NCBI GenBank assembly: GCA_021819125.1
Contig: JAKARW010000005.1
Span: 1 to 52,611, forward strand
DNA from: Pseudomonadota bacterium
Lineage (GTDB): Bacteria; Pseudomonadota; Gammaproteobacteria; Acidiferrobacterales; Acidiferrobacteraceae
Reading direction: 5' to 3'
DNA length: 52,611 nt
This document shows positions 1 through 52,611 of this stretch, piece by piece; the stretch's first letter is position 1; every line of letters begins with the position of its first letter. The notes beneath the pieces were generated by a model. The model made no database searches, had not been told where the DNA came from, and saw only the letters and a list, made by a program, of their open reading frames with translations. Position numbers and translations under genes: made by a program.

Positions 1-269
1 AGATGGCAAACCTGCCCCGCGAATACCGTCAAGAGCCGGCGCTGGCGCTCGCGGGCGGCGTCGACGGCCTCGATCTGATCCTGCCGTTGCTCCGCGAGGC
101 CCCGCGACACCTCACCGACGACGGGCGTCTGGTCCTGGAGGTCGGGGCGAGCCGCGTGGCCCTCGAGGCGCGCTTTCCCGATGAGCCTTTCTTATGGCTG
201 GCCTCCGCCGCCGATGAATGCGTGGGGTACTGGCACAGGGAAGACCTCGCGGGCTGGGTGGACGACTGA
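1..269 (+). CDS. prmB: PrmB, ribosomal protein L3 glutamine methyltransferase (3' end only)
   Basis: This is the C-terminal part of a HemK/PrmB-type class I methyltransferase that N5-methylates a glutamine of ribosomal protein L3. The first readable residues MANLPREYRQEP correspond to the segment following the catalytic NPPY motif, and the stretch DGLDLILPLLREAP followed by LVLEVGASRVALE is typical of PrmB. The NPPY motif and SAM-binding core lie upstream of the window. The ATG at base 3 is an internal methionine, not the start. The stop is at 267-269. The family and the PrmB rather than PrmC assignment rest on recalled similarity of about 85 residues. Confidence 0.85.
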   Translation, partial: MANLPREYRQEPALALAGGVDGLDLILPLLREAPRHLTDDGRLVLEVGASRVALEARFPDEPFLWLASAADECVGYWHREDLAGWVDD

Positions 270-349
270 TCCCCGGACATTGCGAACGCCGGGATGCGGG
301 CTCGCGGCCTTCGCATCTTGCTTTGCGCGGCCTTCTCGGCATGAATCGT

Positions 350-554
350 CCGCTTGCGGGTCTCGCCCTGTCAGGTGAGGTTTGGGGCAGTTTGGGATGA
401 GGCGGCCCACGAGCAAGCCCCGCCACCCCAACCAGAATACCGAGGACAGGGGCACGAGATGGGGGGTCCCGTCGCTATTCACCGCACCGATCAAGACGAC
501 CGGTGTTCCAAAAATACAAAATAGCAGGCTGAACCGTTCGATGCCTGTCCGCAT
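350..554 (-). pseudogene. Flavin reductase-like protein remnant, frameshifted
   Basis: On the minus strand a start at 554 opens MRTGIERFSLLFC and then GTPVVLIGAVNSDGTPHL and SSVFWLGWRG, the N-terminal strand region of the FMN-binding split-barrel flavin reductase family. Near 400-412 the similarity jumps frame: the continuation AASSQTAPNLT, equivalent to the family segment AASSQTxxNLxRTGECV, is in another frame and meets a stop. Nothing recognisable follows. The gene is thus a 5' fragment with at least one frameshift and a stop. The remaining non-coding bases of 270-684 hold no other gene that I can support. Confidence 0.6.
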
Positions 555-684
555 CTGCGAATTCGTGACCGAACGCGCGGCCATCTCGAACGAGCGGAGC
601 ATGCGATGGGCCGCCCACCCACGACCCGGATCTTGCGCAAACGCGAGTGAGACCCCGGGCGCATGACGCGCGGCGGATAGGTCT

Positions 685-1125
685 TCAGCCGCCCGCGCAG
701 CTGCCCGTGCGTACGCCCTGAATGCGCTGGTGTTCGGTCACATTACCAAACCGCGTCGTGATGATAGCGCTGGTGCGGCCCGAGAAGCTGCGCCCCCCGG
801 GGCCCAAATGCAGTTGCGCCGACACATGGACAAGGATCGTGCCTTGACCCCCCGCCTGATTGATGCGGCATACCTCGCTCACCGTGACCATGGTCCCGCG
901 GATGACGACTGGACTGACCATCCGGCAACGGTTGCCCTCATTGCGCAGAATCTTTTGCGGGGTTATGCGCCCGCCCTTGAGACAGGTCGAGTAATGCGTG
1001 GGACCCGCTGGGGTGTCCGCGGTCATCCGCCATTCGCCGGGAGCTATGCGCGGCGGCTGGGCGGCCGATACCGCGGCCCATGTCAGGGCCCCGATGCCAA
1101 AGGCTATGTGTCTTACCATCACCAT
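685..1125 (-). CDS. Secreted DUF3617-like protein
   Basis: From the chosen start at 1125 the protein is 146 residues: a short basic N-terminus, a hydrophobic signal segment (FGIGALTWAAVSAA) and then PGEWRMTADTPAG, which matches the PGxWxxT opening of DUF3617 periplasmic proteins. Two cysteines (TCLKGG and NRCRMV), a third at SEVC and a C-terminal GSC fit the family pattern of cysteine pairs around a beta-rich fold. The track's longer ORF begins at 1302 inside the acyl-CoA synthetase gene; I rejected that start because the signal peptide begins at 1125 (or 1119). It follows the beta-oxidation operon on the same strand after a gap of 92 bases. Its function is unknown. Confidence 0.6.
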   Translation of the reverse strand: MVMVRHIAFGIGALTWAAVSAAQPPRIAPGEWRMTADTPAGPTHYSTCLKGGRITPQKILRNEGNRCRMVSPVVIRGTMVTVSEVCRINQAGGQGTILVHVSAQLHLGPGGRSFSGRTSAIITTRFGNVTEHQRIQGVRTGSCAGG

Positions 1126-1217
1126 ATCTCGTCGCCATGGGGAGATACCTGGGATTAGGGGCCCGCGCCGGGCTGCTGTCAAGTCCGCAGGCGGCGTGGG
1201 GGGCCACCCGTCACGCC

Positions 1218-2918
1218 CTAACGCGCGACCTCGCCGTCGGAGGCTACGCGCGGGGCCGTGTAAAGGGCCTCGATGGCCGCCGCATAGCGCTCCTCTATCC
1301 ATTGACGCCGGACCTTCAAGGTCGGCGTGAGAAAGCCGTTTTCGGTCGTCCAGGGGCCACTTACGCGCAGTACATGGCAGATACGGGTATATCCGGGGAA
1401 GGCGTGCAGCTGGTCATTGGCGCGATCCTGAAGCTGCTTTTCATCTACGATATCGCTCACCGCGAGCAGGGCCAGCGCGCCGCGCCCTTCACCCACCACC
1501 AACGCCTGCTCGAACGCCGGGTCCTGGAGGATCGCCTGCTCGACATCGGCTGGCGCCACCTTTTCGCCGTTCGATAAGACGATGATGTCCTTGGCGCGCC
1601 CGGTCAGATACAAAAGCCCGCCTTCGAGCCGTCCCAGATCTCCGGTATGGAAATACCCCTCGGCGTCGATCGCCTGGGCGGTCGCCTCCGGAAGATTCCA
1701 GTACCCGCGCATCACGCTCGGGCCTTTGACGCAGATCTCGTCTTTTACGAAACGCAAGGTGAGATTGGCAAGCGGCCGGCCCACGGAGGCGAGATCGCGA
1801 TCAGCAAGGCGGTTGCAACTGATCACGGGGGCGGTCTCGGTCAGGCCGTAACCTTGCACGAAACGCAGGCCAAGGCCTGTAAAAAAGCGCAGCAGGCGCG
1901 GCGCGACCGGCGCCCCTCCCAGGAACACATAGCGGAGCTTGCCGCCCAGGCGGCGCCGCACGGCGCGCCCCACCAGGGCATCGGTGAACCGCGCCGACAG
2001 ACGCTCGAGACGACGCGCGCGGCCCTCATAGACCGCAAGGCCCAGCGCCGAGGCGCGCGCCACGAGACGCTGACGGCGCGGTGATGCCTTGAGCTCCTCC
2101 TGCATCTTGCCGTAGGTGCGCTCGAAGACCTTGGGCACGCTCACGAGGATCGTGGGGCGCACGATTCTTAGGTCCTCGCCAAGCTCCGCGATGCCGCGCG
2201 AGAACACCGTCTCGGCGCCCATGGCGATCGCCACATATTCTCCGACCGTGCGCTCGAGCATGTGCGACAGGGGCAGAAACGACAGGAAGCGGTGTGTCTC
2301 CACGGCGACCTCGGGAAGGGCCGTGAGCAAGGCACCGACATTGGCGAGGATGTTCCGGTGGCTTAACATCACCCCCTTGGGCCGCCCGGTGGTCCCGGAG
2401 GTATAGACGATCGTCGCCAGATCCTCCGGATCATGATCGGCGGGGGCCGCCTGCCGGCCGTCGGCGGCCGCCAGCCAGTCGCGAAACGAGACCACGCCGC
2501 GCGCCTCCTTGAAGCTCACGATGCCCTGGAGCCCGCAGTCTTGGATCTCGGTGGCCGGCGGACGGTCCACGAATAGCCAGCGCACCCCGGCATCCTTCAG
2601 GCAGTAGGCGATGTTTTCCGGGCGATCGTTGAAAAACAAAGGTACGACCGTAAGACCCAGGGACAACGCCGCGAGATCGCAGAACACCCACTCGGGGGCA
2701 TTGTAGGCGCAAATGCCCACACGATCCCCAGGGCGCAGGCCGCTTGCCGTGAACGCCGCGCGCAGCCCCGCCACCTCGCGGCCGGCCGCGCGCCAAGTCC
2801 ACGTCCGCCAGCGGACGCCGTCATAGCCCCGATAGGCGGGCTCGTCCCCGGTGGCCGCGACACGATGGGCCAACAGGCCCCCAAGGGTCGCCGGACCTTG
2901 TCCTTTCAGGGCGCTCAT
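1218..2918 (-). CDS. Long-chain acyl-CoA synthetase (AMP-forming)
   Basis: Activates free fatty acids to acyl-CoA via an acyl-adenylate, the entry step of beta-oxidation. The 566-residue protein shows the adenylate-forming signatures in order: P-loop YTSGTTGRPKG (about 172-182), GYGLTETAP (about 356-364), YFHTGDLG (about 422-429), hinge GRAKDIIV (about 440-447) and the catalytic-lysine segment TPTLKVRR (Lys about 535). Organisation and length fit the FadD/FAA1 class (COG1022). It is the last gene of the operon, and its ATG overlaps the stop of the hydratase/dehydrogenase gene (ATGA, 2915-2918), so translational coupling is likely. Substrate chain length cannot be read from the sequence. The symbol is left blank because several paralogues share this architecture. 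Confidence 0.9.
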   Translation of the reverse strand: MSALKGQGPATLGGLLAHRVAATGDEPAYRGYDGVRWRTWTWRAAGREVAGLRAAFTASGLRPGDRVGICAYNAPEWVFCDLAALSLGLTVVPLFFNDRPENIAYCLKDAGVRWLFVDRPPATEIQDCGLQGIVSFKEARGVVSFRDWLAAADGRQAAPADHDPEDLATIVYTSGTTGRPKGVMLSHRNILANVGALLTALPEVAVETHRFLSFLPLSHMLERTVGEYVAIAMGAETVFSRGIAELGEDLRIVRPTILVSVPKVFERTYGKMQEELKASPRRQRLVARASALGLAVYEGRARRLERLSARFTDALVGRAVRRRLGGKLRYVFLGGAPVAPRLLRFFTGLGLRFVQGYGLTETAPVISCNRLADRDLASVGRPLANLTLRFVKDEICVKGPSVMRGYWNLPEATAQAIDAEGYFHTGDLGRLEGGLLYLTGRAKDIIVLSNGEKVAPADVEQAILQDPAFEQALVVGEGRGALALLAVSDIVDEKQLQDRANDQLHAFPGYTRICHVLRVSGPWTTENGFLTPTLKVRRQWIEERYAAAIEALYTAPRVASDGEVAR

Positions 2919-4933
2919 GGATCCAGCGGGCGGCGCGCGAGCACGCCGTCTTGTGACCAGGCCGGATCGGGCGTGAAACGCGGCCCGTAACGCTCGGCCA
3001 GTTCGGTCAAGCGACTGATCACCTCGCCTGTCCCCAGGGCCTCGGCGTAGCCGAGCGGCCCGCCGCGAAACGGCGCGAAACCGGTTCCATACACGAGGCC
3101 GATGTCCACCATGTCGGAATCGGCCACGACACCAAGCCGCAGACAGCGTGCGGCCTCATTGACGAGTCGCATGATGAGCCGTTCGGCGATGACCGGATCG
3201 GATGGCGCGCGCGCCGACAAGAACCCGCGTGGCCGCGGATACCGATAAAAGCCCTCGCCGGACTTTTTGCCGAGGTGGCCCGCCTCGACCTTGCGCAAAA
3301 GCAGGTCCGGTACCGGCAGATCCAAAGGCGCGCTCAAGGTCTGCGCCACCGCAAGACAGATATCGAGCCCGACCGTGTCGGCGAGCGCGATCGGGCCCAT
3401 GGGCATGCCGAAATCGACCGCCGCCGCGTCAATATCGTGAAGTGCCACGCCCTCCTCGGCGAGGGTCACGGCCTCCAGCAGGTAGGGCATCAATGCGCGG
3501 TTGACAAGAAAGCCGGGCGAGCTTTTGACGTCCACCGGCAAACGATCGAGGGCGACTGCGAAACTGCGCATGACACCAAGCGCCGCCGGGTCGCTGACCG
3601 CCCCGCCTATGACCTCGATCAGCGGCATCTTGGCCACGGGGTTGAAGAAGTGCAGCCCCACCAGACGCCCGGGGACCGAAAGACCCGCGGCGAGATCGTC
3701 GAGCGGGATGCTGGATGTGTTGGTGGCTATGATCGTGCGCGCCGGCACCTGCGCCTCGATCTGCGCAAATAGCGCGTGCTTGGCGTCGCGGTTTTCGATG
3801 ATCGCCTCGATGACGAGGTCGGCCCCAGGCAGCGCCCCGCCGCGCATGTCCGGCATCAGGCGGTCGCGGGCGGCCTCCGCGGCGCGGCCCTTGAGGCGCT
3901 CGGCAAACAGCGCGTGGGCGCGCTTGATCGCGCGCGCCAACACCTCCGGCGCGCGATCCTGGAGACTGACATGGAAACCTTTGAGCACCGCCCACGCGGC
4001 GATGTCGGCGCCCATCACCCCGGCCCCGACGACGTGGATGCGCCGAATTCCATGGGCCTGCGCACGGGCGCGCCCTTTCATCTCCTCGGAGATTTCGAAC
4101 AAATGGACGAGATGCCGGCTCACGGGGGTCACGAGCAGTTCGGCGCACGACAGCGCCTCGGCCTCGAATGAGGCCTGCCGGGCCCATAATGACACGATGC
4201 GACACGGGGCCGGATAGTGACGGCATTCGACCTTGGACTTCAGGCGGCGCTGCACAAACGCGCCGACATAGGGGCGCAGGAATGGTGCCGCGAGCAATCC
4301 CTGGTACCACGGCGGGCGCCGCTTGGGCGGCACGTCACGCAACAACGCGCGCGCCGCGGCCTCCAAATGACGCTGCGGCACGCACTCGTCGACGAGACCG
4401 AGCTTGCGCGCCTTGCGTGCCGACAGACCACGCCCGCCTAGCATCAGGGACAAGGCCGGCAGCGCCCCGATCAGGGCCGGTAACCGGATCGTCCCGCCAA
4501 AGCCGGGATGGATGCCGAGCTTGACCTCGGGCAGGGCAAGGCTCGTGCGTTCATCATCGCATGCCACCCGGTAGCTGCACGCGAGCACGAGCTCGAGACC
4601 GCCGCCCAGGCAATGACCATGGATGATCGCGACCGATGGGTAGGGGAGGTTTGCAAGACGCGTGAGCACCATCTGTCCGGCGCGCGTAAGCTCGGCGGCG
4701 CGCGCCGCGTCGAGGACCCGGCGAAATTCGTGGACATCGGCGCCAACGGCAAATCCCTGGGGCTTGCCCGAGCGGATCACAAGGCCGCGCAAGGGGCGGG
4801 TCTCGAGGACGGTAAGCATCTGATCGAGTTCGCCCAAAACCTCCCGCGACAGGACGTTATGGCGCTTGTCCGGGACGTCCAGGACAAGCTCGGCGATATC
4901 GTCGGCCTCCGCCAACGTCCAGCTCGCGGTCAT
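2915..4933 (-). CDS. Enoyl-CoA hydratase / 3-hydroxyacyl-CoA dehydrogenase (FadJ/FadB-like)
   Basis: A bifunctional beta-oxidation enzyme that hydrates trans-2-enoyl-CoA and then oxidises L-3-hydroxyacyl-CoA with NAD. The first 200 residues are a crotonase domain with HGHCLGGGLELVLAC and LPEVKLGIHPGFGGT, which carry the two catalytic glutamates (about 114 and 136). Residues from about 297 form the NAD Rossmann domain (VVGAGVMGADIA), and GLHFFNPVAKMPLIEVI carries the catalytic histidine (about 428), followed by the C-terminal dehydrogenase domain. I start at 4933, where MTASWTLAE is preceded by GGGGAGGGG; the track's extra 18 residues lie within the thiolase gene. Length is 672 residues. It overlaps the genes on both sides by ATGA (4930-4933 and 2915-2918). 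Confidence 0.93.
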   Translation of the reverse strand: MTASWTLAEADDIAELVLDVPDKRHNVLSREVLGELDQMLTVLETRPLRGLVIRSGKPQGFAVGADVHEFRRVLDAARAAELTRAGQMVLTRLANLPYPSVAIIHGHCLGGGLELVLACSYRVACDDERTSLALPEVKLGIHPGFGGTIRLPALIGALPALSLMLGGRGLSARKARKLGLVDECVPQRHLEAAARALLRDVPPKRRPPWYQGLLAAPFLRPYVGAFVQRRLKSKVECRHYPAPCRIVSLWARQASFEAEALSCAELLVTPVSRHLVHLFEISEEMKGRARAQAHGIRRIHVVGAGVMGADIAAWAVLKGFHVSLQDRAPEVLARAIKRAHALFAERLKGRAAEAARDRLMPDMRGGALPGADLVIEAIIENRDAKHALFAQIEAQVPARTIIATNTSSIPLDDLAAGLSVPGRLVGLHFFNPVAKMPLIEVIGGAVSDPAALGVMRSFAVALDRLPVDVKSSPGFLVNRALMPYLLEAVTLAEEGVALHDIDAAAVDFGMPMGPIALADTVGLDICLAVAQTLSAPLDLPVPDLLLRKVEAGHLGKKSGEGFYRYPRPRGFLSARAPSDPVIAERLIMRLVNEAARCLRLGVVADSDMVDIGLVYGTGFAPFRGGPLGYAEALGTGEVISRLTELAERYGPRFTPDPAWSQDGVLARRPLDP

Positions 4934-6222
4934 GATGTGTCCCCTCCCCGTATCAGCATGGCCCCGCCCTGCCCCCCGCCTATGCACAGCGTGGCAAGCC
5001 CAAGCGCCCCCGGCGTGTCTTTGAGGGATAGCGCCAGGTGCAAGACCAATCGCGCGCCGGTGGCGCCCACCGGGTGTCCGATCGCCACCGCCCCCCCATG
5101 AGGGTTCAGGCGCGCGGCATCGACGGCCCCCGGCGGGGCATCGAGACCAAGTTCGTCACGGGCATAGCTGGGACTGGCCCACGCCGCCTGACAGGCCAGG
5201 ACCTGGGCGCTAAAGGCCTCATTGAGCTCGACCTGATGCAAGTCTTCGATACCGAGTCTGTTTGCGGCCAGCAACCGCGCGGTCGCATGCACCGGCCCAA
5301 GACCCATCTGCGCCGGGTCGACCCCCGCCCAGGCATGATCGACGATCTCGCCCAACACCGGCAGGTGCCAGCGCTTGACGGCGGCCGCGCTCGCCAGCAC
5401 CACCAGCGCCGCCCCGTCTGTGATCTGTGAGCTGTTGCCCGAAGTCACGTCACCGAACGGCCGATCGAACACCGGGCGCAGCCGCGCGAGCTTCTCGAGA
5501 TCGGTGTCGGTACGCACGCCGTTGTCTTGCCCGTAGTAATCCGCCTGCGACCCGTAGATGGGCTCGATCTCGTCTTTGAAGAGGCCGTCGGCCTGCGCGC
5601 GCGCGGCCCGCTGGTGGCTTTGCAGGGCATAGCTGTCCTGAGCCAGTCGCCCGATACCGAAACGATAGGCCACGATCTCGGCGGTCTGCCCCATGGAAAG
5701 GCCGACCACCGGGTCGCGCAGTCCGCGCAAAAGCGAGAAGACCGGCTTTAGGTAGCCGGGCCGAAGGCTTGCCAGGGTCCGCAACCGTGGTCCGAGGCCC
5801 CGGGCGCGGTACAGGCGCGCCAGCCATCGGCTCATCGCCATGTTCCACTGAATGGGCGCGCGGCTCATGGCCTCCGTGCCCCCGGCCAGCACCAGGTGGG
5901 CGCGGCCGGCACTGATGCGATCATAGGCGCTCGCTACCGCCTGTAGGCCCGAGGCGCAGTTTCTCTGGACGGTATGGGCCGGGACCGCGAAACCCGTCCC
6001 CAGGCGCAGGCCGACGATCCGCGCGATATTGGCCTCGTCGGGGGCGGCGATGACGCAGCCCAGAATGACCTCATCGAGGTCCTCGGCGGCGAACGGCTGA
6101 CGCGCCAGCAGGGCGCGGCCGGCCATGATCGCAAGATCGGCGGCGCTAAACGGTCCTGGCTCGTCGCGGGCCTTCAGAAACGGCGTTCGCGCGCCGTCAA
6201 CGATAAATACCCTGCCACTCAT
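4930..6222 (-). CDS. Acetyl-CoA acyltransferase (3-ketoacyl-CoA thiolase, FadI-like)
   Basis: Cleaves 3-ketoacyl-CoA with CoA to acetyl-CoA and a shortened acyl-CoA. The 430-residue protein begins MSGRVFIVDGARTPF and has the nucleophile motif QRNCASGLQAV (Cys about 89), the histidine motif NPHGGAVAIGHPVGATGAR and the C-terminal CIGGGQGGAM with the second active-site cysteine. The start at 6222 lies in an ATGA overlap with the stop of the giant fusion gene, and the track's 18-residue extension lies inside that gene. Its own stop overlaps the hydratase/dehydrogenase start, so the four genes form one tightly coupled unit. A biosynthetic acetoacetyl-CoA thiolase is the alternative, but the neighbours favour degradation. 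Confidence 0.93.
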   Translation of the reverse strand: MSGRVFIVDGARTPFLKARDEPGPFSAADLAIMAGRALLARQPFAAEDLDEVILGCVIAAPDEANIARIVGLRLGTGFAVPAHTVQRNCASGLQAVASAYDRISAGRAHLVLAGGTEAMSRAPIQWNMAMSRWLARLYRARGLGPRLRTLASLRPGYLKPVFSLLRGLRDPVVGLSMGQTAEIVAYRFGIGRLAQDSYALQSHQRAARAQADGLFKDEIEPIYGSQADYYGQDNGVRTDTDLEKLARLRPVFDRPFGDVTSGNSSQITDGAALVVLASAAAVKRWHLPVLGEIVDHAWAGVDPAQMGLGPVHATARLLAANRLGIEDLHQVELNEAFSAQVLACQAAWASPSYARDELGLDAPPGAVDAARLNPHGGAVAIGHPVGATGARLVLHLALSLKDTPGALGLATLCIGGGQGGAMLIRGGDTS

Positions 6223-9200
6223 GTCGCCTCCTTGCCCCCGGCCTTTGGCAATAGTGCCAACAAGGCCTCGACCCATGCGCGGGCGTCGCCGACACAGCGC
6301 ACCACCGGTCGGCCACCTTCGCGCGTGGCGAAGATCGGCGCTGCGGCATCGTGGTTGATCGCGATGATCTGCGTATCAGGGGCGATCCCGGCCAGATGCT
6401 GCGGCGCCCCCGATACCCCGAGCGCGAGCAGCAATCGCGGCGCCACATAAAGGCCGGTCTGCCCGATCTGGTGTTCGAACGGCAAGAGCCCGCTCTCCTG
6501 CACGACCTTACGCGTCGCGCCCAACGCGACCTCGCACCCCATCATAGCCGATAGCCGCGACTTAAGCCTCATGAGCCCCCTTTGGAAAAACGCTCCATCG
6601 GCCACCCCCTGCCCGACGTCGATCACCACCTCGGCGCCGGCAAGCCCGGTGGCGCGGACCGCATGCAAGACGCGCGCAAACCTCCCGGAGCGACCCTCCG
6701 GGGCCACCCAGTCCTCCACCGCGCCGGTCATAGCCGAGCCCATGGATCCGATCCTCCCGGTCCCGGCCGCGGCCACCAGCACCGCACGGTCCGGGCAACG
6801 CATCCGCCATCTTCGCCCACCGCACGCGCGCACGAGCTCATCCCCCTGGCGCGCCACGATATCCGTATAGAGGGGGCGCGCAAGACGCGCGCCGAGCGCC
6901 CCGGCGAGGATCGCCTCCTCGGGGCCCAAGACAATAAAGGAGGCGCTTGCAAGGTGGGGCGCCAGGGCCTTGGCCAGGGGCGCGGCGGCATCGGGCGCAA
7001 AGATCCGAAAAAGCGGCCCGTCCAGGCCCTCGGGAGGCGGCTCTCCTGGGTCGCGCGCAAGCCATACGCCCGCCACGGGCAGACCGAGACCGCGCGCCAG
7101 GTCGGCGCAGGCGCGGCCGCGCGCGCCCGCCCCGGCCACCGCCATGACTGCGGCCTGGCGCGCGGTTCCGGACGCAACCGCCCTTGCCGCCGGCGGCGCC
7201 CCCCCGATGGCCGTCAGTAGCCACGCGGCCAGCGCCTCGGGGGACCCCATGTCCGTCGGTGGAGCCTGCGGGACTACGGCCGCCGGGCAGGCCGTGGCCA
7301 CGGCCCCGGACAGCCGCTCTTCGGGGGGCGCGGTCGTGAGCGCCTCGAACCACTCCCCGGCCGTAAACTCGTCGCTGCGCCCGGTGGCCGGCAGGCGCGC
7401 GCAGATCACCAGGGGTCTGCGATAAGCCACATAGACCCGCCGGCCAGGACCGCGCGTCAGTTGATAGCCGCGCGCGCCGGCCCCGGCGAGCGCCGTGACG
7501 CCATCCACCATGACGGTATTCAGGGCACCGGCCAATGCCGCGAGAAACAGGGGCTCCGGCGAGCCCGCGAGGATCAGATCGGGGCGCAGCCCCGCGACGA
7601 CCATAGCCAGGGCCGCGGGGTCGGCAACCCCCCCGGTGACGACCGCCCGCACCCGCGCCCCAGCGGCCCCCAACCGCTGCGCAAGGTCCGGGCACGGGGC
7701 GGCGGTTACGATCAAAGCCGTGACATCGAGCGCCACATTGCGATCACACGCCGCAAGGATCTGATCCAGGACCGCCAGATCCTCGCCGCTTAGGCGCACG
7801 TCACGCGCATCTGGATGCTGCCAATCGCGCACCAGGACCAGCACATGCCCGCGTAGCCCAGGACCCACGGCCATAGCCGGTTGGGCGGTCGCGGCGGCAC
7901 GGCGGTGGGCAAGCCCCACCACCGCCTGCTCATAGACGGACGCCTCGGCAAACAGCGCGCAGACGGCGCGCGCACGCGCTGTCACCGCCTGTTCGTGGAC
8001 CGCCTCGAGCGCACTGAGAGCGGCCATTGTTTCAGCCGCCGCCCCGCGGGCGCCAAGCGCCTGGCGGCGCTCGACTTGCGCCGCCCAAGCGTAGAGCTCG
8101 GCCACCCAATCGACCACCGGGAACCATAGGATCTGGCCGTCGCCGTCGTCGCCTTCGCGCGCCTTCAGATCCGTAAGGCGCGGCCGCAGAAATGCGCTGA
8201 AGGCGCCTAAAGCGCGATCGAGCGCCTCGCTTCCCGTGGCCTTGATCGCGGCGAACCGTGCGAACAATGCCGGAAGATCCTTGAGCACGAGGAAGCGCTG
8301 AACCTCGTTGGTGCCTTCATAAATATTGAGGATACGCGCGTCGCGTCGCCACTTTTCGATAGGCTCGGACATTGCCGCGGCCGACGGGCCGCACTCGATC
8401 TCAAGGGCCCGCAGGACGCGGTGAAGCCCCTCCGAGGCCAGAAATTTGGATAGCGCCGCTTCGATGCGGAAGTCCCCGCGGCGCAGATCGGCACGATCCA
8501 TGAGACCGACGAGACGCGCGCCCAAGGTCCGCAGGCGTTCATACTCATAGCGGGCGCGCGCGAGCGCGGGCGACGCCGGGTCGAGGCGCGGCGCATAGTC
8601 TGCCACCAGCCGCTCGAGCAGGGCCCCGGCACCGACCACAAGCCCCCCGCGCCCCACGCTCAAAGTCTCCAGGGCATTGACCTGACCGTGGCCCTCGAAC
8701 CCGATGACACGGCTTGCGCACACGCGTACCGCCGACAACGCAATCTCGTTGGTGGGTGAGGCGCGCTGCCCGAGCTTATGCTCATCGCGGCCCACGGCAA
8801 GCCCCTCGCAACGGCGCTCGACCATAAATCCGGTTGGGCCGTGCGCGGTCTTTGCATAGAGACAATAGCGGTCGGCAAGCGAGCCGTTACTGATCCACAT
8901 CTTGCTGCCGGACAGCTCGAAATACTCATAGACCGGGCCGTCGGGGGTATCGCGCAAGACCCCCATATCATCGTAGTCATGGGCCTTTCCGGAATCGCAA
9001 AGTATTCGACGGCGCGCGCGCCCCCCGGTGGCGTCCCAGGCGCTGTCGTCTAAGCGCGCCCACTGGCCATCCGGCAGGCGGTAGCGGACCTCGGAGGCCG
9101 TGAAGTCAAGGCGCCGTTCATCAAGGAGCACACGCGGCCCATGGGCGGTGACAAATCGCCACAACCCGGCCGCGTCCGGGCTCAGCGCGGCGCGCACGGG

Positions 9201-12200
9201 ATGGGCGCGGGTGGTAAGCGCCCCGGTATCGGACCCGGCGGAGGGTTCGGTAAGGGCAAACGCGCTGATCTGCCCGCGCGCCAGAAAGCGCAGAAAGCGT
9301 TCATGGGCCGCCACGCGCTCCGGCAGGCGCGCGCGCTCCTCGGCCACGCGCAAGACAAGCGCCGTAAGTCCCTCGCCGAAGACCTGGGCGCGCTCGGCCA
9401 ACGTATCCAGATCCCGAGTCCGGGCGGCGGCCACCAGCGCCTCGAACCCATCGAGCAGGTCGCGGGCGAGATACTTCAGCGCCGACCCGGGTTTCAGGAA
9501 GCGGTCCTTGATGATCGCGGCCATCGCCTCGAGGGTCTTGCGCAGGGCTTTTGGGCGCGGACGCTCGCACAACGCGCGCACACGGCCCACGCCCCGGCGC
9601 AGACCGGCAAAGGACTCGCTGGAAAGGCCGGCGAGGTCTGCATCGAGCCGCGGGAGATCTTTTTGCAGGGCGAGCAGCACGGGCATGGTGCCGATGCTGG
9701 TGGAGGCCATGACCAAAAGGCCCACCGAGGGATCGACACGCCCCATGAGCAACTCCGCGAGCACGGCATACTCGGCCTTGCTCATGCCAGGCCCCCCCAG
9801 ATCCCGGGGGATCACCGTGGCGAAGGCATGAAAGGCCTTGAGGCGCGCGATATCGGATTCCGGGACCCCATGGCGGTCCTCGATATAACGGCCATAAGCG
9901 CCGCCGCCGGGGGCGCGAAACCCGGCGCGCACGAAACGCAGGACCTGCGCGCGCATGCGCCGCAATGTGGGATCGGCGCGGAAGTCCTCGGGCACAAAGG
10001 CCTCGTCTGCGGCCAACAGTTGTCCGAACAGAAAACTTCCGCTCTGGTAGGCAATCGGCGCAGTCGGTCGAGGGGCGATGGGGAGGCGGTGGGAGATCAC
10101 AAGCCGCGACGCAGGACTTGGGTCCACGGGGAAGCCGTGACTTACGAACACCGCCTCGGCACTATCACCCGGCCGCTTCCACAAGGCGCGCTCTTCGTGC
10201 GCCGAAAGACGCACGGGCTTTGCCGCCGGCCATTGCGACAAAACCATGGCGTCGCGATAGCGGCGGCTTAGAATGTCGTCCTCGGAATAGGCGATGCCCC
10301 CGAAGATCTGGCCCGCGCACCAGGCAAGGCCGTCCAGGGACACCCCGAAGCGTTCCTGGAGGAGCGCCACGGCCATGCGCGGCTCGCAGTCACACGCCGT
10401 GCGCAGGCGCCGGGCGAGCGCCAGCGCGTAGGCGATGACCGCCAGCAACCGTTTGACGGCGCCGAACTTATATATTGCATCGGACCCTGCGCGATCACGA
10501 AACGCCCCGGCGAACTGCACGCGCGCCCGGGCATGGGCATCGGCGCGCGCGAGCAGCGCCTCGCCATACCCTTCCAGAAAGGCCGCGTAGTAGCGGACGA
10601 AGGTCGTGTCGATAACCAACGCCTTCTCGCCCGATGCCGGCACGCGCACGCAACGCGCGGTGTCAAGACCGGCGGCACGCAAGGCGCCGGTGGCGACGAT
10701 GAGACTTTGGCCGTCGATGCCATGGGCGCCGACATCGGGAACCCACGCCGACAGGCCGTCGGCCTCGGGGGTAAGACACACGGTGAGGTGCGCCAGGCGC
10801 CGCGTGCACCGGGCCTCGGCCAACAGGTGATGCAGGGCCACAAATCCCAGTCCGCTGTCGTGTTCGGCAAGCGCCGCGATGACATCCTCGGGGCGCGCGT
10901 CGCGGCCATGCAGGAGACGCATCAAATCCTGGCGATCGTCAGCGGTCCATCCGCGGACGAGTCTTGTGAGGCGCGATGATGGAAAAACCGCTGCCGCCAA
11001 GCCGTGCCATTGGCGTCGCGCGAAGGCCTCGGATTCGTCGGCCGCGCACCGCGCCCCACGGGGCCGCCGGTCGGCCCGAGACCCCCGGGGCCCATCTGGG
11101 GACCCGGCGCCGGCCTCATCCAGCACACCGCGCGCGCCTGCGTCTTGGCCGGTGCGATGCGCATCCGGCAGCTCGTAGATGAGGCGATGCGTGCTCGTCC
11201 GCCGCCAATCGATGGCCGGGGCCACCAATCGGCACGATTCGCACTTGATGCAATTTTCGAAGACCACCGACACCCCACCCGCCGAACTACCCGGTCCGTA
11301 GACCGCCGCCGGGCATACGCGCTGCAGGCGCCGGGCATCCGCCACGGTAAGATCGCGAGGGACTCGGATATGACACAGGTCGGGCCCTGGGCGGCCGAGC
11401 GGGGCCAACCAATCGGTGGGCGAGTCAGGGGGGCTCCTATCCCACGAGAGACGCGCGCGGACCGCCCGTTCACGGCGGTAAAAAGGGGTGCGCATGACCG
11501 CCGAACGGCCCGCGACCAAAAGCTGCACGCCGTCTGCGGCAAACCGAAGCGCCCCGGAGGCGGAAAGCCCGGTCGCGCGCGCCAGCATACGCGCGGCAAG
11601 CCCGCGCACGCGCTCCGAAAACGCCGCGGCCAGACGGGTCTTAAGTCGTGGCAAACCACGGCCGTAGAAATACCCGATCCCGCGGGCAACCCCCGCAAGG
11701 CCCGGGGACGGCGCGGATACCGGCGTAAGTTTCCCTGCGCGCGACACGAGAAAAGTGACACCAAGCGGCGGACAATCGGGCACAAAGGCCTGGCGCGGCA
11801 GAGAGGCTACGACGTTGAGGGTGGCGCGATCGCGCATGAAGGAAAACGCGGCGCGCGCGCACGCCCGGGCGCGAACCTTGGGATCGGCGGTCAGCCCGCC
11901 GATCAGTGCCGGGAGGTGTTCGAAGATCAGGGGGCTTGCGTGCAGGGCCTCGGGCCAAGCGGCGGCCAGACGCGCGTTGTCATACTCGGGGCTCTCGCGC
12001 AAACGCCCGCCATAGGCCTCGGCAAGGGCCGCCGCCGAATAATCATGGCGCGGCCGCAGATCGAGGACCGCGTCGGCGAATGCCGCCCCCGACATCGCCG
12101 CCGGCCCCATGAAGTTCGGGTAGGGAAATTCGAGCCCGAGCCCCAAGGATGCCCCCCCGATCGCGAGCCCATCATAGGCGCACACCACCCCCTCGCGCAG

Positions 12201-13073
12201 GCCGCCGGCGCGGATCACCTTGGCCCCGTAGGCGATCTGCACGGCCCCTTCGAGGAGTACTGCAACCTCCGGCAGGGCCAGAAAGCGACGCATGAGCTGG
12301 GGGTGCGCCACCGGGCCGTAATCGGCAAGCGCCATCAGCGGCAGCACGAGCCCGACTGACAGGGTATCGTGATTCGTATACAAAAAGCCGCTCATGTCGA
12401 GGGCTGCGGTTCGGCCCTTGAACGAACCGTTGCGCAGCAGCCACTCCTGCGCGATGCCCTCGTGGGCGCCGACCCCGAAACGCGCTTCTATGGTCGCGGC
12501 CGGTAGCGCGAACACGGCCTTGATGCCTTGCGCGTAGCCGACCGCGGGACGCTCGAGCCCGGCACGCGTGAGCACCCCGGCGGCATCGCCCTCGGCCAGG
12601 AATACCACCCGCGCCTCGATCGGTCCGCGCGCGGTATCGACACCCACCACCCGTCCGCCCCTATACCGCAGTCCGGTGACCGTCGTGCGTGGTAGGACGA
12701 TGGCCCCGTACTCCACCGCGCGCGCCGCGAGATAGCGGTCGAGCTTGGGACGCAACACCGTCCAGGCCTCGCCGTAGTCGTTGCCGGCCACGGCGCGCGC
12801 CTCGAAACCCGCGCATCCGTCGCCCCCGTGGACGAAAAGCGAGCGCGCCACGATCCGCCGTTCGCGGGGGGCACGCGCCCAGGCATCCGCCCCCAGGACG
12901 TCCTCGCGCGCCAGAGTCTCGGCGTGATAGACGCCGCCCGACCAGTTTTCCGCGCCCGCGAATTCCGCGCCTTCGAGTACCAGGGCGCGCACCCCGGCGC
13001 GCGCAAGCTTCAGGGCGGCGGTGATGCCGGCCGGTCCCGCGCCCACGATCAATACCTCCGGCCCCTGACCCAT
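6219..13073 (-). CDS. Giant fusion: FixC/ETF-QO - FixX ferredoxin - acyl-CoA dehydrogenase - ETF-beta - ETF-alpha
   Basis: One open frame of 2284 codons joins the acyl-CoA-to-quinone electron path. Residues 1-430 are a FixC/ETF-QO FAD domain (VLIVGAGPAG, NWSGGVYH). Residues 545-640 are FixX-like: Cys587 (RVCPAAVYG) plus CIKCESC (608, 611, 614) give the four 4Fe-4S ligands. An Arg/Gly/Asp-rich linker (640-690) leads to a diverged ACAD-like module (about 690-1005; QIFGGIAYSEDD, no catalytic EGT). A full ACAD follows (about 1005-1735; LTEPSAGSD at 1274-1282, SGSKMWISNG, IYEGTNEVQR with Glu1586 as predicted base). ETF-beta spans about 1738-1930, and ETF-alpha spans about 1940-2284, with FEHQIGQTGLYVAPRL and AINHDAAAPIFA as the FAD signature. 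The start at 13073 is preceded by GGAGG; the track's 46 extra codons look like upstream DNA. Similarity persists in one frame end to end, so this is not a misread string of genes. Substrate and quinone binding are inferred. Confidence 0.92.
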   Translation of the reverse strand: MGQGPEVLIVGAGPAGITAALKLARAGVRALVLEGAEFAGAENWSGGVYHAETLAREDVLGADAWARAPRERRIVARSLFVHGGDGCAGFEARAVAGNDYGEAWTVLRPKLDRYLAARAVEYGAIVLPRTTVTGLRYRGGRVVGVDTARGPIEARVVFLAEGDAAGVLTRAGLERPAVGYAQGIKAVFALPAATIEARFGVGAHEGIAQEWLLRNGSFKGRTAALDMSGFLYTNHDTLSVGLVLPLMALADYGPVAHPQLMRRFLALPEVAVLLEGAVQIAYGAKVIRAGGLREGVVCAYDGLAIGGASLGLGLEFPYPNFMGPAAMSGAAFADAVLDLRPRHDYSAAALAEAYGGRLRESPEYDNARLAAAWPEALHASPLIFEHLPALIGGLTADPKVRARACARAAFSFMRDRATLNVVASLPRQAFVPDCPPLGVTFLVSRAGKLTPVSAPSPGLAGVARGIGYFYGRGLPRLKTRLAAAFSERVRGLAARMLARATGLSASGALRFAADGVQLLVAGRSAVMRTPFYRRERAVRARLSWDRSPPDSPTDWLAPLGRPGPDLCHIRVPRDLTVADARRLQRVCPAAVYGPGSSAGGVSVVFENCIKCESCRLVAPAIDWRRTSTHRLIYELPDAHRTGQDAGARGVLDEAGAGSPDGPRGSRADRRPRGARCAADESEAFARRQWHGLAAAVFPSSRLTRLVRGWTADDRQDLMRLLHGRDARPEDVIAALAEHDSGLGFVALHHLLAEARCTRRLAHLTVCLTPEADGLSAWVPDVGAHGIDGQSLIVATGALRAAGLDTARCVRVPASGEKALVIDTTFVRYYAAFLEGYGEALLARADAHARARVQFAGAFRDRAGSDAIYKFGAVKRLLAVIAYALALARRLRTACDCEPRMAVALLQERFGVSLDGLAWCAGQIFGGIAYSEDDILSRRYRDAMVLSQWPAAKPVRLSAHEERALWKRPGDSAEAVFVSHGFPVDPSPASRLVISHRLPIAPRPTAPIAYQSGSFLFGQLLAADEAFVPEDFRADPTLRRMRAQVLRFVRAGFRAPGGGAYGRYIEDRHGVPESDIARLKAFHAFATVIPRDLGGPGMSKAEYAVLAELLMGRVDPSVGLLVMASTSIGTMPVLLALQKDLPRLDADLAGLSSESFAGLRRGVGRVRALCERPRPKALRKTLEAMAAIIKDRFLKPGSALKYLARDLLDGFEALVAAARTRDLDTLAERAQVFGEGLTALVLRVAEERARLPERVAAHERFLRFLARGQISAFALTEPSAGSDTGALTTRAHPVRAALSPDAAGLWRFVTAHGPRVLLDERRLDFTASEVRYRLPDGQWARLDDSAWDATGGRARRRILCDSGKAHDYDDMGVLRDTPDGPVYEYFELSGSKMWISNGSLADRYCLYAKTAHGPTGFMVERRCEGLAVGRDEHKLGQRASPTNEIALSAVRVCASRVIGFEGHGQVNALETLSVGRGGLVVGAGALLERLVADYAPRLDPASPALARARYEYERLRTLGARLVGLMDRADLRRGDFRIEAALSKFLASEGLHRVLRALEIECGPSAAAMSEPIEKWRRDARILNIYEGTNEVQRFLVLKDLPALFARFAAIKATGSEALDRALGAFSAFLRPRLTDLKAREGDDGDGQILWFPVVDWVAELYAWAAQVERRQALGARGAAAETMAALSALEAVHEQAVTARARAVCALFAEASVYEQAVVGLAHRRAAATAQPAMAVGPGLRGHVLVLVRDWQHPDARDVRLSGEDLAVLDQILAACDRNVALDVTALIVTAAPCPDLAQRLGAAGARVRAVVTGGVADPAALAMVVAGLRPDLILAGSPEPLFLAALAGALNTVMVDGVTALAGAGARGYQLTRGPGRRVYVAYRRPLVICARLPATGRSDEFTAGEWFEALTTAPPEERLSGAVATACPAAVVPQAPPTDMGSPEALAAWLLTAIGGAPPAARAVASGTARQAAVMAVAGAGARGRACADLARGLGLPVAGVWLARDPGEPPPEGLDGPLFRIFAPDAAAPLAKALAPHLASASFIVLGPEEAILAGALGARLARPLYTDIVARQGDELVRACGGRRWRMRCPDRAVLVAAAGTGRIGSMGSAMTGAVEDWVAPEGRSGRFARVLHAVRATGLAGAEVVIDVGQGVADGAFFQRGLMRLKSRLSAMMGCEVALGATRKVVQESGLLPFEHQIGQTGLYVAPRLLLALGVSGAPQHLAGIAPDTQIIAINHDAAAPIFATREGGRPVVRCVGDARAWVEALLALLPKAGGKEAT

Positions 13074-13468
13074 ATAGCCTCCTGCCTCCAGTATAGACAC
13101 GCCCCATGGCCCCGTAGGGGCGGCTTTATATCGTGGCCGGAGAGGACCGAAAAGGCGCGCGATCCCCGGCCGGGCGCCGTTTGCTCGGGCGAGGCGTACC
13201 GGTCGAAACATTCAGGCATCCTTGCCTTCTAGGCCACGCGGCGCATGGCGGCTCGGCGTCGCTCGTCGTGGCGCACTGGCTCTCCCCTTTCCCGGCACGC
13301 CGCAGGCCTCATGTGGGGGAGCGCGTCGTGGCGTACGCCGGGGAGGCGTGAGGTGTCGCGGCCCATTTTTGGCTCCTTCCAAAGTCCCATGGACCGGCTC
13401 GCTCGTTTTTAGGATAGTGGGGGGCTTCGCACGCCGCGCGGGACCCATGCGCGAATCGAGGAGGTGGT
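13074..13468. other. Intergenic region upstream of the fusion operon
   Basis: About 395 bases without a supportable gene between the divergent fusion operon and a methyltransferase gene. On the minus strand GGAGG lies four bases before the fusion ATG. Two AT-rich hexamers could serve as -10 elements: TATACT (13090-13095) and TATAAA (13125-13130). The latter sits 17 bases from a poor -35 (TTTTCG). On the plus strand GAGGAGGT precedes the methyltransferase GTG start. The short ORFs on both strands look like chance GC-rich reading frames. Confidence 0.4.
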
Positions 13469-14170
13469 GTGTCGACAGCAATGGAGGGCTTGGGTCGTGA
13501 TGCCGGTTCGGCGTCTTACCTTTTGCCGCGCGGGCTACGCGTGAATCTCGGCTGTGGGCCCGTCATGCCCAAAAACTGGATGAACGTCGATGGCAGCCGC
13601 CGGGCCTGGCTTATGGCTCATGGCGCCGGGCTTGATCGGCTGCTTGTGCGCCTCAAGCTTTTACGCGCCACGGCCTTTCGGCCGGGCATCGTCCATCACG
13701 ACCTGCGCAGACCCCTGCCGTGGGCGAACGATTCGGTGGCGGCCATCTACGCAGGCGAGGTCTGGGAACACCTCGAGTACGAGGATGCAAGGCGCCTTAC
13801 CAACGAGTGCCGCCGGGTCTTGATGAAAGGCGGCGTTCTGCGTCTGTGCGTCCCGGACGGCGTGGAGTTCTGGGAGAACTATCTCACGATTTTTCGGGAG
13901 GAACAGGCCCTCGAGCCCGCGAAGCGCCATGTCGAGCGTCTGCGCTCCCATGTGCGCATGTATTTCGACGATATATGCACCCGGCCGCCGGGACTCAAGT
14001 CCTTCAGTCATTTTCATAAATGGCAGTACGACGAGGTCCAGCTCGTGGACCTTTGCACGCGCTCCGGCTTTAAGGATGTCGGCCGCCAGGCGTTTGGCGT
14101 AAGCCGCATACCCGACATAGGCGTCCTCGAGCGATCGAATTTTCTGATCGTCGAGGGCGTCAAGCCCTGA
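13469..14170 (+). CDS. Class I SAM-dependent methyltransferase (COG4627-like)
   Basis: The 233-residue protein carries the SAM-binding glycine motif VNLGCGP (about 25-31), followed by MPKNWMNVDGS, HHDLRRPLPWANDSV and EHLEYEDARRLTNECRRVL, the usual order of a Rossmann-type methyltransferase that reads a methyl-donor pocket and an acidic loop. The GxxNVDGS spacing resembles the COG4627 group often found in sugar or cell-surface loci. The start is GTG at 13469, seven bases after GAGGAGGT. It stands alone, facing away from the beta-oxidation operon and towards the coupling-protein gene. The methyl acceptor cannot be told from the sequence. Confidence 0.75.
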   Translation: MSTAMEGLGRDAGSASYLLPRGLRVNLGCGPVMPKNWMNVDGSRRAWLMAHGAGLDRLLVRLKLLRATAFRPGIVHHDLRRPLPWANDSVAAIYAGEVWEHLEYEDARRLTNECRRVLMKGGVLRLCVPDGVEFWENYLTIFREEQALEPAKRHVERLRSHVRMYFDDICTRPPGLKSFSHFHKWQYDEVQLVDLCTRSGFKDVGRQAFGVSRIPDIGVLERSNFLIVEGVKP

Positions 14171-14370
14171 GCCGGGCGCGCGGTTTGTCTGTCCCCTGAC
14201 GCGCCTGCTGCGCTTTTTGGTCCCTCGAGGGGGCGGTTTTAGTCCGGCATGGGTCATGGCGCCGCGCCGCCCGGACCAAAGGCGTTCTTAAAAAGGGGTG
14301 GCCCCGTCGCATGCGTCGCGCGCCTTGCGTGAGACGCTGAACAGGAGATGGTCGCGGATCTTTGTGGGCG

Positions 14371-16077
14371 TCACGCTTTATCATCATTAAGGCACGCCTC
14401 TTCTGAGGGCTGCGGGCCTGCCATGCCCGTGCCCGGCATTCCCCCTTCGGTCGAATTCACGAACACCGTCGGCAGATCGATGACCTCTTCTACCGCCTCG
14501 CCGGCGACCGACACCACGGCGAGGGCCTGGCGATGGTAGAGACGGCGCACGAGCGCGGCCGATACGAGGGATCGCGCGCGGCGGCGGCGGTCAGGGAGTC
14601 GCCCGAGGAGGCGCTCGAAAAATTGAATGGTGTGCCAGTCCTCGGTGCGCAGGCAGAGCTTCTGGCGGAAGTTTTGGAGCAGGGTATCCGCAAGGTCGCG
14701 GTCACCCACGGCCGCGTAGAAGCTTGCGATAGACTGCGCGGATATGATACCGACCGTACCGAAGGCGCGCCCTTTGTCCCAGAAGTTGAGATCGGAAAGT
14801 CCGTCTTTGTTGGCGCTCACGATTTCCTGATACTCGTCGCACAAAAACAGTACCGGGCGTGCTCGTTCCGCGGTGGGGCGCCTTTGCATGTACTGGAAGA
14901 ATCGTAGCTTGATAAAAGTGTAGACCACTTTGGCGCCCACCCCCCAGACGGCAAGCGGCAGATCGACGAGGATGACCGCGCCCGACCCGAGGGCTTCAAT
15001 CGCCAGGGCATCGGCGGGCGGGCAGAAGGCATCGACGAGATCCGGGTGGGTGAACGGCGTCAGCACCTGGGCTGCGCTCGCGAGCACGCCGGCCACCACC
15101 TTGGCGTCAAACCGCGTGAACACGCCTTCATGATAAGACTGGTAGCTGCGAAGGAGCCGCAAGGCTTCGGCGCTGAGGCCCGCGGCCTCATCGCGTAATC
15201 GGCGATCGCAGTCGGCGCGGACATCGTCGCGAAAGAGGTAGTCGTAAAGACCGGCGAGGCTATAGCGGTCGGGCAGAAACGAAAGCACGCCCAGGGCGTT
15301 GCGGCAAAGCTCGACTGCGGTCTCGGTCCAGAACGGGTCTCCGGGCGCGCCGTTTAGGAGCAGGACCGATTTCAAAAAGCCGGCGGCGGCCTCGGGCGTA
15401 AGTCCGCGCAAGAGATTGAACGCCCTCCGGCCAGGACCCACGACCGTAAGCTCTCGGCCGGCGCGGCGCGCAAGCCCCGCGGCGGCGACCCCGAAGTCCC
15501 CCTTGATGTCAAACAAGAGTCCGCCCATGCCCAAGGCAAGACACTGCAACAAGACAGGCTGGATGACCGAGGTGGTCTTACCCGAACCGATGCCGCCCAG
15601 GACCAAAAGATTCTGGCCGAGATCATCGCCCCCCAACACCAGGGACCGCCTTCCCCGACCCGGCCACAGGCCGCGGCGCCGCAAGAGTCCACCGGAGGCG
15701 CCAAGCCACAAGCGAATATCGGCGGACACGGCCGGGATTTTGGGCCATGGCGTGCGGATATTCGCCAAGCGGTGCATAAGCCAAACCATCGGGGCACCGC
15801 CCATCAACACCGCGGCCACGACGCCCGACAAAGACCCGCGCCGTGCGTGGGGACGCATGAGCCGGGGCCAGCCTACCTTGTCCCAGGGCGCGGGCCATGG
15901 GATGTCACGCTCCCGATCCCCCGGGGGCGCCGCATCGCGGGCTGCCGCCAGACGGACTGCCTCATTAAGCAGGCCGCGCGCCTCGAGCTGTTCGCCGACA
16001 TCCAGCAAGGCGCGCAGGCGCCGACGCGCCGCGCGCGCGCCAAGCGCGCGGGTCCATTGATGGCGATCGGGCGGCAT
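14371..16077 (-). CDS. Type IV coupling protein-like ATPase (VirD4/TraG/TraD family)
   Basis: A membrane-anchored hexameric-type ATPase that normally delivers relaxase-bound DNA to a type IV secretion channel. Of 568 residues, about 83-101 form one clear hydrophobic segment (VVAAVLMGGAPMVWLMHRL). The Walker A is GGIGSGKTT (about 161-169), FDIKGDFG follows, and the Walker B-like FLCDEYQEI lies near 395. The motif GIISAQSIASF and the C-terminal LRTEDWHTIQFFERLLG also fit the family. The start at 16077 follows GGGAG nine bases upstream. It diverges from the relaxase-like gene with 79 bases between them. No VirB/Tra channel genes are present, so it is either an orphan or uses a channel encoded elsewhere. 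Confidence 0.82.
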   Translation of the reverse strand: MPPDRHQWTRALGARAARRRLRALLDVGEQLEARGLLNEAVRLAAARDAAPPGDRERDIPWPAPWDKVGWPRLMRPHARRGSLSGVVAAVLMGGAPMVWLMHRLANIRTPWPKIPAVSADIRLWLGASGGLLRRRGLWPGRGRRSLVLGGDDLGQNLLVLGGIGSGKTTSVIQPVLLQCLALGMGGLLFDIKGDFGVAAAGLARRAGRELTVVGPGRRAFNLLRGLTPEAAAGFLKSVLLLNGAPGDPFWTETAVELCRNALGVLSFLPDRYSLAGLYDYLFRDDVRADCDRRLRDEAAGLSAEALRLLRSYQSYHEGVFTRFDAKVVAGVLASAAQVLTPFTHPDLVDAFCPPADALAIEALGSGAVILVDLPLAVWGVGAKVVYTFIKLRFFQYMQRRPTAERARPVLFLCDEYQEIVSANKDGLSDLNFWDKGRAFGTVGIISAQSIASFYAAVGDRDLADTLLQNFRQKLCLRTEDWHTIQFFERLLGRLPDRRRRARSLVSAALVRRLYHRQALAVVSVAGEAVEEVIDLPTVFVNSTEGGMPGTGMAGPQPSEEACLNDDKA

Positions 16078-16156
16078 CAGGGAATCTCCCGATAAAAATC
16101 GAGCCTAACAAGGGCTACGCTTGCCCGCCTATCGGGAATATGCCGGGAGACTTGCC
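16078..16156. promoter_or_regulatory. Divergent mobilization-gene spacer with inverted repeat
   Basis: The 79 bases between the coupling-protein and relaxase-like genes contain a perfect 8-base inverted repeat, TCCCGATA at 16087-16094 and TATCGGGA at 16130-16137, almost symmetric about the middle of the spacer. It must hold both promoters and could be an operator for joint control or part of a transfer origin, since oriT usually lies next to a MobA-type gene. The sequence alone does not decide between them. Confidence 0.4.
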
Positions 16157-16930
16157 ATGATGCCCGTTTTGTCCATACGGGGGCGGCGTTCGGGTCAGAA
16201 GGAGGGGCTCGTGGCGCGCGCGGCCTACTGCGCAAGACGCCGGATGCACGATGAACGGCGCGGCCGGGTCTTTGACTTTTCACAACGCCCCGGGCTTGCC
16301 TGGTCAGAGCTGTCGCTCCCCGATGCGCTGCCCGCCTATCTGGCGGATCCGGAGCGGCTATGGAATGCCATCGAGACCGCGCGCACGCGCAGCGTCGGGG
16401 GACAGGCCTGCGAGCTTATTATGGGGCTCCCCCGAGGCCGGCCGCTGCCGATGCATGCCGCCTTCGTGCGCGGCTTCGTCGTCGAGGCATTCGTGACGCG
16501 CGGACAGGCCGTCGACTGGCATATCCATTATGACAAGGCCGGCAATCTCCATGCGCACGCCCTGGCAAGCCCCGCCTGGGCGGGTGTCGTCAATCGAGCC
16601 ACAAGCGACCGGTCAGGGGCGCGCGGCGAACGGCGCTCCGGCCTTCACGCCACGTGGCGGCGCCACTGCGAGCGCTGGGGGTTTACCTGCGATACCGAGG
16701 CATTTTGCCTCAGGGGCGCCCCGCGGGCTTGCGCTTACGCCCTCGGCCGGCGAGGGATCATGACCCGCCGATGGCGCGAGCGCGCCGCGCGCCAAGCGCT
16801 CGTCATCCGCCCCCCGGGGAATCGTTGGCCGGCGTGGCTTAGACTACGACTGCGACGTCGGGCGCGTGATGGGCGTGATGGGCGTGAAGGGGTGCCAGGG
16901 GCGCGACGGGCGCTCGCGCGCGAGCGCTAG
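16157..16930 (+). CDS. MobA/MobL-type relaxase-like protein
   Basis: A 257-residue protein resembling the relaxase domain of MobQ-class mobilization proteins, which nick DNA at oriT. The N-terminal SIRGRRSGQKEGLVARAAYCAR places a candidate catalytic tyrosine at about residue 24, and IHYDKAGNLHAHAL provides the HxD/GNxHxH histidine triad for metal binding. Between them are FDFSQRPGLAWSEL and LPAYLADPERLWNAIE, matching the family's LPxx...LWNxVE segment. The C-terminus is short, arginine-rich and lacks a helicase or primase domain. I chose ATG 16157 because GGGAG lies seven bases before it; the track's TTG at 16121 has no such site. It is paired divergently with the coupling-protein gene. Confidence 0.72.
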   Translation: MMPVLSIRGRRSGQKEGLVARAAYCARRRMHDERRGRVFDFSQRPGLAWSELSLPDALPAYLADPERLWNAIETARTRSVGGQACELIMGLPRGRPLPMHAAFVRGFVVEAFVTRGQAVDWHIHYDKAGNLHAHALASPAWAGVVNRATSDRSGARGERRSGLHATWRRHCERWGFTCDTEAFCLRGAPRACAYALGRRGIMTRRWRERAARQALVIRPPGNRWPAWLRLRLRRRARDGRDGREGVPGARRALARER

Positions 16931-17064
16931 AAATCAGGGAGTCGGCCGGGGCGGCCTAGATCGGGATTTTCTTTCGTCACACCACCCCCGACGTTCGGCG
17001 GTCGTGCTCCGGACACGGATGTCATAGGCTTGCCGTTTGCGCGAGAATACAAGGGTGCTTATCA

Positions 17065-17307
17065 ATGAATGCGGTGAGGATCATCGGCGTACTGCTCGTC
17101 GTCCTAGGGATCCTGGGCGCGGCCTACGGCGGCTTTAGCTACACGCACAAGACCGACGAGGCCCGGCTCGGGCCGTTCGCCTTATCCGTGAAACACACGC
17201 ACCACATCAATGTCCCGCTGTGGGTGGGTGTCGGGGCGGTCGTCGTAGGCGGGGCGCTGTTGCTCGTAGCCGAAGGCCCATACCAGGGGGCGCGGGAGAA
17301 CGGCTGA
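17065..17307 (+). CDS. Small two-helix membrane protein
   Basis: An 80-residue protein with a transmembrane segment near each end (IIGVLLVVLGILGAAYGG and VPLWVGVGAVVVGGALLLV) joined by a short polar loop containing SYTHKTDEARLGPFALSVK. The arrangement GGFSYTxxTxxxxxGPxxLSVK...VPxWxGVGAxVxGGxLL recurs in small uncharacterised inner-membrane proteins of proteobacteria, some annotated like DUF3185. The stop lies ten bases from the convergent acetolactate synthase stop. No function can be assigned. Confidence 0.65.
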   Translation: MNAVRIIGVLLVVLGILGAAYGGFSYTHKTDEARLGPFALSVKHTHHINVPLWVGVGAVVVGGALLLVAEGPYQGARENG

Positions 17308-17317
17308 CGAAGGGCCC

Positions 17318-18949
17318 TCAGGTTGGGCAGATCATCTGGCCCAACTCTTCGGTCAGACGGATGTTCTCGGTATAATCGACCGGACAGTCGATGAGCGTCA
17401 CAGTCGGCGTCTCCAGGGCGCGGCTGAGCGTGGGCAGCAGATCCTCGGCGCGCTCGATCCGATAGCCGTCGGCCCCGAAGGCCCGGGCGTATTGGACGAA
17501 GTCGGGGTTTGTGAAGCGCACGTTGCCGGTTCTCTGATAATGCATCTGCTGCTTCCATTCGATGAGACCATAAGAGCTGTCGTTCCAGATGAGCACGACA
17601 AATGCGATTCCAAGGCGCATGGCGGTCTCGATCTCCTGGGAGTTCATGAGGAATCCCGCGTCCCCGGTCACCGCCACGACGCGCCTCCCTGGAACGGCAA
17701 GCGCGGCGGCCACGGCGCCAGGCACGGCGATACCCATGCTCGCAAAGCCGTTCGATATAATGCAGGTATTGGGGCGCTCGGCATCGTAGAGCCGCGCCAT
17801 CCAGAGCTTGTGGGCGCCTACATCGCACACGACGATATCCTCGGGCCCCAAGGCCTCGCGCAGATCGCCGACCACGCGCTGGGGCTTGATCGGAAAGGCC
17901 GCGTCATGGCGATAGCCGTTCAATTCGCGCCGGATCAGCTCACGCAGGTTCGCGAAGCGGTCGGGCGGGCGGCTTGTCACCTGCTCGGCAATGGCCGGCA
18001 GGGTCACCGCGTAATCGCCTATGACGCCCGCGGTCACGATGTAGTAGGCATCGACCTCGGCGGCACGCAGATCGATGTGCACGATCTGACGGTCGGCGGT
18101 CTTATGCCAAAGCATGGGCGGGTATTCGACGATATCGTAGCCTATGCAAATGATGACGTCGGCGCGGTCGAAACCGCAGGAGATGTAGTCGTGGGCCTGG
18201 AGTCCGACAGTGCCCAGACACAAAGGGTGGGATGCCGGTATCGCGCCTTTAGCCATGAAGGTCGTGGCGACCGGGACATTGAGCTGCTCGGCGAAACGCA
18301 CGAGCGCATCGCAACCCTGTCCGCGTATCACGCCGTTGCCGGCCATGATGATCGGAAAGCTCGCGGCGGCGATCACGCTTGCGGCCTCCGCGACCTGCGA
18401 GGCCGCCGGATAGGGCGCCGGGGCCGCCTGGACCTTCAGGGGGGAGCCTGTGGCCGCGCGCGCGGCTACATTCTCCGGGAAGTCTATGAAGCAGGCCCCG
18501 GGCTTCTCGATCTGCGCGAGCTTGAAGGCCTTGCGCACCACTTCGGTCACGGTCTCCGGCTCCAGCACCTGGACGGCATACTTGGTGATCGGCGCGAACA
18601 GATTCACAAGGTTTAAGACTTGGTGGGACTCCTTGTGCAGGCGCAAGGTCGAGGCCTGCCCGGCGATGGCGACGAGCGGCGCCCGATCCATGTTGGCGTC
18701 GGCCACACCGGTGACGAGATTGGTGGCGCCCGGACCGAGTGTCGCCAGACACACGCCGGCGCGATGGGTGAGCCGGCCATAGACGTCGGCCATGAACGCC
18801 GCGCCCTGCTCATGGCGTGTCGTGACGAATCGTATGCGCGACTCGAGCAGGGCATCCATGAGGCCCAGGTTCTCCTCGCCCGGGATCCCGAAGATGTACT
18901 CGACCCCTTCGTTTTCGAGCGCGCGGACGAAGAGCTGGGCGGCATTCAC
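17318..18949 (-). CDS. Acetolactate synthase-like ThDP enzyme, large-subunit type
   Basis: Likely condenses two pyruvates to 2-acetolactate using thiamine diphosphate. The 543-residue protein starts MNAAQLFVRALENEGVEYIFGIPGEE, with the ThDP-activating glutamate in TRHEQGAAFMAD. It has GVCLATLGPGATNLVTGVA and, in the C-terminal third, VTGDAGFLMNSQEIETA plus VLIWNDSSYGLIEWKQ, which together form the GDG...N ThDP-Mg motif. No regulatory small subunit is adjacent, which fits the stand-alone catabolic AlsS/BudB-like type, but another ThDP decarboxylase activity is possible. The start is GTG at 18949, three bases after the dsbA stop codon, so the two are probably co-transcribed. Confidence 0.85.
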   Translation of the reverse strand: MNAAQLFVRALENEGVEYIFGIPGEENLGLMDALLESRIRFVTTRHEQGAAFMADVYGRLTHRAGVCLATLGPGATNLVTGVADANMDRAPLVAIAGQASTLRLHKESHQVLNLVNLFAPITKYAVQVLEPETVTEVVRKAFKLAQIEKPGACFIDFPENVAARAATGSPLKVQAAPAPYPAASQVAEAASVIAAASFPIIMAGNGVIRGQGCDALVRFAEQLNVPVATTFMAKGAIPASHPLCLGTVGLQAHDYISCGFDRADVIICIGYDIVEYPPMLWHKTADRQIVHIDLRAAEVDAYYIVTAGVIGDYAVTLPAIAEQVTSRPPDRFANLRELIRRELNGYRHDAAFPIKPQRVVGDLREALGPEDIVVCDVGAHKLWMARLYDAERPNTCIISNGFASMGIAVPGAVAAALAVPGRRVVAVTGDAGFLMNSQEIETAMRLGIAFVVLIWNDSSYGLIEWKQQMHYQRTGNVRFTNPDFVQYARAFGADGYRIERAEDLLPTLSRALETPTVTLIDCPVDYTENIRLTEELGQMICPT

Positions 18950-18951
18950 AA

Positions 18952-19587
18952 TCAGTGTCCCGACCGGCGTTGCGCCTTGCGGACGAGATAGTCGACCACA
19001 CGCAGCATCTGGCGCCGTCCGCCGGCGAGACTGGGGTTCGTCCGGTAGCGCCCGTCGACAACGAAGGTCGGCACCGAGTGTATATCCTCTTCGGTCTGCT
19101 GTTGGCGGGCCTTGCGTACCGCAAGACCCACGGCAAAGGAGCGGTAGACGGTCTTGAAGCGCGCCGCGCTCACGTGGCTATGCTGGGCCACCCACGCGGA
19201 GATGGTGGCGGCATTGTCTAAAACCTCGTGATGGATATGGATGGCGTTAAAGAACTTATCATGCAGGGCCGGCACGAGGCCTAGGTCCTTGAAGGCAAAG
19301 AAGGCGCGGGCCTGTGGGAGCCAGTAGGGGCTGATGGCCGCGGCCTGGCGCTCAAAGACGATGTCGGCCGGCTTATGGGCCAACCAACGATTCAAGACCG
19401 GCTGCAGATGAAAGCAGTGCGGGCAACCGTACCAGAACACCTCCTGCACGAGGATCCTGGGGCCCGGGGGCACGGGTTGCGCCGGACTTACGCGCACATA
19501 CTCCATGCTCTCGACCACGTTCGCTTGGGCCGCGGATATCGCCAAGGGCAGAACCAGGCCCAGGACCAGGGCCATCTGTCTTCTCAT
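18952..19587 (-). CDS. dsbA: Thiol:disulfide interchange protein DsbA
   Basis: Periplasmic thioredoxin-fold oxidase that introduces disulfides into exported proteins. From the start at 19587 there is a clear signal peptide (MRRQMALVLGLVLPLAISAAQA), then VESMEYVRVSP and the active site FWYGCPHC. Downstream SVPTFVVDGRY contains the cis-proline. Length is 211 residues including the signal, normal for DsbA. GAGGAG lies eight bases before the chosen ATG; the track's extra 60 residues are out of keeping with export. It is followed immediately by the acetolactate synthase gene on the same strand. Confidence 0.9.
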   Translation of the reverse strand: MRRQMALVLGLVLPLAISAAQANVVESMEYVRVSPAQPVPPGPRILVQEVFWYGCPHCFHLQPVLNRWLAHKPADIVFERQAAAISPYWLPQARAFFAFKDLGLVPALHDKFFNAIHIHHEVLDNAATISAWVAQHSHVSAARFKTVYRSFAVGLAVRKARQQQTEEDIHSVPTFVVDGRYRTNPSLAGGRRQMLRVVDYLVRKAQRRSGH

Positions 19588-19636
19588 TGCGCCATCTCCT
19601 CGATAATGGGTGATACCGTGCTCATTGTAGCCGTTT

Positions 19637-19665
19637 TTGTGTTCCCCCATGACAGCGACTATCCT
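19637..19665 (+). promoter_or_regulatory. Candidate sigma-70 promoter for the cyclic-nucleotide-binding protein gene
   Basis: TTGTGT (19637-19642) and TATCCT (19660-19665) are separated by exactly 17 bases in the dsbA/cNMP-gene divergent spacer, about 40 bases before the ATG at 19704. Each hexamer matches four or five consensus positions. No operator-like repeat was seen. Confidence 0.4.
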
Positions 19666-19703
19666 ATGCGCTTGAAGAGGTGCGGCGCACCAAGGAATAG
19701 GGC

Positions 19704-20198
19704 ATGGCGACAAAGTCCAAAGTCGAATTAGCGGAATTTCTGACGCACCAGTATCTGTGCGAGTCATTGACCATCAAGGAGGTCGAGATACTGCTCGACT
19801 ACACGGAACTCGTGCAGTTTCGCAAAAACGAGACGATCGCCGATATCGGCGAGGTCGGCGAGGCCTTGTATTTCGTGGTCAAGGGCGAGGTCGCCCTCTA
19901 TTATGACGACGGGGGGCAAGAAAACGAGGTCGGGCGCATGACCGAGGGCGAGCTCATGGGCGAGATGTCGTTTTTTGACCGCAAGCCGCGTTCGGCGCGC
20001 ATGCGCGCGAAGTCCGATGACACGCGCGTGCTGCTGCTATCGCGCGCCAAGTACAAACGCATACGGGTCGAGCACCCTTATATCGCGGTGAATCTCCTCG
20101 AGCACGCCGTGATCAGCCTCGACCACCTGTTTCGGCGTGTCAGTAACGACGTCGCCGGCTTCTCCCAGTACATCCACGGAACCGGCATCAAGCGCTAG
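19704..20198 (+). CDS. Stand-alone cyclic nucleotide-binding domain protein
   Basis: A 164-residue protein that is essentially one cNMP-binding beta-barrel: YTELVQFRKNETIADIGEVGEALYFVVKGEV is the start of the barrel and GELMGEMSFFDRKPRSARMRAK is the phosphate-binding cassette (GExxFxxxxRSA, here with an arginine in place). The C-terminus is helical and has no helix-turn-helix, so it is not a Crp/Fnr-type DNA binder as it stands. It may sense cAMP, cGMP or another ligand and act on a partner. Its stop overlaps the convergent mpl stop region by 11 bases. Confidence 0.78.
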   Translation: MATKSKVELAEFLTHQYLCESLTIKEVEILLDYTELVQFRKNETIADIGEVGEALYFVVKGEVALYYDDGGQENEVGRMTEGELMGEMSFFDRKPRSARMRAKSDDTRVLLLSRAKYKRIRVEHPYIAVNLLEHAVISLDHLFRRVSNDVAGFSQYIHGTGIKR

Positions 20199-21543
20199 TC
20201 GCCAAGGCGGCGAGCAGGCGGCCATGGAGGCCCGCGAACCCCCCGTTACTCATGATGAGGATATGGTCGCCGGGGCGGGCGTCGGCGACCATATCCGCGA
20301 TCAGGGCCTCATGACTATGGTAGACGCGCGCGCGACCATGGAGTCCGGCGAGCGCCGTCTCGACGTCCCAACCGATATCCGGCGGGGCGTAGACATAGGT
20401 TGCATCGGCCAGGGCAAGCGCCGGGCCCAGGGTGTCGCGGTGCACCCCCTGACGCATGGTATTGGAGCGCGGCTCCAGTACGGCGAGGACTCGGGCCGGC
20501 GCGACTTGCGCCTTCAAGGCCTCGAGCGTGGCCTGAATGGCGGTCGGGTGATGGGCGAAATCATCATAAATCGTGATGTCCCGCGCTTTTCCGTACACCT
20601 CGAGCCGCCTTTTCACCCCACGAAAGGTCGCAAGCGCCTGCAAGGCGATCTCCGCCGGGACCCCGGCGAAATGGGCCGCGCTCACCGCCGCCAGGGCATT
20701 GGCGACGTTGTGGCGGCCGACCAACGACCATTGCACGCGACCGATCTTATGCCCGCGCAGACTAACCTCAAACGCGCTGCCGTCAGGCGTCAAAAGCCGC
20801 GCCTCCCAACCGTCAGGCCTCGAGAAGTATTCGACCGGGGTCCAGACGCCGGCGGCGATCACCTCGGCAATAGCCGGATCGGCGCCGTTCGCGACGACGA
20901 GGCCCGTACCGGGGACGATGCGCAACAAATGCTGGAATTGCCGGGAGATCGACGCGAGATCGGGATAGATGTCGGCATGATCGTATTCCAGGTTGTTTAA
21001 AATCACGGCCCGCGGCCGGTAATGGACGAACTTCGCGCGCTTGTCGAAAAAGGCCGTATCGTACTCATCGGCCTCGACCACGAAGAAGCGTGACGCGGTG
21101 AGCCGCGCCGATACCCCAAAGTTCTGCGGGACGCCGCCTATCAAAAATCCCGGCTCGAGCAAGGCCTGCTCCAGGATCCAGGCCACGAGGCTCGTGACCG
21201 TGGTCTTGCCGTGGGTCCCGGCCACGGCGATGACGAAGCGGTCGCGCAACACCTGCTCGGCAAGCCACTGTGGCCCCGAGACGTAGGGAATGCCGGCATT
21301 CAAGACCTCCTCCACTGCCGGATTGCCACGCGAGAGGGCATTGCCGATGACGACCAGATCCGGGGCCGGCGTAGGCAGGGTGTCATAGCCCTCGGTGACC
21401 ATGATCCCGCTCGCTTGCAGCTGGTCGCTCATCGGGGGATAGACCCCGCGATCGGACCCGGTGACATCGAACCCCGAGGCGCGCGCCAACAGGGCGAGCC
21501 CCCCCATGAATGTCCCACCGATTCCGAGAATATGGATGCGCAT
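20188..21543 (-). CDS. mpl: UDP-N-acetylmuramate:L-Ala-gamma-D-Glu-meso-DAP ligase
   Basis: Murein-recycling ligase that attaches the salvaged tripeptide to UDP-MurNAc. The 451-residue protein begins MRIHILGIGGTFMGGLALLA, the Mur-ligase Rossmann opening typical of Mpl. The ATP-binding motif is AVAGTHGKTTVTS (about 110-122), the middle domain has LNNLEYDHADIYPD, and the C-terminal domain has YDDFAHHPTAIQATLEAL. The start at 21543 overlaps the upstream membrane-protein stop as TGATG. The track's 102 extra residues are shadow sequence inside that gene. MurC is the nearest alternative; the GIGGTFMGG start and DDFAHHPTA favour Mpl. Confidence 0.92.
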   Translation of the reverse strand: MRIHILGIGGTFMGGLALLARASGFDVTGSDRGVYPPMSDQLQASGIMVTEGYDTLPTPAPDLVVIGNALSRGNPAVEEVLNAGIPYVSGPQWLAEQVLRDRFVIAVAGTHGKTTVTSLVAWILEQALLEPGFLIGGVPQNFGVSARLTASRFFVVEADEYDTAFFDKRAKFVHYRPRAVILNNLEYDHADIYPDLASISRQFQHLLRIVPGTGLVVANGADPAIAEVIAAGVWTPVEYFSRPDGWEARLLTPDGSAFEVSLRGHKIGRVQWSLVGRHNVANALAAVSAAHFAGVPAEIALQALATFRGVKRRLEVYGKARDITIYDDFAHHPTAIQATLEALKAQVAPARVLAVLEPRSNTMRQGVHRDTLGPALALADATYVYAPPDIGWDVETALAGLHGRARVYHSHEALIADMVADARPGDHILIMSNGGFAGLHGRLLAALATSA

Positions 21544-22043
21544 CAGCTCTTGGGCAAAGGAAAGAGGGTAATAAGGATCCAGCCGCTTACAAAAATCCCG
21601 GTCAAGGTCACGAGCGCGCTCAAGGGCAGCGGGAGCTCCAGGGCGTGCCACAGGATCTTGGTGACAACCGCCGTAAACCAGACCGCAAGCGCGATGGCCA
21701 GCACCTCGGACCCGAGGGCGCCGAAGCCATGGCCGAGCGACAATGGCCAGGTGACGAGATTGATGAGCACGTTGCTGCCGTAGATCGCGGTCATGGTCTG
21801 CCCATAGCGGACCCACAAGCGGCGTAGGGCGAGAAAAATCGCCACCCACAGGCCGAGCAGGAAGGTCTGGGCGGCCGCGAAACCGAGGCGCTGGAGGTTA
21901 TGGGAAAAGCCGGTGTCGACGACATAATTGGTCGCGAGCGCCAGCACCGCCGTGAGCACGAGCAGGGCGCGCGAGGCCGGAAGATCCTGCGGGCGGCCCG
22001 CCAAAAACCCGATGTCGAGAAACAACTTGAGCTGCGCCCGCAT
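21543..22043 (-). CDS. Uncharacterised integral membrane protein upstream of mpl
   Basis: A 166-residue hydrophobic protein with about four to five membrane helices (ALLVLTAVLALATNYVV, TFLLGLWVAIFLAL, VLAIALAVWFTAVV, LVTLTGIFVSGWILITLF) and a basic N-terminus (MRAQLKLFLDIGFLAGRPQDL). I do not recognise a named family, though similar proteins are known next to mpl and in YIP1/DUF1282-like groups. Its stop shares a base with the mpl start (TGATG), so the pair is translationally coupled. The ribosome-binding site is weak. Confidence 0.6.
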   Translation of the reverse strand: MRAQLKLFLDIGFLAGRPQDLPASRALLVLTAVLALATNYVVDTGFSHNLQRLGFAAAQTFLLGLWVAIFLALRRLWVRYGQTMTAIYGSNVLINLVTWPLSLGHGFGALGSEVLAIALAVWFTAVVTKILWHALELPLPLSALVTLTGIFVSGWILITLFPLPKS

Positions 22044-22157
22044 CTTTTAGGGGCGCGCACGCGAGCGGGACATGGACGAGGGCTGGGACATAAGGACGGA
22101 TGATAAACCGCTTCGTGGCTGGAACAAAACGCCGCATCCCTCTACACTGGCCGACTC

Positions 22158-23264
22158 ATGACCGAACTTCTGACAGACGGCGCGTCACTCGCTTCATTGG
22201 CCGCCGCGATTGCCACATCCCCATGGACGGGCCTCGACACCGAGTTCGTCCGCGAGCGCACCTACTACGCCAAGCTCTGTCTGATCCAGGTCGCGACCCC
22301 GGACACCATCGCGCTCGTCGATCCCCTGCACCTCGACATGACACCTCTTGGTCAGGCGCTCACGGGGCCTGGTATCAAGATCTTGCACGCGGGCCGGCAG
22401 GATCTAGAGTTGCTCTTGCAGGAGACCGGTGTCCTGCCCGCGCCGCTCTTTGATACCCAGATAGCGGCGGCGCTCATCGGCTACGACGAGCAGATCGGCT
22501 ACGCGAACCTCGTGGCGCAGCGGCTCAAGGTGGATCTCGCCAAGGACGCCACGCGCACCAACTGGGCGGCGCGTCCCTTGAGTGATCGCCAGCTCGCCTA
22601 TGCGCAAGACGACGTGCGCTACCTCGAGGCCCTGCGCGCGGCACAGCTTACGGAGCTCGAGCGCCTGGGACGCAGCGCATGGCTTGTCGAGGACTGCGCC
22701 GCGCTGAACGACCCCGCGCTCTATCGCTTTTCGCCCGAACAGCTGGTGCGCCGCTATCGTCAGGGCGCGAACCTGACGGCCGGCGCCCAGGCCTTGTTTC
22801 AGGCGCTGCTCATGTGGCGCGAGGAGACCGCCCGCGAGGCCGACCTGCCGCGCGCCTGGGTGGTGGCGGACGCGGTTTTGGTCGATCTCGCCACCCGCCC
22901 GCCGAAGAGCCATGCGGATCTCGCCCAGCGACGCGGGCTGGACGACCGGCAAGTCCGCCGCCTGGGCGATCGCCTGTTGCGCGTGGTCCAGGAGGCCCCG
23001 GACCGTCCGCTCTATCCTTGGCCCGCGGCGCGCCTCGATCCCCACGAGGAGCGGCTGTATCAGGCGCTCGCGGCCCTGATCGACGCGCGCGCCCAGGCCC
23101 TTGGCATCCAGGGGGGCGTCATAGGCTCGCGCCGGACGCTTAAAGAGATCGTGCAGGGGGCCGCGCCCGGGAACCTCGCGCGCGGCTGGCGCGGTGCGGT
23201 CCTCGGGACAGAAGGCGAGCGGCTGCTCGCCGAGATCGCGGAACGTCATGCCGACGCTGCGTGA
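22158..23264 (+). CDS. rnd: Ribonuclease D
   Basis: 3'-5' exoribonuclease used in tRNA 3'-end maturation. The 368-residue protein has the DEDDy exonuclease motifs: WTGLDTEFVRERTYY (Exo I, DxE), LHAGRQDLELL (Exo II) and LAYAQDDVRYLEAL (Exo III, YxxxD). These are followed by an HRDC-like helical region (EETAREADLPRAWVVADAVL) and a C-terminal helical repeat. The length agrees with Escherichia coli RNase D (375). It overlaps the start of engB by 17 bases. A TACACT hexamer lies 15 bases before the ATG, with a poor -35. Confidence 0.92.
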   Translation: MTELLTDGASLASLAAAIATSPWTGLDTEFVRERTYYAKLCLIQVATPDTIALVDPLHLDMTPLGQALTGPGIKILHAGRQDLELLLQETGVLPAPLFDTQIAAALIGYDEQIGYANLVAQRLKVDLAKDATRTNWAARPLSDRQLAYAQDDVRYLEALRAAQLTELERLGRSAWLVEDCAALNDPALYRFSPEQLVRRYRQGANLTAGAQALFQALLMWREETAREADLPRAWVVADAVLVDLATRPPKSHADLAQRRGLDDRQVRRLGDRLLRVVQEAPDRPLYPWPAARLDPHEERLYQALAALIDARAQALGIQGGVIGSRRTLKEIVQGAAPGNLARGWRGAVLGTEGERLLAEIAERHADAA

Positions 23265-23847
23265 CGCGGTCTTTCTGCTCGGAGCCCCGCGGGTGCGCGA
23301 CCTCCCCCCGGACATCGGCGCCGAGGTGGCCTTCGCGGGCCGCTCCAACGCCGGCAAGTCGAGCGCGCTGAACGCCCTCACGGGACACACCGGGCTTGCG
23401 CGCGTAAGCAAGACCCCGGGGCGCACGCAGCAGCTCAATGTCTTTGGGCTCGCAGACGACCGTCGCCTGATCGATCTCCCGGGCTATGGCTACGCCCGGG
23501 TCCCACAGGCCCTGCGTCACACCTTCATCGCGCTCACGACCGAGTATCTCGAGCGGCGCCAAAGCTTAAAGGGCCTCGTGCTGCTCGCTGATATTCGCCA
23601 GGGCCTGAAGACCGAAGACCACATGCTCCTCCAAAGCCGGACCGATATCCCGATCCTCGTGCTGCTCTCGAAGGCCGACAAGATCAATCGTGGCGAGCGC
23701 CAACGCACGCTTCGCGAGATGGCGAAGATCGCGCCCGAGACCGCCTACCTCTTGCCGTTCTCGGCGCACACGGGAGATGGTCTGGAAGAGACCCGGGACA
23801 CGGTGTTGCAGTGGCTTGGTTTGGCGGCAGCCGATGGGCCCACCTGA
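23248..23847 (+). CDS. engB: Ribosome-biogenesis GTPase EngB (YsxC/YihA)
   Basis: Essential GTPase for 50S assembly. From ATG 23248 the protein is 199 residues: FAGRSNAGKSSALNAL is G1, KTPGRTQQLNVF gives the G2 threonine, LIDLPGYGYARV is G3, LSKADKI is the G4 NKxD variant and LLPFSAHTG is G5. These are all diagnostic for the TrmE-Era-EngA-EngB group and the PGRTQ...DLPGYG combination specifies EngB. The track's upstream residues lie in rnd. The start is inside the 3' end of rnd, suggesting coupling. It converges with polA across an interval that holds a candidate sRNA. Confidence 0.93.
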   Translation: MPTLRDAVFLLGAPRVRDLPPDIGAEVAFAGRSNAGKSSALNALTGHTGLARVSKTPGRTQQLNVFGLADDRRLIDLPGYGYARVPQALRHTFIALTTEYLERRQSLKGLVLLADIRQGLKTEDHMLLQSRTDIPILVLLSKADKINRGERQRTLREMAKIAPETAYLLPFSAHTGDGLEETRDTVLQWLGLAAADGPT

Positions 23848-23947
23848 CCGATTGCACGAATCCGCGACCGGCCCGATTACCGAAACCCTGGGCGCGCCGT
23901 CTTGACGGGGGTTTGGGGGCGCCTATAACGGGTATACGATGGCCCAT

Positions 23948-23981
23948 AAAAAACCCCGGGCACAAGGGAGAGGGCCCGGGG
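23948..23981 (-). terminator. Rho-independent terminator of the candidate sRNA and polA
   Basis: On the minus strand an 8-bp perfect GC stem (CCCCGGGC, 12-base loop, GCCCGGGG) is followed directly by TTTTTT. This is the only textbook intrinsic terminator I found in the window, and it ends transcripts coming from polA. The opposite strand has no T-run after the stem, so it probably does not serve engB. Confidence 0.85.
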
Positions 23982-24057
23982 ATAAACGAGACCCTGGGCC
24001 CAGCGGCCCAGGTTACCCGCTCAGGGAGGAGAAGCGGATAAAGGACTCAATCGTCCC
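23948..24057 (-). ncRNA. Candidate Spot 42/ErsA-type small RNA between polA and engB
   Basis: The polA-engB interval on the minus strand looks like a complete sRNA gene of about 110 nt. After a promoter overlapping the polA stop, four stem-loops can be drawn. They are a 5' stem GGAC/GUCC; CCGCU/AGCGG (24017-24037), whose 11-base loop UCUCCUCCCUG contains the anti-Shine-Dalgarno string UCCUCC; an 8-bp CCUGGGCC/GGCCCAGG stem (23993-24012); and a CCCCGGGC/GCCCGGGG terminator ending in six U. Spot 42 in Enterobacteria and ErsA in Pseudomonas occupy this same polA/engB gap. The synteny, length and terminator are seen; the relation and function are inferred. Confidence 0.72.
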
Positions 24058-24062
24058 GTATA

Positions 24063-24090
24063 CATAGACCACGGGCCCCGCGAGAAGTTC
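24063..24090 (-). promoter_or_regulatory. Sigma-E/AlgU-like promoter for the candidate sRNA
   Basis: GAACTT at 24085-24090 (minus strand), a 16-base spacer and TCTATG at 24063-24068 match the extracytoplasmic sigma pattern GAACTT-N16-TCTNA. The -35 overlaps the polA stop codon (TGAACTT). Predicted transcription starts near 24057. The known Pseudomonas ErsA gene at this locus is driven by AlgU, which supports the reading. The T after TCTA departs from the consensus. Confidence 0.6.
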
Positions 24091-26752
24091 AGTGGGCCTC
24101 GTCCCAGTTTTTCCCCACGCCACATTCGGCGATGAGCGGTACGGAAAGGCTCGCCACCTGCTCCATACGCGCCACCACGGCCTCTTTCAGGACGGGGATC
24201 TCCGCTTCGGGGGCCTCGAAGACGAGCTCGTCATGGACCTGCATGATCATGCGCGCCTTAAGCCCCGTTTCGGTGAGGTAGGTGTCCACCGCCAGCATCG
24301 CCATCTTGATGAGGTCGGCCGCGGTACCCTGGAGGGGCGCATTGATGGCGGTGCGCTCGGCATATTGCCGGCGCGCGGTATGGCTTGCCTTGATGTCCGG
24401 GATATAGAGCCGACGACCAAACAGGGTCTCCACATAGCCCTGACGGCGGGCCGTGGCGCGCATGTCTTCCATATACTGATGGACCCCCGGATACCGCCGG
24501 AAATAAAGATCGCAGTAGTCCTGGGCGCGTCCCTGGTCGATGCGCAGCTGGCGGGCAAGCCCGAACGCCGACATCCCGTACATGAGCCCGAAATTGATCG
24601 CCTTGGCCGCCCGCCGCTGATCGTCTGTGACCGTCTCCAGCGTCATGCCAAAGACCTCGGCGGCGGTGGCGCGGTGCACGTCCCGCCCCTCCCGGAAGGC
24701 GCGCACCAGGCCCGGATCCTGGGACAGATGAGCCATGAGACGCAGCTCGATCTGGGAATAATCGGCCGACAGGATGCATTGGCCGGGACCGGCCACGAAC
24801 GCCTGGCGGATGCGTCGGCCCTCCTCGGTGCGCACCGGGATGTTCTGGAGATTCGGGTCGCTCGAGGACAACCGGCCGGTGGCGGCCACCGCCTGATGGT
24901 AGGTCGTATGGATGCGCCCCGTGCGCGGGTTGACCATCGACGGCAGCTTGTCGGTGTAGGTGCTCTTCAGTTTACCGACCGCGCGATAATCGAGGATGAG
25001 CCGCGGGAGGGGATAGTCGAGGGCGAGCTCGGCGAGCACCTCCTCGGCCGTCGACGGCTGCCCCTTGGGCGTGCGTTTTTTGATGGGAAGCTTTTGTTCG
25101 GTAAAGAGAATGTCTTGGATCTGGGACGGCGAATTGAGATTGAACACGCGGCCTGCGAAATCGTGCGCCCGATTTTCGAGGGTGGCGAGCTTGAGCCCGA
25201 GCTCGGCGCTTTGCTTTTTCAGCATGGCGGTATCGACAGGCACACCGGCGGCCTCGATACGCGCGAGCACCGGGCTCAAAGGCCGCTCTATCGTCTCGTA
25301 GACATGCGACAACCTGGGTTGCGCAGAAAGCCGCCCGCGGAGCTCGGCATGCAAGGCAAGGAGCGTGGCGGCGGTGTCGCCGGCCGCCACCGAGAGCTCC
25401 TCGGGGGCGGCCGCCGAGAGCTCTCGGCGCGCCCGGCCTTCGCCTTGCAGCGTCGTCCGGGTCACGATCGGGCGGCTCAAATATTTGAGGGCCAGGGTGG
25501 CCAGATCATGACTGGGCGCCCCGCTATCCAGGACGTAAGAAGCCAACATGACATCGTCCCACGAGCCGGCAAAGCCGCCGATGGCAGCTGCCATGAGGAA
25601 CCGTAGCAAGCGCTTAGCGTCGTGGACCACGAGCGGTGGCGCGCCGCTTTCGAAAAGCGGGCGCAAGGCGGCAAGCCATTCCCCGGCGGCGGGGTCGTCC
25701 AGGAGGGCATCCGCCGCCGGGATCATCCACGCGCCTTCGACCGTTCCCACGACCACCGCCACGATGCGTCCGCCATCATCCCACAGGTCGAGGGCCACGA
25801 GCGGGGCCGCTCGCCAGACCATGGCCTGAGCGCGCATGGCCTCGGGATCGGTCAGGGTCACGGCGGTGGTCGAGACGCCCCGCGCGTCGGCACCGAGCTC
25901 GGAAAGCCAGCTTTTGAACTCCAGTTCGCCATATAATTGCCGGAGCGTGTCCCGGTCCGGGGGTCGCGGCGCGAGGTCGGCCAGCGTGACCGGCAAGGGC
26001 ACGTCGCAGCGGATGGTGACAAGCTCACGCGCCAACCTAAGCTGCGATCGGCTCGCGCGCAAGGCCTCCCCCAACCGCCCAGGGATATCATCGGCATGCG
26101 CCATGAGGCCATCGAGCGAGCCATAGGTCTCGATCCAACGCGCCGCGGTCTTCGGCCCGGCGCCGGTCACGCCGGGGACGTTGTCGACCTTGTCGCCGAC
26201 GATCGCGAGGTAATCGGATATGCGTTCGGGTGGCACGCCAAAGCGGGCGATGACGCCCTCGCGGTCCAGCGCCTGATCGGTCATGGTGTTGATCAGGGTC
26301 ACGTCCGCGGTCACGAGCTGCGCCATGTCTTTGTCGCCCGTGGAGATCACGACCTTCAGGCCCTGGGCGCGACCTTGGGCGGCGAGCGTGCCGATCACAT
26401 CGTCGGCCTCGACGTCCGGCACCATGAGCAGCGGGATGCCAAGCGCGCCGATCAGCGCGTGCAGCCGCGGGATCTGGACTACGAGGTCATCCGGCATGGC
26501 CGTGCGCGTCGCCTTATAATCGGCATACAGGGCGTCGCGAAAGGTGCCGCCGGGGGCATCAAAGACCATGGCGATGAGACCCGGCTTGTAATCCGCGCGC
26601 AACTTGCGCAGCATGTTGACTACGCCGTAGATCGCGCCGGTCGGCTCGCCGCGCGTGTTTCGTAGGTCGGGCATGGCGTGAAACGCCCGGTACAGATAGG
26701 ATGAGCCGTCCACCAACAGCAAGAGTTGTTCAGGATTCCCGCTTGGTATCAT
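24089..26752 (-). CDS. polA: DNA polymerase I
   Basis: Repair and Okazaki-fragment polymerase, 887 residues. The N-terminal 5'-3' nuclease (VDGSSYLYRAFHA, VEADDVIGTLA, STGDKDMAQLV) and C-terminal polymerase (DYSQIELRLMAHLS, KAINFGLMYGMSAFGLA, QVHDELVFEAPE) domains look intact. The central 3'-5' exonuclease-like domain is degenerate. Where E. coli has FDTETD the sequence reads LDLWDD (about 320-326), the KYDRG segment is HDAKRLL, and the YAAEDAD tyrosine is valine. Proofreading is therefore probably lost, as in Taq-type enzymes. The ATG at 26752 overlaps the start of the divergent LOG gene as CATG. Its stop codon is part of the sRNA promoter. Confidence 0.96.
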   Translation of the reverse strand: MIPSGNPEQLLLLVDGSSYLYRAFHAMPDLRNTRGEPTGAIYGVVNMLRKLRADYKPGLIAMVFDAPGGTFRDALYADYKATRTAMPDDLVVQIPRLHALIGALGIPLLMVPDVEADDVIGTLAAQGRAQGLKVVISTGDKDMAQLVTADVTLINTMTDQALDREGVIARFGVPPERISDYLAIVGDKVDNVPGVTGAGPKTAARWIETYGSLDGLMAHADDIPGRLGEALRASRSQLRLARELVTIRCDVPLPVTLADLAPRPPDRDTLRQLYGELEFKSWLSELGADARGVSTTAVTLTDPEAMRAQAMVWRAAPLVALDLWDDGGRIVAVVVGTVEGAWMIPAADALLDDPAAGEWLAALRPLFESGAPPLVVHDAKRLLRFLMAAAIGGFAGSWDDVMLASYVLDSGAPSHDLATLALKYLSRPIVTRTTLQGEGRARRELSAAAPEELSVAAGDTAATLLALHAELRGRLSAQPRLSHVYETIERPLSPVLARIEAAGVPVDTAMLKKQSAELGLKLATLENRAHDFAGRVFNLNSPSQIQDILFTEQKLPIKKRTPKGQPSTAEEVLAELALDYPLPRLILDYRAVGKLKSTYTDKLPSMVNPRTGRIHTTYHQAVAATGRLSSSDPNLQNIPVRTEEGRRIRQAFVAGPGQCILSADYSQIELRLMAHLSQDPGLVRAFREGRDVHRATAAEVFGMTLETVTDDQRRAAKAINFGLMYGMSAFGLARQLRIDQGRAQDYCDLYFRRYPGVHQYMEDMRATARRQGYVETLFGRRLYIPDIKASHTARRQYAERTAINAPLQGTAADLIKMAMLAVDTYLTETGLKARMIMQVHDELVFEAPEAEIPVLKEAVVARMEQVASLSVPLIAECGVGKNWDEAH

Positions 26753-27503
26753 GACTGCCCCAAAACCTCAAAAACCTCTGATCAAAAAAGCCCCGGCGCC
26801 CAGACACGTCGGCGGACCCGCCCCCGATGGCGACCTGTCGCGGGAGGCTTGGAAGATCTTTCAGATCATGGCGGAATTCGTCGAAGGCTTCGAGGCCTTG
26901 GCGCAGATCCGGCCATCGGTGAGCATCTTCGGTTCGGCCCGCATCGCGCCCGACCACCCCTACTTCACGCTTGCCGAAGACATCGCGCGCAAACTGTCGG
27001 ACGCGGGCTTTAGCGTCGTGAGCGGTGGCGGCCCCGGCATCATGGAAGCGGCCAACAAGGGCGCCTATGCCGGGCCCTCGCCCAGCGTCGGCCTGAACAT
27101 CCGTCTGCCCCACGAACAGGCCGGCAATGCCTACCAGGACATCCGGCTGACCTTTCAGCACTTCTTCGCGCGCAAGGTCATGTTCGTGAAGTATGCCACA
27201 GCCTATGTGGTCATGCCCGGCGGTTTTGGCACCCTGGATGAGATGTTGGAAATCCTGACGCTCATCCAGACCGGCAAGAGCCGGCGCATCCCCATCATCC
27301 TGGTCCACACCCCGTTCTGGACGGGCCTCACGGAGTGGTTCCGCACGGTCCTGTTGCATGAGGGCGTGATCAGCGAGACCGATCTCGACCTTTTTGTCGT
27401 GCTCGACAAACCCGAAGATGTCATCGACGCCATATTCCGCTATTACGAATTGAGCGGTTTTGAGCCCTCCGAAGAGGAAAAGGAGATCCAGCTCAACCTC
27501 TGA
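26751..27503 (+). CDS. LOG family protein (TIGR00730, lysine decarboxylase-like fold)
   Basis: A 250-residue Rossmann-fold protein with VSGGGPGIMEAANKGA and VVMPGGFGTLDEMLE, the nucleotide-binding and PGGxGTxxE motifs of LOG/YgdH-type proteins, which act as cytokinin- or nucleotide-5'-monophosphate phosphoribohydrolases. The N-terminal EAWKIFQIMAEFVEGFEALA places it in the longer bacterial subgroup. The only usable start before the conserved part is ATG 26751, which overlaps the divergent polA start by two bases and has a weak ribosome-binding site. It is followed by thrB after 20 bases. The in vivo substrate is not evident. Confidence 0.88.
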   Translation: MTAPKPQKPLIKKAPAPRHVGGPAPDGDLSREAWKIFQIMAEFVEGFEALAQIRPSVSIFGSARIAPDHPYFTLAEDIARKLSDAGFSVVSGGGPGIMEAANKGAYAGPSPSVGLNIRLPHEQAGNAYQDIRLTFQHFFARKVMFVKYATAYVVMPGGFGTLDEMLEILTLIQTGKSRRIPIILVHTPFWTGLTEWFRTVLLHEGVISETDLDLFVVLDKPEDVIDAIFRYYELSGFEPSEEEKEIQLNL

Positions 27504-27523
27504 CGAGGAGGGCCTGGTTTCGT

Positions 27524-28489
27524 ATGTCGGTCTTTACGCGCATCGAAGAAGCGGAGCTCGCCGCATTCCTGGCGGGTTATCCGGTGGGCGCCCTGCGATC
27601 CTTTGCCGGGATCGAAAGCGGCATCGAGAATACCAACTATTTCGTGTCCACGGCGGAAGGTGAGTACGTACTGACGCTATTTGAGCGAGTCGATCCGGCC
27701 GACCTGCCGTTTTTTCTCAATCTGACGGCGTTTTTGGCGGAACACGCCATCCCCTGTGCCCACCCCGTGCGGGGCATGGATGGCGAGTATGTCGGCATGC
27801 TTCATGGCAAGGAGGCGGCGCTCGTCATGCGCCTCTACGGGCGATCGGTGGTCGCCCCGTCGGCGGCGCAGTGTTCGGTCATAGGCGAGGCCCTGGCGCA
27901 ACTCCATGTGGCGGGTGCGGCGTTTGCGTTCGGCGAGGACCGCCCGAATCCGCGAGGCCCCCGCTGGTGGAAAGCGGCGGCCGAGCGGCTGGCGGGTCAT
28001 CTTGGGGCCGAGGACGCCGATATCTTGACCGAGGAACTGCGCTTCCAGGGGCTCTATCGCTTCGCGGATCTGCCGCGCGGCATCATCCATGCCGATCTCT
28101 TCCGGGATAACGCATTGTTCGACGGCGACCGCCTCACCGGCATCATCGACTTCTACTACGCGTGCACCGATACCTGGCTCTATGACCTGGCTATTACCGT
28201 AAACGACTGGGCGAGCGAAGAGGATGGGCGGCTTGACTTTCGACGCGCCCAGGCGCTGGTCGCGGCCTACCAGCGGATTCGCCCGCTGACCAGTATCGAG
28301 CGCGGGGCATGGCCGGTCCTGCTGCGCGCCGCGGCCCTGCGCTTTTGGCTCTCGCGCCTGACCGATCTCCACTTCCCAAGGGCTGGCGAACTGACGCACA
28401 CTAAGGACCCGCTTGTCTTTCGGCGGATATTGACGGCGCGCAGGCGCGAGACGCCGCGCGTGCGCAGCCTCTGGGCGGGGCTAGGTTAG
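27524..28489 (+). CDS. thrB: Homoserine kinase (ThrB, aminoglycoside-phosphotransferase fold)
   Basis: Phosphorylates homoserine in threonine synthesis. The 321-residue protein is of the APH-fold type (TIGR00938) used by many beta- and gammaproteobacteria: MSVFTRIEEAELAAFL, GIESGIENTNYFV, and VLTLFERVDPADLPFFLNL are characteristic. The catalytic loop is GIIHADLFRDNALF, and the Mg-binding motif is GIIDFYYAC. A GAGGAGGG site precedes the ATG. It lies just downstream of the LOG gene. A membrane-protein gene follows after 38 bases. Confidence 0.93.
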   Translation: MSVFTRIEEAELAAFLAGYPVGALRSFAGIESGIENTNYFVSTAEGEYVLTLFERVDPADLPFFLNLTAFLAEHAIPCAHPVRGMDGEYVGMLHGKEAALVMRLYGRSVVAPSAAQCSVIGEALAQLHVAGAAFAFGEDRPNPRGPRWWKAAAERLAGHLGAEDADILTEELRFQGLYRFADLPRGIIHADLFRDNALFDGDRLTGIIDFYYACTDTWLYDLAITVNDWASEEDGRLDFRRAQALVAAYQRIRPLTSIERGAWPVLLRAAALRFWLSRLTDLHFPRAGELTHTKDPLVFRRILTARRRETPRVRSLWAGLG

Positions 28490-28527
28490 CCGCGCGGGCG
28501 TAATCTTCTAGGATTAAGGGGTTTGCC

Positions 28528-29253
28528 ATGGACAAGGATCTGTCGCAGGCACGGGCATGGATCATGGGCGCCTACGCCCTCACGGCCGCGGATCTCGTAT
28601 TATGGGCGGGCATAACCGCGGCCTACCTCGCAATGGCCGCCGCGGTCTCGGATCTGCCGCTTGCGGGCGGCGTGTTGCTGATCTTTCTCACCCCGATCGT
28701 CGTCGCAGGCGTCCTGCGCGAGGCGGCGCATCCGCGCGCGGCCGGTGGCGGTTATGCGCGGCGCGCCCGCCAGATCTTCGTGGGGGTCTTGCGCGACCCC
28801 GATCTCGCGCTACCGGTCATGAGTGTCGCCACGATCCTGTTGGGGGCCTGGGTCTTCTTGACGGTGGTGGCCATGGTCCTGGGTGTCGACGCGGCCTCCC
28901 TTGAGTCGATGTTCGCGCACCGCGACCTCTTGGCCCGCGTCTTTACCGGGGTCCTGCTCGCCATTTTCTGGGGCCTGGAGGCGGCGCTGATCATGACCGC
29001 GCTCTATGTGCTTGCGGCGACCGTGCTCGGCGCCAGCCGCCCCCTGGACGCCCTCGAGCAGACCTTCGCGCTATGGCGTCGGCAACCGCTCACGATCGCG
29101 GGTCTCGGGGCCGCGTTCGTGCTGCCGCTCATCCTCGCTTCCTATTTTGGGCCGTGGATCCATATCCTCGCGGCGTTCGTCATCTTCGTACCCCTTACGC
29201 TCGCGGTCTATCTGAGCCATGAGTCGCGGCAAACCAGCAAGCCCCGTTCATGA
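28528..29253 (+). CDS. Multi-pass membrane protein (BPSS1780-like)
   Basis: A 241-residue hydrophobic protein with about six membrane helices, beginning MDKDLSQARAWIMGAYAL and including LAGGVLLIFLTPIVVAGVL, a polar loop rich in arginine (GGGYARRARQIFVGVLRDP) and a C-terminal helix IHILAAFVIFVPLTLAVYLS. It resembles the BPSS1780 membrane family of beta- and gammaproteobacteria, whose role is unknown. AAGGGG precedes the ATG by six bases. It may be transcribed with thrB. It converges with the GGDEF gene, leaving 14 bases. Confidence 0.65.
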   Translation: MDKDLSQARAWIMGAYALTAADLVLWAGITAAYLAMAAAVSDLPLAGGVLLIFLTPIVVAGVLREAAHPRAAGGGYARRARQIFVGVLRDPDLALPVMSVATILLGAWVFLTVVAMVLGVDAASLESMFAHRDLLARVFTGVLLAIFWGLEAALIMTALYVLAATVLGASRPLDALEQTFALWRRQPLTIAGLGAAFVLPLILASYFGPWIHILAAFVIFVPLTLAVYLSHESRQTSKPRS

Positions 29254-29267
29254 GGCGCCCTTGGGCT

Positions 29268-30011
29268 TTAAGGCGCCGACGTGAAGGCATACACTTGGTT
29301 GCCGCCGGCCTTTTGCGCCCTGTACAAGGCCTCGTGGGCGTTCGCCAAAAACCGCTCCAGATCCTGGCCACGCCCGAACTCGGCGATGCCGCCGCTCACG
29401 GTCACCGCCGCCTTCTCTCCCTTGACGGTCAGCGGGGCACCGGCCACGGCCTCGCGTAGCCGTTCGGCGACGAGCATGGCCTGCGCGGTGCGGGTCTGCG
29501 GCAAGACCACAAGGAATTCCCATCCCTCATAGCGGCCCAAGCGATCGGGAAGCCGCAAGACCTCGCTTAAGGCGGCAGACACCGTCTCGAGCACCGGCGC
29601 CTCGGCCTCGGACCCTCGATGCTCGACCAGGGCTTGCGCGCCATCGATGCCGAGACTGACAAGCGACAGGGGTGTGCCGTAACGCTGGGATTGAGCCATG
29701 GCCTCGATCAGGCTCGAGGTGATGCCGCGCCGGTTCAATGTCCGCGTGATATCGTCGACCAGGCCCGTCGGGGCCGCCAGGGAGTCCGAAGCCGCCGGGC
29801 GCCTGACGTTCATGATGCGCGAGGCGAGCACATAGACGGCGATGGCAAGCCCCGCCGCCTGTAACAGCGCGAACACCGGCCATAATGCCGGCCAGGCGAG
29901 ACTCAGGGCAATGGCGGCGACGCCCGTCACCAAAACCAATGCGCCGGTGACGATTACGAACGGTTTACGTCGCAACCCACCTTGCTTTGTCAGAAAAAAC
30001 AATGGGTTCAC
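29268..30011 (-). CDS. Membrane GGDEF-domain protein with degenerate active site
   Basis: About 247 residues. Two hydrophobic segments (VIVTGALVLVTGVAAIALSL and VFALLQAAGLAIAVYVLA) anchor it. A GGDEF domain follows: TRTLNRRGITSSLIEAMAQ, SLVSLGIDGAQALV, then RYEGWEFLVVLP where the signature should be, and AEFGRGQDLERFLANAHEAL YRAQ-type ending. The signature GG(D/E)EF reads EGWEF, so two of five residues are changed and cyclic-di-GMP synthesis is unlikely. The start is uncertain: the track uses TTG at 30029, but GTG 30011 has GGGA upstream. It may be a regulator by binding or interaction. Confidence 0.75.
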   Translation of the reverse strand: MNPLFFLTKQGGLRRKPFVIVTGALVLVTGVAAIALSLAWPALWPVFALLQAAGLAIAVYVLASRIMNVRRPAASDSLAAPTGLVDDITRTLNRRGITSSLIEAMAQSQRYGTPLSLVSLGIDGAQALVEHRGSEAEAPVLETVSAALSEVLRLPDRLGRYEGWEFLVVLPQTRTAQAMLVAERLREAVAGAPLTVKGEKAAVTVSGGIAEFGRGQDLERFLANAHEALYRAQKAGGNQVYAFTSAP

Positions 30012-30081
30012 GATCCATCCCGAGATCAAAGGTGTGTGTCAGGAACTATAGGCGTCCGCAAAGCCGCTTTCCAATCCGCCC

Positions 30082-32211
<2,130 letters not shown>

Positions 32212-32335
32212 GGCGCGAGTGTAACCCGCGGGCCAAGCGCGGGGAACCGCGACGCGCGGCCTCCTCGACCTTGCGCATTGCAATGCCGGCGCAAGTGGTG
32301 TCAACTAGCGGGGTTATATATTTTTTGGACCCATC
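32212..32335. promoter_or_regulatory. Divergent spacer between uvrD and the PspA operon
   Basis: The 124 bases include an inverted repeat TTGCGC (32271-32276) and GCGCAA (32289-32294) flanking the palindrome ATTGCAAT, which could be an operator. GTTATATATT before the ATG at 32336 offers a good -10, but no matching -35 at proper spacing was seen. No sigma-54 GG-N10-GC element, typical of E. coli pspA, is visible. Confidence 0.35.
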
Positions 32336-32722
32336 ATGGACGAGATCCGCGATTTCGATCTCCATGCCGCCTGGATTCGCCGGGCGCAAAGCGATCTGCA
32401 TGCCTTCCTCGAGGCCCTCGCCGTGCGTCTCGAGGGCGCGCTCCCCGGACACGTAGAGGTGGAGCGTAAACGCAACGGCCTTTTGAGCGGGACCCGGCAT
32501 GTCACCGCGATCACCATTCGGGCCGACGGCAGCCGCTACCTTCTGGACGCCCATGGCCACGATATTCAGGCAAGCCGTCAGCATGAGGTGCGCGGCGTGG
32601 TACTGAAGACCGAATCACTGCCGCTCGACCGCTGGCTGCAAGACCTCGAAGACGAACTGCGGCGACTTTCGGGGACCCTGGAAGGCGCGCGCGGAATCCT
32701 GCAAGACTTTCTGACCTCGTAG
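32336..32722 (+). CDS. Hypothetical protein, first gene of the PspA operon
   Basis: A 128-residue soluble protein with no signal peptide. The N-terminal half is helical (DFDLHAAWIRRAQSDLHAFLEALAVRLEG), followed by a beta-like part (HVEVERKRNGLLSGTRHVTAITIRADGSRYLLD) and a final coiled helix (LDRWLQDLEDELRRLSGTLEGARGILQDFL). I do not recognise the family. Its place ten bases before the first YbjQ gene, with PspA last, suggests a role in the same membrane-related cassette. It diverges from uvrD. The ribosome-binding site is poor. Confidence 0.65.
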   Translation: MDEIRDFDLHAAWIRRAQSDLHAFLEALAVRLEGALPGHVEVERKRNGLLSGTRHVTAITIRADGSRYLLDAHGHDIQASRQHEVRGVVLKTESLPLDRWLQDLEDELRRLSGTLEGARGILQDFLTS

Positions 32723-32732
32723 AGGAGGCGCC

Positions 32733-33632
32733 ATGTCGCTATTCGGTCCGCCCGGCAGTCGCGCCCAAGATGACGCGGGATCGCTTGCCCGGCAGACGGC
32801 CTGGAACGAGGCCCTTACACGCGGCACGGTACCGGCCTTCGTCAAGGAACGGCTCGCCGAGACCATGAGCGGCAAGCGGCCGTGGGTCACCACCGCCTCA
32901 CCCGCGGGTCTCCTCGCGCAACGCTCGCACGGCATCCGCCCGCTTGGGCTCGTCTCGGGCAACTGCTGGTTTCAGTTCGGCTACTCCTGGACTCGCGGCC
33001 ATTACGAAGGCTGGCATACGGCGCTTGACCGCCTGCGTCTGGAGGCCGGGCTCATGGGAGCAAACGCGGTCGTCGACGTGACTTTGCGCGTGCGGCGCAT
33101 GCCGGGAACCGAGAACGAAGGCCACATGGACTACGGCGTGGTCGGCACGGCGGTGCGCCTGGATGGCCTGCGCGAGTCGGCCAATCCGGCGGTCGCCACG
33201 GTCTCCGCGCTCGAGTTCGCGCGCCTGCTCGAATCCGGGGTCGTGCCCGTAGGTCTTGCCATCGGCGCGCATTACGATTGGTTCGTGGCGGACGGCTACC
33301 AGGCGGCGAACATGGCGTCCTTCTGGAACCAGGAGATCGCGCCGCTCTCGAGCTTCCTCACGCGTGTGCGCCGCCAGGCCTTGCAGGAGTTGCGCGATGA
33401 TGGCGTGCGTCTGGGCTCGGGCGTGCTCGCCCATACCCAGCATACCGAGCTCTATCGCGTCGAGCCCGACGAGAGCAACCCCTATCCACGCTTCCTCGCG
33501 CGCTATATCGCGCTCGGCACCGCCATCCTCCACGATAGCCGCACGCGGCGCCCGTTGGGGCTGCGACTGGTAACGAGCGTGCGCGATCCCCGGCTGCTGG
33601 CCGCCACCGATACCGTAAGGGAGGTTTTGTAA
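32733..33632 (+). CDS. Double YbjQ (DUF74)-like protein, copy 1
   Basis: A 299-residue cytoplasmic protein with two YbjQ/DUF74-like units. The first contains RPLGLVSGNCWFQFGY and LRLEAGLMGANAVVDVTLRVRRM, with a final VVGTAVRL; the second contains PVGLAIGAHYDWFVADGY, RRQALQELRDDGVRLGSGVL and IALGTAILHD. DUF74 units usually read LGxVxGxxV...A..EA..LGADAVVGV.......GTAV. Family members form pentamers and were once called heavy-metal binders, but the function is unsettled. GAGGAGG precedes the ATG. The next gene follows after two bases, and both genes look like products of one duplication. Confidence 0.7.
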   Translation: MSLFGPPGSRAQDDAGSLARQTAWNEALTRGTVPAFVKERLAETMSGKRPWVTTASPAGLLAQRSHGIRPLGLVSGNCWFQFGYSWTRGHYEGWHTALDRLRLEAGLMGANAVVDVTLRVRRMPGTENEGHMDYGVVGTAVRLDGLRESANPAVATVSALEFARLLESGVVPVGLAIGAHYDWFVADGYQAANMASFWNQEIAPLSSFLTRVRRQALQELRDDGVRLGSGVLAHTQHTELYRVEPDESNPYPRFLARYIALGTAILHDSRTRRPLGLRLVTSVRDPRLLAATDTVREVL

Positions 33633-33634
33633 CA

Positions 33635-34459
33635 ATGAGCGATACAGTCCCCGATCTGCCGCAACACGCGCGCCAGCGCCTGGAAGGCCTGCGCGACACA
33701 AGCCGCCGGGGCGGCATCTTCACCTCCGACTTCTCGGTCAACGAATTTCTCATGGTGGGCGAGGCCGGTTTTGAACCGCTTGGCTTGGTGGTGGGCTCCT
33801 GCATCTACCATACCGGCATCCAGTACGCGGGCTGGGCCAAGAACCAGGAGATGGCGGTCTTGTCGCAGGCCATGTACGAAGCCCGGGAGCTCGCCATGAC
33901 GCGCATGGAGCAAGAGGCGCAGTCGTTGTCGGCGGATGGCGTGGTCGGCGTGCGCCTCGAGGTCAAGCGCATGGACTGGGACAAGGATATCCTCGAGTTT
34001 CTCGCCATCGGCACGGCCATCGCGCACAGCAAGGGCCACCCGGGCTTCAAGGGCCCCTCGGGCAAGCCCTTCACATCCGACCTCTCCGGCCAGGATCTTT
34101 GGATGTTGCTGCAATCCGGCTACCGGCCGCTCGCCCTGGTCATGGGCTCTTGCGTGTACCACGTGGCCCACCAGGGCATGCTGCAATCGCTGGGCAATGT
34201 CGGCCGCAACGTCGAGATGCCGCTCTTCACCCAGGCCATGTACGACGCCCGCGAGCTCGCCATGGAGCGCATGCAGCAGGAGGCCAAGGAGGCCGGCGCC
34301 GAGGGCGTGGTCGCAGTCCAGCTCCATGAGGGCTCGCACAACTGGCAGCCGCACGTGATCGAGTTCTTCGCCATTGGCACGGCGGTCAAGCCGATAGAGG
34401 ACGCGGCCGTCATCCCGGAACGACTGATCCCGCAGATTGTCATACCGGTAAACGATTAG
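33635..34459 (+). CDS. Double YbjQ (DUF74)-like protein, copy 2
   Basis: A 274-residue protein with two better preserved YbjQ-like repeats: EPLGLVVGSCIYHTGIQYAGW with MEQEAQSLSADGVVGVRLEV and FLAIGTAI; then RPLALVMGSCVYHVAHQGM with MQQEAKEAGAEGVVAVQLHE and FFAIGTAV. An N-terminal segment (DFSVNEFLMVGEAGF) and LSGQDLWMLLQSGY begin each repeat. It is nearly contiguous with copy 1 and 15 bases before pspA, so the operon carries four DUF74 units. No membrane segment was seen. The repeat structure is visible; the function is not. Confidence 0.78.
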   Translation: MSDTVPDLPQHARQRLEGLRDTSRRGGIFTSDFSVNEFLMVGEAGFEPLGLVVGSCIYHTGIQYAGWAKNQEMAVLSQAMYEARELAMTRMEQEAQSLSADGVVGVRLEVKRMDWDKDILEFLAIGTAIAHSKGHPGFKGPSGKPFTSDLSGQDLWMLLQSGYRPLALVMGSCVYHVAHQGMLQSLGNVGRNVEMPLFTQAMYDARELAMERMQQEAKEAGAEGVVAVQLHEGSHNWQPHVIEFFAIGTAVKPIEDAAVIPERLIPQIVIPVND

Positions 34460-34474
34460 GTAGGGAGGTTTCCC

Positions 34475-35170
34475 ATGAGTCTTTTCAAGCGCGCGACCGA
34501 GGTCATAGAGGCCAAGTTCAACAAGATCATCAATGCCGCCGAGGATCCGAACGATACCCTCGATCTCTCCTACGAAAAGATGCTCGCGGGCCTCCAGGAG
34601 ACCCGTCGCCATCTCGCCGATGTCGTGACCGAGCAGAAGGTCCTGGAGCAACAGATGGCGGCGGCGCAGGCCGAGATCACACGCCACGACGGCGACGCCC
34701 GGCTCGCCCTGCAGTCAAACCGCGAGGACTTGGCGCGTGCCGCGCTCACCCAGAAGCAGGCTTCGACCGCGAAGCTCGCGTCGCTCACCGAGGCCCACGA
34801 CAACGTCGCCGCGCAGGTCCAGAAACTCATCGAGTACGAACACAAGTTCCAGGATCGGATCGATGCCTTCCGCACCCAGAAGGAGGTCCTAAAGAGCCAG
34901 TACGGTAGCGCCCAGGCCCAGGTGAAGGTCAACGAATCGCTGTCGGGTCTGAGCAAAAAGCTAGGCGGCGTGGGCGAGAGCGTGCGCCGCGCCAAGGACA
35001 AGACCGAGCAGATGCAGGCCCGCGCCCAAGCGGTCGACACGCTCGCCGAGAGCGGGGTCCTAGATGACGGCGACGACCGGTCGTCGTCCGAGCGCGAACT
35101 CGAGAAGCTGCGCTCGGGAGGGGCGGTGGACGCGGAACTCGAGCGCCTCAAGGGCGAGATAAAGAAATAG
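34475..35170 (+). CDS. pspA: PspA/IM30 (Vipp1) family membrane-stress protein
   Basis: A 231-residue coiled-coil protein of the ESCRT-III-like PspA/IM30 family, which polymerises on stressed inner membrane. Typical are MSLFKRATEVIEAKFNKII followed by AEDPNDTLDLSYEKMLAGLQE, then long heptad-rich helices (VVTEQKVLEQQMAAAQAEI, KLIEYEHKFQDRIDAFRTQKEVLKSQY) and a charged C-terminus ELEKLRSGGAVDAELERLKGEIKK. The DPxxxLxxxxxxM amphipathic-helix spacing supports PspA. GGGAGG precedes the ATG. No PspF/PspB/PspC genes are adjacent; instead the YbjQ proteins share its operon. Confidence 0.88.
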   Translation: MSLFKRATEVIEAKFNKIINAAEDPNDTLDLSYEKMLAGLQETRRHLADVVTEQKVLEQQMAAAQAEITRHDGDARLALQSNREDLARAALTQKQASTAKLASLTEAHDNVAAQVQKLIEYEHKFQDRIDAFRTQKEVLKSQYGSAQAQVKVNESLSGLSKKLGGVGESVRRAKDKTEQMQARAQAVDTLAESGVLDDGDDRSSSERELEKLRSGGAVDAELERLKGEIKK

Positions 35171-35345
35171 CGAGCGCCGGACGCGGGGCAGCGAGCCCGG
35201 GGACGATCGCCGTCGGGACAGAAAATCGGGGATTCGGCGGCCATTTTGCGGACGAATGGGTGATCTCGTCCGGGAAAACACTGGGCGAGTCAACGAATGA
35301 ACGGGGTGCGCGGTGGCGCGCGACGGACTGTTGTGGATACAGCCC

Positions 35346-35930
35346 ATGACGGAACCCGTGGATATTGCCCGCTGGTTCCCCGACGAGGAGTTCCCCGTTT
35401 ATCCCGAGGGTGCCCGCGACAAAAGACGGCTTTACTCGCCTCGAGAGGCGGTGCACAGTTTCGTGGTCACAGACCACCGCTATTTGTTCAAAAAGCCCCC
35501 CTGGGCGCTATCCGGATCAATTTTGGGCAGAGGTCGCGGCTTACCGGATCGGCGGCTTTCTGGGTGTGGTCGTACCTCCGGCATTCGTGGCCTGGAACAG
35601 CCGGAATGAAGAATGCGGGGCCCTTATCGAGTGGTTCCTGGACTACCCCGGCGGGGCGAGCGAACACTGCGTGCCGGGCGGGGACATCATGATGAGCATG
35701 GACCCGAAATACGATCGGCGAAGGGGGCGGCGACACAATTTCGCGGCTGTCAGGCGCTATATGGGCGTTCTCGAGGACAAGGAACAGATAGGCCGCGAGT
35801 GGCGCACATGGTGGTGTGATACAGCCATCTTCGACGCACTTATCGGCAATACGGACCGCCATCAGGACAACTGGGGGCTGCTCTGGACGACTGCCGGGAA
35901 GGCGGCGAATGGCGCCGGCATTCGATAACC
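35346..35930 (+). pseudogene. HipA-like kinase, frameshifted and truncated
   Basis: ATG 35346 opens MTEPVDIARWFPDEEFPVYPEGARD..HSFVVTDHRYLFKKP in one frame. At the run AAAAAGCCCCCC (about 35490-35501) the similarity moves to the next frame: RYPDQFWAEVAAYRIGGFLG, ECGALIEWFLDYPGG, DTAIFDALIGNTDRHQDNWGLLW, which carry the GNxDRHxxNW catalytic loop of HipA-type protein kinases. Near 35900 it shifts again, to MAPAFDN, the DFG-like metal site, after which similarity stops. Two frameshifts and a missing C-terminus mean it is inactive unless the frameshifts are errors. No HipB-like partner was seen. Confidence 0.7.
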
Positions 35931-36314
35931 CTAAAACGGCAGTTGACCGCTCCCGTCCCCCTCTATCCGGGCGCCAATAAGGCGGCCGGATAGGTTCGTC
36001 CTTGGAGGAATTTCGCAAACGCGCGCCGCAAGATGAGCGTGAGGCGCTCGAGGTCGGTCAACTGCTCCGCAGTCGATTTGAGGGCGCTCAAGAAGGCCGC
36101 CATTTGGGAGGGGTTATGCAGCCCACGGGTCCTCATGTTCCAACGGGTGGGCCGCCTGAACCGGCCCCGAGCCCGGTAAGTCACACGACCGCGCGAGCGG
36201 TCGCGTAACGAGAGGGAATCCCAAGGCTCATTGTGGGCCGAACGGCCCATGAGCCGTGGGGAGGTTCAACAGCTTTATTATCATCCCACAACAGGGCTTC
36301 GCGCCGCCCCTCTC
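35931..36314. other. Intergenic region downstream of glmS with inverted repeats
   Basis: About 380 bases without a supportable gene. It holds a GACCGC-GCGA-GCGGTC hairpin with a GNRA-type tetraloop (36187-36202) and a longer interrupted inverted repeat GGCTCAT...GGGCCG AA CGGCCC ATGAGCC (36225-36255). Neither is followed by a T-run. A minus-strand ORF at 35963-36250 (MAAFLSALKSTAEQL...) might be a degraded fragment, but I do not recognise it. Confidence 0.45.
36225..36255. repeat. Interrupted inverted repeat near the glmS 3' end
   Basis: GGCTCAT and ATGAGCC enclose GGGCCG and CGGCCC with an AA loop and a TGT bulge, giving 13 base pairs. It lies about 60 bases past the glmS stop on the minus strand and could slow transcription or protect mRNA 3' ends, or be an end of a lost element. 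Confidence 0.5.
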
Positions 36315-38141
<1,827 letters not shown>

Positions 38142-38144
38142 GGG

Positions 38145-39536
38145 TCACTCCTTGTCCGGGCGCGGCGGTTTCTCGGGGCGCCGCCAGCCGCTGACGGTTT
38201 TCTGGACCGCCCGACTGAGCGTAAGCTCGCCTGCCGGCGCGTCTCTCGTGACCGTGGATCCCGCGCCTATGGTGGCGTCGGCCCCGATCTCGACGGGCGC
38301 CACGAGCTGGCTGTCGGACCCTATGAATGCGCGGTCGCCGATGACCGTGCGATGCTTTTGCGCCCCGTCGTAATTACAGGTGATGACGCCGGCGCCGATA
38401 TTGACGCCTTGGCCGATCATGGCGTCTCCGACGTAACTTAGATGGTTGATCTTGGTGCCCATGCCCACGCGCGCGGCTTTGATCTCCACAAAATTACCGA
38501 CCCGCGCGCGGCCGCCGAGCACGGTGCCGGGACGCAGCCTCGCAAACGGGCCGACCACGCAATCCGGGCCCACCTCCGCGCCATCGATGACCGTATGCGC
38601 CTCGATGCGCGCGCCGCGCGCGATGCGGCTGTCGCGGATGACGCAATGCGCGCCTATACGCACATCGTCGGCAAGCTCCACGCGGCCCTCGAAGACGCAG
38701 TTGACGTCGATCTGGACGTCGCGCCCGGCGGTCAACGTGCCGCGGACATCGAAGCGCCGCGGATCCATGAGCTGCACGCCGGCGGCCATCTGCGCCGCGG
38801 CCTGCTGCTCCTGAAAGACGCGCTCCAGCACGGCCAGATCAGCGCGGCTATTGACCCCCTCGACCTCGCTTACGCAGCGAGGAGAGGTGGTGGCGACCGC
38901 CAGGCCGTCTGCGACCGCGAGCGCGATGACGTCCGTGAGGTAGATCTCGCCCTGGGCATTGGCCGCGGACAAGCGCGGGATGTAGCGGCGCAGATGCGCG
39001 GCGGGGGCCGCCAGCACGCCGCTATTGACCTCGCGCAGAGCGCGCTGCGCGCGGTCGGCGTCGCGCCATTCCACGATACGCATGACGCGCCCCTCGTCAT
39101 CGCGCACGATGCGGCCATACTGGTTCTCGTGGGCCGCCTCGAAGGTCAGCAGGGCGACCCCGGCCGCGGCCCGGGCGCATAAGGTCTTCAGGGTGTCTTT
39201 TGTGATGAGCGGCACGTCGCCCAAAAGCACCAGCGCGAGCGTATCTTCGGCGAGCCGTGGGAGCGCGCAGCCTACCGCATCCCCGGTACCGCGCTGCTCG
39301 GCCTGCAAGACCCAATTTAGCGCGGGCCCTGGGAAAGCCTCGCGGACCTGCTCGCCGCCGTGGCCGTAGACGACATGAATGGCGCGCGGCGCAAGCGCCA
39401 TGGCGGTATCAAGGACATGCGCCAACAACGGGCGCCCGGCGAGCGTGTGCAGGACCTTGGGCTTGGCCGACGCCATACGCCGTCCCTGGCCTGCCGCCAG
39501 AATAATGATCTCGAGAGAGGAAACCGGGCCCTGCAT
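38145..39536 (-). CDS. glmU: Bifunctional UDP-GlcNAc pyrophosphorylase / GlcN-1-P acetyltransferase
   Basis: Converts glucosamine-1-phosphate to UDP-GlcNAc for peptidoglycan and lipid A. The 463-residue protein has the nucleotidyltransferase loop LAAGQGRRMASAKPKVLH (about 12-30) and, C-terminal from about 250, a left-handed beta-helix of hexapeptide repeats (VFEGRVELADDVRIGAHCVIRDS, YVGDAMIGQGVNIGAG) ending in GAQKHRTVIGDRAFIGS with the acetyl-transfer histidine nearby. Length is like E. coli GlmU (456). It precedes glmS by three bases. The ribosome-binding site before ATG 39536 is weak. It follows slyD on the same strand. Confidence 0.95.
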   Translation of the reverse strand: MQGPVSSLEIIILAAGQGRRMASAKPKVLHTLAGRPLLAHVLDTAMALAPRAIHVVYGHGGEQVREAFPGPALNWVLQAEQRGTGDAVGCALPRLAEDTLALVLLGDVPLITKDTLKTLCARAAAGVALLTFEAAHENQYGRIVRDDEGRVMRIVEWRDADRAQRALREVNSGVLAAPAAHLRRYIPRLSAANAQGEIYLTDVIALAVADGLAVATTSPRCVSEVEGVNSRADLAVLERVFQEQQAAAQMAAGVQLMDPRRFDVRGTLTAGRDVQIDVNCVFEGRVELADDVRIGAHCVIRDSRIARGARIEAHTVIDGAEVGPDCVVGPFARLRPGTVLGGRARVGNFVEIKAARVGMGTKINHLSYVGDAMIGQGVNIGAGVITCNYDGAQKHRTVIGDRAFIGSDSQLVAPVEIGADATIGAGSTVTRDAPAGELTLSRAVQKTVSGWRRPEKPPRPDKE

Positions 39537-39592
39537 AAGTCGCTATTAGAGCGGCCTTATGGGTTAAAGGCAATGCCCGAAGGGCCGATGGC

Positions 39593-40060
39593 CTAATGAA
39601 CGGCCGCCGCCGGCTGGCCGAGGCGGCGTTCCTCGGGGGTCGCATCGCGGATCGCCTGCACGGTCACCGCGAAGCGTACCGTCTGTCCGGCGAGCGGGTG
39701 ATTGGCGTCGACCGTAAGCTTGCCATCAGCAATGGCGGTGACCACAAAGCGGACCGCCTCGCCGCGCTCGTTTTCGGCCTCGACCTCGGCCCCGATGTGC
39801 CGGTACTCCGGGGGGACGTGGGCGATGTCGTCTGTAAATGTCAGCGCCGGGTCATGCTCGCCGAAGCCCTCGCCCGGCGAAAGCTCGACGTCGATTGAGT
39901 CGCCGACCTCAAGGCCCTCGAGGGCGCTTTCGATCTTCTCGAACAACCCCTCCCCCGATCCGTGGAGGTAGGAAATCGGGACATCCGTGTGCTCAAAGAT
40001 CTCGCCATGCCCGTCACGCAGCGTGTAGGTCAATGACACAATCTTGTCTTTGGTAACCAC
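39593..40060 (-). CDS. FKBP-type peptidyl-prolyl isomerase (SlyD-like)
   Basis: A 155-residue cytoplasmic prolyl isomerase and chaperone of the SlyD group. TKDKIVSLTYTLRDGHGEIFEHT is the FKBP start, YLHGSGEGLFEKIESALEGLEVGD is the active-site region, and the insert-in-flap domain (PGEGFGEHDPALTFTDD...VEAENERGEAVRFVVTAI) and VDANHPLAGQTVRFAVTV end are typical. The C-terminus lacks the histidine-rich metal-binding tail of E. coli SlyD. The start is GTG 40060, five bases after a perfect AGGAGG. It sits between atpC (nine bases upstream) and glmU, an unusual place for this gene. Confidence 0.88.
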   Translation of the reverse strand: MVTKDKIVSLTYTLRDGHGEIFEHTDVPISYLHGSGEGLFEKIESALEGLEVGDSIDVELSPGEGFGEHDPALTFTDDIAHVPPEYRHIGAEVEAENERGEAVRFVVTAIADGKLTVDANHPLAGQTVRFAVTVQAIRDATPEERRLGQPAAAVH

Positions 40061-40069
40061 AATAACCTC

Positions 40070-40513
40070 CTAACGGATGCGCCCTGGTGCGCGATGGGGT
40101 ATTTGTGGGTGGTAGCGTCGCACCACCGCCAGCCGCGCCGAGGCCTGCGCCAACTCTGCCTGGGCATGAGCGTAATCGGTCTTGCCGGCCTGCTCCTCGG
40201 CGCGCCGCGCGGCCTCCTCGACCGCGCGCGCCGCCAGGGCCTCATCGATGTCGGCGGCGCGCTCGCCGACATCGGCAAGCACCGTGATATGGTGCGGCTG
40301 GACTTCGATGAAACCACCGCTCACATAGAAGGCCTGTTCGTCGCCGCTTGCGTCCTGCACGCGTAAAGCGCCGGCCTTGAGGGCGGCGAGCAGCGGCGAG
40401 TGACCGGGCAGGAAACCCGCCTCGCCATCACGCAAGGGCGCGACGACCAAGGTCGCGTCCCCCGAGAACAAGGAGCGCTCGGCGTTGACGATGTCGACGT
40501 GAAAATCGTCCAT
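40070..40513 (-). CDS. atpC: ATP synthase epsilon subunit
   Basis: Central-stalk regulatory subunit of F1. The 147-residue protein has the N-terminal beta-sandwich (DFHVDIVNAERSLFSGDATLVVAPLRDGEAGFLPGHSPLLAALKAG, HITVLADVGERAADID) and a two-helix C-terminal part (AARAVEEAARRAEEQ, YAHAQAELAQASARLAVVRRY) that can inhibit rotation. The length fits E. coli AtpC (139). It follows atpD after six bases and is the last atp gene. Confidence 0.93.
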   Translation of the reverse strand: MDDFHVDIVNAERSLFSGDATLVVAPLRDGEAGFLPGHSPLLAALKAGALRVQDASGDEQAFYVSGGFIEVQPHHITVLADVGERAADIDEALAARAVEEAARRAEEQAGKTDYAHAQAELAQASARLAVVRRYHPQIPHRAPGRIR

Positions 40514-40519
40514 GGCCGG

Positions 40520-42767
<2,248 letters not shown>

Positions 42768-42768
<1 letters not shown>

Positions 42769-44300
42769 CAGTAACCGCCTTCGGCCTTGAATTGCTGAAT
42801 GAAGCGCGTCAGGGCGGCGATGACATCCTCGTTGTAGTCGCCGGTGTTGTCGATGCCTGTCAGCGCCTCGCCCTGTTCGGCGCGGGCCGCCGTGCGCAGC
42901 GCCGAATCGAAGACTGACACCTTCTCCACCGGCAGGTCGTCCAGCACCCCGCTGTTGGCGGCGAGCAGCGTAAGCGCCATGTCGGCCACCGACAAGGGCT
43001 GGTATTGGACCTGCTTCATGAGCTCGGTAAGTCGCTGTCCGCGATCGATCTGTTTGCGCGTCGCCGGATCGAGGTCGGAGGCGAATTGCGCGAACGCCGC
43101 GAGCTCGCGATATTGGGCAAGCGCCAGGCGCACCCCTCCGCCCAGCTTTTTCATGATCTTGGTCTGTGCCGCGCCGCCCACGCGCGAGACCGACAAGCCG
43201 GCGTTGATGGCCGGACGGATGCCCGAATTGAAGAGATCGGTCTCGAGGAAGATCTGGCCGTCGGTGATCGAGATCACGTTGGTTGGCACGAAGGCCGAGA
43301 CGTCGCCTGCCTGGGTCTCGATGATCGGCAACGCGGTGAGCGAGCCGGTGCGTCCCTTGACCCCCGACTGGCGCTCTACATATTCCTCGGTCACGCGCGC
43401 GGCGCGCTCGAGGAGCCGGGAGTGGAGATAAAAGACATCGCCGGGATAGGCCTCGCGTCCCGGCGGCCGGCGCAGGAGCAACGAGATCTGGCGGTAGGCC
43501 CAGGCTTGCTTGGTAAGGTCATCGTAGACAATGAGCGCATCCTGTCCCCGGTCACGGAAATATTCGCCCATGGCACAGCCCGCGTAGGGCGCGAGGTATT
43601 GCATGGCGGCCGGATCAGCGGCGGTCGCCGCGACCACAATGGTATGCTCCATGGCGCCCATTTCCGTCAGACGATGCACGACGCCCGCGACACTGGAGGC
43701 CTTCTGGCCGATCGCCACATAGATGCATAAGACGCCGGTGGTGCGCTGCGCCAAAATGGCGTCTATGGCAAGCGCGGTCTTGCCCGTCTGGCGATCCCCT
43801 ATGATGAGCTCGCGCTGGCCGCGCCCTATCGGCACCATGGCATCGATGGCCTTGATCCCGGTCTGCAGGGGTTGGGTCACGGACCGGCGCGCAATCACGC
43901 CGGGGGCGACCTTCTCCATCGGCGATGTCGTTTTGGCGGGGATGTCGCCGCGCGCATCAAGCGGCCGGCCGAGCGCGTCGACCACGCGCCCGAGGAGCTC
44001 GGGACCCACGGGGACCTCGAGGATGCGGCCGGTGCCCTTGACGATATCGCCTTCGGTGAGGTGTGCGTAGTCTCCCAGAATGACCGCGCCCACGGCGTCG
44101 CGCTCGAGGTTGAGCGCAAGCCCGATCGTGTCGCCGGGGAACTCGAGCATCTCCCCCTGCATGACGTCGGCCAAGCCGTAAATGCGCGCGATGCCGTCGC
44201 TTAGACTCATGATCGTGCCAGTCGACGCCGGGGCCGGGGGCGCGAGCGCCTCGATTCTTTGCTTGATGAGATCCGAGATCTCGCTCGGTTTCAAAGACAT
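42768..44300 (-). CDS. atpA: ATP synthase alpha subunit
   Basis: Non-catalytic nucleotide-binding F1 subunit, 510 residues. Motifs include [20 protein letters not shown] (P-loop), [62 protein letters not shown] and the arginine-finger region [24 protein letters not shown] precedes the ATG. It follows atpH after ten bases and overlaps atpG by one base. Confidence 0.97.
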
Positions 44301-44310
44301 AGAAATTCCT

Positions 44311-44844
44311 CTAGAAAGGGCTTAGCGCGTGGGCGAGTGCCGCCAGACGGCCGCGGATCGAGCCATCGAGGACCATATCCCCATATTGAACGATGACGCC
44401 GGCCAGGAGACGGCCGTCGGTTTCCACGACCAGATCCACAAGACGGCCGGTCCGCCGCGCCAGCGCCGCGCGTAACCGCTCGCGCTGGGGCTCGCTCAAC
44501 GGCAGGGCCGTGGTAATGGTCGCGTGGGTCCGGTTCTCGGCATCATCCTTTAAAGCGGCGAAGACCGTCGCAATAGCGGGCAGCACGGCCAGCCGGTCGT
44601 TTTGCAACAGCAGATCGATGAGGCGCGCCAAAGGAGGCGAGTCGGGCTCGCCGGACGCGAGCGCGGCGGCAAGGCGCGCGCGCGGAACCTCGGGGTTCTC
44701 GGCCAAGGCCGCGATCGCGGGATCAGAAAGCGCCCGGGCGGCGGCCTCAAGGCGCGCAAGCAGTGCGGCGCGATCGATCCCATCCACCGCCATGAGCGCC
44801 CGGGCATAGGGGCGCGCGACGGCCGTCAATTGGTCGCCGATCAC
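44311..44844 (-). CDS. atpH: ATP synthase delta subunit
   Basis: Peripheral-stalk subunit linking b to the top of F1. The 177-residue protein has [14 protein letters not shown] at the N-terminus and the ending [38 protein letters not shown], both typical of AtpH. The start is GTG 44844, overlapping the atpF stop as GTGA (44841-44844). Confidence 0.93.
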
Positions 44845-45311
44845 AATTGCCCCGCGACTTCTTCGAGAAGCCGGTCATGCAGGCGGGAGTCGATCTCGCG
44901 CTCCACGACACGCTCCGCGCCCACCAAGGCCAGCCGCGCGACATCGGCGCGCAGCTGCTCGCGCACGCGGGCCATCTCGGCCTCGGCCTCGGCGCGCGCC
45001 AACTTTACGGCGCGCTCACTCTCGGCGTGAGCGCGCTCGCGGGCCTCCTCGATGATCTCGCGGGAGCGCCGCTCGGCGTGGTCCAGGATCTCGGCCGCGC
45101 GTTCGCGGGCCACGGCCAGGATCTCTTCTTGCTGTTGTTGCGCCAGATCGAGCGCCTTGCGGCCTTGGTCGGCCGCGGCCAGGCCGTCGGCGATGCGTTG
45201 CTGGCGGCGCTCCATGATGGCCGTAAGCGGCCCCCAGAGGTAGCGCTTGACGAAGACGATGAGCACCGCGAAGGTGACCATCTGGACGATGAGGGTCACG
45301 GATATCGGCAT
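44841..45311 (-). CDS. atpF: ATP synthase b subunit
   Basis: Membrane-anchored stator subunit, 156 residues like E. coli b. One N-terminal membrane helix (VTLIVQMVTFAVLIVFVKRYLWGPL) is followed by a long charged coiled coil (IMERRQQRIADGLAAADQGRKALDLAQQQQEEILAVARERAAEIL...), ending [21 protein letters not shown] single b gene is present, so a homodimer is expected. It is 25 bases after atpE and overlaps atpH. Confidence 0.95.
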   Translation of the reverse strand: MPISVTLIVQMVTFAVLIVFVKRYLWGPLTAIMERRQQRIADGLAAADQGRKALDLAQQQQEEILAVARERAAEILDHAERRSREIIEEARERAHAESERAVKLARAEAEAEMARVREQLRADVARLALVGAERVVEREIDSRLHDRLLEEVAGQL

Positions 45312-45336
45312 GGTGTGGGCGCGTCCCTGTCCGGCC

Positions 45337-45642
45337 TTAATGAGCGACGTGCGTGATGGCGGCGACGGCCGCCGCCTCGAACGGATTCACGAACGTGAAA
45401 TACATCGCGAAGGCCGCGGCAATGAACGGGAACGACTCCATGAGGCCCGCGGTAACAAACATCTGCACGCGCAAGATCGGCAGCATCTCCGGCTGGCGCG
45501 CGATGCCCTCGATGTATTTGGAACAGATAAGGCCCCAGCCGAGGGCCGAACCCAATGCCGCCCCCGCAAAGATGATGCCGACCGCGACGGCCGTGTAGGA
45601 AAAGACCATGCCGATAACCGGCGCAAGCTGCGGATCAACCAT
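45337..45642 (-). CDS. atpE: ATP synthase c subunit
   Basis: Proteolipid of the Fo rotor, 101 residues, longer than the 79 of E. coli because of extra residues at both ends. Helix 1 (YTAVAVGIIFAGAALGSALGWGLICSKYIEG), the polar loop ARQPE and helix 2 (FVTAGLMESFPFIAAAFAMYFTFVNPF) are clear. The ion-carrying carboxylate is Glu in GLMESFP. The sodium-type glutamine of helix 1 is replaced by tryptophan, so proton coupling is expected. The usual glycine ladder GxGxGxG is changed to GAALGSALGWG. AAAGGAG precedes the ATG. Confidence 0.95.
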   Translation of the reverse strand: MVDPQLAPVIGMVFSYTAVAVGIIFAGAALGSALGWGLICSKYIEGIARQPEMLPILRVQMFVTAGLMESFPFIAAAFAMYFTFVNPFEAAAVAAITHVAH

Positions 45643-45682
45643 AAAGCGACTCCTTTAGATAAAAAATGAAAGCACCCAGACT

Positions 45683-46842
<1,160 letters not shown>

Positions 46843-46889
46843 GATGGTCCCGACCCGGTCGGCCTCGTTAGGGGCGCCCGCGGCGGCGC

Positions 46890-46918
46890 AGTATAAGTGT
46901 TCTTTATGCCAGGGTCAA
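46890..46918 (-). promoter_or_regulatory. Sigma-70 promoter of the atp operon
   Basis: On the minus strand TTGACC (46913-46918) and TATACT (46890-46895) are separated by exactly 17 bases, matching ten of twelve consensus positions. Predicted start is near 46883, giving a leader of about 40 bases before the atpI ATG at 46842. It lies just past the stop of the Sel1-like gene, so the atp genes need not depend on read-through from parAB. Confidence 0.75.
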
Positions 46919-46946
46919 ACGGGGCCGTAGGCTCGCAGGCGAGGAC

Positions 46947-47261
46947 TTACGGGGGGCCTAGCCGCGGTTTGGCCCAGGCGGCCGCCTGCTGGCGCTCGGC
47001 CGGGGTCAGCCTCGCCGTGACCTGGCGGGCAAGCTCGGCCGCGCGCGGCAGTTTCGGGGCCGCACGCTCGTACCAAGCCAGGGCATGGACGAGATGGTCC
47101 GGCTGGCCGACCCCATACTGATACAGCTCGCCTAGCTTAAGCTCGGCATTGGGCGCCCCGCTTCGGGCCTCGCGCTTAAGGCTTCGCAGGCCCGCGTACG
47201 CCGGATGCCAACACAGGATCACTAGAGTAAGGCCGGCGATGCCGGGAGTCCATCGTTTCAC
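46947..47261 (-). CDS. Exported Sel1-repeat-like protein
   Basis: A 104-residue protein with a signal-like hydrophobic start (IAGLTLVILCWHPAYA) followed by one Sel1-type repeat: GAPNAELKLGELYQYGVGQPDHLVHALAWYERAA, matching the pattern AxxxLGxxYxxGxGVxxDxxxAxxWYxxAA. The end RLTPAERQQAAAWAKP is common in Sel1 proteins. I start at GTG 47261, five bases after AGGAGG; the track's GTG at 47267 would abut that site. It follows parB after 12 bases. The function is unknown; it may act as a periplasmic protein-interaction module. Confidence 0.72.
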   Translation of the reverse strand: MKRWTPGIAGLTLVILCWHPAYAGLRSLKREARSGAPNAELKLGELYQYGVGQPDHLVHALAWYERAAPKLPRAAELARQVTARLTPAERQQAAAWAKPRLGPP

Positions 47262-47273
47262 GCCCACCTCCTG

Positions 47274-48125
47274 TCACGAAAATCGGCCGAGCAGGCCCTC
47301 GAGCTCGTCCATACTATGATAGTCGATCGTGATGCGTCCTGCCCCGGCACGCCGTGTCTGGATCCGTACGCGCGCCCCCAGGGTTTCGGTGAGGCGGCGC
47401 TCGAGCGCCGCGACGTCGGGGTCGGGGACGGCCTTGGGGGGTGCCGGCCGCGCGTGTTGTTGGACACGCCGTTCGGTCTCACGGACGCTTAAGGCCTTGG
47501 CGACCACCTCGCGTGCCAAGGCGGCCTGGGCCTTGGGATCGGCGATACCGAGCAGCGCGCGGCCATGCCCCATCTCGAGTTGGCCGGCGTCGAGCAGGTC
47601 GCGCACCTCGGGGGCCAACCCGAGAAGCCGCAGGAGGTTGGTGACGGCCGCCCGCGACCGGCCAACCTGGGTGGCGACCTCGTCGTGCGTGAGCCCAAAC
47701 TCCTCTTGCAGGCGCTTTAAGCCGGCGGCCTCTTCGAGGGGATTGAGATCCTCGCGCTGGATGTTTTCGATCAAGGCCACGGCCATGACCGCTCGGTCCG
47801 GGATGTTGCGCACGATGACCGGAACCTCGGCAAGACCCGCGATCTGGGCGGCGCGCCAACGGCGCTCTCCGGCAATGATCTCGAAGCCGCCGGTCACCTC
47901 GCGCACCAGGATGGGTTGCACGATGCCTTGGGCGCGGATGGAGTCGGCAAGGGCGCTCAAGGCCTCGGGCTCCATGTGCGTGCGCGGTTGGTAACGGCCC
48001 CGCCGCAGGTGTTCGATCGGCAGCGCGCGGATGGTATCCGGCGACGCGGGCGCGGCGTCAGGGCGCGGGCCATCGCCGAACAGGGCGTCCAGGCCGCGTC
48101 CGAGCCGGGGGCGTTTCTCCTTCAT
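47274..48125 (-). CDS. parB: Chromosome-partitioning protein ParB
   Basis: CTP-dependent DNA clamp that loads at parS near the origin. The 283-residue protein has LPIEHLRRGRYQPRTHMEPEALSALADSI, then GERRWRAAQIAGLAEVPVIVR (the GERRxRA CTP motif) and NIQREDLNPLEEA, an HTH region LTHDEVATQVGRSRAAVTNLLRLLGL, and a C-terminal dimer part ending RITIDYHSMDELEGLLGRF. Overlap with parA is ATGA (48122-48125). Confidence 0.95.
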   Translation of the reverse strand: MKEKRPRLGRGLDALFGDGPRPDAAPASPDTIRALPIEHLRRGRYQPRTHMEPEALSALADSIRAQGIVQPILVREVTGGFEIIAGERRWRAAQIAGLAEVPVIVRNIPDRAVMAVALIENIQREDLNPLEEAAGLKRLQEEFGLTHDEVATQVGRSRAAVTNLLRLLGLAPEVRDLLDAGQLEMGHGRALLGIADPKAQAALAREVVAKALSVRETERRVQQHARPAPPKAVPDPDVAALERRLTETLGARVRIQTRRAGAGRITIDYHSMDELEGLLGRFS

Positions 48126-48904
48126 GGGGGCAGGTCTCCTGCGGCAGGTGGGGGTTCGCGCGCCAGAATCTCGGCGGCGAGGGCGAGATAGGCCTGGGCC
48201 CCGCGCGACGCGCGATCATACTGGATCACCGGGATGCCGTGGCTCGGGGCCTCGGCGAGCCGGACATTGCGCGGAATGATGGTCTGGAAGAGCTGGTTGC
48301 CGAAATGGCGGGTCAACTGATCCGAGACCTCGAGGGCCAGACTGTTGCGCGGGTCGAACATGGTGCGCAGCAGGCCGTCTATGGTCAGCGCCGGGTTCAG
48401 CTGGGCACGCACGCGGCGTATGGTGCCAAGCAGGGCCGTCAGCCCCTCCAAGGCATAGTATTCGCACTGCATGGGGATCAGCACGGCATCGGCAGCCACG
48501 AGCGCGTTTACCGTCAAAAGGCTCAACGCCGGGGGACAGTCGATATAAATATAATCGTAGCCGCCCTGAAGGGGCGCGAGCGCCTGGCGCAGACGCCGCT
48601 CGCGCTGCGGGATCTGGATGAGCTCAAGTTCGGCGCCCGACAGATCGGCATGCGCGGCCAGCACATCGTAGCCACATGCCACGGCGGCGATCGCGTTACG
48701 GGGCTCAGCTTCGCCGAACAAGACATCATAGAGGCCCTGTTGCGTAGCCGCCGCGCCACTGCCCATAGTGGCGTTGCCCTGCGGATCGAGGTCGATGAGC
48801 AGGACCCGCCGGCCCTGCTCGGCAAGCGCGGCCGCCAGGTTGATGCCGGTCGTGGTCTTGCCCACCCCGCCTTTTTGATTGGCGATGGCAACGATGCGCG
48901 TCAT
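48122..48904 (-). CDS. parA: Chromosome-partitioning ATPase ParA (Soj)
   Basis: Walker-type ATPase acting with ParB, 260 residues. MTRIVAIANQKGGVGKTTTGINLAAALAEQG is the deviant Walker A, LLIDLDPQGNATMG is motif A', and YIYIDCPPALSLLTVNALVAADAVLIPMQCEYYALEGL is Walker B and beyond. The ending IPVIQYDRASRGAQAYLALAAEIL is typical of chromosomal ParA. It overlaps rsmG and parB by ATGA at each side. Confidence 0.96.
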   Translation of the reverse strand: MTRIVAIANQKGGVGKTTTGINLAAALAEQGRRVLLIDLDPQGNATMGSGAAATQQGLYDVLFGEAEPRNAIAAVACGYDVLAAHADLSGAELELIQIPQRERRLRQALAPLQGGYDYIYIDCPPALSLLTVNALVAADAVLIPMQCEYYALEGLTALLGTIRRVRAQLNPALTIDGLLRTMFDPRNSLALEVSDQLTRHFGNQLFQTIIPRNVRLAEAPSHGIPVIQYDRASRGAQAYLALAAEILAREPPPAAGDLPP

Positions 48905-49563
48905 GGGTCGCGCGCGAGCACAACGAGGTGGCGCTTGGCGGCAAGCCCCGGCACCTCGAGGGCGTGCACGGCCTGAATGGTGAAGGGCGGCGCCACGGTC
49001 GCGAGCTCCTCCGTCGGGAGCGCCCCCTTCATGGCGGCGATGACACCGCCTTGCGCGAGCAGGCGGCCGGCGGATAGCGCGATGTCGTTCAGGCTCGCAA
49101 ACGCGCGCGCGGTGATGACCGCGTAAGGCGCCTCTGGCGCATGGTCCTCCACCCGTCCATGGGCCAGGGCGACCTGCGTAAGGGCGAGCCGCGCGACCAC
49201 CTCCGTCAGGAAATCCATGCGCTTACGGGACCGATCGAGCAGGGTCACCGAGCGGCGCGCCTGCAACACCGCAATCGGGATGCCCGGCAGACCCGCGCCG
49301 CTGCCCATGTCGAGCAGGCGGCCGGTCGGCAGGTGCGGCAGGATGGCAAGGCTGTCTAGGATGTGGCGCTCCACCATATCCTCGGGGTCGTGGATCGCCG
49401 TCAGATTGAAGACCCGGTTCCAGCGCGCCAGGGTCTCGAGATAGGATAAAAGGCGCGTCTCGGTATCGGCATCGGCGGCCAGACCCAACGCCTGCAGACC
49501 GGTATGCAGGCGCTTTGCCGCCCGCCCCCACGGGGCCGCGCCCATCGGCTGCGCGCGGCCCAT
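48901..49563 (-). CDS. rsmG: 16S rRNA (guanine-527-N7)-methyltransferase RsmG
   Basis: Also called GidB; methylates G527 of 16S rRNA. From ATG 49563 it is 220 residues, close to E. coli (207). RWNRVFNLTAIHDPEDMVERHILDSLAILP, LLDMGSGAGLPGIPIAVLQ (SAM motif), VTLLDRSRKRMDFL and ITARAFASL are family hallmarks. The track's extra N-terminus lies within mnmG. One base separates it from the mnmG stop, and it overlaps parA by ATGA. Confidence 0.95.
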   Translation of the reverse strand: MGRAQPMGAAPWGRAAKRLHTGLQALGLAADADTETRLLSYLETLARWNRVFNLTAIHDPEDMVERHILDSLAILPHLPTGRLLDMGSGAGLPGIPIAVLQARRSVTLLDRSRKRMDFLTEVVARLALTQVALAHGRVEDHAPEAPYAVITARAFASLNDIALSAGRLLAQGGVIAAMKGALPTEELATVAPPFTIQAVHALEVPGLAAKRHLVVLARDP

Positions 49564-49564
49564 A

Positions 49565-51424
49565 TCAGGCCCGCACCCGCTTGAGATGCACGAGCAGCAG
49601 CGAGACGGCGGCCGGCGTGACCCCCGGTAGGCGCGCCGCCTGACCCAAGGTCGCCGGCCGGTGGCGCGCCAGACGCTGGCGGACCTCGGTGGATAGGCCG
49701 CGTATGCCCAGATAATCCAGATCCTCTGGCAAAACCATTTCCTCATGGTGGGCGCGGCGCGCGATCTCGTCGCCCTGGCGCGCGATATAGCCCGCGTACT
49801 TGACCGAGACTTCGAGCTGGCGCGCGGCCTTGGCGTCGCTGAGCGCCGCCTCGGAGGGCGCCATCTCGATGATGTCGTTATAGCCCACGCCGGGGCGCTT
49901 GAGGAGGTCAAATAGCGAACTTTCGCGCGCCAGGTCTTGGCCGAGGCGCGCGACGACCGCCGGGTCTCCGGGGCGCACGAACACCGAGCGCAGGCGCGCC
50001 TGCTCACAAGAGACGGCCTGCTCGCGCCGGGCGATCTCCCGATAGCGGGTGTCACTGATGAGCCCCAACCGATGCGCCACGGGGGCCAGCCGCTCGTCGG
50101 CGTTGTCTTCGCGCAGCAAAAGCCGGTGTTCGGCGCGCGAGGTGAACATACGGTAAGGCTCGGTGAGGCCTTGAGTAATGAGGTCGTCTACCAGCACCCC
50201 GAGATAGGCCTCGTGGCGCCCAGGCCACCAGGCACCCTCGGCGCGCGCCGCGAGGGCGGCGTTGATGCCGGCCAGGAGGCCCTGCGCGGCGGCCTCCTCA
50301 TACCCGGTCGTTCCGTTGATTTGGCCTGCGAAGAACAGCCCATCCACGGCCTGGGTCTCTAGCGAAGGTTTCAGGTCGCGCGGATCGAAATAATCGTATT
50401 CGATGGCGTAGCCGGGGCGGGTCAGCACCGCCCTACCAAGGCCCGGTATGGAACGGACCAGGCGCCACTGGGCATCGAACGGCAGGCTGGTGGAGATGCC
50501 GTTGGGGTAGATCTCGGGGGTATCCAGGCCTTCTGGCTCGAGAAAGATCTGATGCGAGGTCTTGTCGGCGAAACGCACGACCTTGTCCTCGAGCGACGGA
50601 CAGTAGCGCGGGCCCGTCCCCTCGATGGCGCCCGTATAGAGGGGAGACCTATCAAGGGCGGCGCGCACGATCGCATGGGTCTCTTCGGTCGTGTGCGCGA
50701 TATGGCAAACGACCTGATCCGGCCGCGCCGGCTCGTCGTAGGAGAAATACGGCGCCGGATCATCGCCCGCCTGCGCCTCCAAAACCGAAAAATCGATGGT
50801 GCGGCCGTCGATGCGCGGCGGGGTGCCGGTCTTTAAGCGCCCCACGCGAAACGGCAGGGCGCGTAGCCGGTCGGCGAGGGCGCGCGCCGGGGGTTCGCCG
50901 GCCCGCCCCCCCGCGTAGTGGCTCAGACCTACATGGATGAGTCCGGCGAGAAAGGTCCCGGTGGTCAAGACGACGGTGTGCGCGCGCATGACAAGACCCA
51001 TCTGGGTGACGACGCCGGCCACCGCGCGGCCCTCGACCAAGAGATCATCGACCGCCTGCTGGAAGATGTGGAGGTTTGGCTGATGTTCGAGGACGCGGCG
51101 CACGGCGGCCTTGTAGAGCACCCGGTCGGCCTGCACGCGTGTGGCGCGCACCGCCGGGCCCTTGCGTGCATTCAGGGTGCGGCACTGGATGGCGGCGGCA
51201 TCGGCGCAGTATCCCATGGCCCCGCCCAGGGCATCGATCTCGCGCACCAGATGCCCCTTGCCGATCCCGCCGATCGCCGGGTTGCAGGACATCTGGCCCA
51301 GGGTCTCGATGTTATGGGTGAGCAGCAGGGTCTTGCGCCCCATGCGCGCCGCGGCGAGCGCGGCCTCCGTACCGGCATGGCCGCCGCCCACGACAATGAC
51401 CTCATAACGCTCTTCGTGCTCCAC
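49565..51424 (-). CDS. mnmG: tRNA uridine-5-carboxymethylaminomethyl modification enzyme MnmG
   Basis: FAD enzyme (GidA) that with MnmE modifies wobble U34 of tRNA. From GTG 51424 it is 619 residues (E. coli 629). [21 protein letters not shown] is the FAD-binding start, then [68 protein letters not shown] and [34 protein letters not shown] lies eight bases before GTG. The 109 track residues upstream are not conserved. It heads the mnmG-rsmG-parA-parB run. Confidence 0.96.
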
Positions 51425-52002
51425 GCCGCAGACCTCCCGCGAAGGGGAGATGATAACATGAGCGGCAACCGGCCTTGGGGGGATAAGGCCGTGGTCGTTC
51501 CGTTGCGCTCGCCTAGCCCTTGAGGCGCGTGGGCGCGTCGTCCGCAAGGGGTAAGAGCCGGATGTCGACGGCGTCATGCCTGTCGGTCGCCGCGCGCACC
51601 CGCAGTCCCCACCGCAGGCGATCATAGGGGTCCTCCTCCCCTTGCGCCAACACGAGGGCGTCGCGACCGGAGTTCGCGCCCCCGCCCCGAAGAACCAAAG
51701 ACCGGGGCGCGAGCGCCCGGTGACGGGCAGCCGCACGGTTCTTGCCCACATGAGGCGCGCGCGATTCGTGGTGCTCGTGCTCGACCAAGCGCTTGCGCCG
51801 CGTATCCGCGAGCGTGGGGGCCGGGGCCGATTTCAGCAGTTTCCGCGCGAACGGCCGCAACCCCGGGTACGGCGGGGTGACGAGGGGGTATGCCACAGGC
51901 CGCCTGCGGGCCGGGTCGCGGGGTGTCGTGCGACGGCCGGGCCCGGTCACCGGCCGCCCTCGGCGCGACCCTCTGGCCCAAGTCGCGCCGGGCCGCCCGC
52001 GC
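51425..52002. other. Region upstream of mnmG
   Basis: About 580 bases between mnmG and the edge gene. It must contain the mnmG promoter, but only a weak TATCAT -10 (minus strand, about 51449-51454) was seen with no good -35. No cluster of DnaA boxes (TTATNCACA) is present, so the origin is not evident here despite the mnmG neighbourhood. A possible small gene is listed separately. Confidence 0.4.
51513..51896 (-). CDS. Possible small hypothetical protein
   Basis: A minus-strand frame from GTG 51896 to a TAG at 51513 gives 127 residues, with GC-rich third positions like its neighbours and a protein-like C-terminal half ([32 protein letters not shown]). The N-terminal half is basic and low in hydrophobics ([31 protein letters not shown]). 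No family recognised. The ORF track extends it to 52097, overlapping the next gene, and a plus-strand frame covers the same DNA. It may be spurious. Confidence 0.35.
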
Positions 52003-52611
52003 TCAGTACACGAAACGCTGCCAGAGTGGCACGAAGGCGAGCTCCGGGGTATTGCCGCCGCCCCCGAAGTTGGTGGCATTGGACACCCCGGGGGCATACC
52101 GGATCTTCAAGTTGCCATTGACGTCATTGAGGCTCGAGTTATTCCCCAACATCGACATCGACATATTGTTCATATTGGCGGTGTCGATCATGCCCATAAT
52201 GGTGCCGTTTCCAATCGCGGTCAGCGACTCGCCGGCGGCGACCACGCCGGTGAGGTCGGAGCTACCAAGCAAGGTCACGCCGCCGCCGGTAATGATGCCG
52301 CTCGTGGCCACGCCGGTCCCGCAGGCGGCCGCGCTCCCGGTGCCCGCGCAGAGATAACCCGTGACCGTCCCGCTTGGCTCAGTGGTATCGCTCGCCTCGG
52401 TCTCGGTGGTGTCGTTGATGGCCGGCACGTCGGTCGATGGCGCTCCGGCGACATAGACGGTCCCGCCACCGCTATAGGGGTAGCTTACGCTGCCGCCGCT
52501 GATCAACACGGCGTTGGCCACAGGCCCCGTTCCCTCTCCGGGACTTACCGCATTGACGCCGTCGGGACAGACGTTGGTCGGGATGATGGCCTGGTTGCAG
52601 ACATTGGGCAT
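52003..52611 (-). CDS. Uncharacterised Gly/Thr/Asn-rich surface-type protein (5' end outside window)
   Basis: At least 202 residues, running off the window edge. The sequence is rich in Gly, Thr, Ser, Val and Asn with four cysteines (NVCNQA, NVCPDG, YLCAG, AACGTG) and repeats of short beta-like strings (SGIITGGGVTLLGSSDLTGVV, NGTIMGMIDTANMNNMSM), ending NTPELAFVPLWQRFVY. This looks like an exported or pilus-associated protein, but I do not recognise it. The ATG at the edge is probably internal, as there is no signal peptide after it. Confidence 0.6.
   Translation of the reverse strand: MPNVCNQAIIPTNVCPDGVNAVSPGEGTGPVANAVLISGGSVSYPYSGGGTVYVAGAPSTDVPAINDTTETEASDTTEPSGTVTGYLCAGTGSAAACGTGVATSGIITGGGVTLLGSSDLTGVVAAGESLTAIGNGTIMGMIDTANMNNMSMSMLGNNSSLNDVNGNLKIRYAPGVSNATNFGGGGNTPELAFVPLWQRFVY

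Follow-up and report, generated by a model that had tools for sequence, protein, structure and literature searches.

A single reading frame on the minus strand of the window (the whole 52,611-nt stretch of DNA analysed) very probably encodes a self-contained, single-chain fatty-acyl-CoA:quinone oxidoreductase, which on the evidence of its sequence would link the first flavin-dependent step of β-oxidation to the membrane quinone pool. The frame runs from ATG 13073 to a stop codon at 6219 and predicts one polypeptide of 2284 aa and 240 kDa; it is uninterrupted, with no internal stop. The longest ORF of this frame spans 6219..13211 (2330 aa), but ATG 13073, the start given in the first-pass annotation, is preferred since AGGAGGCTATATG precedes it and relatives begin at the same place; a Shine–Dalgarno sequence, AGGAGG, lies upstream. 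From N- to C-terminus the protein comprises FixC, a hydrophobic linker, FixX [4Fe-4S], a degenerate acyl-CoA dehydrogenase (ACAD), a catalytic VLCAD-type ACAD, EtfB and EtfA, arranged as follows:

6219..13073, minus strand: giant fusion gene FixC-FixX-pseudoACAD-ACAD-EtfB-EtfA (2284 aa, uninterrupted frame, Shine–Dalgarno, 24 full-length members aligned)
11874..13073, minus strand: FixC/ETF-QO-type FAD module, residues 1–400 (7koe_C, E 6.8e-27; NCBIfam FixC models)
11469..11591, minus strand: hydrophobic segment in the FixC–FixX linker, residues ~495–535 (hydropathy scan)
11154..11381, minus strand: FixX-type single [4Fe-4S] module, residues 565–640 (7koe_D, E 8e-7; human ETF-QO 2gmh, E 2e-4; four Cys)
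10224..11036, minus strand: degenerate ACAD pseudo-subunit, residues ~680–950 (butyryl-CoA dehydrogenase 1buc, E 1.2e-7)
10296..10310, minus strand: QxxGG motif of the pseudo-ACAD, Q922–G926 (invariant in 24; PMC11153573 for the beta-subunit role)
8259..10061, minus strand: catalytic VLCAD-type ACAD, residues ~1005–1605 (3b96, E 1e-56; AF2; Foldseek)
8316..8318, minus strand: codon of the predicted catalytic base Glu1586 (invariant in 24 members)
7839..8258, minus strand: helical C-terminal ACAD extension, VLCAD/ACAD9-like, residues ~1605–1745 (AF2 helices; Foldseek matches)
7269..7841, minus strand: EtfB-type domain, residues ~1745–1935 (6fah_B, E 4e-13; motif comparison)
6222..7226, minus strand: EtfA-type domain with FAD-binding signature, residues ~1950–2284 (Pfam ETF_alpha, E 2e-17; 5ow0_A, E 8e-28; human ETF-alpha fold match)

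All modules were confirmed by profile or fold, including the EtfB-then-EtfA terminus proposed in the first-pass annotation. Pfam alone missed EtfB, FixX and the pseudo-ACAD, and is therefore insufficient as a test for this architecture.

The N-terminal FixC module is matched best by FixC models and by 7koe_C, a FixC structure, and carries a GxGxxG dinucleotide motif and a PxPN motif (conserved across the 24-member alignment and in A1). Together with the four-Cys [4Fe-4S] motif that follows, this FAD domain has the features of ETF-QO/FixCX; the proposed cluster ligands Cys587, 608, 611 and 614 are kept in 24/24 full-length proteins, bar one unknown residue in one, and the 7koe_D and 2gmh matches agree with the FixX assignment. 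The hydropathy of the intervening linker, a possible site of membrane contact, is only 1.13 in the window protein but 1.9–2.3 in about half of the members. Since the nearest matches of FixC and FixX lie in the EtfABCX set (7koe), the protein might instead work as an enoyl-CoA reductase or bifurcate electrons in the manner of FixABCX or Bcd-EtfAB; ACAD–Etf complexes are able to work reductively in anaerobes, which lends the reductive direction some plausibility. This alternative is nevertheless quite improbable: the operon partners are degradative, the (I/T)DGDTAQ nucleotide loop found in the FixA of the same genome is missing from the EtfB module, and with it a second flavin/NADH site, and FixX has the ETF-QO four-Cys pattern only, against roughly double that number of Cys in the genome's own FixX and two cluster motifs in bifurcating FixX proteins (PMC6085437). 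A single four-Cys Fe–S motif and the missing EtfB nucleotide loop thus argue against bifurcation.

For the linear dehydrogenase reading, the central evidence lies in the two ACAD halves. The catalytic ACAD has N, middle and C domains and the predicted catalytic Glu1586 within IYEGTNE; its identification from the motif IYEGTNEVQR is borne out by the match to VLCAD (3b96) and by the invariance of the Glu. A confident AF2 model of the pseudo-ACAD plus ACAD (pLDDT 82.8, pTM 0.84) places helices after the ACAD core, and the top Foldseek matches of the ACAD model are VLCAD/ACAD9, VLCAD-type ACADs of ~550–590 residues. The preceding ACAD-like module of the first-pass annotation is indeed related to ACADs (1buc profile, E 1e-7); beyond that claim, it is conserved as a pseudo-subunit, expected to complete the FAD site rather than act as a second enzyme. 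It retains AGQxFGGxxYSEDDxxxxxYRDA, lacks the catalytic Glu, and has Q922, G925 and G926 invariant in 24/24 full-length members; conversely, the catalytic ACAD has lost its own QxxGG in 24/24 giants, a motif that 7 of the 9 stand-alone ACADs from these genomes possess. With Glu and the partner-FAD motif QxxGG divided between the two halves, as in an alpha/beta pseudo-dimer, one composite FAD site is expected by analogy with ChsE4–ChsE5 and CasC; in the giant, the pseudo-ACAD QxxGG would hold the ADP moiety of the FAD of its partner. In alpha2beta2 ACADs the FAD ADP-ribose is contacted by the beta subunit (PMC11153573), and in CasC, which has two fused ACAD domains, the C-terminal one alone is catalytic and the N-terminal one is needed for FAD (PMC8399759). 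Direct profile comparison of pseudo-ACAD and catalytic ACAD gave no match, so that their common family rests on separate ACAD structure matches, not on a shown internal duplication.

Fused or alpha/beta pseudo-dimer ACADs of this kind are known in steroid degradation (PMC8399759), and the catalytic ACAD contains two unusual insertions (about 130 and 90 aa) that could reshape the pocket; the enzyme could therefore be a dehydrogenase specialised for a different CoA thioester, be it steroid, hopanoid-like, branched or aromatic, rather than for general fatty acids, but this is unlikely, given that the catalytic ACAD is nearest VLCAD/ACAD9 in both sequence and fold, that FadD-, FadJ- and FadI-like or lipase neighbours occur in several phyla, and that the giant is the sole ACAD found in several genomes. 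The gene neighbours point to fatty acids as substrate. In the window, the giant gene heads a four-gene operon joined by ATGA overlaps, the first of them formed with its own stop codon:

4930..6222, minus strand: FadI-like thiolase (its ATG overlaps the stop codon of the giant, ATGA)
2915..4933, minus strand: FadJ/FadB-like enoyl-CoA hydratase/3-hydroxyacyl-CoA dehydrogenase (ATGA overlap)
1218..2918, minus strand: AMP-forming long-chain acyl-CoA ligase (ATGA overlap)

FadI and FadJ also adjoin the giant in two Planctomycetota loci (L026 and L027), where a lipase-like gene then follows it, and patatin lipases flank it in two Acidobacteriota loci (L110 and L112). No other ACAD was found in the 99.7%-complete genome of the window (G000), whose only other ETF is the FixAB of a nif cluster, and the giant is likewise the only ACAD found (E<=1e-10) in G021, G462, G1393, G1403 and G1340. 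The relatives of the window organism are iron/sulphur-oxidising acidophiles; fat oxidation is not known to be a main trait of these bacteria, which counts against a fatty-acyl-CoA:quinone oxidoreductase.

The same module order recurs in 24 aligned full-length proteins with identity down to about 26–30%, from Acidiferrobacter relatives, Planctomycetota, Acidobacteriota, Verrucomicrobiota and Nitrospirota; a search for homologues of identical domain order, as proposed in the first-pass annotation, thus returned members from at least five phyla, and this recurrence of frame and order is far beyond chance. Plasmid records yielded none with the giant. Several giant loci are divided between contigs, and an apparent natural split form (two frames, G1416/L106) was rejected for the unresolved stretch (XXXX) at its break. 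Such contig-split loci and this mid-frame gap could be taken as signs that the fusion is an assembly artefact, and large multidomain precursors can undergo cleavage, in either case leaving separate ordinary proteins in the cell; that account is scarcely probable, as the 24 full-length frames come from independent assemblies with the same order, including a single-contig 3.4-Mb genome (G004), and each motif missing from one ACAD half is kept in the other half of that chain. Modules with key residues, a β-oxidation operon, the lack of any other ACAD found, and the same architecture with lipid-gene neighbours across phyla together make the dedicated acyl-CoA:quinone reductase on one chain, as first proposed, the best-supported reading.

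The EtfA module has a C-terminal FAD-binding domain, and its R2188, Q2205 and H2226 are conserved across the 24 full-length proteins. Among the giants, the EtfB region diverges strongly and is poorly conserved: its nucleotide (AMP/FAD) loop is shortened or altered, against an intact TIDGDTAQ in the same genome's FixA, and its recognition loop region is alignable, in an alignment of low identity, but unconserved. The earlier suggestion of an ETF unable to serve other dehydrogenases would fit both the unconserved recognition loop and the genome, where no other ACAD was found. An AF2 model of ACAD plus ETF (pTM 0.58) does not fix how the ETF is oriented towards the ACAD; together with the poor conservation of EtfB and the low hydropathy of the linker in the window protein, this weighs somewhat against the single-chain oxidoreductase.

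For the reaction itself, we infer which cofactors are loaded, the order in which electrons move, their internal channelling, the use of quinone as acceptor, contact with the membrane, the chain length of the substrate and a product that stays uncleaved. Acyl-CoA would bind the VLCAD-type ACAD, where Glu1586 would abstract the proton at the alpha position and the hydride would pass to the ACAD FAD; the catalytic ACAD would hold this FAD at its isoalloxazine and the QxxGG of the degenerate ACAD at its ADP end, and a FAD shared by the two halves would leave each chain with one active site. From there the tethered EtfA FAD domain would carry electrons to the FixX-type [4Fe-4S] cluster, from which they would pass to the FixC FAD and on to quinone, with EtfB acting as a scaffold and the operon partners FadJ, FadI and acyl-CoA ligase supplying the remaining β-oxidation steps. 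As a precedent, FixX mediates electron transfer from EtfAB to FixC (PMC9232219).

Mitochondrial and bacterial ACAD, ETF and ETF-QO share these modules and, presumably, the sequence of electron transfers between acyl-CoA and quinone, and human ETF-QO also shares the FixX Cys pattern; they form four separate polypeptides, whereas the giant is one chain with a tethered ETF, an added pseudo-ACAD, and unconserved EtfB nucleotide and recognition loops. VLCAD/ACAD9, homodimeric long ACADs, share the Glu at the IYEGT position and the C-terminal helical extension; in the giant, with its two insertions and lost QxxGG, a fused degenerate copy apparently replaces the partner. CasC (Rhodococcus jostii), ChsE4–ChsE5 and ChsE1–ChsE2 also combine one catalytic and one non-catalytic half sharing one FAD, fused in CasC in the same N-to-C order, but are steroid enzymes with no reported fusion to ETF or ETF-QO, and the non-catalytic half of the giant is much more reduced. 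EtfABCX/FixABCX (Thermotoga, nif) have EtfA, EtfB, FixC and FixX modules, with FixX between EtfA and FixC; unlike the giant, they are bifurcating, consist of separate subunits without an ACAD, and have two FixX clusters and a FAD/NADH site in FixA.

No description of this fusion architecture was found in the open-licence papers searched, in line with the earlier remark that no protein of this complete order was known. The giant likely represents a previously undescribed enzyme class spread over at least five phyla: a single polypeptide that would form an entire respiratory entry module, with tethered ETF and built-in pseudo-dimeric ACAD. In some genomes it would take over fatty-acid oxidation from every separate acyl-CoA dehydrogenase, ETF and ETF-QO. 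The textbook relay from ACAD through ETF to ETF-QO is diffusible, with transient complexes; a natural single-chain version of fixed stoichiometry would bring the whole relay within reach of one structure and one assay, and would reveal what is gained by abandoning a shared ETF. Standard annotation names the giant after its best-scoring domain; because the protein recurs patchily in five phyla and is the sole ACAD found in several genomes, such naming can misread the β-oxidation capacity of its carriers.

The 2284-residue reading frame that the first-pass annotation had proposed proved real; it lies on the minus strand and is uninterrupted by internal stops. The longest ORF at the locus, 6219..13211, would encode 2330 aa; however, the ATG at 13073, the start originally chosen, lies a few bases downstream of AGGAGG and coincides with the start in relatives, and the shorter length is therefore preferred. 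The proposed module order, FixC-FixX-pseudoACAD-ACAD-EtfB-EtfA, where pseudoACAD is a degenerate acyl-CoA dehydrogenase (ACAD) module, was borne out by Pfam, which recovers only parts of the chain (FAD domain, ACAD N/M/C, ETF_alpha), together with module profiles built from 11 homologues and searched against sequences of solved structures. The FAD domain matches FixC (7koe_C); the FixX-type ferredoxin module, 7koe_D and human ETF-QO; the degenerate ACAD (residues 690-960), 1buc; the catalytic ACAD, most closely VLCAD; EtfB, 6fah_B (E 4e-13); and EtfA, 5ow0_A. Two insertions interrupt the catalytic ACAD, one of ~130 aa ahead of the FALTEPSAGSD motif and one of ~90 aa within the middle domain, and the most hydrophobic stretch of the FixC-FixX linker is membrane-like in about half of members and weak in the window protein.

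Motifs are split between the two ACAD modules across all 24 giants compared (24/24 for each feature): the degenerate module keeps QxxGG (Q922, G925, G926) and the YRD element and lacks the catalytic Glu, while in the downstream module Glu1586 is retained within IYEGTNE and QxxGG is gone, position 1558 being Glu or Asp instead. Stand-alone ACADs of the same genomes carry QxxGG in 7/9 cases. The two subunits of alpha2beta2 ACADs share the FAD: its ADP-ribose is bound by beta, its isoalloxazine by alpha, which also carries the catalytic Glu (PMC11153573), and each heterodimer has one FAD (PMC8399759); in CasC both halves are fused in the same order as in the giant. Residues 640-1775 are confidently predicted as a single body (pLDDT 82.8, pTM 0.84), with VLCAD and ACAD9 as top fold matches. 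Given this split, these precedents and the model, one ACAD FAD site per giant would be expected.

Further along the chain, the EtfA FAD signature is kept, with R2188, Q2205 and H2226 invariant. EtfB has no recognisable nucleotide loop, whereas FixA of the same genome has TIDGDTAQ, and the FixX module has an ETF-QO-like four-Cys pattern, the genome's own FixX being Cys-rich. Both features argue against bifurcation, and a linear relay is proposed; in FixCX-EtfAB, FixX stands between EtfAB and FixC in the known transfer order (PMC9232219). The recognition loop of human EtfB contacts MCAD (PMC9006661); in the giants this loop is not conserved, which fits an ETF that may no longer visit other partners, although alignment there is weak.

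The giant is the first gene of a four-gene operon, followed by a FadI-like thiolase, a FadJ/FadB-like bifunctional enzyme and an acyl-CoA ligase, with an ATGA overlap at each junction. FadI and FadJ of these types also lie upstream of the giant, on its strand, in two Planctomycetota loci (L026, L027), where a lipase-like gene lies downstream. Flanking features are as follows.

Window 685-1302, same strand as the acyl-CoA ligase and downstream of it: small protein, weakly matching DUF3617
Window 14371-16930, beyond the operon's 5' end: VirD4/TraD-like coupling protein and opposite-strand MobA/MobL relaxase
L026:18577-20280 and L027:18260-19993, directly after the giant: conserved protein of ~570 aa whose C-terminal domain is of the alpha/beta-hydrolase (lipase-like) type
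L110:15834-18050 and L112:15690-17903 (Acidobacteriota), adjoining and convergent with the giant: patatin-like phospholipase gene
L108:5039-6889, L111:16022-17791 and L111:4243-6027 (Nitrospirota, Planctomycetota), near the giant: large open frames with no Pfam or NCBIfam match

Given the coupling protein and relaxase, the beta-oxidation operon borders a possible mobile element.

A search of the window's genome found no acyl-CoA dehydrogenase besides the giant. Its sole other ETF, FixAB, lies in a nif cluster (G000:C7:32000-50000) where FixA, FixB, FixC and FixX stand beside NifB, NifS and NifV; the organism probably fixes nitrogen and has a Fix system of the bifurcating kind. The giant is not always the sole ACAD: it is so in 5/14 other genomes tested (E<=1e-10), with further ACADs in 9/14.

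The long frame recurs in nearly all same-genus genomes sampled, one of them a single contig of 3.4 Mb, and another family of the order has it too; a draw across the Pseudomonadota (n=399 genomes) returned it in the window's own genome only. Beyond this phylum, and counting each search's centre genome, it occurs in 8/343 Planctomycetota, 6/297 Acidobacteriota, 2/289 Verrucomicrobiota and 14/148 Nitrospirota genomes. One Nitrospirota homologue (L061) has an in-frame stop at 2575-2577 that cuts its FixC module and leaves frames of 367 and 2410 aa, either a sequencing error or a decaying copy. When 24 full-length members are placed in a tree, the sequences from Acidiferrobacter and those from Nitrospirota come out as clades, Acidobacteriota cluster with one Planctomycetota sequence, and the remaining Planctomycetota and Verrucomicrobiota interleave. 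Distribution and tree fit a fusion that is old, has been inherited patchily and has in some cases moved horizontally.

Precedents exist for the modules, their chemistry and the fused ACAD pseudo-dimer; the literature searched holds no description of a complete acyl-CoA-to-quinone chain on a single polypeptide. The giant is best described as the ACAD-ETF-ETF-QO relay in a new architecture, its catalysis, cofactors, membrane binding and uncleaved state all being putative.
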